In this document: piece by piece, positions 1 to 64,000 of the stretch
Position numbering within the stretch: position 1 is the stretch's first letter
Layout: each line of letters starts with the position of its first letter
Origin: an uncultured Tateyamaria sp.
GTDB taxonomy: Bacteria; Pseudomonadota; Alphaproteobacteria; Rhodobacterales; Rhodobacteraceae
Length of the DNA: 64,000 bases
Direction of reading: 5' to 3'
Assembly (NCBI RefSeq): GCF_947503045.1
Contig: NZ_CANNCF010000009.1
Location: 1 to 64,000, forward strand
The notes under the pieces: generated by a model
What the model saw: the letters and a program-made list of their open reading frames with translations, nothing else
Told to the model about the DNA's origin: nothing
The model's database searches: none
Position numbers and translations under genes: made by a program

Positions 1-727
1 CTGCCGCCTGTTGCACCAGCGCGCCCGTGCGCACTGATCCGGTAAAGCTGATGTGCTGGACACCGGGGTGCGCGGCCAGCGCCGCGCCTGCCTCCGGCCC
101 ACGTCCGGGCACCACGTTCAAAGCGCCATCCGGCAGACCCGCCTCGCGCGCGATATGGGCAAAGGCAAGGGCGGTCAGGCAAGCCTCTTCCGCCGGTTTC
201 AAGACACAGGCATTGCCCATAGCGAGGGCCGCGCCGACCGAACGGCCAATGATCTGCATCGGGTAGTTCCACGGCACGATATGGCCTGTTACTCCGTGCG
301 GTTCGCGTAAGGTGTAAACCGTGTAGCCGTCGAGATAGGGGATGGTTTCGCCCATCACCTTGTCTGCCGCACCGCCGTAAAACTCCATATAGCGTGCCAG
401 AGCCACGGCATCGGCGCGGGCTTGCGTCAGCGGTTTGCCCACGTCATGGGCCTCGATCTCGGCCAGCTGATCGATACGGGCGAGCACCGCGCGGCCGATA
501 TCGCTCAAGATACGGCCCCGTTCGGTGGCGCTCATCCGGCCCCAAGCGCCTGCCCGGGCGGCATGGGCGGCGCGGGCGGCGGCATCGATATCACTGGCCT
601 GCCCAGCGGCGATCCGCGCCAGATCGCTGCCATCAGATGGGTTGATCAGCGTCAGTGTGTCCGCCGCAGCACGCCAAGAGCCGCCGATCAGCATTGTGGA
701 AGGGTCGAACCAGAGGGCCTGCGTCAT
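1..727 (-). CDS. Aldehyde dehydrogenase family protein (C-terminus cut by window edge)
   Basis: This is the N-terminal 242 codons of an NAD(P)-dependent aldehyde dehydrogenase, which oxidises an aldehyde to the acid in the cytoplasm. Translating the minus strand from the ATG at 727 gives the family landmarks in order: an N-terminal GGSW stretch, the cofactor-binding PWNYP motif, the LKPAEE stretch and the FTGS loop. The reading frame leaves the window just before the catalytic glutamate and cysteine would appear, so those cannot be checked. The start overlaps the stop of the upstream GNAT gene by 4 bp (ATGA), making it the last visible gene of the ABC-transporter operon. The substrate is unknown; betaine- or semialdehyde-type dehydrogenases look similar at this level. 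Confidence 0.9.
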   Translation of the reverse strand, partial: MTQALWFDPSTMLIGGSWRAAADTLTLINPSDGSDLARIAAGQASDIDAAARAAHAARAGAWGRMSATERGRILSDIGRAVLARIDQLAEIEAHDVGKPLTQARADAVALARYMEFYGGAADKVMGETIPYLDGYTVYTLREPHGVTGHIVPWNYPMQIIGRSVGAALAMGNACVLKPAEEACLTALAFAHIAREAGLPDGALNVVPGRGPEAGAALAAHPGVQHISFTGSVRTGALVQQAA

Positions 728-1188
728 GGCGCACCTTTATATGCAAACGTGTAGCTGTGAGACTGATATGGCGTCAGCGCGGGGCCCCGTGCAAGCCCTG
801 TCACACCGGACAGAGTCGGCAACAGCCCATCCCAGAACCGCGCTGTGCCGGGCAACGCCTTGGCCACACCCAGCGCCCACGGGCCGGGAAAACGCGCAAA
901 ACACAAGGGCGCAGCACGGGTGCCAAGGCCCTTGCCGCGCCAGTCGTGAAGTATGCCGAATTCCGACAGGTCGTGATGGGCGTCCAGACGTTCGATCAAG
1001 GCAAAACCGACGCGGCGCTCTTGGTGCATTATCAACAGCGCAAAGGTGTCGGGATCGTCAAACCAGTCGATGATTTCCTCCAGGGGCGGGGGCGGCTCGT
1101 CTGGAGCTAGTTCGCCGAAATAGGCGGTGGCCGTGGCCTGCAGCCAAGCCATCTGATCGCGGGGCGCGGGGATCAGTGCAACGCTCAT
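724..1188 (-). CDS. GNAT family N-acetyltransferase
   Basis: A 154-residue protein with the layout of a GNAT acetyltransferase, which transfers an acetyl group from acetyl-CoA to an amine. The central part holds the beta4-alpha3 acetyl-CoA pyrophosphate loop (DWRGKGLGTRA, around residues 82-92), matching the R/Q-x-x-G-x-G/A signature. It overlaps the upstream ATPase gene by 4 bp and the downstream aldehyde dehydrogenase by 4 bp, so all three are very likely translated from one message. The acceptor substrate cannot be deduced. Its position suggests modification or detoxification of whatever the transporter imports. Confidence 0.75.
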   Translation of the reverse strand: MSVALIPAPRDQMAWLQATATAYFGELAPDEPPPPLEEIIDWFDDPDTFALLIMHQERRVGFALIERLDAHHDLSEFGILHDWRGKGLGTRAAPLCFARFPGPWALGVAKALPGTARFWDGLLPTLSGVTGLARGPALTPYQSHSYTFAYKGAP

Positions 1189-2759
1189 GCGGTATCGGTT
1201 ATGGGCAAGACCGGCGCCGCCTCGATCAGCGTTTGGGTGTAGGGGTGCTTGGGGGCCGAAAACACGTCCTCGGTCGCGCCTTTCTCGACAATCTTCCCGT
1301 TCTGCATGACCAGAACGTGGTCGGTGATACTACGCACAACGCTGAGGTCATGGCTGATGAACAGGTAGGTGAGGTTGTATTCACCGCACAGCTTGGCAAT
1401 CAGATCGAGGATCTGGGCGCGGACCGAAACGTCAAGCGCGCTGACCGCCTCGTCAAAGACTATGAGTTCGGGACGGATGATCAAGGCGCGCGCGATGGCG
1501 AGCCGTTGGCGCTGGCCGCCGGAAAACTGATGCGGGTATTTTTCGGCATCATCCGGCGACAGACCCACCGCACGCAGCGCCTCGGCAATGCGGGCGTCGC
1601 GATCCTTGGGCGGCGAGGGCAGCAGATGAAACGGCTCGGTGATCAGGCGTGATACTCGGTGGCGTGGGTTGAAACTGCCGTAGGGGTCCTGAAAGACCAC
1701 CTGCATCTTGCGCCGCACATCGAGGTTGGGATGACCGTCGGAATAGACCGGCATCCCATCAAGCAGGATGCTGCCCGATTGCACTGGCTCCAACCCCAGA
1801 ATGGCGCGGGTCAGTGTGGACTTGCCACAGCCGGATTCTCCCACCAGCCCAACCCGCCCACCGCGCGGGATATCAAAGCTGACTAGATCGACGGCGCGGA
1901 ATGTGCCGGGGTCGGAAAACAGACCGGTACGGGGCAGGGCATAGTCGCGCACCACGCTGCGCACTTGCAGCAGCGGGGCATTTTCCACAGGCTCCGGCAG
2001 TTTCGCCTGATGGGCAGAGGCCGCGAACAGCGCCTTGGTATAGGGGTGCTGCGGGGCGCTCAATAAGACGGGGGTGTCCCCCGCCTCAACCACGGCGCCA
2101 TTCTGCATGACGGTGATGCGCTGCGCCATCTGGGCGACGACGGCGAGGTCATGGGTAATCATCAACAGCCCCATGCCATCTTCGTGGGCCAACTCGACCA
2201 GCAGATCGAGAATCTGGGCTTGCGTGGTGACATCAAGCGCTGTTGTCGGCTCATCCGCGATCAGCAGTTTTGGTCCGCAGGCGATGGCGATAGCGATGAC
2301 AACCCGCTGGCGCTGTCCACCGGACAACTCATGCGGATAACGGCGCGGCGACATGCCCGCCAGACCGACGCGAGCCAGCACCTCTTCGGTGCGCGCTGCG
2401 GGGTCAAGGTCAGAGCGATGCAGCCGCACGGATTCCCCGATCTGGGCGCCGATGGTCTGCACGGGGTTGAGCGCGGTCATCGGTTCCTGAAACACCATGC
2501 CCAAGTGATTTCCGCGCAAGTCGCACATCTGCGCCTCGCTCAGTTGCGTCACATCCTGCCCGTCGAGGATGACGGTGCCTTGCGCCTCGCTGCCATCGGG
2601 CAGCAATTGCATGATGGCCAGCGCTGTCATCGACTTGCCCGACCCGCTTTCACCCGTCACCGCAACAACTTCGCCCGGATCAAGGCGCAGCGAGACGTCA
2701 TGCAGGATCTGGGTGCCGTGGATCGACAGCGACAAATTACTGATCTCAAGCAGGCTCAT
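1185..2759 (-). CDS. Double-ATPase subunit of a peptide/nickel-type ABC importer (DppD-DppF fusion type)
   Basis: A 524-residue protein made of two complete ABC ATPase halves, as in YejF or GsiA. Half one has Walker A GESGSGKS near residue 36, the LSGGQRQR signature and Walker B ending DEPTTALD. Half two has Walker A GESGCGKS near residue 305, FSGGQRQR and DEAVSALD. Both halves end in the oligopeptide-binding C-terminal extension ending in HPYT. It powers uptake through the two permeases encoded just upstream, overlapping the nearer one by 4 bp. Walker B of half two reads DEAVSALD rather than the usual DEPxSALD; the catalytic acidic residue is kept. Substrate is unknown: peptides, glutathione and sugar-acid derivatives all use this family. 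Confidence 0.92.
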
Positions 2760-3571
2760 ACGCGGGCCACCCTGAGGCGGGGATCAAGGGCGTCCCGCAA
2801 GCCATCTCCCAGCAGGTTCAGGCCCAGAACCGTGATGATGATGGCAAAGCCGGGCACCAGCGCCATATGCGGCGCAATCGATACCAGCGTCTGCGCATCC
2901 GCGAGCATCCGCCCCCAACTGGGTGTGGGTGGCTGCGCGCCAAGACCGACATAGGACAATGCGGCCTCGGCCAGAATGCCCAGGGAGAACTGGATCGTGG
3001 CCTGTACAATCAGCAGGTTGGCGATGTTGGGCAGGATGTGCTCGACACTGATCCGCGCCGGCCCCTTGCCCGCGACTCGAGCCGCCATTATGAACTCGCG
3101 TGCCCAAAGGGGCAGGGCGCCACCCCGCGTGACACGGGCGAAGACGGGGATATTGAAGATGCCGATGGCGATAATCGCGTTGATCGCCCCGGCCCCGAAA
3201 ATCGCAGTGATCAGGATGGCGATGACGAGGCTGGGAAAGGCAAAGATCAGATCATTGCCCCGCATGATGATTTCGTCCACCCAGCCACCTTGCCTAGCGG
3301 CGGCCCACAGGCCCAGAGGCACGCCAAGCCCGATCCCGATGCCCACGGCGACAAAGGCGACGGCAATCGACGTGCGCGCACCGACCATGATCATCGAAAA
3401 CATATCTCGCCCGAAATGATCCGTGCCGAACCAGTGGGTTGCATTGGGCGTCTGCAGCTTGGCAGGGATGTCCATCGCCGTATGCTCAAACGGGGTCCAC
3501 ACAAACGAGACAAGCGCGGCCAGCACCATTAGCGCCGACAAGACGCCGCCGAGGATCAGCGTACGGCTCAT
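2756..3571 (-). CDS. ABC transporter permease, DppC/OppC family
   Basis: A 271-residue inner-membrane permease of the peptide/nickel importer family. It has an N-terminal membrane anchor (residues 7-24), the OppC-type HWFGTDHFGRD motif near residue 46 and five further hydrophobic segments. The EAA cytoplasmic loop that contacts the ATPase lies around residues 155-175. Length and topology fit DppC-type subunits. It overlaps both neighbours by 4 bp (permease B upstream, double ATPase downstream), so the three subunits should be made in fixed proportion. Confidence 0.92.
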   Translation of the reverse strand: MSRTLILGGVLSALMVLAALVSFVWTPFEHTAMDIPAKLQTPNATHWFGTDHFGRDMFSMIMVGARTSIAVAFVAVGIGIGLGVPLGLWAAARQGGWVDEIIMRGNDLIFAFPSLVIAILITAIFGAGAINAIIAIGIFNIPVFARVTRGGALPLWAREFIMAARVAGKGPARISVEHILPNIANLLIVQATIQFSLGILAEAALSYVGLGAQPPTPSWGRMLADAQTLVSIAPHMALVPGFAIIITVLGLNLLGDGLRDALDPRLRVARV

Positions 3572-4515
3572 GTGCGCGCCCTCAGCCGGGGGTCGACGGC
3601 GGCATAGGCCAGATCGACCGCGAAATTCACCACGATCACGGCAAAGACCAGCAGCATGGTCACCGATTCAACCACGATCAGGTCGCGGGCCGAGATGCTT
3701 TGAAAGATCAGTCGCCCGAGGCCCGGCAAATAAAACACCTGCTCGATGATGATGCCCCCAGCCAGCAGGAACGAGAATTGCAGGCCCAGAATGGTCAGCA
3801 CCGGGATCATGGCGTTACGCAACCCATGGCGGCGCAAGGCCTGGCCCTTGGTCAGGCCCTTGGCCCGTGCGGTGCGCATGAAATCCTCTCCGAGCACATC
3901 TAGAAGGGCAGATCGCATGACGCGCGCAAGGATCGCGGCCTGCGGCAAGGCCAGCGCGATGGCGGGCAATGTCAGCGATTTGAGTGCGGCGAATGCCCCC
4001 TTGTCCCAACCTGCAAACCCACCCGCGCTGAACCAGCGCAAATTGATTGCAAAGATCAGCACCAACATCATCGCAAACCAGAAATTGGGAATGGCAACGC
4101 CAATTTGCGTGGCTCCCATCACGCCAATATCCCCCGCCTTGCCCCGCCGGGACGCTGCATAGATGCCCGCCGGAAAGGCGATCAGCGTCGACAAGGCCAG
4201 CGCATAAAGCGCCAGCGGCAGCGACACCCAGAGCCGGTCCGCGATCATCTGGCTGACCGGGGTGCGGTATTGATAGGAGGTGCCGAAATCACCCTGCACC
4301 ATGCCTCCGACCCAGCCCAGATAACGCTGCAGCTTGGACTGATCGAGGCCCAGTTCAGCCCGCAGGGCTGCCAGCGTGTCCTCTTGCGCGTTGATCCCCA
4401 GCATGAACGAGGCGGGGTCGCCCGGTGCCACTTCGATCACCATAAAGATGACCAGCGACGCGATGGCGAGGCTGATCAGAAGGGACAACAGGCGTTTGAA
4501 GGTATAGCGCAGCAT
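3568..4515 (-). CDS. ABC transporter permease, DppB/OppB family
   Basis: A 315-residue inner-membrane permease and the first gene of the operon on the minus strand. It starts with the typical OppB N-terminus (MLRYTFKRLL, then a hydrophobic helix), carries the GDP-containing periplasmic loop that follows the first helix, and ends with the usual DPRLR stretch. It should pair with the DppC-like subunit. The cognate periplasmic binding protein is probably the gene at 7456-8934 on the same strand, since no binding protein lies in this operon. That pairing is inferred from proximity only. Confidence 0.92.
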   Translation of the reverse strand: MLRYTFKRLLSLLISLAIASLVIFMVIEVAPGDPASFMLGINAQEDTLAALRAELGLDQSKLQRYLGWVGGMVQGDFGTSYQYRTPVSQMIADRLWVSLPLALYALALSTLIAFPAGIYAASRRGKAGDIGVMGATQIGVAIPNFWFAMMLVLIFAINLRWFSAGGFAGWDKGAFAALKSLTLPAIALALPQAAILARVMRSALLDVLGEDFMRTARAKGLTKGQALRRHGLRNAMIPVLTILGLQFSFLLAGGIIIEQVFYLPGLGRLIFQSISARDLIVVESVTMLLVFAVIVVNFAVDLAYAAVDPRLRART

Positions 4516-4527
4516 ATGCCTGTGACG

Positions 4528-5160
4528 TTAGGCGGGGTCTTTCGAGTGCGCAAGCACGTCCCTGAGTGCGCCCATGTCCTGCCCCAGGGTCGCCAGCGCC
4601 AGACCACGGACGGTGGCAAGGTAACAGGCCTGATCCCAACCACAGGTTTGAGTCAGGTTTTCCCATGTCCGCACAGACAGCAACGTCCACAGCAGATCGG
4701 TCGCCTGTTCGGGGTCAGTATCGGGGGGCAGTGTTCCATCAGCAACGAGCGCTTGGACGGCGGCCGCGCAGCCTTCGCGCATGTCAGCCATGCGCATGTT
4801 CCAGGCTTCCGCTGCTTCCGCGTCTGTGTCCACAACAGCAAGGATGGCCCGCGCGACCCCGTAGATGCGCGGGATGTAATTGCCCCACGCGGTGACAAAC
4901 GCATCCAACCGCTCGATGCCGGACTGGGCTGAGCGGCTGGATGCGAGGGCCGTATTCACGTCGTTGGTTTGGTCCTGATAGCGGGTCGCAGCCACCAAAA
5001 CATCCGTCCGGCTGGGAAAGTGCAGATAGACGGCCTGACGGCTGACTCCTGACGCCTTTGCGATATCGCTCATGGTCGGCAACTTTGCGTCGGTTTTTTC
5101 CAGCAACGACAGAGTGGCCTGCAAAATTCGGGTCGGGGTATCCGGAGAAGTACTTGACAT
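4528..5160 (-). CDS. TetR/AcrR family transcriptional regulator
   Basis: A 210-residue regulator with the N-terminal TetR helix-turn-helix around residues 25-47 (MSDIAKASGVSRQAVYLHF) and a longer C-terminal ligand and dimer domain. It is transcribed divergently from the flavin-reductase gene at 5236, with 75 bp between them containing nested palindromes that are a likely operator. By analogy with such pairs it probably represses its neighbour and itself. The best minus-strand promoter (TTGACA, 17 bp, TACTTT) places the transcription start at or next to the ATG, suggesting a leaderless message. The ligand is unknown. Confidence 0.88.
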   Translation of the reverse strand: MSSTSPDTPTRILQATLSLLEKTDAKLPTMSDIAKASGVSRQAVYLHFPSRTDVLVAATRYQDQTNDVNTALASSRSAQSGIERLDAFVTAWGNYIPRIYGVARAILAVVDTDAEAAEAWNMRMADMREGCAAAVQALVADGTLPPDTDPEQATDLLWTLLSVRTWENLTQTCGWDQACYLATVRGLALATLGQDMGALRDVLAHSKDPA

Positions 5161-5235
5161 ACTGTAAAGTAGCGCTTAGTTGACAGGCTGTCAATTGACA
5201 CAGTGTAAAGCAACTCTCAGGAAAGGAAGATCCCC
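5161..5235. promoter_or_regulatory. Divergent promoter with nested palindromic operator (TetR / flavin reductase)
   Basis: Two overlapping perfect dyads are visible: TTGACA-GGC-TGTCAA at 5180-5194 and TGTCAATTGACA at 5189-5200. Minus strand: TTGACA (5194-5189), 17 bp, TACTTT (5171-5166). Plus strand: TTGACA (5180-5185), 18 bp, TGTAAA (5204-5209). The dyads cover both -35 elements, as expected for an autoregulating TetR repressor. Confidence 0.55.
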
Positions 5236-5814
5236 ATGACCAAACGCATTTTCATCTGGGTGGCACACCCGAAACCGAATTCCCTGAATGCCGCGCTCGC
5301 CGCACGCTATGCCAAGGGTGCCGAGGCCAAAGGCGCCGAAGTCCGCGTCATGGCACTTGCAGACATGCAGGTCGATCCTGATTTTGAAGGCTATGACAGC
5401 AAACGGGAACTGACCCCGGACCTTGCCACGTGGCAGGACAACATCCGCTGGGCGGATCATGTGGTGATTGTCCATCCCTGCTGGTGGGGTGCGATGCCAA
5501 GCAAGGCCAAGGCAGTATTGGATGCGGGCCTGCTGTCGGGCTTTGCCTACAAATATCATGCGCGGGGCATGGGCTGGGAAAAGCTGCTGGAAGGGCGCAC
5601 GGGCGATGCCATCATCACTTCGGACACGCCTGTCTGGATCGACACAGTGATCTATCGCAGCACAGTGCGGCGCGTGATGCGCAATCAGGTGATGAAGTTC
5701 ACCGGCATCAAGCCGCGCAAGGTGGTGCAGATGGGATCGGTCAAGCTGGCCCCTCCGGCCAAGATCGACAGTTGGTTGAACCGCGCCGAATCCATGGGGG
5801 CGGCAGCCGCCTGA
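5236..5814 (+). CDS. NAD(P)H-dependent quinone/flavin oxidoreductase (flavodoxin-like fold)
   Basis: A 192-residue protein of the flavodoxin-2 family (NQO1/MdaB/KefF type), which reduces quinones or free flavins with NAD(P)H. The N-terminal strand and FMN phosphate-binding region appear as WVAHPKPNSLNAALA (residues 8-22). The middle part has the family's HPCWWGAMPSKAKAVLDAG stretch and a later TSDTP loop. A GGAAAGGAAG ribosome-binding region precedes the ATG. It is divergent from the TetR gene and probably controlled by it, perhaps in response to quinones or electrophiles. Confidence 0.85.
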   Translation: MTKRIFIWVAHPKPNSLNAALAARYAKGAEAKGAEVRVMALADMQVDPDFEGYDSKRELTPDLATWQDNIRWADHVVIVHPCWWGAMPSKAKAVLDAGLLSGFAYKYHARGMGWEKLLEGRTGDAIITSDTPVWIDTVIYRSTVRRVMRNQVMKFTGIKPRKVVQMGSVKLAPPAKIDSWLNRAESMGAAAA

Positions 5815-5853
5815 GGGGTCGCCACCCCGCTCGAAACATCTATGTAGGGGGCC

Positions 5854-6945
5854 ATGACGCGCCCCCTTTTCATCGGTTCCGAAATTTATCGCGGCTCAAG
5901 CTACGGAGGCTGGCACCCGCTGCGGGTGCCGCGCGTTTCGACAGTAATTGACCTGTCACGGGCCATGGGCTGGTTACCCTCGGATGTCTATGTGCCAAGC
6001 CCCCGCGTCAAACCCGCGGCGCTTACGATATGGCACACGCCGGAATATGTCGCCGCACTGCACGCCGCCGAGGCTGCCCAATCCGTCAGCGACGCCGTGC
6101 GCGCACGTCACGCGCTTGGCACCCCCAACAACCCGATCTTTCCTGAAATGTACCGCCGCCCCGCCACGGCGGCAGGGGGGTCGCTGCTTGCCGGTGAGTT
6201 GTTGGCCAAGGGCGGCATCGTTTATCATCCCGCCGGGGGTACGCATCACGGGATGCCGGACCGGGCCGGGGGCTTTTGTTATCTCAACGATCCGGTTCTG
6301 GCGATCCTGTCCTTGCGCCGCAACGGGGCTGCGCGGGTCGCCTATGTCGATATCGACGCGCACCACCCCGATGGGGTCGAACACGCGTTTGGAGATGATC
6401 CGGACGTGTTGATGATCTCTGTGCATGAAGACGGGTTGTGGCCGCGCACCGGCGCCTTGGGCGCAACGGACACGACGATCAACCTGCCTGTGCCACGTGG
6501 CCTCAATGATGATGAAATGGCGCTGATCCGCGACGACGTCATCCTGCCTCGCGTCACAGCATTCAAACCTGATGCCATCGTGTTGCAATGCGGCGCAGAC
6601 GGGGTCGAGGAAGACCCGCAATCCCATCTGTCACTGTCCAACCAATCTCACTGGGCGATCATACGTAGCCTGATGGGACTCGCGCCGCGACTGCTGGTGC
6701 TGGGCGGCGGCGGGTACAATCCGTGGTCCGTCGGGCGCCTCTGGACCGGCGTCTGGGCGACGCTCAACGGGTTTGACATCCCCGAACGGGTCACGGTGGA
6801 GGCAGAGGAAGTGCTTAGAACGCTGCGCTTTGACGGCAACCGCAGGGGCAAGAACCCGCCCGAGCACTGGTTCACGACACTGGCCGACAGCCCACGCCAT
6901 GGCCCGATCCGCGACACGCTGCGCACGAGGACCAAGTCGCTCTGA
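5854..6945 (+). CDS. Histone deacetylase superfamily (AcuC/acetylpolyamine amidohydrolase-like) hydrolase
   Basis: A 363-residue zinc-dependent deacetylase-fold protein. The catalytic His pair appears as GGTHHGMPDRAGGFCYLND, followed by the zinc-binding DIDAHHPDG (Asp and His ligands) and a third Asp in CGADGVEEDP. A conserved GGGGYN glycine loop lies near the C-terminus. Bacterial members remove acetyl groups from acetyl-CoA synthetase (AcuC) or from acetylated polyamines; the sequence alone does not decide which. It starts 40 bp after the oxidoreductase gene and could be co-transcribed with it. Confidence 0.88.
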   Translation: MTRPLFIGSEIYRGSSYGGWHPLRVPRVSTVIDLSRAMGWLPSDVYVPSPRVKPAALTIWHTPEYVAALHAAEAAQSVSDAVRARHALGTPNNPIFPEMYRRPATAAGGSLLAGELLAKGGIVYHPAGGTHHGMPDRAGGFCYLNDPVLAILSLRRNGAARVAYVDIDAHHPDGVEHAFGDDPDVLMISVHEDGLWPRTGALGATDTTINLPVPRGLNDDEMALIRDDVILPRVTAFKPDAIVLQCGADGVEEDPQSHLSLSNQSHWAIIRSLMGLAPRLLVLGGGGYNPWSVGRLWTGVWATLNGFDIPERVTVEAEEVLRTLRFDGNRRGKNPPEHWFTTLADSPRHGPIRDTLRTRTKSL

Positions 6946-6990
6946 CCAACCTGATTTTGTCATAATATCCTTGCCCGAGGGGCTGGACTG

Positions 6991-7395
6991 CTAGGACGGG
7001 GACACTTGATAATCCGCATCACTCACATGCTCCAACCACGTCGCGGCTGACCCATCCTGCATCTCTTGCATGGCGATATGGGTCATTGTCGTGTCGGGTC
7101 CGGCGCCGTGCCAGTGTTCAACCCCGGCCGGGATCCAGACGGTATCACCTGGCCGGATCAATCGCGGGGCTTCGCCACGCAGACAGACCAGGCCCACCCC
7201 TTGGGTCACATGCAATGTCTGACCCAGCGGATGCGTGTGCCAGGCCGAACGCGCGCCCGGTTCAAAGTGCACATTCAGCGCATGAAGACGGGCAGGGGGC
7301 TCAGCCGAAATGATCGGGTCCTGCCAGACCGTGCCGGTGAAATAGTCGGGATTGGCCCGCATGGAGGGGCGCGTTCCGGCACCATAAATCTGCAT
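6991..7395 (-). CDS. Cupin domain protein
   Basis: A small single-domain beta-barrel protein of about 134 residues with both cupin motifs: metal ligands in WHTHPLGQTLHV (motif 1) and PAGVEHWHG (motif 2). The start at 7395 is chosen because GGGGAG lies just upstream; an in-frame ATG at 7413 is possible. It resembles the (R)-mandelonitrile lyase/carboxymuconolactone-associated cupin group, but a specific reaction cannot be named. It lies downstream of the substrate-binding protein gene on the same strand, separated by a perfect hairpin. Confidence 0.8.
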   Translation of the reverse strand: MQIYGAGTRPSMRANPDYFTGTVWQDPIISAEPPARLHALNVHFEPGARSAWHTHPLGQTLHVTQGVGLVCLRGEAPRLIRPGDTVWIPAGVEHWHGAGPDTTMTHIAMQEMQDGSAATWLEHVSDADYQVSPS

Positions 7396-7429
7396 CGGGC
7401 GCTCCCCTGCCATTCGACTAAACCCGTAA

Positions 7430-7449
7430 GGCGCACCTGGTGGTGCGCC
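7430..7449 (-). terminator. Perfect stem-loop between binding-protein gene and cupin gene
   Basis: GGCGCACC pairs with GGTGCGCC across a 4-nt loop, with no run of T after it on the minus strand. It lies 6 bp after the stop of the binding-protein gene. Such hairpins usually stabilise the 3' end of the abundant binding-protein mRNA or attenuate read-through into the downstream gene. Confidence 0.6.
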
Positions 7450-7455
7450 CAGCCT

Positions 7456-8934
7456 TTATTCGGCCCAGCTCACACCGGTGAGGTCTGTGGCCTGGGTCGG
7501 CGCGTTGGTCCACAGACCCTGTACACCCGCCTTGGCGACGGACAATTGCGCCAGTTGGAACAGGTAACCATTCACCGCGTCCGCCGCGATGATTTCCTGC
7601 GCCTTGGCCATCATGTTGGTGCGCGCCTCGGGATCGGTTGTGGCATTGAGGGTCGTCATCAACTCCTGAAAATCCGGGTTGTCATACTGAAAATAGTAAT
7701 CCGGATTGCCATAGATACCGATGTCCATGGGCTCGGTATGGCTGACGATGCTCAGACCAAAACTCTTGCCACGGAATACGGTTTCCAACCACTGCGCCCA
7801 CTCGACATTGATGATTTCTGCCTTGATGCCAACCTCAGCCAACTGGGCGGCAATGATTTCGCCGCCGCGTCGGGCATAGGAAGGTGGCGGCAGGTGCAGC
7901 GTGGTTTCAAACCCGTCGGGCATGCCCGCCTCGGCCAGCAAGGCGCGGGCCTTGTCCGGGTCAAAGGCAGACCCGCCGGTCAAGTCGACATATGCCGGGT
8001 TGTGCGGCGCAAAATGTGTGCCGATGGGTGTGCCATAGCCAAACATCGCACCATCCACGATGGCCTGGCGGTCAATGGCATGGGCCACCGCTTGGCGAAC
8101 GCGCACATCATCGAACGGAGCCTGTTTGTTGTTCGTCGACAGGATCGTTTCGCCTTCGGTCGATCCGATCAGGACCTGAAAACGGGGGTCGGCCTCGAAC
8201 TGGGGCAGGTTTTCCGGGGCCGGGAAGCCCGTAAACACATCGACGTCTTCGGCCATCATCGCGGCAAAGGCCGCAGTGGGGTCAGAGATGAATTTGAATG
8301 TCGCTTCGGTGAGCGCGGGCTGTTCGCCCCAATAGTCGGCATATTGGCTGATCTGAATGCTGTCGCCTTGCGTCCATGAATCGAACTTGAATGGGCCCGT
8401 TCCTATGGGTTGTTGCTTGATGTTTTCGATGGACTCTGGGGCCACGATCACTGCATCGCCCCAGGCCAGATTGAACAGCATGTTGCCGTTGGGCTCGGAC
8501 AGGGTGACGCGCACCGTGCTTGCGTCCACGACCTCGACGCTGGCGATCGCCGCATAAAGCGCCTTTTGGGCATTTGCGCTGTCTTCGGCGAGGATGCGGT
8601 CGAGGGTAAACTTCACGTCTTCGGCGTCCATTGTGGTGCCGTCGTGAAAGGTGACCCCTTCGCGCAGATTGAAGGTATAGGTCAGCCCGTCTTCGGAAAT
8701 CTCCCAGCTTTCGGCGAGACCGGGCACAACCGATCCGTCGCCCATGAACCGGGTCAGACCTTCGAATACGTTGGAATAGAGAACCGAATCGATGGCTCCC
8801 GCAGCGGCGGAGGTCGGATCGAGATGCGGCGGTTCCAGTTGCATTGCGACGGTGATGTCAGTCTTGGCGGCAGCCATTCCGGCAAACAGTGCAGCGCCAG
8901 CGACGCCAAGGAACAGGGGGCGGATGTGGACCAT
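7456..8934 (-). CDS. ABC transporter substrate-binding protein, SBP_bac_5 (peptide/oligopeptide) family
   Basis: A secreted periplasmic binding protein of 492 residues. The start at 8934 is preferred over 9012 because it has an AGGGAG ribosome-binding site and begins a clear signal peptide (hydrophobic core, then GMAAAKTD as cleavage region). The family 5 signature follows: EPPHLDP, then the EGLTRF segment and the ESWEISEDGLTYTF region, with GTGPFKF near residue 155. It should deliver substrate to the permeases at 2756-4515, although four genes lie between them. Substrate unknown. Confidence 0.9.
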   Translation of the reverse strand: MVHIRPLFLGVAGAALFAGMAAAKTDITVAMQLEPPHLDPTSAAAGAIDSVLYSNVFEGLTRFMGDGSVVPGLAESWEISEDGLTYTFNLREGVTFHDGTTMDAEDVKFTLDRILAEDSANAQKALYAAIASVEVVDASTVRVTLSEPNGNMLFNLAWGDAVIVAPESIENIKQQPIGTGPFKFDSWTQGDSIQISQYADYWGEQPALTEATFKFISDPTAAFAAMMAEDVDVFTGFPAPENLPQFEADPRFQVLIGSTEGETILSTNNKQAPFDDVRVRQAVAHAIDRQAIVDGAMFGYGTPIGTHFAPHNPAYVDLTGGSAFDPDKARALLAEAGMPDGFETTLHLPPPSYARRGGEIIAAQLAEVGIKAEIINVEWAQWLETVFRGKSFGLSIVSHTEPMDIGIYGNPDYYFQYDNPDFQELMTTLNATTDPEARTNMMAKAQEIIAADAVNGYLFQLAQLSVAKAGVQGLWTNAPTQATDLTGVSWAE

Positions 8935-9063
8935 GGGTTTCTCCCTCAGGTGGCAATTTGACCAAAGGCTAGCCAAAACCGCACCGCTTGGCCAGCGTGC
9001 AACACTTGGCATGGGCGTTCAGCTGCGATACGTCGGCGTCTTTCGCCGAGAAGAGGAAGTGTG

Positions 9064-10311
9064 ATGGCAGTGCTGGGCGTGGATTTCGGGACGTCGAATT
9101 CGGCAGTTGGCATGTGCGTGAACGGGACCGCAAAACTGATCCCGCTGGAGCCGGGCGCACTGACTTTGCCAACTGCGGTGTTCTTTGATTTCGAGGCGCG
9201 TAAACGTGTCTATGGCAGCGCTGCGAACTCCGCCCTGATAGCGGGCGACGAGGGGCGCTATATGCGGGCGCTGAAGTCTTTGCTCGGCACTTCGCTGATG
9301 CGCGAGCGGCGCAATCTGCTGAACGAGTCGATTGATTTCATCACTATCGTCGGCCGCTTTCTGGCCGAGATGAAAGGCCGCGCCGAAGCCGCGACTGGAT
9401 TGCAGTTTGATCAGGCCTTGTCCGGGCGACCCGTGCTGTTTCATTCAGGCGATCCCAGGCGAAACGCGCAAGCACTGGTCGATCTAAAGGAGTGTTATCA
9501 GGCCGCCGGTTTCAAGGAAGTGTCCTTCATGGCCGAACCGGAGGCCGCAGCGCTCGCCATTCGCGCCGCCCTGCAGCCCGGCGATTTGGGGCTGGTGGTG
9601 GACATCGGCGGTGGCACGTCTGATTTCACACTGTTTCGGCAAGGATCAGACGCGGGCATCGACATATTGGCCAGTCACGGCCTGCGCCTGGGTGGTACGA
9701 ATTTCGACCGCGCGCTCAGCCTTGCCTTTGTCATGCCCGAGCTGGGTATGGGGTCGTCGATCCGGCATGCCTTTGGCGACCAGACGCATGTAGCACCCAA
9801 CGCGATCTTTCACGATCTGGCGACATGGCAGAAAATCCCGTTTCTCTACACGCAAGACACCCGCCGCGCGGCACGTGAATTGGCACAATACGCTGAAGAT
9901 CGGGTGCGCCTTAATCGTCTTGTGCGAGTGTTGGAAGAAGAGATGGGCCATGACATGGCTTTTGCCGTGGAAGCCGCAAAGATCGAGGCGAACACCGGGG
10001 CCGCAGCCGTTCCTGAGATTGATCTGAAAATGGTGGCACCGAACTTGCGTGTGCCACTTTACCCGGTCGCGATGACTGCGACATTGAGTGAGATGGCAGG
10101 CAAGATCGCGGATGCCGCCGAGGAAACTCTGGCGCAGGCAGGGGTAGAGCCGGACGCGGTGGACCGGCTGATCTTTGTTGGTGGATCAAGTCTGATGCAG
10201 GTCGTTGAAACAGCACTGACCGGGCGATTGCCACGGGCCAAGGTGCATCGCGGGGCGGCGCTCACGGCGATTGTCGAAGGGTTGGCATTGGCGGCAGGGG
10301 ACGGGTTTTGA
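9064..10311 (+). CDS. Hsp70-family actin-like ATPase (YegD-like)
   Basis: A 415-residue Hsp70-type ATPase lacking the usual C-terminal substrate-binding domain, as in YegD. Phosphate loop 1 appears as GVDFGTSNSAVG near the N-terminus, phosphate loop 2 as VDIGGGTSDFTLF around residue 180, and the adenosine motif as FVGGSSLMQ near residue 375. The frame also opens with GTG at 9061, but the ATG at 9064 sits better after GAAGAGGAAG. It is transcribed away from the binding-protein gene; the 129 bp between them must hold both promoters. Chaperone role is family-level only. Confidence 0.87.
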   Translation: MAVLGVDFGTSNSAVGMCVNGTAKLIPLEPGALTLPTAVFFDFEARKRVYGSAANSALIAGDEGRYMRALKSLLGTSLMRERRNLLNESIDFITIVGRFLAEMKGRAEAATGLQFDQALSGRPVLFHSGDPRRNAQALVDLKECYQAAGFKEVSFMAEPEAAALAIRAALQPGDLGLVVDIGGGTSDFTLFRQGSDAGIDILASHGLRLGGTNFDRALSLAFVMPELGMGSSIRHAFGDQTHVAPNAIFHDLATWQKIPFLYTQDTRRAARELAQYAEDRVRLNRLVRVLEEEMGHDMAFAVEAAKIEANTGAAAVPEIDLKMVAPNLRVPLYPVAMTATLSEMAGKIADAAEETLAQAGVEPDAVDRLIFVGGSSLMQVVETALTGRLPRAKVHRGAALTAIVEGLALAAGDGF

Positions 10312-10324
10312 CCTAAAGCCCAGC

Positions 10325-10345
10325 TGCTTTCTGGTGCTGAAAGCA
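10325..10345. terminator. Stem-loop between two convergent genes
   Basis: TGCTTTC and GAAAGCA form a perfect 7-bp stem with a 7-nt loop between the stops of the Hsp70-like gene and the M20 hydrolase gene. There is no clear U-tract, so a role as bidirectional terminator is only likely, not shown. Confidence 0.4.
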
Positions 10346-10391
10346 CGGTGACCCCATCCGAATTTGCGTCAATTTCGACACATTCTCTGCG

Positions 10392-11666
10392 TCAGAGAAC
10401 GGGGTGCAGCAGTTTTTGCAGGGCCGCGCCCATCACTTTGGCGCTGTCCAGCATATCCGTGATCCCGATCCATTCGTCCGGTTTGTGCGCCATTTCCAAC
10501 TCGCCCGGCCCATAGGCAATGCAATTGCGCAATTGTCCGATCCGGTCGATGTGCTTTTGATCGTAAGAGCCGGGCGAGGCCACATATGTCGGCTCGATTC
10601 CCAGTACATCATGGATTGCGGCATGCACCGTCTCTACCACCGGCGCGGCCTTGTCGGTCATTGACGGCAGCACGACGTTCAACTCGCGCATGTCATAGTC
10701 GAACCTGTCGCGGGAGGACTTGAGACCTTCGAGAAGGGCAACGACCTCGCCGCGGACGTCCTCGACATTCTCTTCCACAAGGAATCGGCGATCAATCACG
10801 ATCCGGCAACTGTCGGGCACGCAATGCGCGGGCAGGCCATTATAGTCGTCGCTTTGCTCGGCCTGTCCGCCATGGATGGAATTGATGTTCATCGTCGATT
10901 GCCGCGCGCCATCGGGCACCACCGGCATTTCGGTATGGCGCGCCGCCATGGCGGGGAACAGATCGCTTTCGAATTTGTCAAGCACCGCGCCCATATGGCG
11001 GACAGCGCAATCGCCAAGGAAAGGCATGGAACCGTGGGCGATCTCTCCCCTCGTTTCGATTTCCGCCCACCAGCCACCGCGGTGGCCGAGGCAGATGCGA
11101 TCCTTGTTCAGTGGTTCGGGGATGATCACGTGCTGCACGCGTTCGGGATTGAAAAAACCCTGTTCAGCCAGATAGGCCACGCCGCCATAGCCACCGGATT
11201 CCTCGTCCGCAGTGGCGCTGATTTCGATGGACCCAGCGAAATCGGGGTGTTCTTCGATGAACCCCTCGGCGGCGATGATCGAGGCGGCAAGACCGCCTTT
11301 CATATCGCAGGCCCCACGTCCATAGATCCGGTCGCCGTCAACTTCTGCGCCAAACGGTTCGCGCGTCCAGCCGTGCCCAACCTCGACCACGTCGTGATGG
11401 CTGTTGAAATGCACGCATTCGCCCGCACGACGTCCTTCGCGGCGCGCCACAAGGTTCCAGCGCGGAAAGCGATCACTGTCACCCGGCGTTCCCTTTGCGC
11501 GGATCATTTGCGTCTCGAACCCGTGCGCTTTCAGCCGCGCCTCAACCAAAGCGCAGACGTCGTGATAGTGCCGCCCCGGCGGGTTTAGCGTGGGGATGCG
11601 GATCAAGCCTTGGGTCAGCGCGATCAGGTCATCGCGTTTGTCATCGATGCGTGTGGACAGGGTCAT
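10392..11666 (-). CDS. M20 family amidohydrolase (ArgE/DapE type deacylase)
   Basis: A 424-residue metallopeptidase-fold hydrolase that removes acyl groups from amino-acid derivatives. Metal ligands are visible in HFNSHHDVVEVG (His and Asp), GRGACDMKGG (bridging Asp), DEESGG (general base Glu pair) and a C-terminal AHKPDEW (His). The start at 11666 begins the conserved N-terminal helix; an upstream ATG at 11720 would add 18 low-complexity residues. Annotated relatives are called acetylornithine deacetylase or succinyl-diaminopimelate desuccinylase. Isolation from arg or dap genes argues for a catabolic deacylase. Confidence 0.85.
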   Translation of the reverse strand: MTLSTRIDDKRDDLIALTQGLIRIPTLNPPGRHYHDVCALVEARLKAHGFETQMIRAKGTPGDSDRFPRWNLVARREGRRAGECVHFNSHHDVVEVGHGWTREPFGAEVDGDRIYGRGACDMKGGLAASIIAAEGFIEEHPDFAGSIEISATADEESGGYGGVAYLAEQGFFNPERVQHVIIPEPLNKDRICLGHRGGWWAEIETRGEIAHGSMPFLGDCAVRHMGAVLDKFESDLFPAMAARHTEMPVVPDGARQSTMNINSIHGGQAEQSDDYNGLPAHCVPDSCRIVIDRRFLVEENVEDVRGEVVALLEGLKSSRDRFDYDMRELNVVLPSMTDKAAPVVETVHAAIHDVLGIEPTYVASPGSYDQKHIDRIGQLRNCIAYGPGELEMAHKPDEWIGITDMLDSAKVMGAALQKLLHPVL

Positions 11667-11721
11667 GGGCCGCAGTGTTGAGCGATCATGCGCCAATGGC
11701 AAGGGCAGGGGTGGTTGCATC

Positions 11722-11763
11722 CGACCCTTCGGGGAGGATTTTCTTGAAACAGAGAAGGGGCGA
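11722..11763. repeat. Roseobacter-type intergenic repeat element (short copy)
   Basis: The stretch has a CCTTCGGGGAGG core followed by ATTTTCTTGAAACAGAGAAGG. It resembles the C-rich hairpin plus ATATTTTTGG...AATGAAG elements common between Rhodobacterales genes. Related copies appear at 26941-26998 and 30740-30777. The family assignment is from recollection of the pattern, not from a search. Confidence 0.45.
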
Positions 11764-11790
11764 GTTCACTGGCTTTGATAGCCGTCAGGC

Positions 11791-12666
11791 CTAGAGTTTG
11801 CCCAATGGCACCTTGAGCGCCATGTCGCCTTCCTTGTCGCGCGGGATGTCGCCGGCGCGCATGTTCACCTGCAAGGCCGGGATGATCAGCGAAGGCATGG
11901 CCAGTTGCGCGTCTCTCTCAGTGCGGAACTTTATGAAATCCTCGCGCGTCTTGCCGCCACCCACATGGATGTTGTTCTCGCGCTCTTCCGCGACTGTCGT
12001 TTCCCAGGCGATGGCGCGTCCGCCCGGCCCATAATCGTGACAGATGAACAGACGCATCTCGTCCGGCAGCGCCAACACCCGCATGATGCTGTCATAAAGC
12101 TGGCCGGCATCCCCGCCGGGAAAATCCGCCCGGGCCGAGCCGCCATCGGGCATGAACAGGGTGTCACCAACAAAGGCCGCGTCACCCATGACATGCACCA
12201 TACAGGCCGGAGTGTGCCCCGGCGTGTGCATCGCATAGCATTGCATCGCGCCGACCGAATAGCTGTCATTGTCCTCGAAAAGTGCGTCGAATTGCGATCC
12301 GTCGCGCTGAAATTCTGTACCCTCGTTAAAGACCTTGCCGAAAGTGTCCTGTACCTCGGTGATCTTGGCCCCGATCCCGATCTTGCCGCCAAGTGCCTGC
12401 TGGATATAAGGCGCGCCCGACAGGTGATCGGCATGCACATGGGTTTCGATGATCCAGTCAAGCCGCAAGCCCTCTGCCTTGATATGCGCGATCATCGCGT
12501 CCGCACCATCAAAGCTCAGCTTTCCGGCGGCGTAATCAATGTCCATCACGGCATCGATAACTGCGCATCCAGGCCCGTCCGGTTCCTGCACCACATAAGA
12601 AATCGTGTTGGATCGGTCGTCAAAGAAAGGTGTCACCGTCGGTGTCTTGGTCATGTCAGGCGTCAT
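11791..12666 (-). CDS. MBL-fold persulfide dioxygenase-like hydrolase (ETHE1/Blh type)
   Basis: A 291-residue metallo-beta-lactamase-fold protein. It has the THVHADHLSG metal motif near residue 76, a second-shell HTPGHT motif, a GDTLF segment with the bridging Asp, and a C-terminal CHDYGP His. The pattern fits persulfide dioxygenases/Blh proteins that oxidise glutathione persulfide during sulfide detoxification. Its start overlaps the stop of the rhodanese gene by 4 bp; rhodanese plus ETHE1-like enzyme is the usual pairing of this pathway. A divergent ArsR-type regulator such as BigR is not seen nearby. Confidence 0.85.
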   Translation of the reverse strand: MTPDMTKTPTVTPFFDDRSNTISYVVQEPDGPGCAVIDAVMDIDYAAGKLSFDGADAMIAHIKAEGLRLDWIIETHVHADHLSGAPYIQQALGGKIGIGAKITEVQDTFGKVFNEGTEFQRDGSQFDALFEDNDSYSVGAMQCYAMHTPGHTPACMVHVMGDAAFVGDTLFMPDGGSARADFPGGDAGQLYDSIMRVLALPDEMRLFICHDYGPGGRAIAWETTVAEERENNIHVGGGKTREDFIKFRTERDAQLAMPSLIIPALQVNMRAGDIPRDKEGDMALKVPLGKL

Positions 12667-13061
12667 GGCTTGTCCTCCTTTTCAACGGGTCCGCCCTGCG
12701 CCTCCCATGTTGAGAACCCTTCCCGCAGATGCGCCGCGTCAAACCCCATATCCTGTAATGTGGCCACGGTCAGGGCCGAGCGCCAGCCTGAGGCGCAGTG
12801 AAACAAGTAGGTCTTGTCCGTCTGGCCGAACACAGGCTTGAAATAGGGGCTGTCGGGATCGACCCAGAATTCGATCATGCCACGCGGCGCATGGACCGAT
12901 CCGGGGATGTAACCTGTGCGCTCACGTTCACGCACATCCCGGATATCGATAATAACCACATCAGGGTCCCCAACCATGGCGATGGCATCTGGTGTCTCGA
13001 CCTCGCGAATGCGTGCACGTGCGGCTGCAACCAATTCGGCGGCGGTGGTTTTCAAGGCCAT
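12663..13061 (-). CDS. Rhodanese-like domain sulfurtransferase
   Basis: A 132-residue single rhodanese domain. The catalytic cysteine sits in the loop HCASGWRSA (residues about 97-105), and the conserved DIRDVRERE stretch precedes it. It transfers sulfane sulfur between thiols, and with the coupled MBL protein would process persulfides in the cytoplasm. The start at 13061 is chosen for its AGGGAGG ribosome-binding site; a longer start at 13115 would add an unconserved 18-residue extension. Confidence 0.85.
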   Translation of the reverse strand: MALKTTAAELVAAARARIREVETPDAIAMVGDPDVVIIDIRDVRERERTGYIPGSVHAPRGMIEFWVDPDSPYFKPVFGQTDKTYLFHCASGWRSALTVATLQDMGFDAAHLREGFSTWEAQGGPVEKEDKP

Positions 13062-13315
13062 GAGGCACCTCCCTTTACTGGAGATCATAGTGGCAGCCTG
13101 TCTGCCCTCCGACAAGGCGCAAGAAAATGCAGGTAATCTGACTTATGTTAAGTAAACTGTCCGATTGGAGTTTCCCCGTTGGCTCAGCACCTGGAACTGT
13201 GGCGGCTCACCTATGACGACACGCCGGAACCGGTGACGCAATGGTGATCAAGTCGCCTTGCATCTCTTCGGAAACATTCAGACAAACTGCGTTCTGAACA
13301 AAGCAGAGGTATCCC
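13062..13315. promoter_or_regulatory. Divergent intergenic region with candidate operator
   Basis: This 254-bp gap separates the rhodanese/MBL operon from the Old Yellow Enzyme gene. A perfect dyad ACTTA-TGT-TAAGT lies at 13141-13153 and could bind an ArsR/BigR- or MarR-type repressor. A short frame (TTG at 13179 to TGA at 13247, 22 residues) has weak ribosome-binding support and is not called. Nothing else is recognised. Confidence 0.35.
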
Positions 13316-14470
13316 GTGTCCGGACTTTTCACTCCCTTCACTCTTCGTGGTGTCACGTTCAAGAACCGGGTCGCCGTGTCCCCGATGAGCCAATACCGGG
13401 CAGCCGACGGCATCGCCAACGATTGGCATCTCGTGCATCTGGGCCGCTTTGCCACGGGCGGTGCGGGCCTCGTCTTTGCCGAAGCTACCGCTGTTGAAAA
13501 CCGTGGAAAGCGCACGCACGGCGATCTCGGCCTGTGGGATGACAGGCATATCGCTCCGCTGAAACAAATCGCGGACTTCATCAAGCAGGAAGGTTCCGTG
13601 CCGGGCATTCAGCTGAGCCATGCGGGTCGTAAGGCGTCCGAACGTCGCCCTTGGCATGGTGAGACACCCGTCGATGACACAGATGTGCAAGAGCGGTCAG
13701 AAAGCCCATGGCCAGCCATCGCACCATCTGCCTTGCCCTATGCGACGGGCTGGCCAACACCTTCCGAGATGAGGGAAACGGACATTCAGGCAGTCATCGA
13801 TGCATTTGGCGCTGCGGCGCGGCGCGCGCATTTGGCCGGATTTGAGGTGATCGAAATATATGCCGCCCATGGCTTTCTGGTCCATCAGTTCCTGTCCCCC
13901 ATCGCCAATCAAAGAGGCGACAAATGGGGCGGCTCCTTTGAAAACCGGGCCAGATTTGCCTGCGAAGTTGCCAAGGCGGTGCGCGCCAGCTGGCCGGAAA
14001 CGCTCCCGCTGTCATTTCGCTTGTCCGGTACCGACTGGCTGGATGGCGGTCTGGAAATCGACGACATTGTCCGCTTGTCCAAACTGCTCGGGTCTCTGGG
14101 TGTGGACATCATCGACTGTTCGTCAGGGGGTATCGGAGGCAAAGATCGTCCGCGCAGGATGACGATTTCGCAAGGGTTTCAGGTGCCCTTTGCACAGCAA
14201 GTCAGGCAAGAGACGGGCCTGCCCACAATAGCCGTCGGCTTTTTGTGGGACGCGCATTTTTGCGACCAGATTGTCCGCAATGGGCAGGCCGACATGATCG
14301 CACTGGCGCGCGAGCTGTTGGATGATCCCAATTGGCCGCTGCACGCCGCGCAACAGTTGCGGCCAGAGATCGGGCATGACGCGTGGCCAACAGAATTTGG
14401 CTGGTGGTTGGACAAGAGAGACCGGCTTTTGACCAAGTTGGGTCTGCGTTCAGGTGCTGGACGCCAATAG
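13316..14470 (+). CDS. NADH:flavin oxidoreductase, Old Yellow Enzyme family (YqjM/NamA-like)
   Basis: A 384-residue FMN-dependent ene-reductase-like TIM barrel. It starts at GTG 13316 after AGAGGT. Landmarks are the FKNRVAVSPMSQY segment, the LSHAGRKA loop, the substrate-binding AAHGFLVHQFLSP motif (His pair replaced by the YqjM-type arrangement), NQRGDKWGGSFENRARF, and a C-terminal ARELLDDPNWP stretch. The regulatory cysteine of YqjM (SPMCMY) is serine here. The enzyme reduces activated C=C bonds with NAD(P)H; the natural substrate is unknown. Confidence 0.88.
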   Translation: MSGLFTPFTLRGVTFKNRVAVSPMSQYRAADGIANDWHLVHLGRFATGGAGLVFAEATAVENRGKRTHGDLGLWDDRHIAPLKQIADFIKQEGSVPGIQLSHAGRKASERRPWHGETPVDDTDVQERSESPWPAIAPSALPYATGWPTPSEMRETDIQAVIDAFGAAARRAHLAGFEVIEIYAAHGFLVHQFLSPIANQRGDKWGGSFENRARFACEVAKAVRASWPETLPLSFRLSGTDWLDGGLEIDDIVRLSKLLGSLGVDIIDCSSGGIGGKDRPRRMTISQGFQVPFAQQVRQETGLPTIAVGFLWDAHFCDQIVRNGQADMIALARELLDDPNWPLHAAQQLRPEIGHDAWPTEFGWWLDKRDRLLTKLGLRSGAGRQ

Positions 14471-14519
14471 AGTTTTGCAGTCTTGTGCTGCCACGCGATC
14501 CTGACACGAGGGGAACCCC

Positions 14520-15215
14520 ATGACATTTGCCTTTGACCCTCCACCCCAGGCCTCTGTCGCGATTAGAGGCAGCGATCAGCGGTTTCCAGTGCGGCGTATC
14601 TTTTGCGTCGGGCGCAACTATGCCGCTCATGCGCGTGAGATGGGCAAGGACCCCGATCGCGAGCCGCCCTTCTTCTTTACCAAGCCAGCGGATGCGGTTG
14701 TGGATTGCCCATGCACCCTGTCCTATCCGTCCCTAACGCAGGATCTACACCACGAAATTGAACTGGTCATCGCGATCGGCAAGGGCGGGTCCAACATCGC
14801 CCAAGAGGACGTGACGGATCACATTTGGGGTGCGGGCGTCGGCATTGATCTGACCCGCCGCGACCTGCAGGCCGAGGCGAAAAAGATGGGCCGCCCATGG
14901 GATTGGGCCAAGGCGTTTGATCAATCCGCCCCCATGTCCGCCATCACGCCCATCGCGCAAGTGCCAAGCCTGTCGCAGGCCCGCATCTGGCTGGCTGTGA
15001 ATGGAGAGGTCCGTCAGGATGCGGATATCGCAGACCTGATCTGGGACGTGAACGAACACATCGCGACGCTGTCGCAGGCCATGGAACTGGCCCCCGGTGA
15101 TCTGGTGATGACGGGGACTCCGGCAGGTGTCGGCGCGGTTCATGCTGGCGATGTGATGACCGGCGGCGTCGATGGGTTGGGCGAAATCGAGGTGACGATC
15201 AACCCAAGACCCTGA
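14520..15215 (+). CDS. Fumarylacetoacetate hydrolase (FAH) family protein
   Basis: A 231-residue FAH-domain hydrolase. The start of the domain reads CVGRNYAAHAREMG (residues 27-40). The metal ligands follow as HHEIELVIAIG (Glu pair) and a later Asp in VGIDLTRRDLQ, with KAFDQSAP and the terminal TGTPAGVG loop also present. The short form and the sequence resemble fumarylpyruvate hydrolases of the gentisate pathway and acylpyruvases. It lies 49 bp after the Old Yellow Enzyme gene and may share its transcript. No other aromatic-degradation genes are nearby. Confidence 0.88.
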   Translation: MTFAFDPPPQASVAIRGSDQRFPVRRIFCVGRNYAAHAREMGKDPDREPPFFFTKPADAVVDCPCTLSYPSLTQDLHHEIELVIAIGKGGSNIAQEDVTDHIWGAGVGIDLTRRDLQAEAKKMGRPWDWAKAFDQSAPMSAITPIAQVPSLSQARIWLAVNGEVRQDADIADLIWDVNEHIATLSQAMELAPGDLVMTGTPAGVGAVHAGDVMTGGVDGLGEIEVTINPRP

Positions 15216-15221
15216 CGTTCC

Positions 15222-16694
<1,473 letters not shown>

Positions 16695-16767
16695 TGAGAT
16701 GGGTCCTTGATGCTGCGCAGGTCTGGACAGGTTTAGGGCATCACGCGGGGCGCATCAATCGCCTCGC

Positions 16768-17391
16768 CTAGCGTTCGGGCGCGATGTCCTTGAACCCCAA
16801 AAGGACCGCTGCCCCGATCATCAACCCGCCGCTGAGGCGGTTGATCCCTGCCATGGAAAGGCGCGCAAGCCGCTGTGCCACACGCGCGCTCGCCCAGCCC
16901 CAGGCCACGAGGGTCAGGCCATCCACGACCAGATAGGTGGCCCCAAGGATCAGCAGTTGTGGCAGGATGGCGACGGTGGGGTCGATGAACTGTGGGAAAA
17001 GCGCAGCAAAGAACACAACCGCAAAAGGGTTGGTCATGGACGTCAGAAATCCGATCCGAAACAATCCGGTTGCGCGCGCCGCCGGGGGTGTGGCGCCCTC
17101 CCCCTCACGCGCCAGCATCAGGCGCAGGCCAATCCAGACGAGGTAAGCCACCCCGAGCCATTTGATCCAGCCAAAGGCCTGCGCAGAGGTGGCGATGATG
17201 GCAGCCAGCCCAAAGGCGGCAGCTGTCATTTGCAGGACGTTCGCGCTGAGGTCCCCGGCAATCACCCACAGGCTGCGCCGCAACCCATGCTTCATCGCGT
17301 TGGACACGATCAAAAGCTGGCTGGTGTCGGGGGGTGTGGCAAAGAACACCGCAACAGCTGCAAGGTACAGAAAGTAGGTCTCTGCGCTCAC
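16768..17391 (-). CDS. LysE/RhtB family amino-acid exporter
   Basis: A 207-residue inner-membrane protein with about six hydrophobic helices, typical of the LysE/RhtB family that exports amino acids such as homoserine, threonine or lysine. Segments include the N-terminal helix with FFATPPDTSQLLI, a glycine-rich GDLSANVLQ region, and the NPFAVVFFAALFPQF motif in the middle. Its start overlaps the stop of idi by 4 bp, so it may be transcribed with the photosynthesis genes upstream. It is the last gene before the PGC proper. Confidence 0.85.
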   Translation of the reverse strand: MSAETYFLYLAAVAVFFATPPDTSQLLIVSNAMKHGLRRSLWVIAGDLSANVLQMTAAAFGLAAIIATSAQAFGWIKWLGVAYLVWIGLRLMLAREGEGATPPAARATGLFRIGFLTSMTNPFAVVFFAALFPQFIDPTVAILPQLLILGATYLVVDGLTLVAWGWASARVAQRLARLSMAGINRLSGGLMIGAAVLLGFKDIAPER

Positions 17392-17930
17392 GCGCCTGCA
17401 ACCTGTTCCAGATCCGCTCCAAAGATCGTTTCGGCATGATCGGTCAGGTAAATCCGCAGCCAGGGCGTGAACCGCTCGGGCTGGTTGCAGACCTGCGCCA
17501 TGAGATCATGAAAGTCCATCCACTCGACGGCCATGACTTCATCCGGGTTCGGCACCACCGTCAGGCCTTGCGGGGCGCGGCCCAGAAAGACGTCGACCAC
17601 CTCGTGCTCGACCAGCCCATTCCCGACCTCGGCGCGGTATTCCAAGTGGTGGCGATGCGTCAGCGGCAGGCCGGTGATCCCCACCTCTTCATCCAGCCGG
17701 CGCACCGCGCAATCGAGCGGTGCCTCGTCCCAATCGGGATGGGTGCAGCAGGTGTTCGCCCACAGACCCGGCGTGTGGTATTTGCCCATCGCGCGTTGCT
17801 GCATCAGCACCTCTGTCCCGCGGATTACAAACACCGACACCGCCTTGTGGCGCAGGCCGCGCTGGTGGGCCTCCAGCTTTTCTACCGGGGTCAGAGTGCC
17901 GTCGATCCAGGCGGGGATCATGATGCTCAT
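17388..17930 (-). CDS. idi: Isopentenyl-diphosphate delta-isomerase, type I
   Basis: A 180-residue Nudix-fold enzyme that interconverts IPP and DMAPP, feeding carotenoid, phytol-tail and quinone synthesis. The catalytic cysteine lies in LWANTCCTHP, the metal-binding His residues in HQRGLRHKAVSVF, and the Nudix region in RRLDEEVGI. The start at 17930 gives a 4-bp ATGA overlap with the bchP stop and places idi third behind bchG and bchP, as in Rhodobacter. A longer frame upstream (to 18071) lies inside bchP and is not used. Confidence 0.93.
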   Translation of the reverse strand: MSIMIPAWIDGTLTPVEKLEAHQRGLRHKAVSVFVIRGTEVLMQQRAMGKYHTPGLWANTCCTHPDWDEAPLDCAVRRLDEEVGITGLPLTHRHHLEYRAEVGNGLVEHEVVDVFLGRAPQGLTVVPNPDEVMAVEWMDFHDLMAQVCNQPERFTPWLRIYLTDHAETIFGADLEQVAGA

Positions 17931-19105
17931 ACGTGGTTCGCTTTCACGAGGCCCGTCAGGTGGGCCATGTTCTTGATGCCGATTTTCAGATGCGCCATGG
18001 GGCGGGCGCGGACCAGTTTCTTGTTCATATAGGCTTCGAAGGTCAAGCGTTGCACGTCGACATCGTGGCACAGAGACACAAAGCGTTCGCGCCGATCGTC
18101 CGAGCGGTAATAGGCGTTCTGCATCGAGGCAAGCACGCGGAACACCATCTTGTGCTCACGCATGAACAGCTTGCGGGCCAGCTTCAGATCCTTCACCCGA
18201 CCCGAGGCGAGTGTCGCAGCGCATGCTGTTGCTGCAACGCGTCCCCCGACCATCGCATAATAGATGCCCTCACCCGAGGATGGCGCCACAACGCCAGCCG
18301 CGTCCCCGGCCAGCACCACATCCTTGCCATTGTCCCAGCACTCGAGCGGTTTGAGGGGGATTGGCGCGCCTTCCTTGCGCAGGGTTTCGCAGTGATCGAG
18401 GCCGGAGGCGGTGCGCAGGGCGGCTGTTGCCTTTTTCAAATCGACCGAGGACAGTTCAGAACCCATGCCGACACTGGCGCTGTCCCCATGCGGAAACACC
18501 CAGCCGTAAAAGTCCGGCGATATCGCACCGTCATAGATCACGTCGCAACGCATCGGATCGTACTCTTCGGTTTTGAGCGGGGCTTTGATGATCTCGTGAT
18601 AGGCAAAGACCAGTGGCACTTTGTCGGCGTCCTTGACCTCGGCCAGACCGACCCGCGATTTCGCGCCATCCGCGCCAATGACCAACTTGCAGGGCAGTTC
18701 GTGGTATTCCTGTGTGGCCTTGTCGCGATAGATCACGACGGGCGTGCCCTCGGGCCGTTCGATCCGCACGAAGGTGCCGGTGAAGTATTCGGCCCCTGCC
18801 TCAGCCGCGCGAGCGCGCAGGAACGGGTCGAAATCCTTGCGATCCACCATCCCGACATAGCCGTTCTCGATCGGAATATCGACATGCCGACCGGTGGGTG
18901 AAATCATGCGAGCGGTGGTCACCTTGGTCAGTAACTGCTCTTCCCCGATGTGGAAATCCTGCATCAGACGTGGCGGGATCGCCCCACCACAGGGCTTGAT
19001 CCGTCCCTCGCGGTCCAGCAGCGCCACCCTGTGACCCGAACGCACCAGATCCTCGGCTGCGGTCGCACCGGACGGGCCTCCGCCCACAACAACTACGTCA
19101 TACAT
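17927..19105 (-). CDS. bchP: Geranylgeranyl (bacteriochlorophyll) reductase
   Basis: A 392-residue FAD enzyme that reduces three double bonds of the geranylgeranyl tail to phytyl, finishing bacteriochlorophyll a. The N-terminal Rossmann motif GGGPSG is at residues 8-13, followed by the ADGAKS stretch and a GDAAGVVAPSSGEGI FAD-binding loop in the C-terminal half. The start at 19105 fits the family; upstream in-frame ATGs lie within the preceding gene. It is the third gene of the bchG operon and overlaps idi by 4 bp. Confidence 0.95.
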   Translation of the reverse strand: MYDVVVVGGGPSGATAAEDLVRSGHRVALLDREGRIKPCGGAIPPRLMQDFHIGEEQLLTKVTTARMISPTGRHVDIPIENGYVGMVDRKDFDPFLRARAAEAGAEYFTGTFVRIERPEGTPVVIYRDKATQEYHELPCKLVIGADGAKSRVGLAEVKDADKVPLVFAYHEIIKAPLKTEEYDPMRCDVIYDGAISPDFYGWVFPHGDSASVGMGSELSSVDLKKATAALRTASGLDHCETLRKEGAPIPLKPLECWDNGKDVVLAGDAAGVVAPSSGEGIYYAMVGGRVAATACAATLASGRVKDLKLARKLFMREHKMVFRVLASMQNAYYRSDDRRERFVSLCHDVDVQRLTFEAYMNKKLVRARPMAHLKIGIKNMAHLTGLVKANHV

Positions 19106-19109
19106 ATCG

Positions 19110-20366
19110 TCATTCCCCCGGAACCAAGGTTGCATCATTGATTTCTGTTGCACGCATCACTGAGGCGGCCATGACCGCAGCGGCGAGGAACAGGATCGCT
19201 TCGAGTGTGAAGACCGACGCGTAGGCCGCAGCGTCGGGCAGGATCAAACGGGTCAGGTCGAGCATGCCTGTCGCAACCAGCCCGGCGAGACCAGCGGCAA
19301 TCGCTTGCGCGGCCCCAAAGACACCCATGCGTGTGCCTGTCGCCTTGGCGTGGGCGGCGGCCAGTTGCATCATCGACCCCACGGCACCGACAACAAACAA
19401 CCCGTTGCCGAGGCCCAGCACCACCGTGCTTGGCACCAGCGGCAGGCCCGCGCCCAGACCCAGCAGGCCAAGGGCCGAGATCACACAGCCCGCAATCCCC
19501 CAGAACCGCAGCGAGCCGATGCGCAGTTGTGACAAGACGCCGGCACCGACCATGCCCAGCAATGCAGCCCCGTCCTTGCCACCCGACAGCTTGGTACTGT
19601 CTTCGGGGCCAAGGTCGTGGATGTGTCCGGCAAAGGGTTCAAGGATCAATTCAGAAAGGTAAAAGGCGAGGATCGACAGGAATACAAACCCGGTAAAGCG
19701 CCGCGCGACCGGGTCTGCCCAGGTCTGGCGCAAGGCAGTCCTGAAGGGTGCATCGTCTCGTTCGGCCACGTTGCCCGCGCGCGCCTCGACACCCAATGTC
19801 GCGATGATGCTGAGAACACAGGCAATCACCACAACCACCGCGACAACACTCACCAACCGCGCAGGGCTGTAGGGTTCAAGTGCAAAGCCCGTGCCGATGG
19901 AGGCTGCAATCGCGCCCGCGATCAGGAACAGCCATGCGGTTGTCGCCACCCCGCCCTTGCGCGCGCCAGATGCACTCGCGAGTAACGCAAGGAACGACGT
20001 GCCCGCCGCCCCGATCCCCAGACCGATGGCAATGTATGAGACAAGCCAGACGAACAATGCCATGGGCACGGACGTCTCAGCCACGGAAATGCCCCACGCC
20101 GCGCCAAGCACACCAGCACCGGTGACGGCCATGCCGCCAAGGATGAACGGCGTCCGCCCGCCTTTGATGTCCGAGCGATGGCCCCAGACCGGACGGGTTA
20201 ACTGCACACCATAGTGCAAGGCCACCAGCAGCCCTGGCAGCAGCGCGGGCAGCGCCAGCTCAACCGTCATCAGCCGATTGAACAGATTTACGGGCAACGC
20301 GGCGAGGCCGCCAATGGCCGCATTGACGAGACATAGCCGCGCGAGAGTGCCCCAACCGACGCTCAT
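19110..20366 (-). CDS. PucC/LhaA-family bacteriochlorophyll transporter-like protein (ORF428/Bch2 position)
   Basis: A 418-residue polytopic membrane protein with about twelve hydrophobic helices, of the PucC subgroup of the major facilitator superfamily. In Rhodobacter the gene between bchG and bchP is ORF428, annotated as the 44.5-kDa chain of bacteriochlorophyll synthase. It likely helps deliver or insert pigment during complex assembly. The GHRSDIKGGRTPFILGG loop after the second helix is typical. It overlaps bchG by 4 bp, and its stop lies 4 bp ahead of the bchP start. Confidence 0.9.
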   Translation of the reverse strand: MSVGWGTLARLCLVNAAIGGLAALPVNLFNRLMTVELALPALLPGLLVALHYGVQLTRPVWGHRSDIKGGRTPFILGGMAVTGAGVLGAAWGISVAETSVPMALFVWLVSYIAIGLGIGAAGTSFLALLASASGARKGGVATTAWLFLIAGAIAASIGTGFALEPYSPARLVSVVAVVVVIACVLSIIATLGVEARAGNVAERDDAPFRTALRQTWADPVARRFTGFVFLSILAFYLSELILEPFAGHIHDLGPEDSTKLSGGKDGAALLGMVGAGVLSQLRIGSLRFWGIAGCVISALGLLGLGAGLPLVPSTVVLGLGNGLFVVGAVGSMMQLAAAHAKATGTRMGVFGAAQAIAAGLAGLVATGMLDLTRLILPDAAAYASVFTLEAILFLAAAVMAASVMRATEINDATLVPGE

Positions 20367-21262
20367 CCCAGCCCCCTGAGCGCGAAGGCTGCAACCATCA
20401 TGCCGGACACGTAAAGCAGAACGCCGGTTCCATTATACCACGGCGCCCTTGCCTTGGGGTCGCGGAACATGATCGTCATCGCCCAGAACTGCAGGATCAA
20501 GACCAGCACCACTCCCGCCGCATGGCCGGGCCGGTCCCACAAGATCAACAGCGCGATCACCACCGCCTGCGGCACGGCCATGACCCAGCAGGCCACTTGC
20601 GCCGCGCGGCGTGGGCCAAGCGTGACGGGCAGCGAGTTGACCCCCGTCTGGCGGTCGCCTTCCAGCGCCTTGAAATCGTTGAGGGTCATGATGCCATGCG
20701 CACCCAACCCATAAAGCAGCGCGACGATCAGCACTTCGGCGCTTGGCGCTCCTGCACCCAGAACCGCAGCGCCCGTGATCCACGGCAGGGTTTCATAACT
20801 GAGGCCCACAAGGCCCGGCCCCCACCAGCCCGACCGTTTCAAACGGACAGGTTCGGCGGAATAGGCCCACGCGGCCAGCACACCCACAACCGTGGCGGCA
20901 AAGCCCCACGGCCCAAGCTGCCAACCGACAAAAAGTGAAAGAGCCGACATGGCCAATGCAATCCACAGACCCCATCGGCCGGGAATGCGCCCGGATGGGA
21001 TCGGGCGATCGGGTTCATTGATCGCGTCCACATGTCGGTCGCACCAGTCGTTCGCAGCTTGAGACATCCCACACACGATTGGCCCAGCCAGCAAGATGCC
21101 CAGCAAAACCAGATGCCATTGCCCGGCCACGGCGGCGCCTGACGCGACCAACCCGCAGACATAGGCCCACATCGGTGGGAACCACGTGATCGGTTTGATC
21201 AAACGCAGGGCGGCGGCAGGCTCCGGGTAACGGCGCACGGGAAGGGAAGGACTGACATCCAT
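20363..21262 (-). CDS. bchG: Bacteriochlorophyll a synthase (bacteriochlorophyllide esterifying prenyltransferase)
   Basis: A 299-residue UbiA-family membrane enzyme that esterifies bacteriochlorophyllide a with geranylgeranyl diphosphate. The first aspartate-rich motif appears as NDWCDRHVDAINEPDRPIPSG and the second as LNDFKALEGDRQTG. About eight hydrophobic helices surround them. A PpsR-type palindrome begins 3 bp upstream of the ATG and no ribosome-binding site is evident, so the transcript may be leaderless. It is the first gene of bchG-ORF428-bchP-idi. Confidence 0.95.
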   Translation of the reverse strand: MDVSPSLPVRRYPEPAAALRLIKPITWFPPMWAYVCGLVASGAAVAGQWHLVLLGILLAGPIVCGMSQAANDWCDRHVDAINEPDRPIPSGRIPGRWGLWIALAMSALSLFVGWQLGPWGFAATVVGVLAAWAYSAEPVRLKRSGWWGPGLVGLSYETLPWITGAAVLGAGAPSAEVLIVALLYGLGAHGIMTLNDFKALEGDRQTGVNSLPVTLGPRRAAQVACWVMAVPQAVVIALLILWDRPGHAAGVVLVLILQFWAMTIMFRDPKARAPWYNGTGVLLYVSGMMVAAFALRGLG

Positions 21263-21264
21263 AG

Positions 21265-21282
21265 TGTCAACTATGGCTTACA
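21265..21282. promoter_or_regulatory. PpsR/CrtJ-type operator upstream of bchG
   Basis: TGTCAACTATGGCTTACA matches the TGT-N12-ACA consensus of the photosynthesis repressor PpsR/CrtJ. It lies immediately upstream of bchG, with an imperfect second copy at 21300-21317 ending ACG rather than ACA. Confidence 0.75.
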
Positions 21283-21324
21283 CTTTGAGTCGGCGCAAGT
21301 GTCAGGCCCGCCTGACGGACGGGG

Positions 21325-22743
21325 TCAGCTGTCTTTGCTCAACAAACCGAACTTGCGCAATTTCACGTAAAGCGACTGGCGCGACAGGCCCAGCATTTCG
21401 GCTGCGGCCACGCGGTTGTTGCGCGTCAGGTTTACCGCGGTTTCGATGCACATCTTTTCAACGACATCGGTGGTTTCAGCGACAATTTCCTTGAGCGAGG
21501 CAGAGCCGACAAGGTCCATCACATTGCGCCCTGGATCCGGCAGGTTACCTGACGGGGACTCGGCTTTGCGCACAGTTTCAAGGCGGCTGACGTCGCGCAG
21601 GATCAGGGCAATCGCCGGGTGCTCTGCGTCTTCGAGACGGGCGGCGGACACCTCAACGGGCACGCGCGCACCAAGGTCATTGACCAGCCGTGTGGAATAG
21701 GCACGCACCAGCCCGGACTTGGTTGCGTTCTCAAGCAGTACATTCATGTCGATCTGTCCGCGCGCCATGAAATCTGCGAGCGAGGCACCAACAACATCGC
21801 TCAGATGGGCAGCACCGACCAGATCAAGGAAGGCATCGTTGACCGACAGAACCGTGCCACGCATGTCGAGGAATACAATTGAATCCGTGGTCGTGCGGAA
21901 TAGCGCCACTGCGTGGCGCGCTGACGTGTCGGGTTGTACCGATACGAAATCTTCGCCCCGCAAGCGGCACATCAACACCCGTTGGCCTGCGGCCCGGAAC
22001 ACGGTGGGCTGTACGGTCAGGGTCTGACGCGTGCGGCTGGCGCGCACAGCAATCGGGCCTGCATCGTCCGACAGGGTCGCGTTCATCAGGCTTTCGATCA
22101 GCTCGGCACCCGAGCGATCCGAAAACAGGCTGGCAAAGGTCGCACCCATGAGCGACTCGGTCTTGAGACCGAGAAGGGCTGCGGCGTGATCATTGGCGTC
22201 TTCGATCCGGCCCGTCTGCACAGAGACAAACACAACCGCATCATCCACATTGCCCATCACCACCCGGTAGCGGGTGTCAAATTCGCGGCGCGCCTCATAG
22301 CCCTGTTCCAGCGCGATCTGGGCCTGCACAAGCTGTTGCTGCGTTTCCGCGATGGGTCGCAGGTCACGACCAAGCAGCAGAACCGCATTTTCATGACCAA
22401 AGCGGTGGAAGGTATAACGCACCGGATATTGCCACGTCGCATTGTCGAGGTGATTAAGCTCAAGCGATTTCTTGGGCGGCGTTCCCGCAAGGTAGGCGTT
22501 GTGGGCGGCCTGAAACTTTTCGATGCTTTCCTCGGTCAAAAAGTCGACGACTGCGCGCCCTTCCCAATGCTTGAGGTTCCCGAAACTGTCATCCTGCGCG
22601 TTGATCAGAACCGACAGGATTGTGCCTTCGGCCGAGACGACCAGCGCGATGTCCGACGCGGCTGCAATGATGCTGCTGAGAAACTGGGGTTCGATCAGGG
22701 GCACGGCGCCGCTGGACCAGAAATTGCTGCCTCCGGTTGTCAT
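21325..22743 (-). CDS. ppsR: Transcriptional repressor of photosynthesis genes PpsR/CrtJ
   Basis: A 472-residue regulator with an N-terminal domain, a coiled-coil linker (Q-rich segment ending QQQLVQAQIALEQ), two further PAS domains and a Fis-type C-terminal helix-turn-helix (NRVAAAEMLGLSRQSLYVKL). It represses bch, crt and puc/puf genes under aerobic conditions by binding TGT-N12-ACA. With the start at 22743 the protein has exactly two cysteines, one before the last PAS domain (VLMCRLRG) and one by the DNA-binding domain (EKMCIETA), matching the redox pair known in Rhodobacter PpsR. It overlaps ppaA by 4 bp. Confidence 0.95.
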   Translation of the reverse strand: MTTGGSNFWSSGAVPLIEPQFLSSIIAAASDIALVVSAEGTILSVLINAQDDSFGNLKHWEGRAVVDFLTEESIEKFQAAHNAYLAGTPPKKSLELNHLDNATWQYPVRYTFHRFGHENAVLLLGRDLRPIAETQQQLVQAQIALEQGYEARREFDTRYRVVMGNVDDAVVFVSVQTGRIEDANDHAAALLGLKTESLMGATFASLFSDRSGAELIESLMNATLSDDAGPIAVRASRTRQTLTVQPTVFRAAGQRVLMCRLRGEDFVSVQPDTSARHAVALFRTTTDSIVFLDMRGTVLSVNDAFLDLVGAAHLSDVVGASLADFMARGQIDMNVLLENATKSGLVRAYSTRLVNDLGARVPVEVSAARLEDAEHPAIALILRDVSRLETVRKAESPSGNLPDPGRNVMDLVGSASLKEIVAETTDVVEKMCIETAVNLTRNNRVAAAEMLGLSRQSLYVKLRKFGLLSKDS

Positions 22744-23522
22744 CGCAGACCCAACGCTTTTTTGCGCTTTGCACAAAACCCAACAACTTCGGAGGCTGTA
22801 TTCGTCACAAGATCGACGCCTGTCTTCCTCTTAATCGCGTCAGCATTTCCTCGCAGAGGCCCGCCAATAGCAAGCACTGGCAGTTGATCCGTCGCCGACT
22901 TGATCCGTTTTACTGTTTTTTCCACCAATGCCAATGCATCAACCCGGGCGCAAGACATCATCACCATGTCTGGTCGGTCCACAGCGACCCGCGCTGCAAT
23001 CTGAGTTGGCGTTTCGGAAATTGCCAAGCTTACATCACAGCCGGACCGGCGCAGTTGTGCGGCAACGACACTGGCGCCCAGAAAATGCTGCTCACCTTCT
23101 GGCACAGCAACCAACGCGTGCAGCGTGTCCTCCGGGACCTGTCCTACCCAGACCAGTTCGCCCGATGCTTCGCCCAGCAAAGCCTGTAGACGCAAAGCCC
23201 CCACTGTGACTTCGGCAAAGGTAATGTCGTTGCACATCCACTGATCACCAAGCTGCATGGCCGCTTGTGGGATGTAGAGATCAACGATGACATCGCAGGT
23301 CAGCCGAAAGCCGCGCATTTCTTCGAGCGCGCGCGCGGCATCAAACCCGTTTTTGCCAAGGATGGCGCGGCTTAGGTAATCGAGGGCAATCTGACGGACT
23401 CCGGCGGCCGTGACGGTCTGACGCTCGCACAGCATCGAAATGACCTGAGTGGCCAGGGGCTCAACCCCGTTCCCCCCCTCAATCAGAGAAGGGTTCGTGC
23501 CAAATGTGTCGTCTTGCGCCAT
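22740..23522 (-). CDS. ppaA: PpaA/AerR-type cobalamin-binding antirepressor
   Basis: A 260-residue protein that relieves PpsR/CrtJ repression. The C-terminal half is a B12-binding fold containing VPEGEQHFLGA, the cobalamin histidine motif known from AerR. The N-terminal part resembles MerR/B12-associated helical domains. The start at 23522 is chosen; the frame stays open to 23618, and both long and short forms of AerR exist in R. capsulatus, so an extended start cannot be excluded. The stop overlaps ppsR by 4 bp, ensuring coupled synthesis of antirepressor and repressor. Confidence 0.9.
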   Translation of the reverse strand: MAQDDTFGTNPSLIEGGNGVEPLATQVISMLCERQTVTAAGVRQIALDYLSRAILGKNGFDAARALEEMRGFRLTCDVIVDLYIPQAAMQLGDQWMCNDITFAEVTVGALRLQALLGEASGELVWVGQVPEDTLHALVAVPEGEQHFLGASVVAAQLRRSGCDVSLAISETPTQIAARVAVDRPDMVMMSCARVDALALVEKTVKRIKSATDQLPVLAIGGPLRGNADAIKRKTGVDLVTNTASEVVGFCAKRKKALGLR

Positions 23523-27154
<3,632 letters not shown>

Positions 27155-27165
<11 letters not shown>

Positions 27166-30100
27166 AACCGGCATAACGGGGCGTTTGCCCGGCTACCGCG
27201 TGGTGATCATCACGCTGGACAGCCATGCCGCTGGCCCCGCGACCCGCGCGATGGAGCAATTGACACAGGACTATCCAGGTCTTGATCTGCAAGTACATGC
27301 CGCCGCCGAGTGGGGTGAAAGCCCCGAAGCCTTCGAGGCCGCCGAAGAGGCCGTGCGCCATGGCGACATCATCATTGCAAACCTATTGTTCCTCGAAGAG
27401 CACGTGGCTCGTATCCTGCCTGCGTTGCAGGCGCGGCGTAATCATTGCGACGCGATGATCGGTGTGATTGCCGATGCCGAGGTGGTGCGCCTCACCCGCA
27501 TGGGCACGCTGGACATGACCGCGCCGCCTTCGACCATGGGCAAGTTGATGAAGCGCTTGCGCGGCTCTTCCAAGCCGTCGACCGAAAGCGGGGCCAAGAA
27601 GATGGCGATGCTGCGTCGTCTGCCCAAGATTCTAAAGTTTCTGCCCGGCAAGGCGCAGGACCTGCGTGCCTGGTTTCTTGTCATGCAATACTGGCTGGGC
27701 GGGTCGGATGACAATGTGCGCGCCATGGTGCAGTTCCTGCTGAACCGCTATGCCACAGATACCGGTTGGGCCATGGCTCCCGAGGCCGCCGCCCCTATCG
27801 AATACCCCGACACCGGCCTCTATCACCCTGATCTGCCGCAGCGCATCACCACTGATCCCGCCGATATTCCCGGCCCCAAGGACGCCACGCTGACTGTCGG
27901 CGTTGTCATGTTGCGCTCTTACGTCTTGTCGGCGGACACGGCGCATTATGACGGCGTGATCCGTGCGTTTGAAGCCAAGGGCATGCGGGTTCTGCCCGCC
28001 TTTGCCGGGGGACTAGATGCCCGCCCGGCGGTAGACACCTATTTCCGCGGTCAGATCGACGCGCTTGTGTCGCTGACCGGTTTCAGCCTTGTGGGTGGAC
28101 CAGCCTATAATGACAATGATGCGGCCGTGAAGATGCTGGCCGAATTGGATGTGCCCTACCTCGCGGCCCATTCGCTGGAATTCCAGACGCTGGGCCAATG
28201 GGCTGACAGCACGGGGGGGCTTGGCCCGATCGAGACCACGATGTTGGTCGCTTTGCCCGAGTTGGATGGCGCGGCCTGCCCGACGGTGTTCGGCGGCCGC
28301 TTGGGCCCTGAAGGGTGCACGGGCTGCGCACACAAGTGTCAGGCCCGCGCCGAAGCGAAAGCCATGGTGCCCTGCCCCGAACGGATCGAGAGCCTGGCCG
28401 AGAAAACGCGTCGCTTGGGCGATTTACGCCGCAAGAAAAACGCGGACAAGAAGGTCGCCGTGGTCCTGTTCGGGTTTCCCCCCAATGCCGGGGCGGTTGG
28501 AACTGCCGCCTATCTTTCTGTTTTTGAAAGCCTTTTCAACACGTTGACCGAGATGAAGGCGCGTGGATATACGGTCGACGTCCCCAAAACCGTGAACGCC
28601 CTGCGCGCGCAGGTGCTGGAAGGCAACGCCGCGCAATACGGACAAGAGGCAAATGTCGCAGCCCATGTGGATGCCGATACGATCGTGCGGAATTCCCGCC
28701 ATCTTGCCGAGATCGAGGCCGTCTGGGGCCCTGCCCCGGGTCGCGTGCAGTCGGATGGGCGCGGTGTCTACGTGCTTGGCGCCGAGATGGGCAATGTCTT
28801 TGTCGGCGTGCAGCCTGCGTTCGGCTACGAGGGCGACCCGATGCGCCTGCTGTTCGAGCGTGGCTTTGCGCCGACCCACGCCTTTGCCACCTTTTATCAA
28901 TGGCTGCGCGACACTTACCGGGCCGATGCTGTGCTGCACTTTGGCATGCATGGCGCGCTTGAGTTCATGCCGGGCAAGCAGGCAGGCTTGGGCGCGCGTG
29001 ACTGGCCGGATCGTCTGATCGGCGAGATGCCAAACATCTATCTTTATGCCGCCAACAACCCGTCCGAGGCGTCGCTGGCCAAGCGGCGCTCGAATGCGGT
29101 GACGATCACGCATCTGACGCCTCCGCTGGCAACAGCGGGCCTGTACAAGGGCATGGCCGAGTTGAAAGACAGCCTGACCCGCTGGCGCGCGATGCCCGAC
29201 GACGACAGCGCGCGGGCCGATATCGAGGCGCTGATCTCGGAGCAGGCAGATGCGGTGGATATGGGCGGCGTGGCACCTGATGCGCTGTGGCTCAAATTGC
29301 TGGAAACCGAGGATGCGCTGATCCCCGATGGTCTGCATATCGTGGGCCAGCCACTGAGTGATGCGGCCCGAACAGAATACCTGGACCTGATGCCCCATGC
29401 CGATGCCGAAGCGCGCGGACGCGTCGACGCACTGTTGCGCCAAGAGACAGAACTGCCTTCTATTATGCGCGCTCTTAATGCGCGGTTCACCTTGCCGGTG
29501 GCTGGCGGCGATCTGATCCGATCGCCCGAGATCTTGCCGACCGGGCGCAACATCCACGCTTTTGACCCGTTCCGTATGCCCACCGCCTATGCCTGTCGCG
29601 ATGGCGCGAAACAGGCGCAACTGCTACTGGACACACACCCCACCCTGCCCCGCTCCATCGCGCTGGTTCTATGGGGGTCGGACAATATCAAATCCGACGG
29701 TGGGCCGATTGCGCAGGCGCTTGCGCTGATGGGCTGCACACCGCGCTTTGACAGCTTTGGTCGTCTGGCCGGAGCCGATCTGATCCCTCTCACAGAGTTG
29801 GGCCGCCCGCGTATCGACGTTGTGATGACACTGTCAGGCATCTTCCGCGATCTGCTGCCCCTGCAAAGCCGCATGCTGGCCGAGGCGGCGCTGAAATGCG
29901 CCGAAGCCGACGAGCCACTGGAGCAGAACTTTATCCGCGCCCACGCGCTGGCCTATGCCGAAACGCAAGATTGCGATCTGGCAACGGCTGCGCTGCGCGT
30001 TTTCTCGAATGCCGAGGGGGCCTATGGATCGAACGTGAACCAGTTGGTTGACAGTTCAGCCTTTGGCGACGAGGACGAGTTGGCCGATGCCTACGAGACA

Positions 30101-30715
30101 CGCAAGAGCTTTGCCTACGGAGTCGACGGCAAATCGGCCGCCAATCCCAAGCTGTTGCAACAGGCGCTGGCCGATGTGGAACTGGCCTATCAGAACCTTG
30201 AGTCGGTCGAATTGGGGGTCACGTCGGTTGATCACTATTTTGACACGCTGGGCGGCATTGCGCGTGCTGTGAAACGCGCACGAGGGTCCGAAGCTGCCGT
30301 CTATATTGGCGATCAGACGCGCGGCGCCGCCAAAGTACGCACGCTCAAGGATCAGGTGGCGCTGGAAACCCGCAGCCGGGCGCTGAACCCGAAATTCTTT
30401 GAAGGCCTACTGAAACACGGCCCCGAAGGCGTGCGCCAGATCGAAAGCCACGTGACCAACACGATGGGCTGGTCGGCGACAACCGGGCAGGTCGATGACT
30501 GGGTCTATCAGCGCATTTCCGAGACCTTTGTGCTGGACGAAGACATGCGCAAACGGCTGGCCGATCTGAACCCGACCGCATCGAGCCGCATGGCGAACCG
30601 TCTGCTGGAAGCCTCGGATCGCAACTATTGGGCGCCGGACGCCGACACGCTGGCCGCACTTCAGGATGCAGCCGACGCACTGGAAGACAAGCTGGAAGGG
30701 ATCGCTGCCGAATGA
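27155..30715 (+). CDS. bchH: Magnesium chelatase large subunit H
   Basis: A 1186-residue porphyrin-binding subunit that receives Mg2+ from the BchI-BchD motor to form Mg-protoporphyrin IX. The CobN/Mg-chelatase family sequence [16 protein letters not shown], a putative porphyrin/metal site, lies near residue 600; the [14 protein letters not shown] and [11 protein letters not shown] stretches follow in the C-terminal third. The start at 27155 is the one matching the family N-terminus ([16 protein letters not shown]); upstream in-frame codons lie in bchB. It may also interact with BchM, encoded three genes later. Confidence 0.96.
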
Positions 30716-30739
30716 ACCCTTTGCATCACAACACGCGTC

Positions 30740-30777
30740 GGAGCCTCCGGCGGGCATATTTGAAGAACAATGAAGGG
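30740..30777 (+). repeat. Intergenic repeat element between bchH and bchL
   Basis: GGAGCCTCCGGCGGG is followed by CATATTTGAAGAACAATGAAGG. The hairpin-plus-ATATTTG...AATGAAG pattern is the short form of the element seen inside bchB and at 11722-11763. It occupies most of the 91-bp bchH-bchL gap and may separate the stability of the two mRNA segments. Confidence 0.5.
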
Positions 30778-30794
30778 CCGGTTGTGGCCTATGA

Positions 30795-31705
<911 letters not shown>

Positions 31706-31706
<1 letters not shown>

Positions 31707-32443
31707 TGGAGACTGCCCGGCATACCCCAGATCTGACGGCCCGTGAAATACGGGGCGACGGCAAGGGCTATGACAAGACCCGGGCGCGGGTGGAGGACTA
31801 TTTCGATCGTTCCGCCACCAAGACCTGGGAGCGTTTGACTTCGGATGCGCCTGTCAGCCGCATTCGCGAGACTGTGCGCGCGGGCCGAGAGCGGATGCGC
31901 GACCTCATGCTGTCCCGCCTGCCTGACGACCTGCGCGGTGCGCGGATACTGGATGCGGGCTGTGGCCCCGGTGTGGCGACAATTGAGCTGGCCAAACGCG
32001 GTGCAACGGTTGTCGCGGCAGATATCTCTCCGCAACTGATCGACATCGCCGAATTGCGCCTGCCGCCCGAGTTGAAACCGCAGGTTACTTTTCACGCGGG
32101 CGACATGCTGGACCGAAAGCTGGGCAGTTTTGACGCGGTGATCGCGATGGACAGCCTGATTTACTACACCGCCGATGACATTGGCGCGTCGCTCGCCAAT
32201 CTGGAAAAGCGGGTGAGTGGGCCCATTGTGTTCACGGTCGCCCCGCGCACCCCTGCCCTGATGGTAATGTGGTACGCGGGCAAGGCTTTTCCTCGCTCTG
32301 ACCGCTCACCGGTCATGATCCCGCATGCGCATCCCAAACTGGCCGCCGCTGCCAGGGCGCAAGGCGTGCGCCGCCTGCTGCGGCCCGTGGATCGGATCAG
32401 TTCAGGCTTTTACATCTCCGAAGCGATGGAGCTGCGCCCATGA
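31706..32443 (+). CDS. bchM: Mg-protoporphyrin IX O-methyltransferase
   Basis: A 245-residue SAM-dependent methyltransferase that methylates the C13 propionate of Mg-protoporphyrin IX. Motif I appears as ILDAGCGPGVATIELA (around residues 75-90) and the second strand as VVAADIS. The C-terminal region with RTPALMVMWYAGKAFPRSDRSP is typical of BchM. The ATG at 31706 overlaps the bchL stop; a TTG one codon earlier is possible. It overlaps lhaA by 4 bp. Confidence 0.95.
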
Positions 32444-33864
32444 GCACGCTCAAATCCCTTTCGGCGCGTTACCTGCCTTTTGCCGATGCGGCATCGGATG
32501 GGTTGCCGATGGGGCAATTGCTGCGCCTGTCGCTATTTCAGGTGTCGGTGGGCATGGCGAGCGTCATGCTGCTGGGCACGCTTAACCGTGTGATGATTGT
32601 CGAGTTGTCTGTACCAGCCATGATCGTGGCGATCATGATCGCGCTGCCAGTACTGATTGCTCCGTTCCGTGCGCTGTTGGGGTTCCGGTCGGACACGCAC
32701 AAATCCGCCATTGGCTGGAAGCGGGTGCCTTACATCTGGTTCGGCTCGCTTTGGCAGTTCGGCGGGCTGGCCGTGATGCCCTTTGCGCTGCTGGTGTTGG
32801 GCGGGGACGTTTATCACGAAATTCCATTCGCTGGCGAGGTGTTGGCGGCCCTTGCGTTCCTGATGACCGGTCTGGGTCTGCACATGACACAGACGGCGGG
32901 TCTGGCCCTCGCCTCGGACCGTGCGACGGACGAAACCCGGCCCCGCGTGGTGGCTCTGCTTTATGTCATGTTCCTTGTGGGCATGGGGATCTCGGCGCTG
33001 ATTATTGGCGGATTACTTAGCAACTACAGCGACTTACGCCTTATCCGTGTGGTGCAGGGCGCAGCCGTCGTCGGCGTTGCGCTGAACCTTGTCGCCCTGT
33101 GGAAACAGGAAAGCGTGCGGCCCATGACCAAGGCGCAGCGCGAAGAACCGCGCCCCCTGTTCCGCGAGGCTTGGACCGATTACGCCGCCGGCGGACAAGC
33201 CGGGCGGCTTTTGGCTTGCGTGTTTATGGGCACCATCGCCTTCAACATGCAGGACGTGCTGCTCGAGCCATATGGCGGCGAAATTCTGGGACTGTCGGTG
33301 TCGGCGACCACTTTGCTGACTGCCCTGTGGGCCACGGGTGCTCTGGTGGGTTTTGCCCTTGCAGGCAAGCGGTTGGCAGCGGGATCGAACCCCTATCGCC
33401 TTGCGGGTGCAGGCATTCTGTCAGGTATCTGGGCCTTCAGCCTCGTGATCTTTGCCGCACCCATGCAAGCCAATGTCTTGTTTTATGCCGGGGCAGTGCT
33501 GATCGGCTTCGGCAGCGGGCTGTTTGCGGTGTCAACCTTGATGGCGGCCATGGCGATGCCTGCGCGCGGCACGGCCGGTCGCGGATTGGCGCTGGGGGCC
33601 TGGGGTGCTGCGCAAGCCACGGCTGCCGGGATTGCCATCGCCTTGGGCGGCACGCTGCGCGACTGGGTTGGAGCCGTTGCTGCCTCCGGGGCCTGGGGCG
33701 AGGCGCTCAACAGCGCCGCCACCGGTTATTCATTTGTCTATCACGCTGAGATTGGCCTGCTTTTCGTCACTCTCGTCATCCTGGGACCGCTTGTGCGCAC
33801 TTCGGCTCCTCTCACGCACACGGATGCTGCACGGCCCCTGGGTCTTGCGGATTTCCCAACATGA
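32440..33864 (+). CDS. lhaA: LH1 assembly protein LhaA (PucC family)
   Basis: A 474-residue polytopic membrane protein with about twelve helices that is needed for LH1 complex assembly. The N-terminal FQVSVGMASVMLLGTLNRVMIVEL region and the FRSDTHKSAIGWKRVPYIW loop are the classic PucC/LhaA signatures. It is encoded directly upstream of puhA, as in Rhodobacter (F1696). In R. capsulatus the puhA promoter lies within this gene. A paralogue sits at 19110-20366. Confidence 0.95.
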   Translation: MSTLKSLSARYLPFADAASDGLPMGQLLRLSLFQVSVGMASVMLLGTLNRVMIVELSVPAMIVAIMIALPVLIAPFRALLGFRSDTHKSAIGWKRVPYIWFGSLWQFGGLAVMPFALLVLGGDVYHEIPFAGEVLAALAFLMTGLGLHMTQTAGLALASDRATDETRPRVVALLYVMFLVGMGISALIIGGLLSNYSDLRLIRVVQGAAVVGVALNLVALWKQESVRPMTKAQREEPRPLFREAWTDYAAGGQAGRLLACVFMGTIAFNMQDVLLEPYGGEILGLSVSATTLLTALWATGALVGFALAGKRLAAGSNPYRLAGAGILSGIWAFSLVIFAAPMQANVLFYAGAVLIGFGSGLFAVSTLMAAMAMPARGTAGRGLALGAWGAAQATAAGIAIALGGTLRDWVGAVAASGAWGEALNSAATGYSFVYHAEIGLLFVTLVILGPLVRTSAPLTHTDAARPLGLADFPT

Positions 33865-33889
33865 CCTCTCGTAGGAAAGGAACACACCC

Positions 33890-34660
33890 ATGACCGAGAC
33901 ATTCTTTGGCGAATTCGATCTGGCAAGCCTCGCGATATGGCTGTTCTGGATCTTCTTTGCGGGGCTGATCATCTACATCCAACGCGAGAACATGCGCGAG
34001 GGGTACCCGCTGGAAGATGACGAGGGTGAAAAATCCTCTAATCCTGCGATGTGGCCCATTCCCAGCGACAAGACGTTCAAACTACCCCATGGGCGCGGCG
34101 ATGTGACCCTGCCATCGGGTCAAGCGCCCGAGAGGGATGAGATCGCCTTGAAGCGCGGCGGGCCCGGCAACGGGTATCCGCTGGAGCCCACGGGCGATCC
34201 GATGCTGGACGGTGTTGGCCCCGCGTCCTGGGCGCCACGCAAGGACTGGCCCGAGCTGGATGGCCATGGCCACCCGAAAATCATCCCGATGTCCACCAAA
34301 GACGCGTTTTCGGTCAAGGCCGGTCGTGACCCGCGCGGGTTGCCCGTGATGTCTGGCGACGGCGAAGTCGTGGGCCGCGTCACCGATATGTGGATCGACG
34401 AACCCGAGCAGATGGTGCGGTATCTGGAATACACGCTTGACCCAAAATGGGGCACCGGGAGCCGCCTTGTGCCGCTCACCATGGCCCGGATCGGGTCGGA
34501 CAAGGTCAAGGTCCGCAGCCTCTATGGCAAGCACTTCGGCACCGTCCCTCAACATGCCAGTGCCACGCAGGTCACCGTTCTCGAAGAGGACAAGATCTGT
34601 GGCTATTACGGCGGCGGCACCCTCTATGCAGACGCAAAACGCCAGGAAAGCCTGGTCTGA
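33890..34660 (+). CDS. puhA: Photosynthetic reaction centre H subunit
   Basis: A 256-residue subunit that caps the cytoplasmic side of the L-M core and helps proton delivery to the secondary quinone. One N-terminal membrane helix (residues 12-31, LASLAIWLFWIFFAGLIIYI) is followed by YIQRENMREGYPLE, then the cytoplasmic PRC-barrel domain with GRVTDMWIDEPEQMVRYLE. An AGGAAAGGA ribosome-binding site precedes the ATG. It heads the puhABC group. Confidence 0.97.
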   Translation: MTETFFGEFDLASLAIWLFWIFFAGLIIYIQRENMREGYPLEDDEGEKSSNPAMWPIPSDKTFKLPHGRGDVTLPSGQAPERDEIALKRGGPGNGYPLEPTGDPMLDGVGPASWAPRKDWPELDGHGHPKIIPMSTKDAFSVKAGRDPRGLPVMSGDGEVVGRVTDMWIDEPEQMVRYLEYTLDPKWGTGSRLVPLTMARIGSDKVKVRSLYGKHFGTVPQHASATQVTVLEEDKICGYYGGGTLYADAKRQESLV

Positions 34661-34726
34661 AGACCTCTCACCGGGGTGGGCGCCACAGCCCGCCCTGCCC
34701 CGTCACCCATCATAAGGATGTGCGCC

Positions 34727-35359
34727 ATGCCCCATGATGATTTCGAAATCGAGCCGGTGAAAGGGCTCCCCGAACGGCCCCCGGAGGGTGAGGAGATCCT
34801 GTGGCAAGGCAGACCCTCGACCTTTGCACTGGCCCGGGAGTCGCTGAACCTCTACTGGGTTGCGTGCTATTTCGGCCTGCTGGCCGTGTGGCGGTTTGTT
34901 ACGGTTGTTGATTTGCTGCCCTTCGGGCAGGCCATTGCGGCCACCTTACCGCTGATCGTGCTGGGCGCGGTTGTGTGCGGGTTGCTTTACATTGTCGCGC
35001 TCATTCAAGCCCGCTCGACCGTCTACACCATCACCACGTCCCGCGTGGCGATGCGCATCGGAGCGGCCCTGACCCTGACGCTGAACCTGCCCTACCGCGA
35101 GGTGCGCAACGCAGCCCTCGATCTGCGCCGCGATGGCACCGGCACAATCGCGCTGGACACCGACGGCGAGACCAAGCTGAGCTATCTCGTGATCTGGCCC
35201 CATGCACGCCCCTGGCATTTCGCCGCCCCCGAGCCTGCGCTGCGCTGCATTCCGGATGCCGAACACGTGGCTGGCATTCTGGCCGAGGCCGCCGAGGCGC
35301 GTATCAACATCCCGCAAGTCGTGCGCACAGTACCTCTTGATGCGATGGCAGCGGAGTGA
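34727..35359 (+). CDS. puhB: Photosynthetic complex assembly protein PuhB
   Basis: A 210-residue inner-membrane protein required for efficient reaction-centre assembly. It has the EGEEILWQGRPS motif near the N-terminus (PH-domain-like, DUF304 type), two to three hydrophobic helices around residues 45-105 and a PHARPWHF segment. The start at 34727 is chosen because AAGGA lies 8 bp upstream; ATGs at 34718 and 34676 are also in frame. It sits between puhA and puhC, the standard order. Confidence 0.92.
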   Translation: MPHDDFEIEPVKGLPERPPEGEEILWQGRPSTFALARESLNLYWVACYFGLLAVWRFVTVVDLLPFGQAIAATLPLIVLGAVVCGLLYIVALIQARSTVYTITTSRVAMRIGAALTLTLNLPYREVRNAALDLRRDGTGTIALDTDGETKLSYLVIWPHARPWHFAAPEPALRCIPDAEHVAGILAEAAEARINIPQVVRTVPLDAMAAE

Positions 35360-35364
35360 GGGCG

Positions 35365-35841
35365 ATGTCTGACACACAAACCCATATCAGCCCCCGCATC
35401 CGCTCAAGTGATGACGAACTGGTGCCTCGCGTTCTCATTCGCGCCGTTCTGGCGCTGTTGCTGGCTGTGATGTCGCTGGTCACAATCGCCGTGCTGACGG
35501 ACCGGCCGCTGGAGAGCACGCCGCCGCAGGGGGACATCCTGACCGAACGGGCGATCTTTGTGTCCGGTGACGCCTCGGGGGCGGCACGGGTGCTGGATGC
35601 CAATGGCTCCGTTCTGGCCGACTTTCCGTCTGACAAGGGCGGCTTTGTCGCTGGCATCGAACGGGTGATCGCGCGTGAACGCCTGAAGACCGGGGCAGAC
35701 GCCGCTGCCCCTGTGTTGCTGCGCCTGCGCGCAGGCAACCGTCTGTCGATTTACGACCCCGAAACCAATTGGTCTGCCGAGCTGATGGGCTTTGGCGCCG
35801 ACAATCTCCGCACCTTCGCCAGGTTGCTGGATCAACCCTGA
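35365..35841 (+). CDS. puhC: Photosynthetic complex assembly protein PuhC
   Basis: A 158-residue protein with a single N-terminal membrane anchor (residues about 24-47) and a periplasmic domain, fitting PuhC, which promotes LH1-reaction-centre organisation. The conserved C-terminal part contains LRLRAGNRLSIYDPETNWSAELMGFG. The ATG at 35365 lies 6 bp after the puhB stop and is preceded by GGAGTGAGGG. Confidence 0.88.
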   Translation: MSDTQTHISPRIRSSDDELVPRVLIRAVLALLLAVMSLVTIAVLTDRPLESTPPQGDILTERAIFVSGDASGAARVLDANGSVLADFPSDKGGFVAGIERVIARERLKTGADAAAPVLLRLRAGNRLSIYDPETNWSAELMGFGADNLRTFARLLDQP

Positions 35842-35860
35842 CCCCAAGGAGGAAGCCACC

Positions 35861-36157
35861 ATGGGACTGCTGACAAAGGATATCGAACGTGCGCCCTGCA
35901 CGGTTGAAATCAGCCACAAATTCGAAAGCCTGCACGCGCATGTGCGATTCAACAACGGCGCCGTGATCTATCCCGGTGACGAGGTAAAGGTGCAGGGGCC
36001 TGAAATCATGGCTCCGTTTGGTGAAATCGTATCCGAAGACCGTGAGGCGATAATCTTTCGCGCCTCCGCTCTGGAACGGCTCTGGACACGCCTCACCGGC
36101 GATTTCGAAGTCATGGAACTGTGCGAATTCTCATTCTCCGAAGAGGTGACGCTATGA
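35861..36157 (+). CDS. Conserved 98-residue protein of the puh-acsF operon
   Basis: A small soluble-looking protein without membrane helix or signal peptide, encoded between puhC and acsF after a strong AAGGAGG site. I recall a comparable small ORF at this place in Rhodobacter PGCs but no established function. The sequence includes PCTVEISHKFESLHAHVRFNN and a GDEVKVQGPE turn, suggesting a compact beta-rich fold. The 4-bp overlap with acsF implies coupled translation and perhaps a role with the cyclase. Confidence 0.85.
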   Translation: MGLLTKDIERAPCTVEISHKFESLHAHVRFNNGAVIYPGDEVKVQGPEIMAPFGEIVSEDREAIIFRASALERLWTRLTGDFEVMELCEFSFSEEVTL

Positions 36158-37260
36158 ATGCTCCGGTCAAACATACCGCTGATGCCACGTCCGTCGAAGA
36201 GGGCCTGGCGATCGCCGCCGAAAACGACAAACAGTTCACGTCGGAATTTGCCACCGAAACGGCAATGCAGAACACCCTGCTGACCCCACGCTTTTACACC
36301 ACCGACTTTGACGAGATGGACGCCATCGATGTCAGCCCGGTGCGCGAGGACTGGGACAAGCTGATCGCGCAGATGGAAAGCGACCCGAACAAAGGGCATT
36401 TCAAGAAAAACGAAGACTGGGACACCGTCGATTGGGACGGGATGGAGCCGGAGCTGAAGAAGGAATTCATCGATTTTCTCATCAGTTCCTGTACCGCCGA
36501 GTTTTCGGGCTGCGTCCTTTACAAAGAGATGAAGCGCCGCGGCAACAACAAGGACATCACGCAGCTGTTCCAGCTGATGGCGCGCGACGAGGCCCGCCAC
36601 GCCGGGTTCATCAACGACGCCCTGCGCGAAGCGGGTCTGCGGGTGAACCTCGGCTTTCTGACCCAGAAAAAGAAGTACACCTACTTCCGCCCCAAGTTCA
36701 TCTACTACGCCACCTATCTCAGCGAAAAGATCGGCTATGCTCGATACATCACGATCTTCCGCCATCTTGAAGCGAACCCACAGCACCGGTTCCACCCGAT
36801 TTTCAAGTGGTTCGAGGAATGGTGCAATGACGAGTTCAGCCATGGCGAGGCCTTTGCCCTTCTGATGAAGACCGACCCCAAGCTAACGCAAGGGTTCAAC
36901 GTCTTCTGGATCAAATTCTTCCTCACGGCCGTCTATTCCACGATGTATGTGCGAGACCACCAGCGCCCGGCTTTTCATGGGGCACTTGGGGTTGATCCGG
37001 ACTGGTATGCACATGAGGTGTTCACCAAAACCTCGACCCTGACCAAGCAGATCTTTCCAATTACGCTCGATATCGAGCATCCGCGCTGGCAGCGCGGGTT
37101 GGAACGGATGCAAAAGGCCAATGCCGATATGGCCGAGGCCAAGGGGTTGAAGAAGCTCGGCGCGCAAGCGCGCGCGGTTGCGGCATTTGTGTCCCTGATC
37201 ACGATTCCGGCGAAAAAACACACGGTACCCGCCTCTGTGCGCCTGGAACCGGCATATTGA
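36154..37260 (+). CDS. acsF: Oxygen-dependent Mg-protoporphyrin IX monomethyl ester cyclase
   Basis: A 368-residue di-iron enzyme that forms ring E of bacteriochlorophyll with O2. Iron ligands fit Glu116 (TAEFSGC), Glu146 and His149 (DEARH), and a second set in EEWCNDEFSHGE (Glu221/222, Glu227, His230). It is the only cyclase gene in the window; the anaerobic radical-SAM cyclase bchE is absent, as expected for an obligately aerobic phototroph. The stop codon is the first base triplet of the hairpin array that fills the gap to puhE. Confidence 0.97.
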   Translation: MNAPVKHTADATSVEEGLAIAAENDKQFTSEFATETAMQNTLLTPRFYTTDFDEMDAIDVSPVREDWDKLIAQMESDPNKGHFKKNEDWDTVDWDGMEPELKKEFIDFLISSCTAEFSGCVLYKEMKRRGNNKDITQLFQLMARDEARHAGFINDALREAGLRVNLGFLTQKKKYTYFRPKFIYYATYLSEKIGYARYITIFRHLEANPQHRFHPIFKWFEEWCNDEFSHGEAFALLMKTDPKLTQGFNVFWIKFFLTAVYSTMYVRDHQRPAFHGALGVDPDWYAHEVFTKTSTLTKQIFPITLDIEHPRWQRGLERMQKANADMAEAKGLKKLGAQARAVAAFVSLITIPAKKHTVPASVRLEPAY

Positions 37261-37391
37261 GCCAGGCGCTCACATATCCATTTTCCGATGCGGAAAATCC
37301 ATGGAAACCCACTGGGTTTCCAACGCGTCGTTCCAAATGGGCGGTGGCGCTTTCTGCGTTAGAAAGCTGGCGGACATCGCATCGATGTCCG
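37258..37391 (+). repeat. Array of five consecutive perfect hairpins between acsF and puhE
   Basis: Five perfect stems follow one another: TGAGC/GCTCA (37258-37272, loop 5), ATTTTCCG/CGGAAAAT (37280-37298, loop ATG), TGGAAACCC/GGGTTTCCA (37302-37322, loop ACT), GCTTTCT/AGAAAGC (37349-37367, loop 5), CGGACATCG/CGATGTCCG (37371-37391, loop CAT). None has a U-tract. The first includes the acsF stop codon and the last ends 17 bp before the puhE start. Confidence 0.9.
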
Positions 37392-37408
37392 ATCTCCGGA
37401 GGGGCCGC

Positions 37409-38221
37409 ATGACCCCCTGGATCGCTGCCCTTATCGCGTTGTTCATCTGGTGGTTTTCCACCGGAACAATCCTGATGGCGGTGAAATATGCCGATCGCGC
37501 TGGCCCTCGCGCGCGGCGCAACACCACGCTGGCTGCTCTGCCGCTTGTCGCACTCGGCACCTATGGCGTCTGGTGGTCTGCCCCGCAGACCGACATTTTC
37601 GGCATCTACGTCGCCTTCCTTTCGGCCCTTGCCCTGTGGGGCTGGATCGAAATGGCATTTCTGACCGGGATCATCGCCGGACCCAACACAACCCCCCTGC
37701 CCGTCCATGTGGCCGAGTGGGAACGGTTCATCCGGGCCTGGGGTACATTGGCGTATCACGAGATGCTTTTGGGTGCGACGCTGGTTGCCCTGGGCCTTGC
37801 GCTTTGGCAGGCCCCCAACCCGTTTGCCTTTTACACGTTCGCGGTGCTGTTTTTTGCCCGTGTGTCGGCCAAGCTGAACCTGTTCTTTGGCGTGCCTCAT
37901 ATCAACATCGATTTTCTGCCTGAGGCCCTGTCGCATCTGGCCAGCCACTTCCGCATCTGCAGCCTCAACTGGTTCTTCCCGGTCTCGGTCACGGCCCTGA
38001 CATTTGCCGCCGCCTGCTGGATTGAACGGCTTTATGCGGCGGACAGCGCGGGCCATGTCACAGGCTTTGCCCTGCTGACGGCCCTCACGGTCCTTGCGGC
38101 CATCGAACATTGGGTGATGGTTCTGCCGATCCCTGACGAACGGCTCTGGCGTTGGATGCTGCCCGCGCCCAAACCCACACCAAAACAACAAGCAAACCAA
38201 GGGGGACATCATGGACTTTGA
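37409..38221 (+). CDS. puhE: Photosynthetic complex assembly protein PuhE
   Basis: A 270-residue polytopic membrane protein with about seven hydrophobic segments, matching PuhE, which modulates bacteriochlorophyll production and complex assembly. Recognisable stretches are the N-terminal [10 protein letters not shown] helix, [16 protein letters not shown], and [24 protein letters not shown]. The start at 37409 follows GGAGG at 37397-37402; the frame continues upstream through the hairpin array but that part is not conserved-looking. Its end overlaps hemA by 11 bp. Confidence 0.92.
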
Positions 38222-39425
38222 TGTATTGTTCCAATCTCAGATCGACGCGCTGAAAGAGGAAGGCAATTACCGCATCTTTGCCGAACTGGAGCGCAAGGCC
38301 GGGGCGTTTCCAAAGGCCAAGTGCCATGACGACGATACCCCTGACGAGGTGACGGTCTGGTGTTCGAATGACTATCTGGGCATGGGCCAGCACGAAAGCG
38401 TCACCAGAGCGATGAAAGACGCGGTGGACCTTTACGGTGCGGGTGCAGGCGGCACGCGCAACATCAGCGGCACCAACCACGCCCACAAGCTGCTGGAGGC
38501 CGAACTGGCCGACCTGCACGGCAAGGAACAGGCGCTACTGTTCACCTCTGGCTATGTGTCGAACTGGGCTGCCCTCAGCACGCTGGGCGCGCGTCTGCCC
38601 GATGCAGTGATCCTGTCGGACGAGCTGAACCACGCTTCCATGATCGAAGGGATCCGCCATTCCCGCGCCAACAAGGTCATCTGGCGTCACAACGACCCCG
38701 AGGACCTCGATCGCAAACTATCGGCCCTGCCCGCCAATGCCCCCAAGATCGTGGCATTTGAATCCGTCTATTCCATGGATGGCGACATCTGCCCGATGAA
38801 AGAGATTGTCGAAGTGGCCGAGAAACACGGCGCGATGACCTATCTGGACGAAGTACACGCCGTTGGCCTTTACGGCCCCCGTGGTGGCGGCATTTCCGAG
38901 CGTGAGGGCCTCGCTGACCGGATCACCCTGATCGAGGGCACCCTTGGCAAGGCTTACGGCGTTGTAGGCGGCTATATCACGGGCTCTGAGGCGATGTGCG
39001 ACTTCATTCGCTCGTTCTCCTCCGGGTTCATCTTTACCACCGCCCTGCCCCCCGCTGTGGCGGCGGCGGCACGCACCTCTATCCAGCACCTCAAGCAGTC
39101 CGATCAGGAACGCATCCTGCAACGTGAACGGGTCGCGTACCTGCGCAAGCGCCTCGATCAAGAGGGCATCCCGCATCTCGACAATCCATCACACATCATC
39201 CCGGTGATGATCAAGGACCCGGTCAAATGCCGGATGCTGTCGGACTACCTCATGCAGCGTTACGGCATCTATGTGCAGCCCATCAACTACCCCACTGTGC
39301 CCAAGGGCACGGAACGGTTGCGCTTTACCCCGTCGCCGCTGCACAGCGTCGAGGACATCGAACATCTGGTCTTTGCGCTCAAGGATCTGTGGAAACAATG
39401 TGCCATCAGCCACGCAGTGGCGTGA
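38211..39425 (+). CDS. hemA: 5-aminolevulinate synthase
   Basis: A 404-residue PLP-dependent enzyme that condenses glycine and succinyl-CoA to 5-aminolevulinate, the first step of tetrapyrrole synthesis in alphaproteobacteria. The substrate-binding [13 protein letters not shown] segment, the [15 protein letters not shown] strand and the PLP lysine in [12 protein letters not shown] are all present. It overlaps the end of puhE by 11 bp and follows a GGGGGA site. Placing ALA synthesis in the PGC ties precursor supply to pigment demand. Confidence 0.97.
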
Positions 39426-39536
39426 CCCTGAGGCCATCACAATTCGTGCCGATCCGGGGATCAAATCAAAGTTACTGTTGACTTGATCCGCAGATCGCTA
39501 CGTTCATGTGCAAGAACACAAGTAAAGGAGACATAC

Positions 39537-39983
39537 ATGTTCCGTACTCTGACACTCCTGGCTGCGACAACGCTCGCCCTGCCCGCCTTCGCCGATGGCC
39601 ACGCCGCATCCGGTGACGCAGAAGCCGGTGAAAAGGCGTTCCGCCAGTGCATTTCCTGCCACATCGTCGCAAACGAAGACGGTGATGTCCTTGCCGGGAA
39701 GAATGCCAAGACCGGGCCAAACCTTTACGGCATCATTGGCAACCAGTTCGGAACCGTCGAAGGGTTTCGCTATTCCGACATCAACCAGCTGGCCTCAAGC
39801 ATGGAAGACGTCGTTGTGACCGAAGAAGTGTTTGTCGCCTATGTACAGGATCCAACCGCATATTTGCGCGAAGTGACCGGCGACAAGGGCCGCAGCAAGA
39901 TGACCTTCAAGGTGCGCAAGGAAGAAGACGCGATCAACCTCTACGCCTACCTCGCGTCCCTGTCTCCAGCGGAAACAAACTGA
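39537..39983 (+). CDS. cycA: Cytochrome c2
   Basis: A 148-residue periplasmic c-type cytochrome that carries electrons from the bc1 complex to the oxidised reaction centre. A signal peptide (about residues 1-20, ending AFA-D) precedes the heme motif CISCH (residues 38-42); the axial methionine fits Met122 in SKMTFKV. The KNAKTGPNLYGI stretch is typical of Rhodobacter cytochrome c2. An AAAGGAG site lies 7 bp upstream, and a strong terminator follows, so it closes the puh-hemA transcription unit. Confidence 0.93.
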   Translation: MFRTLTLLAATTLALPAFADGHAASGDAEAGEKAFRQCISCHIVANEDGDVLAGKNAKTGPNLYGIIGNQFGTVEGFRYSDINQLASSMEDVVVTEEVFVAYVQDPTAYLREVTGDKGRSKMTFKVRKEEDAINLYAYLASLSPAETN

Positions 39984-40013
39984 TCCCTCGACCGCAAATA
40001 CAGCTTTGACAAG

Positions 40014-40046
40014 ACCGCCTCCGGATCCTTCCGGTGGCGGTTTTTT
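40014..40046 (+). terminator. Rho-independent terminator after cycA
   Basis: ACCGCC-T-CCGG pairs with CCGG-T-GGCGGT around a 6-nt loop, followed directly by TTTTTT. It is the clearest intrinsic terminator in the window and isolates the puh-hemA-cycA unit from the genes to its right. Confidence 0.9.
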
Positions 40047-40157
40047 CTTGCGCACCCTGTTGCTGGATCAGTGCCAGTCTTTACAAAGTCTTTACTCTGC
40101 ACTGCCACTCCTCGCGTATCCTGTCCTTGCGATGAACGATTCGGAAAGCCTCAAGTT

Positions 40158-40922
40158 ATGACACACGCCTTGCAGATCCACGTAAACCTGCGTCGTATCG
40201 TCCTTGCTGCAACTGCAGCCCTCGCGATCTTCGCCGCACTATCGCAACCTGCCAAGGCGCAGCAGAATGACGACACCGATTGCGTCGTAGCCGCCCATTA
40301 TCCGCCCTACATCATAGGCAACACGCCCACCAACGCTGGAATTTCAATCGATATCATGCGCGCGGCGGCTGCGCGGGCGGGACGCACGATCCGCTTTGAA
40401 ATAATGCCGTTCAAGCGCACGCTTCATGTGTTGGCAACGGATGCGACCTGTATGATGCCGGTCCTCTATCGCAATAAAACGCGCGAACCACTGTATCGTT
40501 GGATTGCAGCTTACGATGCCACTGAATTGCACTTTTTGACGGTGGGTGCACCGGTCAACACGATCGAGGAAGGGAGGCAATTGGGCAGCATCGGCGTCGA
40601 AATCAGCGCTTCCGCCTATCAATTGCTTTCGGGGCTGGGATTTGAAAACCTCGTCGAAATCGCCAACCCCTTGTCATCGGCGCGGATGCTTCATGCCGGT
40701 CGAATTGATGCGTGGGCGCAGTCCTCCAAGGCAGCAACAGGCGTATGGAACGGTTTAGGGCTGGAACCACCCTTGCAGGCGGGTGATCCGATTTATGCCG
40801 TTCCGGTTTACGTTGTGGCGGGTCTTGGCTTTCCGGACGAGTTGGCCGAAATCTACAAGACTGCAATTGAAAGCCTGGTTGCCGACGGAACAGCCGCGCG
40901 CATCATTTCCAGTTACGAATGA
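40158..40922 (+). CDS. Periplasmic substrate-binding protein, SBP_bac_3 family (orphan)
   Basis: A 254-residue secreted protein with a signal peptide (hydrophobic core LAATAALAIFAAL, cleavage near AKAQQ) and a type-3 periplasmic binding fold. Features include YPPYIIGN near the mature N-terminus and a GISIDIMRAAAARAGRTIRFEIMPFKR stretch. No permease or ATPase gene is adjacent, so it may serve a sensory or standalone role. It sits between the cycA terminator and the replication module. The start at 40158 begins the signal peptide; an upstream ATG at 40071 lies next to the terminator. Confidence 0.8.
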   Translation: MTHALQIHVNLRRIVLAATAALAIFAALSQPAKAQQNDDTDCVVAAHYPPYIIGNTPTNAGISIDIMRAAAARAGRTIRFEIMPFKRTLHVLATDATCMMPVLYRNKTREPLYRWIAAYDATELHFLTVGAPVNTIEEGRQLGSIGVEISASAYQLLSGLGFENLVEIANPLSSARMLHAGRIDAWAQSSKAATGVWNGLGLEPPLQAGDPIYAVPVYVVAGLGFPDELAEIYKTAIESLVADGTAARIISSYE

Positions 40923-40969
40923 CCTTGTAGGACCTGTCGCCTTGTCCGCAGAGCAGTTCACGCGCCTGC

Positions 40970-41647
40970 TCACATGATAATCCGCACTTCCGTGACATCA
41001 CTGTCCACGTCACGACATGCCGCCAGTATCCGCTTTTCCAAATGAGTCTGGACATAAGCCCCATGAAAGCGGGACGGCGCGCGCAGTGTCAAATGCCCCC
41101 CTGCCCGCTCAACACGGACCAGACCGGCGATCCAGCTTGCATAGAGGCCGGGATCATCCGTGTGCAACATCGCGCGTGCAAGGGCCCATTCCGTCCCTGA
41201 GGACACATCCGGGGCCTCCACGTGTCCTTTGATCGGCATTGGTACCACCTTGGGCTCTTCATCGTGCCCCATGCGCAATTCAAAATCAGGCCCGACTGCG
41301 GGCCATTGATCTGATGTGTCCCGCAACATCCTGTCCAGATCGAGGCCATGCTTGGCCACCCTGCCCCGCGCGCCTTGGCGTTTGACCACCAGCCAACCGC
41401 GGGCGCGCCATTGGGCCATCTCGCGCTTTACCGTGCGTTCATCAACCGACCACAGCCGCGCAATTTCGCGTTGACCCACCATCAACTCGTCGCGCGCCCA
41501 ATTGTAGCGCGCCGTGATCAACGTGATCAGCCGCAACACGCGCCGTTGATCGTGTTTGCCTTGCGCAAGCGCGTACGCGCCCAAAGCTGTAATGATGTCA
41601 TATTTGCGCGCAGAAGCGCGTTGGCCGACCGGCCTTAGCGTTTGCAT
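40970..41647 (-). CDS. DnaA-like plasmid replication initiator
   Basis: A 225-residue protein with a winged-helix-like N-terminal part (residues about 56-90, with VDERTVKREMAQWRARGWLVV) and a C-terminal part that resembles the N-terminal domain of chromosomal DnaA (residues 152-214, ending APSRFHGAYVQTHLEKRI). No AAA+ module is present. This fits the DnaA-like replicases reported on Roseobacter-group plasmids. The start at 41647 has GAGGG upstream; ATG 41740 and GTG 41761 are also in frame. It is divergent from parAB across the candidate origin. Confidence 0.8.
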   Translation of the reverse strand: MQTLRPVGQRASARKYDIITALGAYALAQGKHDQRRVLRLITLITARYNWARDELMVGQREIARLWSVDERTVKREMAQWRARGWLVVKRQGARGRVAKHGLDLDRMLRDTSDQWPAVGPDFELRMGHDEEPKVVPMPIKGHVEAPDVSSGTEWALARAMLHTDDPGLYASWIAGLVRVERAGGHLTLRAPSRFHGAYVQTHLEKRILAACRDVDSDVTEVRIIM

Positions 41648-41761
41648 GACTGCCCTCATTTTGCTGTAACGCCCGGATCGTCGTCCGGTTTCACCTGCCA
41701 GCGGTCGGGTTACCCCACGGTTCTCGCCGCTTTTCCGCATCTCGTCCTGATTTGCGTCCAC

Positions 41762-42139
41762 ATCTGCGATTCTGTCAAGTGTGGATGTTCAGATCAACAC
41801 GGATGCACCTAATCTAAATTGAAAAATTCAGGTTAATTGGTATTGGGGGACATCCTGAGTGTCCCCTATTTGGCAGCGTCTGTCACCCTATTGGTGGCGC
41901 TGCAATAACTTCTGTCCCCAATATATCGCGCGGTCTTCAAGAATTTCGTTCAAACGGCAATCGCATAAGAATCAACAACCAGCCAACGCCCTGGACGCCC
42001 ACGGCGATGTTTCGAAACACGTTATTCCCCTTTTGCATTTTTTGCAAAACAGGCGTAAATGGAAATCAGAGCAGAATTAGCGTCCATACGTTGGGCATCC
42101 AAGGACTGTCCCCACGGGGACGCGCAATACAGGCCAGAC
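41762..42139. other. Candidate replication origin between initiator and parAB
   Basis: This 378-bp gene-free gap holds an AT-rich stretch (41810-41840), an everted repeat GGGGACA-N7-TGTCCCC (41846-41866), a lone half-site TGTCCCC (41913-41919), a TTTTGCA-TTTTT-TGCAAAA hairpin (42031-42049) and a near-perfect parS-like palindrome (42107-42122). GTGTGGATG and ACACGGATG repeats lie near the initiator start. The position between a DnaA-like gene and parAB fits a plasmid origin; no experimental mark is visible in sequence alone. Confidence 0.6.
42107..42122. repeat. parS-like palindrome upstream of parA
   Basis: TGTCCCCACGGGGACG differs from the 16-bp palindrome TGTCCCCGCGGGGACA at two positions. 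It lies 17 bp before the parA ATG, where ParB binding could also autoregulate parAB. Confidence 0.65.
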
Positions 42140-43444
42140 ATGTTTACACATACCGACCTCGCACGCCTGCAGGCTCAATCGCTCAAGATGCAGGGATTTA
42201 TCCGGCAACAAACCTACTCGCCGCAAAGCGAAAAGACGCTGCGCCGCTTTTCTTCCTGGGAGGTGGCCGAGCTGATCTTCAAGGCCAATCAATCGACGCT
42301 GCGCGGGCGCCTCGCCGCCGACCCAACCCTGCCACAGGGCATCGTCGAAGAAGACGGTCGGCAACGTTGGTACACGCTGGGCGAAATCAACGAGATGCGC
42401 CGCCGGATCAAGGTCAATCGCAAGTCGCTGATGCCGTACCGCCCGCCGAACAAACGTGCCATCCGGGCCGCCATTGCGAACTTCAAGGGTGGCGCAGGTA
42501 AATCCACTACCGCGCTTCACTTTGCCCACGCCGCCGCACTTGATGGGTATCGCGTGCTCTGCGTCGACTTTGACCCGCAGGCCACGCTTTCCCACTCGAT
42601 GGGGCTGTCTGACGTGGCGGAGGAATACACCGTTTGGGGCATCATGGCGCGCGATCTGGGCCAGGAAACGGACCGTCAGAATTCTGCGATTACCGGGGCC
42701 GAATCCGGCACCGCCCTGCCCCAGCGCAAACTACCCGCCGCGATCACCGATATGGGGCTCAGCGCGCTGCGCGCTTCCGACTTCATCAAGCCGACAAACT
42801 GGCCCACCATCGATCTGGTGCCCAGTTGCGCCAACGCCGCCTTTGTCGAATTCGCCTCGGCGCAGTACCGCCATATCAATCCGGAATGGTCATTCTTTGC
42901 GGCGGTGTCCCGCTTCCTCGACCAACTTTCGCCAGACAATTACGACCTCATCATTTTCGACTGCCCCCCGGCGATCGGTTATCAGTCCATGAACGCGGTC
43001 TTTGCGGCTGACGTGCTCTATATCCCGTCCGGCCCCGGCTATTGGGAATACGATTCCACAACTTCTTTCATCGGGCAACTGTCCGAGGCGCTTGAGGATC
43101 TGGCCCGCTTCAACGGCCTAGTCCCTGCGGGGACAATGGGCCTGCCCAAGAGCTTTCTCGACCTGCGTTTTTTGCTCACACGTTACGAGCCGGGCAACGA
43201 TCTGCACCGCGCGATGCAGGGTGCGTTCCAAAAAGTGTTTGGTGATCGGGTTTGCGAACACCCGATCGAGATGACCCGCGCGGTCGAACAATCGGGGCGT
43301 TTCTTGTCCAGCATCTACGAAATGGACTACCGCGATATGACCCGCGAGACGTGGCGTCGGGCCCGGGCGTCGTTCGACCGTGCCTATGATGAATTCAAGA
43401 TAAACCTTGGCACAGCCTGGGACCAATTGGAGGATGAGGCATGA
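42140..43444 (+). CDS. parA: Plasmid partition ATPase ParA
   Basis: A 434-residue ParA of the large, type Ia kind: an N-terminal DNA-binding region (residues about 30-90, RRFSSWEVAELIFKANQSTLRGRL) followed by the deviant Walker A motif KGGAGKST at residues 116-123. The Walker B-like FDCPPAIGY stretch lies near residue 275. It moves plasmid copies apart with ParB and likely represses its own promoter. ATG 42140 is chosen; ATG 42059 is possible but would place the upstream palindrome in coding sequence. It overlaps parB by 4 bp. Confidence 0.9.
   Translation: MFTHTDLARLQAQSLKMQGFIRQQTYSPQSEKTLRRFSSWEVAELIFKANQSTLRGRLAADPTLPQGIVEEDGRQRWYTLGEINEMRRRIKVNRKSLMPYRPPNKRAIRAAIANFKGGAGKSTTALHFAHAAALDGYRVLCVDFDPQATLSHSMGLSDVAEEYTVWGIMARDLGQETDRQNSAITGAESGTALPQRKLPAAITDMGLSALRASDFIKPTNWPTIDLVPSCANAAFVEFASAQYRHINPEWSFFAAVSRFLDQLSPDNYDLIIFDCPPAIGYQSMNAVFAADVLYIPSGPGYWEYDSTTSFIGQLSEALEDLARFNGLVPAGTMGLPKSFLDLRFLLTRYEPGNDLHRAMQGAFQKVFGDRVCEHPIEMTRAVEQSGRFLSSIYEMDYRDMTRETWRRARASFDRAYDEFKINLGTAWDQLEDEA
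43120..43135. repeat. parS-like palindrome inside parA
   Basis: AGTCCCTGCGGGGACA matches 14 of 16 positions of TGTCCCCGCGGGGACA. It is read in the parA frame as VPAGT. Confidence 0.55.
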
Positions 43445-44499
43445 GCAAACGGCGCGTGTTTGACATTGATTTTGAACCCGAAACGACCAGCCCACCGGCT
43501 GAAAGCGCACCGCCTGAAGCGGAGCCCACGCGGCGTGGGCCGATGGCATCGGCAATCTCGGAAAACGCCGCTGCGATGAGCGAGCGCCAGAGTGCCGAAG
43601 CCGCGATCCGGGCAGAGAATGACCGCCTCGCCCATGAATATGTATCACTCAAGCGCGACGGCGGCATCGTCGCGCGCGTTCCCATCGACGAGGTGCGGAT
43701 TTCGAAACTGGTGCGCGACCGTGGCGCGGCGGACGATCCGGAATTTGCTGAACTTAAAACCTCGATCCGTGAGATTGGTCTGTCGAACCCGATTCAGGTC
43801 GAGGACACGGGCGTCGGCTATGAACTCATTCAGGGCTTTCGCCGTCTCAAGGCGTTCAAGGCTCTTTATGACGAGACCGGCGAGGCGCGTTTTGCCGCCA
43901 TCCCGGCGGGTCTTGTGGCCAAGGGCGAGGCGCTCGATCGGCTGTACCGACGGATGATCGACGAGAACCTTGTGCGCCGCGATATTTCTTTTGCCGAAAT
44001 GGGTCAGTTGGCTGCTGCCTACGCACGTCAGATGGAAATCGATTTAAGCGAAGCGATTGCGACGCTCTATGCCTCTGCCGGGCGGCAAAAGCGGAACTAT
44101 ATCGGGCATTTTGCGGCTCTAATGAGCTTAATAGGGCATAAACTGAAGTTCCCAGAAGCGATCCCCCGTGCCCTGGGGCTGCGCCTGATCAAAGCACTGG
44201 AAGAGATGCCGCGCCTGCGCCAGCAACTTGATACCGTACTGGATGCTCACGATCCGCAATCTGCCGAGGCAGAGTTGGGCATTCTCAATCAAGTTCTGGA
44301 ATTCAAACCGGATGGCGAAGTGGTGCGCCCGCTTGCATCCTCCAAAACCACACTCAAACTGAACCGCAAGACCGGTCCGGTAAAAGTGACAGGCGCCAAG
44401 GGCAAGGTCGAGTTGCGGATGGATCAGGATTTCGGCGCCGTTGATGCGCGCAAGCTTGAGGCTGCAGTGCGCGCGATGCTGGACCAACTGGGCCTGTGA
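43441..44499 (+). CDS. parB: Plasmid partition protein ParB
   Basis: A 352-residue centromere-binding protein. The N-terminal tail is followed by the ParB/Srx-type domain: VPIDEVRIS, then EFAELKTSIREIGLSNPIQV, and the nucleotide-binding GFRRLKAF stretch (equivalent to GERR). A helix-turn-helix region lies around residues 180-225 (ISFAEMGQLAAAYARQMEIDLSEAI). The gene is intact and coupled to parA. Its binding sites are probably the repeated 16-bp palindromes nearby. Confidence 0.9.
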   Translation: MSKRRVFDIDFEPETTSPPAESAPPEAEPTRRGPMASAISENAAAMSERQSAEAAIRAENDRLAHEYVSLKRDGGIVARVPIDEVRISKLVRDRGAADDPEFAELKTSIREIGLSNPIQVEDTGVGYELIQGFRRLKAFKALYDETGEARFAAIPAGLVAKGEALDRLYRRMIDENLVRRDISFAEMGQLAAAYARQMEIDLSEAIATLYASAGRQKRNYIGHFAALMSLIGHKLKFPEAIPRALGLRLIKALEEMPRLRQQLDTVLDAHDPQSAEAELGILNQVLEFKPDGEVVRPLASSKTTLKLNRKTGPVKVTGAKGKVELRMDQDFGAVDARKLEAAVRAMLDQLGL

Positions 44500-44527
44500 T
44501 TGGCCCGGAGACATGCTGTAGCGGCCT

Positions 44528-45400
44528 TCACAAGCCTTGCTGTTTCGCCATGTCCAGGATCAAGTTTGCTATCTGGTCGGGCCGTTCTTCATGAGCAAGG
44601 TGCCCAAGGTCGGGCAGGTTGGTCACAGTGGCATCCGATAGCGATTGGGCAATGCCAAGTGATACCGTTGGCGGAACCGTCGCGTCTTTCTCACCGACAA
44701 TAAATCGGACGGGCCCGTCATAACCCTTCAACGCATCTAACAGCGGTTGCAGTTTCCACTGTGCCATCATCAACAAAGTCGCATCGACGTGGTTTCTGTC
44801 TGCAACGAGGCGGCGGTACAGATCGAGCCCCACTTGGTCCAATTCAGAGCCTGTCGCATTGATCAGAGCCTTGATGCGGGCCGGATTGGCTGATGCGCCG
44901 GAGAATAGGCGCGCGGTGAACGGAACCGCTGCGAGTGCTTTCGCCATCAGCGGAAATATGAAGCCAGCCAGCCCCGGAAACTCGCCCAAAGCCGCGTTGA
45001 TTCCAATCACCAAGGGCTGTTGTCCCCGCGGGGACAGGTCAGGCATGGCCATGCGCAAAGCGATTGCGCCACCTGCGGAATGGCCAACGATGATCCGTGG
45101 TTCCCACTCTTCCTGCACACATAACGCAGTGATGTCCTGCGCCATCGGATCCAGGCCGCAGCGGTGCCGCGCGCCCAACTGAGTGAAGCCCTGCCCCGGC
45201 AGGTCGATTGCAACCACGTGGTAGGCTTTCGACAGGGGCTCGATCATGTCGCGAAAATTGTGTGTCGACCCACCTGCCCCATGTAGCAAGAGCAGGGTTT
45301 GGCCCTTCCCGGCTTCTTGCACATGCCAGCGGTGCACCGGGCCGGATGTGCGGCGCGACAAGTTTGCATTCGGCCAGGTTTTGAGTGCGGACCAGTCCAT
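44528..45400 (-). CDS. bchO: Alpha/beta hydrolase BchO (Mg-chelatase-associated)
   Basis: A 290-residue alpha/beta hydrolase encoded with bchI and bchD in most purple bacterial PGCs. The oxyanion-loop region HGAGGSTHNFRDM and the nucleophile elbow GHSAGGA (around residue 107) are present, and a C-terminal LGHLAHEERP supplies the His. Its exact reaction is not established. A perfect parS-like palindrome (45021-45036) lies within the coding sequence. It lies 3 bp after bchD in the same operon. Confidence 0.92.
   Translation of the reverse strand: MDWSALKTWPNANLSRRTSGPVHRWHVQEAGKGQTLLLLHGAGGSTHNFRDMIEPLSKAYHVVAIDLPGQGFTQLGARHRCGLDPMAQDITALCVQEEWEPRIIVGHSAGGAIALRMAMPDLSPRGQQPLVIGINAALGEFPGLAGFIFPLMAKALAAVPFTARLFSGASANPARIKALINATGSELDQVGLDLYRRLVADRNHVDATLLMMAQWKLQPLLDALKGYDGPVRFIVGEKDATVPPTVSLGIAQSLSDATVTNLPDLGHLAHEERPDQIANLILDMAKQQGL
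45021..45036. repeat. Perfect parS-like palindrome inside bchO
   Basis: TGTCCCCGCGGGGACA is a perfect 16-bp palindrome, identical to the copy at 46577 in bchD. It is read within bchO as SPRGQ. Confidence 0.7.
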
Positions 45401-45403
45401 GGA

Positions 45404-47041
45404 TTAGCCATCCAGAGCGGAATTCACCGCGCTGGTCAACCGATGCGCGTCTGCCCGTGGCAATGGCACATACGGAGCGGACAAGGTCCGGCTGAGCGCT
45501 GCCAATGAGGGTTGAGGTCGGTTGGACATGTCGATCACAAGACTTGCGATTCCAGAAGCGGTCAGCGCTCGCGCCATCCGCGTTGCGTCCTCGCCGGCCA
45601 GCGCCCGATTGGCACTGCCATCAAGGGCAATATTCGCTCGGCCATCGGTGATCAGGACCACCGTCGGGGTCATTCCCTTGGACCGCGATTGCAAGGCCAG
45701 CAACAGCGCGCTCTGCAGTCCCGTCGCCAAAGGCGTGCCGCCACCGCCAGGCAACGCGGACAGGCGTCGCTTGGTCTGCACCAGCGAGCGGGTAGGGGGC
45801 AGCAAAACCTCGGCGTCGGTCCCCCGGAAAGAAATCAAGGAGACCTGATCGCGGCTTGCATAGGCTTCGGCCAAAAGCAGTTCGATAGCCCCTTTGGCCT
45901 CGCCCAAACGCGAGACCGCGGCTGAACCAGAGGCGTCTACGCAAAAGATCAACAGGCGATCTGATTGCTCCTGATAGCGTTTGAGACGGATGTCTGATGG
46001 GCGAAAGAGCAAACCCTGTTTGCCTGGCTGTTGTTGGCGGCGCAGCGGTTGCCATGGCGCCGCCGCGCGCAGGGTGCCGATCAGGTCGATGCGTTTGGTG
46101 CCGTCCAGCCGTCCGGGTCGCGAGGGCAGGGGGCGCCCCCGGCGGTTTGATGACCGTTTCTGGCCTGCGCCCGCGCCACCGCTTTGCCGTGCTGTCCCCG
46201 CAGGGACAAGTCCAGACAGCAGCCCTTGCGGAAGGAGCGATTTGACAGCCGCGATCAGCATGTCTGTGTCGGGCAGGTTCAGCTCCTGATCGCTGTCCTG
46301 ACCATCTCCGGTATCGTCTTGGGGTGGAGGTGGCGTCTTCTCTTGCTCAGATTGCTCGGCCTCGGGAACGAGGGTTGCGCGATGGGGGTACACAAGCGAC
46401 GCAGCCACAGTTACGTCCTGATCGGTCAAGTGATCTCTGCCCATTAATGTAGCGTTTGCCGATGCTGCCTTGAGCGCGAGTGTAGGCGCACGCAAGGACG
46501 GTATACCAAACCGAGCTGCAAGCAGCGTCAGTTGGGTCAATGCCTCTTCTCGGTCAACTGGACCACCAGAGGGATTTGTCCCCGCGGGGACAGACGGTTT
46601 GCGTCCCTCGGGGCAGATGTGAAATGCGAGGCGTTCAGATAAAACGGTCGGTGTGCTTTCGTCCTCCTCAATCCCTTCATCAAGAGCCAGAATGCCATTT
46701 GTTAGAGACCGTTCGGACAGTGTCGCGAGTTTTGCGCCCAGCGATGTGGGGCACCTCTCGGCCATGGGGATCATTGCAGTACACGAAGTATGAAAAAAAC
46801 CTTTATTTTCAATGATTTCTGATGATGCAAGTGTCGCACTCAGATCAATGCCACCAAATAGTTGCTCGTCCGCAATGCCAATGGGCAATTTGCGTATCGG
46901 ATGGCGGGGACGAAAGTCTGCCAGCAGCGCATCGCGGGCAGGGGAAGCGCGCATGCGAATGACTGCGCCGCCCAGGCCCACAGGATCTATTGCAAGTAAT
47001 TTGAGTGCCAATGCGGCATTATGCCAGGACTCCGCGCTCAT
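45404..47041 (-). CDS. bchD: Magnesium chelatase subunit D
   Basis: A 545-residue subunit that bridges BchI and BchH. The N-terminal AAA+-like half is degenerate (no Walker A). A proline-rich acidic linker (TPPPPQDDTGDGQDSDQE) separates it from the C-terminal von Willebrand A domain with the MIDAS motif DASGS. Two parS-like palindromes lie in this gene, in the linker-side regions, each encoding VPAGT. A short AT-rich patch around 46785-46830 departs from the base composition of the rest. It lies 19 bp after bchI. Confidence 0.94.
   Translation of the reverse strand: MSAESWHNAALALKLLAIDPVGLGGAVIRMRASPARDALLADFRPRHPIRKLPIGIADEQLFGGIDLSATLASSEIIENKGFFHTSCTAMIPMAERCPTSLGAKLATLSERSLTNGILALDEGIEEDESTPTVLSERLAFHICPEGRKPSVPAGTNPSGGPVDREEALTQLTLLAARFGIPSLRAPTLALKAASANATLMGRDHLTDQDVTVAASLVYPHRATLVPEAEQSEQEKTPPPPQDDTGDGQDSDQELNLPDTDMLIAAVKSLLPQGLLSGLVPAGTARQSGGAGAGQKRSSNRRGRPLPSRPGRLDGTKRIDLIGTLRAAAPWQPLRRQQQPGKQGLLFRPSDIRLKRYQEQSDRLLIFCVDASGSAAVSRLGEAKGAIELLLAEAYASRDQVSLISFRGTDAEVLLPPTRSLVQTKRRLSALPGGGGTPLATGLQSALLLALQSRSKGMTPTVVLITDGRANIALDGSANRALAGEDATRMARALTASGIASLVIDMSNRPQPSLAALSRTLSAPYVPLPRADAHRLTSAVNSALDG
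46193..46208. repeat. parS-like palindrome inside bchD (copy 1)
   Basis: TGTCCCCGCAGGGACA matches 15 of 16 positions of the palindrome. It is read in the bchD frame as VPAGT, near the linker before the VWA domain. Confidence 0.65.
46577..46592. repeat. Perfect parS-like palindrome inside bchD (copy 2)
   Basis: TGTCCCCGCGGGGACA, a perfect 16-bp palindrome identical to the bchO copy, read as VPAGT in bchD just after KPS. Confidence 0.7.
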
Positions 47042-47060
47042 CAGGCTAAGGGGCAGCGAG

Positions 47061-48068
47061 TCATGTCAGCACCGCTTCGACGGTGCGTTCGACGCGCGTA
47101 CCGCTTCCGGCCTCGTCCAGTGGGTCGCGGCGCAGGCGGTGGGACAAGGCGATAGGGGCAATTGAGCGCAGATGATCACGGGTCAGAACGCGCGCCTTGT
47201 CATAGGCGGCCAAGGCACGCGCGGCGCGCAGCAGGGTCAATTCGCCACGCAACCCGTCTGAGCCAAGGGCGATACACAGTTCTGCGCAATCATGCAGGAT
47301 TGCATCCGGTGTCTCGATTTGCGGCAGTAATTTGCGCGCGGCCAGTATCCGACGCCTGATTTTGGCATCTTCCTTTTCGTATTGGGTCATAAAGGCCGCG
47401 TGATCACTTTCGAACCGGTCACGGCGTTTGATGACCTCGATCCGTTGCGCGACATCATTTGGGCTGCGCACTTCAACGGACAGCCCAAAGCGGTCCAGCA
47501 ATTGCGGTCGCAATTCGCCCTCCTCGGGGTTGCCGGAGCCGACAAGAACAAAGCGGGCAGGGTGGCGGATGGACAGGCCTTCGCGTTCAACCACGTTTTC
47601 GCCGGATTGGGCCACGTCCAGCAGCAGATCCACGATGTGATCTTCAAGCAGATTGACCTCGTCGATGTAGAGGTAACCGCGATTGGCACGCGCGAGCAAG
47701 CCGGGTTCAAATGCCTTTTCCCCCCGCGTCAGGGCGCGTTCGATGTCGAGCGCGCCAACCACACGGTCTTCGGTCGCGCCAAGGGGCAGATCGATGACCG
47801 GTGTTGGACGCTTGGCTTTCTTTTTTGTCTCTATATAGGCCCATTCTGGGCATTCTTCATGGTTGGCGGCATTGATGGGGCAACCGACAATGGCTGTGAT
47901 GGGCGGCAAAAGGGCGGCCAGCGCGCGCACTGCTGTCGATTTGCCCGTTCCCCGGTCGCCAAACACCAGAACGCCGCCAATCCCGGGGTCGATGGCAGTC
48001 AAGACCATGGCGCGCTTCATATCGGTCTGCCCGACAATTGCAGAAAAAGGGAAGGGGGAGTTGATCAT
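47061..48068 (-). CDS. bchI: Magnesium chelatase ATPase subunit I
   Basis: A 335-residue AAA+ ATPase that forms hexamers with BchD and drives Mg2+ insertion. Walker A GDRGTGKS lies around residues 38-45, Walker B as [12 protein letters not shown], and sensor 1 as [19 protein letters not shown]. The ATG overlaps the crtA stop by 4 bp, so crtA-bchI-bchD-bchO form one minus-strand operon starting at the PpsR-controlled crtA/crtI promoter. Confidence 0.96.
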
Positions 48069-48772
48069 TGCAAGTTCAGTCCTTCAAGCGGGCTGACCCC
48101 GCCCCACGTGCCTGTGTCGCCGAGAATAGCAAAGCGGGCATAAAGTTCTTCCTTGAACCAAGCGCCATCGCGGACGGCCTGAATGGCGGCGGCGTGCGGT
48201 CCGTTTGTGCGCGCAAATGCTGCCATTTCGTGCGTCCCTGGCCAGATGGAGAAGGTGATCTGGTGCAACATCGGAACCTCGCCGATGCCAATCTTGAAAA
48301 CGACATTCGGGTCCGACCCGATCATGGTCGAGATGTCCGGGACACGGCCCCAGAACTTGGCAAGAATACTGGGTCTGATCGTGGCTCGAGTCAGGGCGGC
48401 CAAAGGTCCCGAAACAGGCTCTGATACGGGTGAAAACGGCTCAGTTCCGCTCCATTCTCCACGCGCAGATGTCGGCGAAAGGAAGACAGTCCAATGCTCA
48501 AAGGCGCGTCGGCGGTAACGAGCGAAAATAGATGTGCCCGCGATGCGTTTTTCAGCCGTGCAGCGGTCAGGCCACACGCAGAGAATGGCATAGACGCCTG
48601 TGTTCGGCAGGGGCGTAAATCCTTCGCCTGTTCCTGACCCGCAGAGTTTCCAGAACGCCAGATCGGGGATGCGGGCCATGGCCATCCGCGCGCCGCCCAT
48701 CATGGCAAGCGCCCAAGCCCGGTCGCGCCACCGGGAAAAGCGGAAGAAGGAAAGGGTGATTGTCTGACTCAT
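48065..48772 (-). CDS. crtA: Spheroidene monooxygenase
   Basis: A 235-residue enzyme that adds a C2 keto group to spheroidene under oxygen, giving spheroidenone, the red carotenoid of aerobic Rhodobacterales. The N-terminal LSFFRFS region and the internal [24 protein letters not shown] stretch are typical. It is the first gene of the crtA-bchIDO operon, divergent from crtI. Confidence 0.93.
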
Positions 48773-48833
48773 CTGTTTCGCACTGAAGGGCAGCCTTTCG
48801 GCACGTCTCCAAGCTTATGGGCGGAAAAGAAAT

Positions 48834-48851
48834 TGTCAACTAAACTAGACA
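48834..48851. promoter_or_regulatory. PpsR/CrtJ operator between crtA and crtI
   Basis: TGTCAACTAAACTAGACA matches TGT-N12-ACA in the 97-bp gap. On the plus strand, TTGTCA (48833-48838), 17 bp and TATGTT (48856-48861) could form the crtI promoter, which the operator would cover. The predicted crtI transcript would start almost at its ATG. Confidence 0.75.
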
Positions 48852-48869
48852 CATCTATGTTCGAACAAG

Positions 48870-50396
48870 ATGACACGCCTTGATCCTATAGAATCGGAAA
48901 CCCGCACCGGAAACCGCGCCATCGTGATCGGCGCAGGTCTTGGCGGTTTGGCCGCTGCGATGCGTCTGGGGGCCAAAGGGTACAAGGTCACCGTGGTGGA
49001 CAAGCTGAATGTGCCGGGCGGGCGCGGGTCGGCCATCTGGCAGGAGGGTCACCGGTTCGATCTGGGCCCGACGATAGTCACTGTGCCGCAACTTTATCGA
49101 GAGCTTTGGGCTGCATGCGGGCGTGATTTTGACGTTGATGTTGACCTTCGGCCGCTCACCCCGTTTTACGAAATTCGCTGGCCAGACGGGACCAGGTTTG
49201 TTGCCCAGCAAGACACCAATGCGATGCGCGAAGAGGTGGCCAAGATCGAGCCGCGGGATGTGGCCGGGTTTGACAAATTCCTGCAAGATTCGGCCAAGCG
49301 GTACTGGTTCGGCTTTGAGGACCTGGGTCGCCGTTCGATGCACAAGCTGTGGGATCTGGTGCAGGTGCTGCCGACCTTTGGCATCTTGCGCGCGGACCGG
49401 TCCGTCTACGCCCACGCCGCCAAGCGATTCCGCAACGAAAAGCTGCGCATGGCATTTTCCTTTCACCCGCTTTTTATCGGCGGCGATCCGACCCATGTGA
49501 CCAGCATGTATATTCTGGTCAGCTACCTCGAAAAAGAATTCGGGGTGCACTATGCGATGGGTGGTCTTGCCCATATGGCGCGCAAGATGGGTGACGTGAT
49601 CGAGGATCAGGGCGGCGCCTTGCTGATGGACACTGAGGTCGACGAAATCGTGATTGACGGCGGTCGCGCGCGCGGTGTGCGGCTGTCCTCGGGGCTCGAA
49701 CTGGGCGCGGATGTGGTTGTGTCCAATGCGGATTCAGGCCACACCTATGACCGCCTTTTGCGCAATCGCCCCAAGAAACGCTGGACGCCTGCGCGCCTCA
49801 AACGCACCCGCTATTCGATGAGCCTGTTTGTCTGGTATTTCGGCACCAAGGGCACGCGCGGCGAGTGGTCGGACGTGGGACACCACACCATCCTTAACGC
49901 GCCACGCTACACTGGCCTGCTCGATGATATCTTCATGAAGGGCAAACTGGCCGACGACATGAGCCTCTATGTCCATCGCCCCTCCGTCACCGACCCGAGC
50001 GTCGCGCCAGAGGGCGATGACACATTCTATGTCCTGTCCCCAGTGCCTCATCTGGGCCATGGCGGTGTTGATTGGGCGACCGAGGCAGAGGCCTACAAAA
50101 CCAAGATGCTGAAGGTGCTCGAAGATCAGCTTATGCCCGGGTTAGGGTCGAAAATCAGCACAGATACCGTGTTCACGCCCGAGACGTTCCGCGACCGTTA
50201 CCTGTCGCCCCACGGTTCGGGTTTTTCCATTGAGCCGCGTATTCTGCAATCGGCCTGGTTTCGCCCCCACAACGTGAGTGAAGAAGCCGAAGGCCTCTAT
50301 CTTGTCGGTGCCGGCACCCATCCGGGCGCGGGTGTGCCTGGCGTGATTTCCACCGCCGAAGTGCTTGGCCAGCTTGTTCCGGATGCAGTCAAATGA
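48870..50396 (+). CDS. crtI: Phytoene desaturase (neurosporene-forming)
   Basis: A 508-residue FAD enzyme that introduces successive double bonds into phytoene. The dinucleotide-binding motif GAGLGG is at residues 21-26, and the C-terminal family signature GAGTHPGAGVPGVISTAEVLG is present near residue 480. In the spheroidene pathway the three-step product neurosporene is expected. It overlaps crtB by 4 bp. Confidence 0.96.
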   Translation: MTRLDPIESETRTGNRAIVIGAGLGGLAAAMRLGAKGYKVTVVDKLNVPGGRGSAIWQEGHRFDLGPTIVTVPQLYRELWAACGRDFDVDVDLRPLTPFYEIRWPDGTRFVAQQDTNAMREEVAKIEPRDVAGFDKFLQDSAKRYWFGFEDLGRRSMHKLWDLVQVLPTFGILRADRSVYAHAAKRFRNEKLRMAFSFHPLFIGGDPTHVTSMYILVSYLEKEFGVHYAMGGLAHMARKMGDVIEDQGGALLMDTEVDEIVIDGGRARGVRLSSGLELGADVVVSNADSGHTYDRLLRNRPKKRWTPARLKRTRYSMSLFVWYFGTKGTRGEWSDVGHHTILNAPRYTGLLDDIFMKGKLADDMSLYVHRPSVTDPSVAPEGDDTFYVLSPVPHLGHGGVDWATEAEAYKTKMLKVLEDQLMPGLGSKISTDTVFTPETFRDRYLSPHGSGFSIEPRILQSAWFRPHNVSEEAEGLYLVGAGTHPGAGVPGVISTAEVLGQLVPDAVK

Positions 50397-51427
50397 TGAA
50401 CCCCCGCGATCTGGAAGCCTGTACCGAAGCGATCCGTCATGGATCGCTGTCTTTTCATGCTGCCTCGAAATTGCTGCCCAAACGGGTGCGCGACCCGGCG
50501 CTGGCGCTCTACGCCTTTTGCCGTCTGGCGGATGACGAGGTTGATCTGAAGGCAGAAAAGGTCGACGCGGTGTTGCGCCTGCGTGACCGGCTGGACCTTG
50601 TCTATGCCGGCACTCCGCAGGATGCAGCGCCTGATCGCGCCTTTGCCGCAGTGGTCGAACAGTTCGATATGCCTCGCGCGCTACCGGACGCCTTGCTTGA
50701 GGGGCTCGCCTGGGATGCAGAGGGGCGGACCTATGCGACCCTTTCGGGGGTCAAGGCCTATTCAGCCCGCGTCGCCTCTGCGGTTGGTGCAATGATGTGC
50801 GTGTTGATGGGCGTGCGGGATCGCGATGCGCTGGCCCGCGCCTGCGATTTGGGCGTGGCCATGCAGTTAACCAACATTGCGCGTGATGTGGGTGAGGATG
50901 CGCTTGAAGGGCGGGTGTACCTGCCCACCGACTGGATGGACGCAGCCGGGATAGATCGTGCCACCTTTTTCGCGGACCCGCGCCCCACCAAGGCGGTGCG
51001 CGACATGGTCAAACAACTCGTGATCGAGGCGCACAGGCTCTATTATCGCTCCGAAGCCGGGCTGGCCGCACTGCCACGCGGGTGTCGTCCCGGTATTTAT
51101 GCTGCGCGCTACATCTATGCCGGCATTGCCGGGCGATTGACCTCGATGGACTATGACAGCATCAGCGCGCGCGCCCGCACCAGCAGGGCGCAGAAACTGG
51201 GATGGCTGGCACAATCGGTTGCGCAAAGCGGGACCAGCATGGTCATGCCACGGTCCCCAGTACTGTTCGCCAAACCGCTCTCCGAAGTGCAGTTCCTTGT
51301 GGATGCTGCTGCCAAGGACGGACCACCAAGACGCAGTGACAGTCTGTTCGAAGCGCTTGCATCGCTTGAGGCCAAGCGGCAGTCTGAAAGAGCCGCTTTG
51401 ATCGGCGCGCGCACAGGGGCGACTTAA
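50393..51427 (+). CDS. crtB: Phytoene synthase
   Basis: A 344-residue prenyl-transferase-fold enzyme that joins two geranylgeranyl diphosphates head to head into phytoene. The first aspartate-rich motif is DDEVD at residues 47-51 and the second is within NIARDVGED, about residues 160-170. Two adjacent ATG codons (50393 and 50396) are both possible starts; the first overlaps the crtI stop by 4 bp. Confidence 0.96.
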   Translation: MMNPRDLEACTEAIRHGSLSFHAASKLLPKRVRDPALALYAFCRLADDEVDLKAEKVDAVLRLRDRLDLVYAGTPQDAAPDRAFAAVVEQFDMPRALPDALLEGLAWDAEGRTYATLSGVKAYSARVASAVGAMMCVLMGVRDRDALARACDLGVAMQLTNIARDVGEDALEGRVYLPTDWMDAAGIDRATFFADPRPTKAVRDMVKQLVIEAHRLYYRSEAGLAALPRGCRPGIYAARYIYAGIAGRLTSMDYDSISARARTSRAQKLGWLAQSVAQSGTSMVMPRSPVLFAKPLSEVQFLVDAAAKDGPPRRSDSLFEALASLEAKRQSERAALIGARTGAT

Positions 51428-51432
51428 CGCAC

Positions 51433-51915
51433 ATGTTCTGGCTTTTGTTCTGCATCTTTTTCGCGGCTTGCCTTGGGGCTGGGATCACCGGCGGGCTGTT
51501 TCCGCCCGGGCCCTGGTATCGCGCGCTCAACAAACCATCATGGACGCCACCGGACTGGGTGTTTCCGGTCACGTGGATGGTGCTCTATACGTGCATGGCG
51601 TTTGCGGGCGCGCGGGCCGGTATGGCCGAAGGCAACGGGATTGCCATGGCGTTCTGGGCGATGCAGATTGCGTTCAATGGCTTGTGGACCCCGGTGTTTT
51701 TCGGCCTGCGCAACATCCGCATGGGCATGGCGATCATCGTTGTGTTGTGGCTGACCGTGTTCAGCACAATGCTGGCTTTGTGGCAGGTCGACACGCTCGC
51801 GGGCGTGCTGTTCGTACCCTACCTAGTCTGGGTGACCATCGCCGCTGCCCTCAATGCATCTGTGTGGAACCTCAACCGTGAGGAAGCGGCAAAGCCGTCG
51901 GTCCGACAGGGATAA
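51433..51915 (+). CDS. tspO: TspO/MBR-family tryptophan-rich sensory protein
   Basis: A 160-residue membrane protein with five hydrophobic helices, the bacterial TspO (formerly CrtK). The WYRALNKPSWTPPDWVFPVTW loop after helix 1 is the family signature. In Rhodobacter sphaeroides TspO sits in the outer membrane and down-regulates photosynthesis genes through tetrapyrrole intermediates under oxygen. It is 5 bp after crtB. It converges with crtC. Confidence 0.93.
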   Translation: MFWLLFCIFFAACLGAGITGGLFPPGPWYRALNKPSWTPPDWVFPVTWMVLYTCMAFAGARAGMAEGNGIAMAFWAMQIAFNGLWTPVFFGLRNIRMGMAIIVVLWLTVFSTMLALWQVDTLAGVLFVPYLVWVTIAAALNASVWNLNREEAAKPSVRQG

Positions 51916-52007
51916 TCCCGACTTCACTTGGCCAAACAAACTCTCCCCGAAGGGCCGATCCGCAATTGGCTCCCACGTTTCCTTGAATCGATCAGTTTCC
52001 GGCCAGA

Positions 52008-52880
52008 TCAGGAAAAGGTCCAGTTGCGACGACGCGGCACGCGGACCGCCAACATAGGTTTTAGCAAAGGCGAGCGAAAACGTGTCAGATCAAGCGCCTC
52101 GTGCACGCCCGTCGTCTCTTGACCATTCAGTGTCGTGCGCACGGCCGAGCGGGAATAGAACGGTGCGTCCAGCATGTTTTGCACCTGCTGTGCCTTGGTG
52201 CCCGCATCGCCGCGCGTCTCGCGTTTGACCGACCAAAACGAACGCTTCATGGGCAGTTTGGCGGGCAGGGGGATGTGATGCGCCTGACCGCCTGCATCAA
52301 AGGAAAAGGCAGCAGCCAGCTCGGACCCGTCTAGTCGGGTTGCATCATAAAAACACGTCGCGCCCTCGCCCGTTGGATAACGGCCCCAAGTCCAATAGCT
52401 GAAGTCTTCTTCCAGCGCGCGGGTGCCGAAATTCGCATCGAAGTATCCTTCACCCGACCATGTCCATCCGGGGCGGTCGATGTCGACTTCGATGCGCGCG
52501 CGCGGCGCGAAGGGGCGCCAGATATGAGCGCCGTCCTCGGTCAGAGGTAATTCGACATCCGTGATCGCGGATGGGAGCACGCGGATCTGCCCCTCGATCT
52601 TGGAAATCAACGGATGCGAGGACATTTCGCAGATGTCGATCACCAACTGATCATTCTCCCACCGCATCGCGGACGGTCCGACCTCCAGCCGCGACGCGGT
52701 CTGCCGCAGGGCCGATTGCCCGCGGTCGGTCATGGTGAACCGCCCGCCTTTGCCATAGGTCGCCACATTGATGCAGACGTGATCTTGCGGGTTCTTGCGC
52801 CCCGACCAGCGATACCAGGGCGAAAACACTGAACCGATGAAGCCGATCACCGACACCGCCCGCGTGCCGCAATCGCTCAA
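52008..52880 (-). CDS. crtC: Hydroxyneurosporene synthase (carotenoid 1,2-hydratase)
   Basis: An enzyme of about 290 residues that adds water across the 1,2 double bond of neurosporene and related carotenes. The start is uncertain. A TTG at 52880 overlaps the crtD stop as TTGA, parallel to the TTG start of bchY; GTGs at 52856 and 52850 are shorter options. Yet conserved-looking residues (NGYAWWYVDG) are encoded further upstream, within the crtD 3' end, and no ATG, GTG or TTG lies close before them in frame; the next ATG is at 53225. Central features include SGEGYFDANFGTRALEEDF. Confidence 0.85.
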   Translation of the reverse strand: MSDCGTRAVSVIGFIGSVFSPWYRWSGRKNPQDHVCINVATYGKGGRFTMTDRGQSALRQTASRLEVGPSAMRWENDQLVIDICEMSSHPLISKIEGQIRVLPSAITDVELPLTEDGAHIWRPFAPRARIEVDIDRPGWTWSGEGYFDANFGTRALEEDFSYWTWGRYPTGEGATCFYDATRLDGSELAAAFSFDAGGQAHHIPLPAKLPMKRSFWSVKRETRGDAGTKAQQVQNMLDAPFYSRSAVRTTLNGQETTGVHEALDLTRFRSPLLKPMLAVRVPRRRNWTFS

Positions 52881-54403
52881 GCCGTCGACATACCACCACG
52901 CATAGCCGTTGGGGCCGACAGGGACGTTGAAGTTCGGTCGCTCAAGATCGCCGCGACCGCGTGCCGTGCGGAGAGGGTCGCCATCGGGACGCCCGCGCCC
53001 GGATGTGTCCCACCCCCGGCAAGGTAAAGGTTCGGAATCGATGTGCAGGCAGTTGGCCTCTTCAGCGCCGCCGTCAGCCCGTGCGGAGTCTGGCCGTACA
53101 GCGCGCCGAGGCTTGCCGGAAACATCCGTGCGAAAGCTTGGGGCGTCGTCACTGTTTGCGTGGTCTGCATCGGGCTGAAAGTCAGCCCGAGTTGCGCCAT
53201 CTGCTGCGTGATCTGATGAAGCCATGGAGTCAGGTCCTCGTCGTCGGTTGTGTCGTGTGTGGCCGGGGCATTTGTGATGATTTCGAAGCGTTCGATTTCG
53301 GGCGGGGTGTCGCCCTGTCCGCGATCAAGGGCGCAAACGTAAAAGGAAGGGTGGGCAGGCACACGGCCTGCCATCAGGTCATTGAATTCGTCCACCGGAT
53401 CGGCAGCGAAGAACACGTTGTGATGGGCAAGTTCAGGTCCATGCGGTGTGGCGGCAAAACTGAGAACGCGTGCAGAGAAGCTGCGCGCCACTTTCATTGT
53501 TTGCGCAGCGATATGTTCGGTGTCTGGGCCAAGGGCGCCCGCAGGCAAAGCGCGCGGATCGCCCGCATGCACAACCACGTCGCAGGGCAGGTGGGTGCCG
53601 TCCTCCAGGTGAATGGCGTGGGCCGTGTTGTCCTTGACTTCGATCCGATCGACATGGGCCGAGGTGCGAATATCGACCCCGTGCTCTGTCAACAGCGCGC
53701 CAAGCGCCTCGGTCAGTTTGTGCATGCCACCCTTGACCACCCAGACACCCGACGCCTCTGCCTGCCAGATCAGCGACAGGATGGCGGGCGCATGGGTCGG
53801 GCTGCCCCCGACGTAAGTGGCATAACGTCCGAACAACTGGCGCAATCGCGGATCATCAAAGCTGGACCTCAGCAATCTTTGCAGCGTGGACAGTGGCGCC
53901 ATGGCTGGAATCAGGGACGGGTGTTTCAGTACATGGGCGGTGAGTGCGCCAATGCGTGGCTCTCCCGCTTGCATCATGGGCGCATCAAAAGCGTCAAACA
54001 GGCGGGCCGTGCGCGCACAGAACCGGGTGAACTGGTCGGCTGCCTTTGGGCCAGCAAAGTCACGAATGGCCTCCGTGCTCCGCACTTGATCTGCAAACAG
54101 GTCCAGCGTTCTGCCATCGGCCCAGAAATGGCGCGCCAGCGTGTCCTGCCTGATCAGCGTGACATGATCATCGAGGCGCGCGCCAAGCTGCGCAAACAGA
54201 TCATCAAACACGTGGCGCATCGTCAGCACGGTCGGTCCCGCATCAATAGGTCCGGCCTGTGATGGCACCGTGCGGATCTTTCCCCCCACGCGCTTGTGCC
54301 GTTCCAGCAGCGTTACCGCATATCCCGCCGCGCGCAGACGCGCCGCACAGGCGAGGCCTGCGATGCCGGCGCCAATGACAACGGCGCGCTCGGAAGGGGG
54401 CAA
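52877..54403 (-). CDS. crtD: Hydroxyneurosporene (methoxyneurosporene) desaturase
   Basis: A 508-residue FAD enzyme of the CrtI family that introduces the 3,4 double bond. The nucleotide-binding motif GAGIAG is at residues 11-16, followed by GYAVTLLERHKRVGGKI. The C-terminal AGGGTHPGAGVPMATLSARHA matches the family. It is the first gene of crtD-crtC, divergent from crtE across a region with two PpsR sites. Confidence 0.94.
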   Translation of the reverse strand: MPPSERAVVIGAGIAGLACAARLRAAGYAVTLLERHKRVGGKIRTVPSQAGPIDAGPTVLTMRHVFDDLFAQLGARLDDHVTLIRQDTLARHFWADGRTLDLFADQVRSTEAIRDFAGPKAADQFTRFCARTARLFDAFDAPMMQAGEPRIGALTAHVLKHPSLIPAMAPLSTLQRLLRSSFDDPRLRQLFGRYATYVGGSPTHAPAILSLIWQAEASGVWVVKGGMHKLTEALGALLTEHGVDIRTSAHVDRIEVKDNTAHAIHLEDGTHLPCDVVVHAGDPRALPAGALGPDTEHIAAQTMKVARSFSARVLSFAATPHGPELAHHNVFFAADPVDEFNDLMAGRVPAHPSFYVCALDRGQGDTPPEIERFEIITNAPATHDTTDDEDLTPWLHQITQQMAQLGLTFSPMQTTQTVTTPQAFARMFPASLGALYGQTPHGLTAALKRPTACTSIPNLYLAGGGTHPGAGVPMATLSARHAVAAILSDRTSTSLSAPTAMRGGMSTA

Positions 54404-54473
54404 AGACGGGATGGGTCAGGGCCTTTTACGATGGGAACAGGGTCAGCGTGATTGTTGACTCGCAAAGGCAAAG

Positions 54474-54515
54474 TGTCCAGTATGATTTACACTTTGGTGT
54501 CTCACATTCATGACA
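54474..54515. promoter_or_regulatory. Tandem PpsR/CrtJ operators between crtD and crtE
   Basis: TGTCCAGTATGATTTACA (54474-54491) and TGTCTCACATTCATGACA (54498-54515) both fit TGT-N12-ACA and are separated by 6 bp. The second lies 24 bp before the crtE start at 54540. A TATGAT box (54481-54486) lies in the first. Confidence 0.78.
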
Positions 54516-54539
54516 CTTGTTCGATTTGGGAGCGACCGC

Positions 54540-55421
54540 ATGGGCCTGAACACACGGATCGAAGCGGCAATTGCCGACGCAGTCGCCATCGGTCAAGGGG
54601 CAGGGCGCGCAACACCGCCTCGATTGGCAAGCGCGCTGCACTATGCCACCGCACCCGGCGGCGCCCGTATTCGTCCCACCATCCTGATGTCCGTTGCGAT
54701 GGCTTGCGGCGATGACCGGCCCGAGGTCTCTGATGCCGCGGCCTCTGCGCTTGAACTCATCCATTGCGCGTCCTTGGTCCATGACGATCTGCCCTGCTTT
54801 GATGATGCCGATGTTCGGCGCGGCAAGGCATCGGTGCATCGCGCCTATTCCGAACCTTTGGCCGTGCTTACGGGGGACAGCCTGATCGTGCTGGCCTTTG
54901 AAATTCTGGCCCGCCAATCGTCCCTTGCGCCCGACCGTGTGGCGCAACTGATCATGACATTGGCCCAACGCACCGGCATGCCCGGTGGCATTTGCGCGGG
55001 GCAGGGCTGGGAAAGCGAAGGCGAGGTTGACCTCAAAGCCTACCATCAGGCCAAGACCGGTGCGCTGTTCATTGCTGCCACGCAGATGGGGGCCATCGCT
55101 GCGGGTCAGGAGGCCGAGCCGTGGTTCGAACTGGGCGACCGCATTGGCGAGGCGTTTCAGGTCGCAGACGATCTGCGCGATGCTCTTTATGATGCCGACA
55201 CATTGGGTAAGCCTGCCGGGCAGGATGATCTGCATGGCCGGCCCAATGCGGTGACCGAGTTGGGCGTACAAGGCGCGATCAGCCGTCTCAAGGATATTCT
55301 GGGCGGGGCCATTGCCTCGATCCCAAGCTGCCGGGGCGAGGCGCAGCTGGCCGAGATGGTGCGCATGTATGCCGAGCGTCTGACGCCCGTTGTTGCCAAC
55401 ACAACCGTGCCTGGCGAATGA
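54540..55421 (+). CDS. crtE: Geranylgeranyl diphosphate synthase
   Basis: A 293-residue polyprenyl synthase making the C20 precursor of carotenoids and of the bacteriochlorophyll tail. The first aspartate-rich motif DDLPCFDDAD begins at residue 82, the second reads DDLRD in VADDLRDALYD. The start at 54540 follows GGGAGCG; an upstream ATG at 54510 lies inside the second PpsR site and is unlikely. It overlaps crtF by 4 bp. Confidence 0.95.
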   Translation: MGLNTRIEAAIADAVAIGQGAGRATPPRLASALHYATAPGGARIRPTILMSVAMACGDDRPEVSDAAASALELIHCASLVHDDLPCFDDADVRRGKASVHRAYSEPLAVLTGDSLIVLAFEILARQSSLAPDRVAQLIMTLAQRTGMPGGICAGQGWESEGEVDLKAYHQAKTGALFIAATQMGAIAAGQEAEPWFELGDRIGEAFQVADDLRDALYDADTLGKPAGQDDLHGRPNAVTELGVQGAISRLKDILGGAIASIPSCRGEAQLAEMVRMYAERLTPVVANTTVPGE

Positions 55422-56533
55422 ACAGCGAGGCGGCCAACCTGCCCGCATGGCGCGGTGGCTGGATCAACCGCCTCATTGCGCGTCCGGGCTTTCAAAGCTG
55501 GGCCAGCCGATTCCCTTTGACCCGTGGTCGCGCCCGCGCTGATGGTGCAGCGTTGTTTGATGTTGTGCAGGGATTTGTTCAAAGCCAGGTGCTGATGGCG
55601 CTGGTCGAGCTGGATATGTTCCGTCGCCTGCGCGCAGGACCACAAAGCGCCGAGGTGCTGGGCCGAGCCTGCGATATCCCGACCGAGCGGATGCAGGTGC
55701 TGTTGCAGGCGGGCGCCGCCCTTGGGCTGCTGAAACGCAAGCGGGGCCGATATGGTCTTGCCCGCAAAGGGGCGGCACTGATGGGGGTGCCGGGGCTTGA
55801 GGCGATGATCCGCCATCACAAGGCGTTCTATGACGATCTGCGCGACCCCGTGGCTTTGCTGCGCGGTCCCGAGGACACCAAGCTGAGCCAGTTCTGGCCC
55901 TATGTCTTTGGCGGAGATGTTCCCGATGCCGAGGCGGCAACCTATTCCGATCTGATGGCGCAATCCCAGCGGCTGGTGGCCGAGGACACGTTGCGGGCCG
56001 TCTCCCTCAAGGGCGTTTCTCACCTGCTGGATGTCGGCGGGGGAACGGGCGCGTTTCTGGAGGCGGCAGGCCATGCAGCACCCAAGATGCAGATGACTCT
56101 TTTTGATTTGCCCCCGGTCGTGCCAGAGGCACAGGCCCGATTTGATGCAGCAGGCATGGCGGACCGAGTGAGTATTGTACCCGGCTCTTTCCGTGAAGAG
56201 GCACTGCCCACAGGCGCCGATGCTGTGTCGCTGATCCGCGTGCTTTATGATCACTCGGATGAAACGGTGCGCACCCTGCTGGCGCGGGTGTTTGCGGCCT
56301 TGCCCGCGGGTGGTCGGCTGATCATCTCTGAGCCCATGGGCGGTGGCACGCGGCCTGAGCGGGCAGGGGACGTGTACTTTGCTCTATACACCATGGCCAT
56401 GCAGACGGGCCGCGCCCGCTCTGCTGCCGAGATCGAAGCGCTGGTCACCGAGGCGGGCTTTGTTCAGGTGCGCAGCCCCGAGCCGGCGCGTGCGTACGTC
56501 ACGCGAGTTCTGACCTGCGTGCGGCCCGATTGA
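55418..56533 (+). CDS. crtF: Hydroxyneurosporene O-methyltransferase
   Basis: A 371-residue SAM-dependent O-methyltransferase that methylates the 1-hydroxyl group of carotenoids to give the methoxy group of spheroidene. A dimerisation helical domain precedes the Rossmann motif I HLLDVGGGTGAFLEAA (about residues 205-220). The later EPMGGGTRPERAGDVYFALYTMAMQTGRARS stretch is typical of CrtF. It starts in the crtE stop (ATGA). Confidence 0.94.
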   Translation: MNSEAANLPAWRGGWINRLIARPGFQSWASRFPLTRGRARADGAALFDVVQGFVQSQVLMALVELDMFRRLRAGPQSAEVLGRACDIPTERMQVLLQAGAALGLLKRKRGRYGLARKGAALMGVPGLEAMIRHHKAFYDDLRDPVALLRGPEDTKLSQFWPYVFGGDVPDAEAATYSDLMAQSQRLVAEDTLRAVSLKGVSHLLDVGGGTGAFLEAAGHAAPKMQMTLFDLPPVVPEAQARFDAAGMADRVSIVPGSFREEALPTGADAVSLIRVLYDHSDETVRTLLARVFAALPAGGRLIISEPMGGGTRPERAGDVYFALYTMAMQTGRARSAAEIEALVTEAGFVQVRSPEPARAYVTRVLTCVRPD

Positions 56534-56546
56534 ATCTCCACAAAAG

Positions 56547-56590
56547 TGTCCAATTAGATTGACACATTGATGTGTCTAACTAGAATGACA
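56547..56590 (+). promoter_or_regulatory. bchC promoter with tandem PpsR/CrtJ operators
   Basis: TGTCCAATTAGATTGACA (56547-56564) and TGTCTAACTAGAATGACA (56573-56590) are 8 bp apart, the spacing established for CrtJ at Rhodobacter bchC. A near-consensus sigma-70 promoter, TTGACA (56559-56564), 16 bp, TAGAAT (56581-56586), is completely covered by them. This controls bchCXYZ and contributes to puf transcription. Confidence 0.88.
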
Positions 56591-56664
56591 CTATCAGACG
56601 TGCGCCCGCCCTGAGTCTCCATTCCGGAAATCAATGGGCAAGAGCCGCGCAGGAGGAGAAATAC

Positions 56665-57600
56665 GTGCACACATCCGCTGTCCTGCTGAACGGTCCCAAA
56701 GACCTCGCAGTCGACACCCTCGCGCTGACAGCGCCTGGGCCTGCGGATCTGGTTGTACAAGTCAGTCATTCCGGCATTTCGACAGGAACCGAAAAACTGT
56801 TCTGGTCAGGCGAGATGCCACCTTTTCCCGGCATGGGCTATCCGCTGGTCCCTGGCTACGAGGCCGCAGGCGAAGTTGTCGAGGCTGGATTGCTGACCGG
56901 CTTCAAACCGGGGGACCGTGTTTTCGTGCCCGGGGCCAATTGCTACGAAGGCGCCTTTGGTCTGTTCGGCGGAGCCGCGCGCACGTTGGTGACGGACAGC
57001 GAGCGGGTCACACGAATCGATGCAGGCTTTGGGGCCGAAGGTGCCTTGCTGGCGCTGGCCGCCACGGCGCGCCATGCGATGGCGGGCATGAATAAGGCCG
57101 TGCCGGACCTGATCGTGGGTCATGGTGTGCTGGGCCGTTTGCTTGCCCGTCTGACAATTGCCGCCGGTGCCCCTGCACCGACCGTCTGGGAAATTGACCC
57201 GGCCCGCCGCACAGGCTCGACCGGTTACGAGGTGATGGACCCCGATGAGGATCCGCGCCGCGACTATACTTCGATCTATGACGCATCTGGGCAGGGTGCG
57301 CTGCTGAACGATCTGGTGGGCCGCATCGCCAAAGGGGGCGAGATCGTGCTGGCCGGGTTCTACTCTGCACCGCTGTCGTTTGCCTTTCCGCCGGCCTTCA
57401 TGAAAGAGGCACGGTTCCGCGTTGCTGCGGAATGGACGCGCGAAGACCTTGCCGCCACCCGCGCGCTGGTCGAATGCGGCGCGCTGAGCCTTGGCGATCT
57501 CATCACACATACCCGGCCCGCAAGCGACGCGCGCGCGGCGTACGAACAGGCCTTTTCCGATGGGGACTGCCTGAAAATGATTTTGGACTGGGAGCACTAG
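56665..57600 (+). CDS. bchC: Bacteriochlorophyllide a dehydrogenase (3-hydroxyethyl oxidising)
   Basis: A 311-residue MDR-family dehydrogenase that oxidises the C3 hydroxyethyl group to acetyl. The GTG start at 56665 follows AGGAGG. Seen in order: the [19 protein letters not shown] stretch, [18 protein letters not shown], and the Rossmann region [14 protein letters not shown]. It follows the tandem PpsR operators and leads the bchCXYZ-puf superoperon; the gap to bchX is 3 bp. Confidence 0.95.
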
Positions 57601-57603
57601 GCC

Positions 57604-58605
57604 GTGAAAGATGAAGTACCTAACCTGAAGGATTTCGATCAGCGCCTGCGTGACGAGGCCCACGAGGATCTTGCGGACATCGTTTCCGAAGAACCGACAA
57701 GCAAGACCCAGATCATCGCGATCTATGGCAAGGGCGGGATCGGCAAATCCTTCACCCTCGCCAATCTCAGCCACATGATGGCCGAGCAGGGCAAGCGCGT
57801 GCTTCTGATCGGTTGTGATCCGAAATCCGACACCACGTCCCTGCTGTTTGGTGGCAAGGCCTGTCCAACCATCATCGAAACCTCGACCAAGAAAAAGCTG
57901 GCGGGCGAAGAGGTGAAGATCGGCGACGTCTGTTTCAAACGCGGCGGCGTGTTCGCGATGGAGCTTGGTGGTCCCGAGGTGGGGCGTGGCTGTGGGGGCC
58001 GTGGCATCATTCACGGTTTCGAGCTGCTGGAAAAGCTGGGCTTTCACGATTGGGACTTTGACTATGTCCTGCTCGATTTCCTTGGTGACGTGGTCTGTGG
58101 CGGCTTTGGCCTGCCCATCGCGCGGGACATGGCGCAAAAGGTGATCCTCGTCGCTTCCAATGATCTGCAGTCTCTCTACGTGGCCAACAATGTCTGTTCT
58201 GCCGTGGAATACTTCCGCAAGCTTGGTGGCAATGTCGGTGTGGCGGGTCTGGTCATCAACAAGGATGACGGATCGGGCGAGGCGCAGGCCTTTGCCGAAG
58301 CCGTGGACATCCCGGTGCTTGCATCCATTCCGCAGAATGACGACCTGCGCAAGAAATCCGCCAACTACCAGATCGTCGGCACTGCCGAATCCGAATGGGG
58401 CACTTTGTTTGCTGCCTTGGGTGACAACGTCGCCGTAGCCCCACCCGTGCGACCGGCCCCCCTGGATCAAGACGCATTGCTGGGGCTTTTCGATGCCTCA
58501 GAAACCGGCGGTGATGTGGTTCTGGAACCTGCAACCGATCTGGATATGCGGGGCAAGAATGCAGAGCCCAAGGCATCACTGGAGGTGATTTATGATGACG
58601 CATGA
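57604..58605 (+). CDS. bchX: Chlorophyllide reductase iron protein subunit X
   Basis: A 333-residue NifH-like ATPase that delivers electrons to BchY-BchZ for reducing ring B of chlorophyllide. Walker A GKGGIGKS lies at residues 42-49; cluster cysteines fit Cys130 (GRGCGGR) and Cys165 (DVVCGGF). It begins at GTG 57604 and ends 14 bp inside a small coupled ORF. Confidence 0.96.
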   Translation: MKDEVPNLKDFDQRLRDEAHEDLADIVSEEPTSKTQIIAIYGKGGIGKSFTLANLSHMMAEQGKRVLLIGCDPKSDTTSLLFGGKACPTIIETSTKKKLAGEEVKIGDVCFKRGGVFAMELGGPEVGRGCGGRGIIHGFELLEKLGFHDWDFDYVLLDFLGDVVCGGFGLPIARDMAQKVILVASNDLQSLYVANNVCSAVEYFRKLGGNVGVAGLVINKDDGSGEAQAFAEAVDIPVLASIPQNDDLRKKSANYQIVGTAESEWGTLFAALGDNVAVAPPVRPAPLDQDALLGLFDASETGGDVVLEPATDLDMRGKNAEPKASLEVIYDDA

Positions 58606-58783
58606 CACCTCTGAAATCCTTGAGCGTGTCGAACGGTCGCAGCGGGTCATTGCAGACGGTAGGCTCGTCGCCCGGTCTGGCAAGGTTTCGATTGCCCAGG
58701 CGCAACAGCTGGTCAAGCAAACGCAGGCCGTCTGTATCCAGACCAAACAGATCACACGCCGTTGCTGTGAGGATCAGGCTTGA
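58592..58783 (+). CDS. Small 63-residue protein between bchX and bchY
   Basis: A short charged, helical-looking protein with a vicinal Cys pair near the C-terminus (TRRCCEDQA) and one more Cys (AVCIQTK). It overlaps bchX by 14 bp and bchY by 4 bp (TTGA), so it is translated within the chlorophyllide reductase operon. I do not recognise a family. Its placement suggests a role linked to the iron-sulfur reductase, for example in assembly or stability. The second Met at 58595 is an alternative start. Confidence 0.7.
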   Translation: MMTHDTSEILERVERSQRVIADGRLVARSGKVSIAQAQQLVKQTQAVCIQTKQITRRCCEDQA

Positions 58784-60348
58784 GCGCCAAGGTCACATAT
58801 GACACCGCAGACGCGGTGGAGGTGACAGTCGGCCACCCCCGCGAGGCCGAGATGCCCGTGGTGTCCGAACCTGTGGACGGGCTTGGTTGTCATTCCGGAT
58901 CAGAGATGGAGAAGGCCGCGCGGATGGCGGGCAATTCCGAGATGCTGGACAAGTTTGCCGCCGATTATCCGCAAGGCCCGCATGACAAGCCGCAGTCGAT
59001 GTGTCCCGCTTTCGGGTCCTTGCGCGTCGGTCTGCGGATGCGCCGCACGGCGACCGTTCTGAGCGGTTCTGCCTGCTGCGTCTATGGGCTGACCTTTGTG
59101 TCCCACTTTTACGGTGCCCGCCGCTCGGTCGGCTATGTGCCGTTCAATTCCGAAACGCTGGTCACCGGCAAGCTGTTCGAGGACATCCGCGAAAGCGTCC
59201 ATGATCTGGCCGACCCGGAGAAGTACGATTCCATCGTGGTGACGAACCTCTGCGTGCCCACGGCCTCTGGCGTGCCATTGCGGCTGCTGCCGTCCGAGAT
59301 CAACGGTGTGCGCATCGTTGGCATCGATGTGCCCGGCTTTGGCATTCCGACCCATGCCGAGGCCAAGGATGTGCTGGCCGGTGCGATGCTGAAATACGCC
59401 CGCGAAGAGGTCGAGGCCGGTCCCGTTGCCTCCCCCGCCGGTGGCAAGTCCGACCGCCCCACAGTTGCGATGCTGGGCGAGATGTTTCCCGCTGATCCGA
59501 TGATGATCGGGCAGATGCTCGCCCCATTGGGTCTGGCCGCTGGTCCGGTTGTGCCGTGCCGCGAATGGCGCGAGCTATACGCCGCGCTCGACAGTTCGGT
59601 CGTCGCAGCGATCCACCCGTTTTACACCGCCTCCGTGCGAGAGTTCGAGGCCGCAGGCCGCCCCATTGTCGGCTCTGCCCCTGTGGGGCGTGACGGCACG
59701 GCGACGTGGCTTGCGCAGATCGGGGCCGCTCATGGCTGTTCCGCTGATCAGATTGCGGCGGCGCAAAACGCCGTTTTGCCTGCGATCACTGGTGCATTGG
59801 CGGCCACACCGATTCTCGGAACGATCACCCTGTCGGGCTACGAAGGGTCCGAGTTGCTGGTCGCCCGCCTGTTGATCGAAAGCGGGGCGGATGTGCCTTA
59901 TGTCGGCACCGCTTGCCCGCGTACGCCGTGGAACGCGGACGATCAGGAATGGCTCGAAGCGCGCGGTGTCAAGGTGCAGTTCCGCGCCTCGCTGGAAGAT
60001 GACTGCGCGGCGATGGAAGCGGTACAGCCCGATCTGGCGATCGGCACAACGCCCGTGGTGCAGAAGGCGAAAGAGCTGGGCATTCCCGGCCTCTATTTCA
60101 CCAACCTGATTTCAGCGCGCCCCCTGATGGGTGTGGCCGGAGCCGGATCGCTGGCCACGGTCATCAATGCTGCCATCGGCAACAAGACCCGCATGGAGCA
60201 CATGAAAGCGTTCTTTGAAGGCGTCGGTACGGGCGACACTGCCGGCGTCTGGGAAGGCACGCCAAACGTGCGCGAGGATTTCCGGGCGCAGAATGTGAAA
60301 AAGCTTGAGCGTCAGGCCAAGGCTGCCAAAGCGGCGGAGATGATCTGA
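58780..60348 (+). CDS. bchY: Chlorophyllide reductase subunit Y
   Basis: A 522-residue nitrogenase-like subunit. The TTG start at 58780 overlaps the upstream ORF by 4 bp. Cluster cysteines appear in LGCHSGSEME, MCPAFGS and SGSACCVYGL in the N-terminal third. The C-terminal part contains PRTPWNADDQEWLEARG and SARPLMGVAGAGSLA. With BchZ it forms the catalytic core of chlorophyllide a oxidoreductase. Confidence 0.95.
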   Translation: MSAKVTYDTADAVEVTVGHPREAEMPVVSEPVDGLGCHSGSEMEKAARMAGNSEMLDKFAADYPQGPHDKPQSMCPAFGSLRVGLRMRRTATVLSGSACCVYGLTFVSHFYGARRSVGYVPFNSETLVTGKLFEDIRESVHDLADPEKYDSIVVTNLCVPTASGVPLRLLPSEINGVRIVGIDVPGFGIPTHAEAKDVLAGAMLKYAREEVEAGPVASPAGGKSDRPTVAMLGEMFPADPMMIGQMLAPLGLAAGPVVPCREWRELYAALDSSVVAAIHPFYTASVREFEAAGRPIVGSAPVGRDGTATWLAQIGAAHGCSADQIAAAQNAVLPAITGALAATPILGTITLSGYEGSELLVARLLIESGADVPYVGTACPRTPWNADDQEWLEARGVKVQFRASLEDDCAAMEAVQPDLAIGTTPVVQKAKELGIPGLYFTNLISARPLMGVAGAGSLATVINAAIGNKTRMEHMKAFFEGVGTGDTAGVWEGTPNVREDFRAQNVKKLERQAKAAKAAEMI

Positions 60349-60556
60349 TGTTGGTGTGTTCTGAAATCCGCGTAATCGCGAAGGGACGCGCTCGAGCCTG
60401 GGTGGGCGCATGCAACCGTGCAGCGATGCGAGGCGTCGTAAGCTCTCAGATCGTGGGTTCGGGGCAAGACCTAACCAGTGCGCCCTCCCGGGGGGAGGGT
60501 CGGGCGCGGCCCGGCCTACAACCGGGCATGACAGTTCAACTGTCAGGAGGTGCCCT
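60349..60556 (+). promoter_or_regulatory. bchY-bchZ spacer with three hairpins
   Basis: A 208-bp gap within an otherwise tightly packed operon. It carries CCCTCCC-GGG-GGGAGGG (60483-60499), GCCCGG-N7-CCGGGC (60509-60527) and a dyad TGACAGTT-C-AACTGTCA (60529-60545) whose right arm ends beside the AGGAGG of bchZ. A role in mRNA processing, stability or translation control of bchZ is likely; no promoter is evident. Confidence 0.6.
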
Positions 60557-62044
60557 ATGTTGATAATCGATCACGATAGGGCAGGCGGGTATTGGGGCGC
60601 GGTTTATGCGTTCTGTGCCGTGAAAGGCCTGCAATGTGTGATCGACGGTCCCGTAGGCTGCGAGAACCTGCCGGTGACCTCTGTGCTGCATTACACCGAT
60701 GCGCTGCCACCCCATGAGTTGCCTATCGTGACCACGGGCCTTGGCGAAGAAGAGTTGGGCCGCGACGGCACCGAAGGTGCGATGAAGCGGGCCTGGGGCA
60801 CTCTGGACCCGGCGCTGCCCGCCGTGGTCGTCACCGGTTCAATTGCCGAGATGATCGGCGGCGGTGTCACGCCCATGGGCACCAACATTCAAAGATTTCT
60901 GCCACGCACCATTGATGAGGATCAGTGGGAAGCGGCAGATCGGGCGATGACCTGGATCTTTACCGAATTCGGTATGACCAAGGGTCGGATGCCGCCCGAG
61001 AAGAAACGCGAGGAAGGTGCGCGTCCTCGCGTTAATATCCTCGGTCCGATGTATGGCACGTTCAACATGCCATCCGATCTGGCCGAGATCCGTAGACTGG
61101 TCGAAGGGATCGGCTGCGAGGTCAACATGGTGCACCCGCTGGGTGCTCACGTGGCCGAAATGCGTAATCTGGTAAATGCGGATGTGAACATCTGCATGTA
61201 CCGAGAGTTCGGGCGTGGATTGTGTGAGCTTCTTGCCAAGCCATACTTGCAAGCCCCGATAGGGGTCGAGAGTACCACCAAGTTCCTGCGCGCACTGGGG
61301 ACCTTGGTGGATCTCGACCCCGAACCTTTTATCGAGCAGGAGAAACACTCCACGCTCAAACCTGTGTGGGACCTCTGGCGGTCCGTCACGCAGGATTTCT
61401 TTGCCACCGCGTCCTTTGCGATTGTTGCAAACGAGACCTACACCCGGGGCATCCGGCAGTTCCTTGAGGATGACATGGGCCTGCCCTGCGCCTTTGCGGT
61501 TGCGCGAGTGGCGGGCAAGAAGACCAACAACGAAGAGGTCCGCGCATGGATGGGGCAAAAGCGCCCCCTCGTCGTGTTCGGGTCGATCAACGAAAAGATG
61601 TATCTGGCCGAGCTGAAGGGCGGGCACGGGCCAAGCCCTGCGTTTATCCCGGCAAGCTTTCCCGGTGCCGCGATCCGCCGCCACACGGGCACGCCGATGA
61701 TGGGCTATGCCGGGGCGACCTACCTGATCCAAGAGGTCTGCAACGGCCTGTTCGATGCTCTGTTCCACATTCTGCCTCTGGCCTCCGACATGGACAGTGC
61801 CGAGGCAACCCCGACGACCCTGCGCCGCGACTTCCCCTGGGATGCCGATGCGCAGGCCATGCTTGACCACATCGTCGAGCAACACCCCATCCTGACCCGA
61901 ATTTCCGCGGCAAAAACCCTGCGCGATGCGGCTGAGCAAGCAGCCCTCGCCAGCGGTGCGGACCGGGTCGTGATCGAGACTGTGCGCGCATTAGACCCCG
62001 CCCTGGCCGGGTCGTCAGAAACTGTTTCCGAGGGAGGAACATAA
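60557..62044 (+). CDS. bchZ: Chlorophyllide reductase subunit Z
   Basis: A 495-residue partner of BchY. The start at 60557 follows AGGAGG and begins the conserved [17 protein letters not shown]. The cluster Cys is in [12 protein letters not shown] and conserved stretches such as [21 protein letters not shown] follow. The frame is open upstream to 60410 but those residues are GC-driven. In Rhodobacter the puf promoter lies in the 3' part of this gene. The stop is directly adjacent to the pufQ start. Confidence 0.95.
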
Positions 62045-62272
62045 ATGACTGACATGACGTCCAATATCGCCACAGACGCGCCGAAGAAGCGCAGTGGAGA
62101 GAAGACCGAGTTCATGGTCTATTTCGCGATTATCTTTGTGGCGACACTGCCGCTGGCCTGCCTCACGTGGGCGCTGGCCGCAATCAAATCGCGCAGCTTT
62201 ACCGACAAGGGCCCGATGGCCCGGGCCTGGACCCAAGCGCGGATCATCACGCCGATGATCTTCAACGCTTGA
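62045..62272 (+). CDS. pufQ: PufQ, bacteriochlorophyll synthesis/assembly factor
   Basis: A 75-residue protein with one hydrophobic helix (about residues 24-46, FMVYFAIIFVATLPLACLTWALA), the first gene of the puf operon. PufQ modulates bacteriochlorophyll synthesis in Rhodobacter. The ATG immediately follows the bchZ stop and uses AGGAGG within the bchZ end. Confidence 0.88.
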   Translation: MTDMTSNIATDAPKKRSGEKTEFMVYFAIIFVATLPLACLTWALAAIKSRSFTDKGPMARAWTQARIITPMIFNA

Positions 62273-62360
62273 TCGCCCAAACGGTAGATATCGAATTTCT
62301 CGACCTGTGTGCGCCTGTCGAGATCAGAGACTGTACGCCTGGCAACAGGTGGACAGAAAC

Positions 62361-62380
62361 CGTCAGGGGCAACCCTGATG
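62361..62380 (+). other. Hairpin with GCAA tetraloop between pufQ and pufB
   Basis: CGTCAGGG and CCCTGATG pair (with one G-U) around a GCAA loop in the 159-bp pufQ-pufB gap. Processing in this spacer releases stable pufBA mRNA in Rhodobacter; this hairpin could mark or protect that 5' end. Confidence 0.6.
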
Positions 62381-62431
62381 GACCCGGCCGCGGGGTGCGC
62401 GGCATCAGCAAATTATTCCGGAGGAATACTT

Positions 62432-62575
62432 ATGGCTGAAAACCTGTCTTTCACAGGTCTCACAGACGAGCAGGCGCAAGAATTGCACGCTGTCTACATG
62501 AGCGGGCTCTGGCTGTTTTCAGCCGTTGCCGTCGTGGCTCATTTGGCAGTGTTCATCTGGCGTCCGTGGTTCTGA
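62432..62575 (+). CDS. pufB: Light-harvesting LH1 beta subunit
   Basis: A 47-residue antenna peptide with one membrane helix. The bacteriochlorophyll ligand is His37 in [14 protein letters not shown], and His19 is the second conserved histidine. The ATG follows CCGGAGGA. It forms LH1 rings around the reaction centre with the alpha subunit encoded 14 bp downstream. Confidence 0.95.
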
Positions 62576-62589
62576 GGAGGGATTAGCAA

Positions 62590-62748
62590 ATGGCAAAGTT
62601 CTACAAGATCTGGCTCATCTTTGATCCCCGTCGTGTGTTTGTCGCACAAGGCGTTTTCCTGTTCCTGCTTGCAGCGATGATTCACCTCGTCCTGCTGAGC
62701 ACGGACCACTTCAACTGGTTCGAACTGGCCGCTCAAAACGCCCAGTAA
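62590..62748 (+). CDS. pufA: Light-harvesting LH1 alpha subunit
   Basis: A 52-residue antenna peptide found by translating this short gap. It begins [16 protein letters not shown], the typical alpha N-terminus, and binds bacteriochlorophyll with His32 in the helix (AAMIHLVLL). GAGGGATTAG upstream serves as the ribosome-binding region. Confidence 0.95.
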
Positions 62749-62775
62749 GGCCCGCTGAAGCGGACAAGAAGCAAA

Positions 62776-62817
62776 GTTGCGGGCGGGGCGAACAGTGCGC
62801 CCTGGCCTGCCCGCAAC
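62776..62817 (+). terminator. pufA-pufL intercistronic hairpin (mRNA stability element)
   Basis: GTTGCGGGC (62776-62784) pairs with GCCCGCAAC (62809-62817) and an inner GGGCG with CGCCC (62786-62790 and 62798-62802), loop 7 nt. No U-tract follows. In Rhodobacter the equivalent structure protects pufBA mRNA against 3' exonucleases and gives LH1 in excess over reaction centre. Confidence 0.8.
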
Positions 62818-62885
62818 AAACCAATTCATAAAAGACGGCTAGTGACCCCCGATGGGCCTGCGCCGCCAACTGCGGAGTTTGAGAG

Positions 62886-63749
62886 ATGGCACTGCTATCC
62901 TTCGAGAGAAAGTATCGCGTCCGGGGTGGGACGCTGATCGGCGGCGATCTGTTCGACTTCTGGGTCGGCCCATTCTACGTGGGCTTTTTCGGTGTCACGA
63001 CGGCCTTCTTTGCCCTTTTGGGCACCGTCCTGATTTTCTGGGGGGCCTCACAACAGGGCACTTTCAATCCCTGGCTGATCAACATCGCGCCGCCCGACCT
63101 CAGTTACGGTCTGGGCATGGCCCCGCTGATGGAAGGGGGTCTTTGGCAGATCATCACCTTCTGTGCGACGGGCGCCTTTATCTCATGGGCGCTGCGCGAG
63201 GTTGAAATCTGCCGCAAGCTGGGCATGGGATACCATGTGCCCATCGGCTTTTCCTTTGCCATTCTGGCCTATGTCACGTTGGTCATTTTCCGCCCCCTGC
63301 TGATGGGCGCGTGGGGGCATGGGTTTCCCTATGGCATCTTCAGCCACCTCGATTGGGTGTCCAACACCGGCTATGCCTACCTGCATTTCCACTACAATCC
63401 GGCCCACATGTTGGCGGTGACGCTGTTCTTTACCACCACGCTGGCGTTGGCGCTGCACGGCGCACTGATCCTGTCGGCGGCCAACCCCGAAGCGGGTGAA
63501 GAGGCCAAGACACCCGATCACGAAGACACGTTCTTTCGCGATTTCATAGGATATTCGATCGGCACCTTAGGCATTCACCGTCTGGGCTGGCTCTTGGCGA
63601 TCAACGCTGTGTTTTTCTCGGCGGTTTGCATCATCATCTCTGGCCCCGTCTGGACGTCCGGCTGGCCTGAATGGTGGAACTGGTGGCTGAACCTGCCGAT
63701 CTGGGGCACGGACCCATTGCCTGTCTATCAATCCGGATTTGGGGGCTGA
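62886..63749 (+). CDS. pufL: Photosynthetic reaction centre L subunit
   Basis: A 287-residue subunit with five membrane helices that binds the special pair and accessory bacteriochlorophylls, bacteriopheophytin and quinones. The N-terminal [26 protein letters not shown], the ligand-bearing [20 protein letters not shown] helix D with its histidines, and [15 protein letters not shown] in helix E are clear. GGAGTTTGAGAG provides the ribosome-binding site. Confidence 0.97.
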
Positions 63750-63753
63750 TCAC

Positions 63754-64000
63754 ATGTCTATCGAGTATCAAAATATCTTCACCCAGGTCCAGGTTCAGGG
63801 CAAACCCGAATGGGGCATGGACGACAGCGGCGAGATGCTGGCCGAACGGATCGGCACGCCGTGGTTCTCGACCCTGGCTGGGTTTATCGGAAACGCGCAG
63901 ATTGGCCCGCTTTATCTGGGCTGGACCGGCATGGTGTCGCTTGCCACAGGCCTGATCTGGTTCGTGATGGTCGGTATCTCGATGCTGAGCCAGGTGGGTT
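63754..64000 (+). CDS. pufM: Photosynthetic reaction centre M subunit (partial, cut by window edge)
   Basis: The first 82 codons of the M subunit. The N-terminus MSIEYQNIFTQVQVQG and the PWFSTLAGFIGNAQIGPLYLGWTG stretch with the first membrane helix match the family. It starts 4 bp after the pufL stop; the rest, including pigment ligands, lies outside the window. Confidence 0.95.
   Translation, partial: MSIEYQNIFTQVQVQGKPEWGMDDSGEMLAERIGTPWFSTLAGFIGNAQIGPLYLGWTGMVSLATGLIWFVMVGISMLSQVG

Follow-up and report, generated by a model that had tools for sequence, protein, structure and literature searches.

The window analysed here, a 64,000-nt stretch of a 75,453-bp contig from an uncultured Tateyamaria sp., carries a plasmid replication and partition module within a photosynthesis gene cluster (PGC). 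As the initial annotation had stated, an initiator gene, an intergenic region, parA and parB are all present with open frames and the module lies between cycA and bchO, with the amendment that a solute-binding protein gene, unmatched on the T. omphalii and R. litoralis plasmids, intervenes on the cycA side (Table 1).

Table 1. Genes and sequence features of the module and its surroundings (window coordinates).
Feature	Position	Strand	Basis
hemA (5-aminolevulinate synthase) of the PGC	38211..39425	+	ORF, T. omphalii comparison
cycA (cytochrome c), upstream neighbour of module	39537..39983	+	ORF, T. omphalii comparison
Extracellular solute-binding protein family 3 gene, cycA/initiator gap	40071..40922	+	Pfam
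DnaA-like I replication initiator, 225 aa	40970..41647	-	ORF, Pfam, plasmid homologues; start at M39 of 263-aa frame
Intergenic region, candidate origin	41648..42139		Alignment, repeat search, DnaA box scan
Conserved GGGGACA-N7-TGTCCCC dyad	41846-41866		15-row alignment
Conserved CCCCTTTTGC..GCAAAA..GCGTAAAT block	about 42027-42060		15-row alignment
parS-like palindrome, 2 mismatches, intergenic region	42107..42122		Palindrome scan
parA, plasmid partition ATPase, 434 aa	42140..43444	+	ORF, Pfam, NCBIfam; ATG 42140
parS-like palindrome, 2 mismatches, in parA	43120..43135		Palindrome scan
parB, 352 aa	43441..44499	+	ORF, Pfam, NCBIfam, PDB matches; ATG 43441
bchO	44528..45400	-	ORF, Pfam, T. omphalii comparison
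Candidate parS, exact TGTCCCCGCGGGGACA, in bchO, peptide LSPRGQ	45021..45036		Palindrome scan
bchD, magnesium chelatase subunit D	45404..47041	-	ORF, T. omphalii comparison
Candidate parS, 1 mismatch, in bchD, peptide LVPAGT	46193..46208		Palindrome scan
Candidate parS, exact, in bchD, peptide SVPAGT	46577..46592		Palindrome scan

The initiator had been described as a protein with a DnaA-N-like C-terminal domain and no AAA+ part. This description holds: residues 205-250 match the Pfam family DnaA_N weakly (E 1.1e-4; 22.3 bits, below the cut-off of 24.6), a Crp-type winged helix is a still weaker second match, and no AAA+ family is listed by Pfam. Matches to this frame come from 289 plasmid records, and 239 of these cover at least 80% of the query; the frame is therefore not due to chance. 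Identity reaches 74% across the 263-aa frame for T. omphalii pDOK1-4-3, 71.5% for S. indolifex pDSM14862_b, which is typed as DnaA-like-I in a table of PMC9025767, and 68.6% for R. litoralis pRLO149_94. The predicted structure of the initiator was of too low quality for a fold search (pLDDT 47), and comparison with PDB sequences returned nothing significant (best E 0.08). Judged by this homology and by the parAB genes that adjoin the initiator divergently, the replicon is of the DnaA-like I type of Rhodobacterales.

Since both the homologues and the annotated T. omphalii gene begin at residue M39 of the 263-aa frame, the initiator comprises 225 residues and the intergenic region 492 bp instead of the 378 bp given for the candidate origin before. 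The two conserved blocks listed in Table 1 emerged from an alignment of 15 rows that represent 12 different Tateyamaria genomes. The repeat search detected no iterons in the region, just short repeats in two copies. We rejected host DnaA boxes at the origin, as the region contains no match to the consensus and the window's near matches, none of them intergenic, are at chance level (6 versus 6.25 expected). Downstream, parA, the start of which agrees with the T. omphalii annotation, overlaps parB by 4 bp. ParA matches AAA_31 (Pfam, E 4e-25), and its top NCBIfam match is plasmid partitioning protein RepA at 1e-61, below that model's own cut-off. The ParB profile match is weak (ParB_N, 26.0 bits versus a cut-off of 26.3), and residues from about 70 to 204 align with the solved Spo0J/ParB chains 1vz0 and 6sdk.

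The source contig belongs to a draft assembly of 28 contigs and 4.74 Mb. Its first 77 bp are identical to its last 77 bp, and because this 77-mer occurs nowhere else in the 4.74 Mb, the contig closes to a circle of about 75.4 kb. A scan of the contig found no tRNA, and no Rfam family, rRNA included, reached its gathering score. Among plasmid records, the best initiator match was the circular T. omphalii plasmid pDOK1-4-3, with identical gene order. Collectively, these data support the earlier reading of a photosynthesis plasmid: the window is part of an extrachromosomal circle of Tateyamaria and is not integrated.

DnaA-like I photosynthesis plasmids have been published for R. litoralis (pRLO149_94), Tateyamaria sp. 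ANG-S1, syn59 and T. omphalii (pDOK1-4-3), as far as the accessible parts of Brinkmann 2018 and Liu 2019 tell. Of the two precedents named in the initial annotation, R. litoralis stands, whereas S. guttiformis carries a RepB-III replicon (Brinkmann 2018). The further idea that pigment and maintenance genes are transferred as one unit draws no support from any conjugation genes seen here, and the T. omphalii and R. litoralis plasmids are both typed non-mobilizable. Seven of the frames measuring 110 aa or more and unmatched on these two plasmids were scanned with Pfam, and gave Hsp70, FMN oxidoreductase, GNAT, solute-binding protein, or nothing.

A 16-bp palindrome, TGTCCCCGCGGGGACA, is likely to be parS and thus the centromere of the module, as judged from its sequence and distribution. 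The two copies closest to parA each carry two mismatches, while the better ones lie in the adjacent pigment genes; allowing at most one mismatch, the 4.74-Mb assembly contains three sites, all within bchO or bchD. Neither TGTCCCCGCGGGGACA nor GTCCCCGCGGGGAC was found in print in PMC full texts, and the accessible parts of the literature on DnaA-like I photosynthesis plasmids make no mention of parS inside bchO or bchD. The plasmid kind itself is published, and the placement of the best candidate parS copies would be the new part. The claim that the PGC itself forms the backbone of the replicon, an arrangement already published in other strains, is truer than first proposed because candidate parS sites reside in bchO and bchD.

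To place this arrangement in a wider context, we compared embedded modules, at least 14 of which were found in 394 genomes, with PGC loci lacking a nearby module. The module's own parS variant was present in bchO or bchD in 25 of the 26 embedded modules with bchO read (G402 and G400 were not counted because their stretches end before bchO), the exception being G116, which has no site in either gene. With one genome per genus, the count was 13 of 14 loci. None of the 39 control loci, which were hand-picked without G310 and the orphan-ParB loci and span 386,137 bp, contained a variant (in the comparison of BchD proteins, 38 controls were used, one being too short); Fisher's test gave 4e-17 overall and 2e-11 per genus. 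For G001, one of the controls, an exact site lies 6.2 kb away from bchO, just beyond its fetched stretch, and G113 has one site genome-wide, as does its reversed control; the 50 genomes of this genome-wide scan were also chosen by hand. The R. litoralis and T. omphalii plasmids likewise carry such sites, which makes them a property of DnaA-like I photosynthesis plasmids as a kind. In 16 of the 19 plasmid rows the affected BchO loop reads SPRG or SPQG, as against 0 of 39 controls. A clean insertion of four residues was rejected: the loop length is identical in 12 of the 19 plasmid rows and also in 6 of the 39 controls, so that the loop is changed in sequence, and it is the peptide that separates the groups.

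The palindrome is not confined to pigment genes. Clusters of it also occur at the parAB genes of DnaA-like I modules that adjoin no PGC, as in a Leisingera plasmid (10 sites across 3.7 kb) and in G307, G042 and G001, and repeated palindromes clustered at parAB are what a ParABS system is expected to show. In one Pseudosulfitobacter and three Sulfitobacter plasmids, GTTCCCCGCGGGGAAC takes its place, with three to four copies located at parAB or close by. The core TCCCCGCGGGGA is common to all variants, which differ in their ends (TGT..ACA, GTT..AAC, TTT..AAA or CTT..AAG); a genome-wide scan detected no TG-type site in the module-bearing genomes G107, G245, G104 and G303. The module of G105 uses the GT-type palindrome, which is present in both its bchO and its bchD. 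G105 sits on a long branch of the ParB tree with a TG-type nearest relative; at ParB residues T219, Q223 and Y250 it agrees with the Sulfitobacter group. These columns emerged from an unguided scan of 5 versus 26 rows, with G025, G335 and G116 set aside, and suggest that ParB residues covary with site type.

Taken together, the locus is very probably a closed DnaA-like I photosynthesis plasmid of about 75.4 kb whose parS palindrome has its best copies in bchO and bchD. The initiator, named by homology, would act on the intergenic region and start replication with host machinery; the C-terminal part of the initiator, which resembles DnaA domain I, might recruit the helicase. From family knowledge, ParB would load on TGTCCCCGCGGGGACA and ParA would move the partition complex over the nucleoid. 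As the best copies lie within bchO and bchD, stretches of the Mg-chelatase genes may double as centromere, and pigment-gene expression could also be dampened as ParB spreads outward from these copies.

We considered whether the plasmid might be an ordinary one, in which the bchO and bchD palindromes do not act as a centromere and stem from a dispersing palindromic repeat or from chance. This would suit the 65-108 copies present in each of 11 related Tateyamaria genomes, such as a mobile palindrome could produce, and the many of 21 inspected copies that fall in long open frames. However, the sequence flanking the 45 exact chromosomal sites of T. omphalii is almost uninformative, apart from a weak preference for a purine at the adjoining base, and one of the aligned coding sites passes gradually, via a single mismatch, from an exact copy into ordinary coding sequence, gap-free in most rows. 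The palindrome variant moreover tracks ParB lineage and its copies cluster at parAB in unrelated plasmids, which leaves this explanation improbable. Smaller still is the chance that PpsR or another pigment-gene regulator, or else the initiator, uses the palindrome as an operator. The location of the palindrome in bch genes and its TGT...ACA ends, which resemble the PpsR motif TGT-N12-ACA, would fit, but its spacing is N10, three other end types exist, and copies lie at the parAB genes of plasmids that have no pigment genes at that locus; furthermore, G063 and G247, in which a close DnaA-like I initiator is absent (best 39% and none at E 1e-20, respectively), have an orphan ParB and still 95 and 67 sites. 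Integration into a chromosome with the replicon intact is hardly credible and was rejected: the assembly is a draft without read data, but the end overlap is unique, two related plasmids are known closed circles, and the contig lacks rRNA and tRNA.

Returning to the palindrome as parS, its chromosomal copies raise a second possibility. Of 55 exact copies in T. omphalii, 45 are chromosomal, and at least 12 of 21 sampled copies are exactly common to two species; none was present in six genomes that lack a close initiator. Numbers differ between genomes, with 26 sites in G410 and 3 in the window's own, so that dozens of conserved chromosomal sites are found in other Tateyamaria and not here. An exact palindrome scan of viral_contigs returned three stretches. 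The distribution of the 45 T. omphalii sites is compatible with uniformity (Kuiper p 0.46, spacing CV 0.96; the terminus was not located), and we rejected regular spacing or gaps, there being no departure from random. An orphan chromosomal ParB that might read the sites was not found in G394, G401, G404 and G409, where a search with the G063 orphan matched only the module ParB at E 1e-15; the orphans of G063 and G247 lack the first ~70 residues. A plasmid partition protein may have turned into a chromosome-wide DNA-binding factor. We hold it possible, though somewhat doubtful, that a centromere was written into pigment genes, that an 11-species Tateyamaria clade recruited ParB chromosome-wide with 65-108 sites kept by selection, and that the G063 and G247 orphans outlived initiator and ParA. 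This would constitute an independent, plasmid-born counterpart of Noc, visible in several stages: 3 sites (window), 26 (G410) and the full set.

Several consequences follow. The plasmid itself confirms the published model, and the parS part makes that model testable. If parS resides in bchO and bchD, the same bases serve pigment genes and plasmid inheritance, and the sites would be scars marking chromosomal PGCs descended from such plasmids; no such scar was seen at the 39 PGC loci lacking a module nearby, an argument against their recent descent from a plasmid. According to the accessible part of PMC7333895, P. aeruginosa and C. crescentus tolerate additional parS sites only within some 600 kb around their native locus or origin. 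Against this, 45 exact plasmid-parS palindromes spread evenly over the T. omphalii chromosome, many of them apparently kept by selection, pose a sharper question.

Compared with known systems, the window shares replicon type, cycA-bchO position and gene order with the DnaA-like I photosynthesis plasmids. It resembles ParABS systems of the Spo0J/ParB family in its 16-bp palindrome with several copies near parAB and, for the window's type, in the TGT...ACA ends of canonical parS, but differs in the core TCCCCGCGGGGA and in copies located in metabolic genes. The proposed dampening of pigment genes can be likened to KorB of RK2 and the plasmid ParB proteins of F and P1, which, in the literature as far as accessible, silence neighbouring genes from their own sites. 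Noc, which derives from ParB and acts in nucleoid occlusion in Firmicutes, likewise has dozens of sites on the chromosome, and the ParB of G063 and G247 is a truncated orphan. Noc and SlmA sites are rare near the terminus. In contrast to Noc, the candidate reader in Tateyamaria would be the plasmid's full-length ParB, together with ParA and the plasmid parS sequence.

The window covers bases 1-64,000 of a 75,453-bp contig. The Tateyamaria assembly to which this contig belongs totals 4.74 Mb in 28 contigs. As the initial annotation had stated, a replication and partition module sits between cycA and bchO with its frames intact: the initiator, the intergenic region and the overlapping parA and parB are all open, and a solute-binding-protein gene, likewise open, is found there with them. 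At its C-terminus the initiator weakly matches DnaA domain I, and no AAA+ domain was matched, in keeping with the DnaA-like C-terminus without AAA+ part that had been proposed. The candidate origin, on the other hand, had been put at 378 bp and measures 492 bp when the initiator and parA starts are fixed from homologues. A second, weak Bac_DnaA match, perhaps to an Hda-like protein, is located on a different contig of the same assembly.

The 77-bp termini of the window's contig are identical to each other, and this 77-mer occurs at just two places in the whole assembly, the two contig ends; we infer a circular molecule, because k-mer assembly of a circle leaves such a unique overlap. Neither tRNAs nor Rfam families at gathering score were found on the contig. 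The closest initiator match was T. omphalii pDOK1-4-3, a 77.6-kb circle of identical arrangement, which R. litoralis pRLO149_94 likewise has. Together, the end overlap, the lack of tRNA and Rfam matches and the plasmids of the relatives therefore bear out the reading of this stretch as a photosynthesis plasmid. The T. omphalii and R. litoralis plasmids both carry panBC, for which the window's whole contig gave no match.

Both the observation of an embedded module and its interpretation are thus right, but the latter is already published. Brinkmann 2018 (PMC6052148) describes DnaA-like I modules that sit, in several genera, at one identical central position within the photosynthesis gene cluster (PGC), and proposes a single outsourcing event followed by reintegrations, and Liu 2019 (PMC6739100) lists 13 such replicons, 3 of them from Tateyamaria. 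The literature searched, to which the founding Petersen papers did not belong, yielded neither parS sites in pigment genes nor chromosomal copies. Among 394 sampled genomes of the family (G-numbers), BchO was present in 165 and the initiator in 98; joining their listed places per contig gave, as a lower bound, at least 14 genomes with the module beside bchO, at least 11 within 5 kb and at least 3 across a contig end (G302, G384, G116). Two small PGC contigs among these, G116 C33 (49,370 bp) and G384 C12 (69,584 bp), are probably closed photosynthesis plasmids, because the module spans their ends. Of the 20 Tateyamaria genomes, 14 encode a close initiator (81-100%).

Alignment of the intergenic region (15 rows, 12 genomes) revealed a 16-bp palindrome, TGTCCCCGCGGGGACA (TG type), a candidate for the centromere site parS. 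At up to 3 mismatches the window holds five places versus 0.70 expected, all within 4.5 kb, and none of 100 shuffles reached five. Allowing up to 2 mismatches, there are 12 in T. omphalii and 6 in R. litoralis, each set forming a single cluster that extends from the intergenic region as far as bchD. The whole assembly of the window contains 3 sites at up to 1 mismatch, every one inside bchO or bchD. A Leisingera plasmid without PGC at the module carries ten sites (nine exact) over 3.7 kb around parAB, and copies at parAB also occur in G307, G042 and G001. On one Pseudosulfitobacter and three Sulfitobacter plasmids the TG type is replaced by GTTCCCCGCGGGGAAC (GT type), with 3-4 copies at or near parAB; G310 and G083 have a TTT..AAA variant, and G034 has a CTT..AAG variant (CT type) within and beside its ParB gene. 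All variants share the core TCCCCGCGGGGA. G107, G245, G104 and G303 match the initiator and have no TG-type site, which counts against the palindrome being parS.

We compiled 28 embedded loci, for 26 of which (12 from Tateyamaria) the stretch reaches bchO. A TG-type site at up to 1 mismatch lies in bchO or bchD in 24 of the 26, and a site of the locus's own type in 25 when the GT-type plasmid of G105 is counted, the exception being G116; with one genome per genus and R. litoralis left out, the figure is 13 of 14. R. ponti has three sites in the two genes. By comparison, the 39 PGC loci whose fetched stretch contains no module had no site at up to 2 mismatches, and the 12-bp core was absent from all of them (386,137 bp), giving Fisher values of 4e-17 and, per genus, 2e-11 against these hand-picked controls. 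In one control genome, G001, an exact site lies 6.2 kb from bchO, just beyond the fetched stretch. Gene by gene, TG-type sites were present in 17/19 plasmid versus 0/39 control rows of BchO and in 16/19 versus 0/38 of BchD. The main BchO site encodes a surface-like loop of variable length, whose peptide is SPRG or SPQG in 16/19 plasmid rows versus 0/39 controls and whose long form occurs in 12/19 and 6/39, respectively. In the window the main BchD site encodes the peptide LVPAGT; 12/19 rows have the site in the same aligned column. One simple reading has the parS copies accumulating where a partition complex already existed, with protein loops yielding to them.

G105, an embedded photosynthesis plasmid, carries one GT-type copy each near the parA start, in parB, in bchO and in bchD. 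In the ParB tree it groups, on a long branch, with the TG-type G081 (98/91), yet its residues T219, Q223 and Y250 are common to the Sulfitobacter ParBs and occur in 0/26 TG-type rows. Palindrome type and ParB residues thus seem, from these alignments, to have changed together twice. A scan of all columns found ten at which the GT and TG groups do not overlap. Three of the ten fall in residues 214-223, the part expected from domain order to bind DNA; at residue 214, G105 is unlike the Sulfitobacter rows. Since close relatives make up four of the five GT rows and three rows were set aside, the weight of this comparison rests on G105.

ParB genes of this family in genomes without a close initiator ('orphans') were found in G063, G034 and G247, and all three proteins lack the first ~70 residues. 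The G063 locus has three palindromes (in bchD, between genes and in parB); genome-wide there are 95 in G063 and 67 in G247. G034 has no TG-type site and two CT-type copies at parB. Long branches make the position of the orphans in the ParB tree unsure. The repABC-like trio on the PGC contig of G247 is a possible replacement of the DnaA-like replicon. According to PMC7333895, the ParB N-terminus is the ParA-stimulating part, in place of which Noc has a membrane helix.

Coordinates of features in the window and in fetched stretches (L-numbers)
Feature	Genome	Stretch	Position	Setting
Initiator start	G000	window	41647	
parA start	G000	window	42140	
Second Bac_DnaA match	G000	L002	C1:1346232-1346414	
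Orphan ParB	G063	L017	12288-13433	directly beside bchO
Orphan ParB	G034	L020	4965-6329	34 kb from bchO, on 4.15-Mb contig
Orphan ParB	G247	L021	3748-4986	15 kb from bchO, adjoining repABC-like trio
repABC-like trio	G247	L021	5018-8536	beside orphan ParB
Short repeat unrelated to palindrome		L192	3630-3690	

The palindrome also occurs on chromosomes. Across the 20 Tateyamaria genomes, 11 have 65-108 sites at up to 1 mismatch, G410 has 26, and the window's own assembly and G397 have 3 each; all six genomes without close initiator have 0, and a reversed-pattern control gave 0 matches in the 20. Genome G395 is taken for the T. omphalii strain, because its initiator and exact palindromes share the coordinates of pDOK1-4-3. 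In T. omphalii exact copies number 55: 45 lie on the chromosome (C1), where composition predicts 0.004, 10 on the photosynthesis plasmid and, by subtraction, 0 on other contigs. Apart from a weak bias towards purines at the adjoining base, the flanks of the 45 carry almost no information, and the palindrome is therefore not part of a longer repeat. A short repeat unrelated to it occurs at many places in Tateyamaria genomes, plasmid-free species included.

All 45 contexts were set against 20 stretches, containing 21 sites, from a second species, G394. An alignment was obtained for 13 sites, and at 12 of these the palindrome is exact in both genomes, at 77-89% flanking identity, although the way in which the stretches were fetched favours shared sites among such pairs. 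Because every exact T. omphalii context was compared, the figure of at least 12 of 21 G394 sites shared exactly stands nonetheless, versus 3% expected from 0.8^16 (binomial 6e-14, an approximation). In one block compared across 19 genomes, all 11 high-count genomes carry an exact copy of the first site, and in the other 8 its stretch is unalignable; the second site, in a coding region, is exact in two genomes and one mismatch away in four, and in the rest it shades off into other sequence, with small gaps in some rows. The tree of this one locus unites the 11 (99/99) with zero-count G407 as sister, suggesting a single colonisation of the high-count clade by the palindrome, with G410 apart. In G394, G401, G404 and G409, a search with the orphan ParB at E 1e-15 matched no protein but the module's ParB. 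Outside Tateyamaria, G088, G001, G266, G081 and G037 have 16-20 palindromes per genome and most module carriers 2-8; three viral contigs (L259-L261) contain an exact copy.

The chromosomal sites of this clade might act in organising the nucleoid, in nucleoid occlusion, in titrating ParB or in assisting the partition of the chromosome. Their even spread, on a chromosome whose terminus was not located, gives no sign of a terminus gap like that of Noc and SlmA sites. For the plasmid, the observed gene content, closure, site positions and site conservation would fit a working in which the initiator acts at the intergenic region, ParB loads from parS within bchO and bchD and then slides, and ParA drives partition. 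ParB spreading may also dampen the bchIDO genes, by likeness to F and P1 and to RK2 KorB, for which such damping of genes is known.
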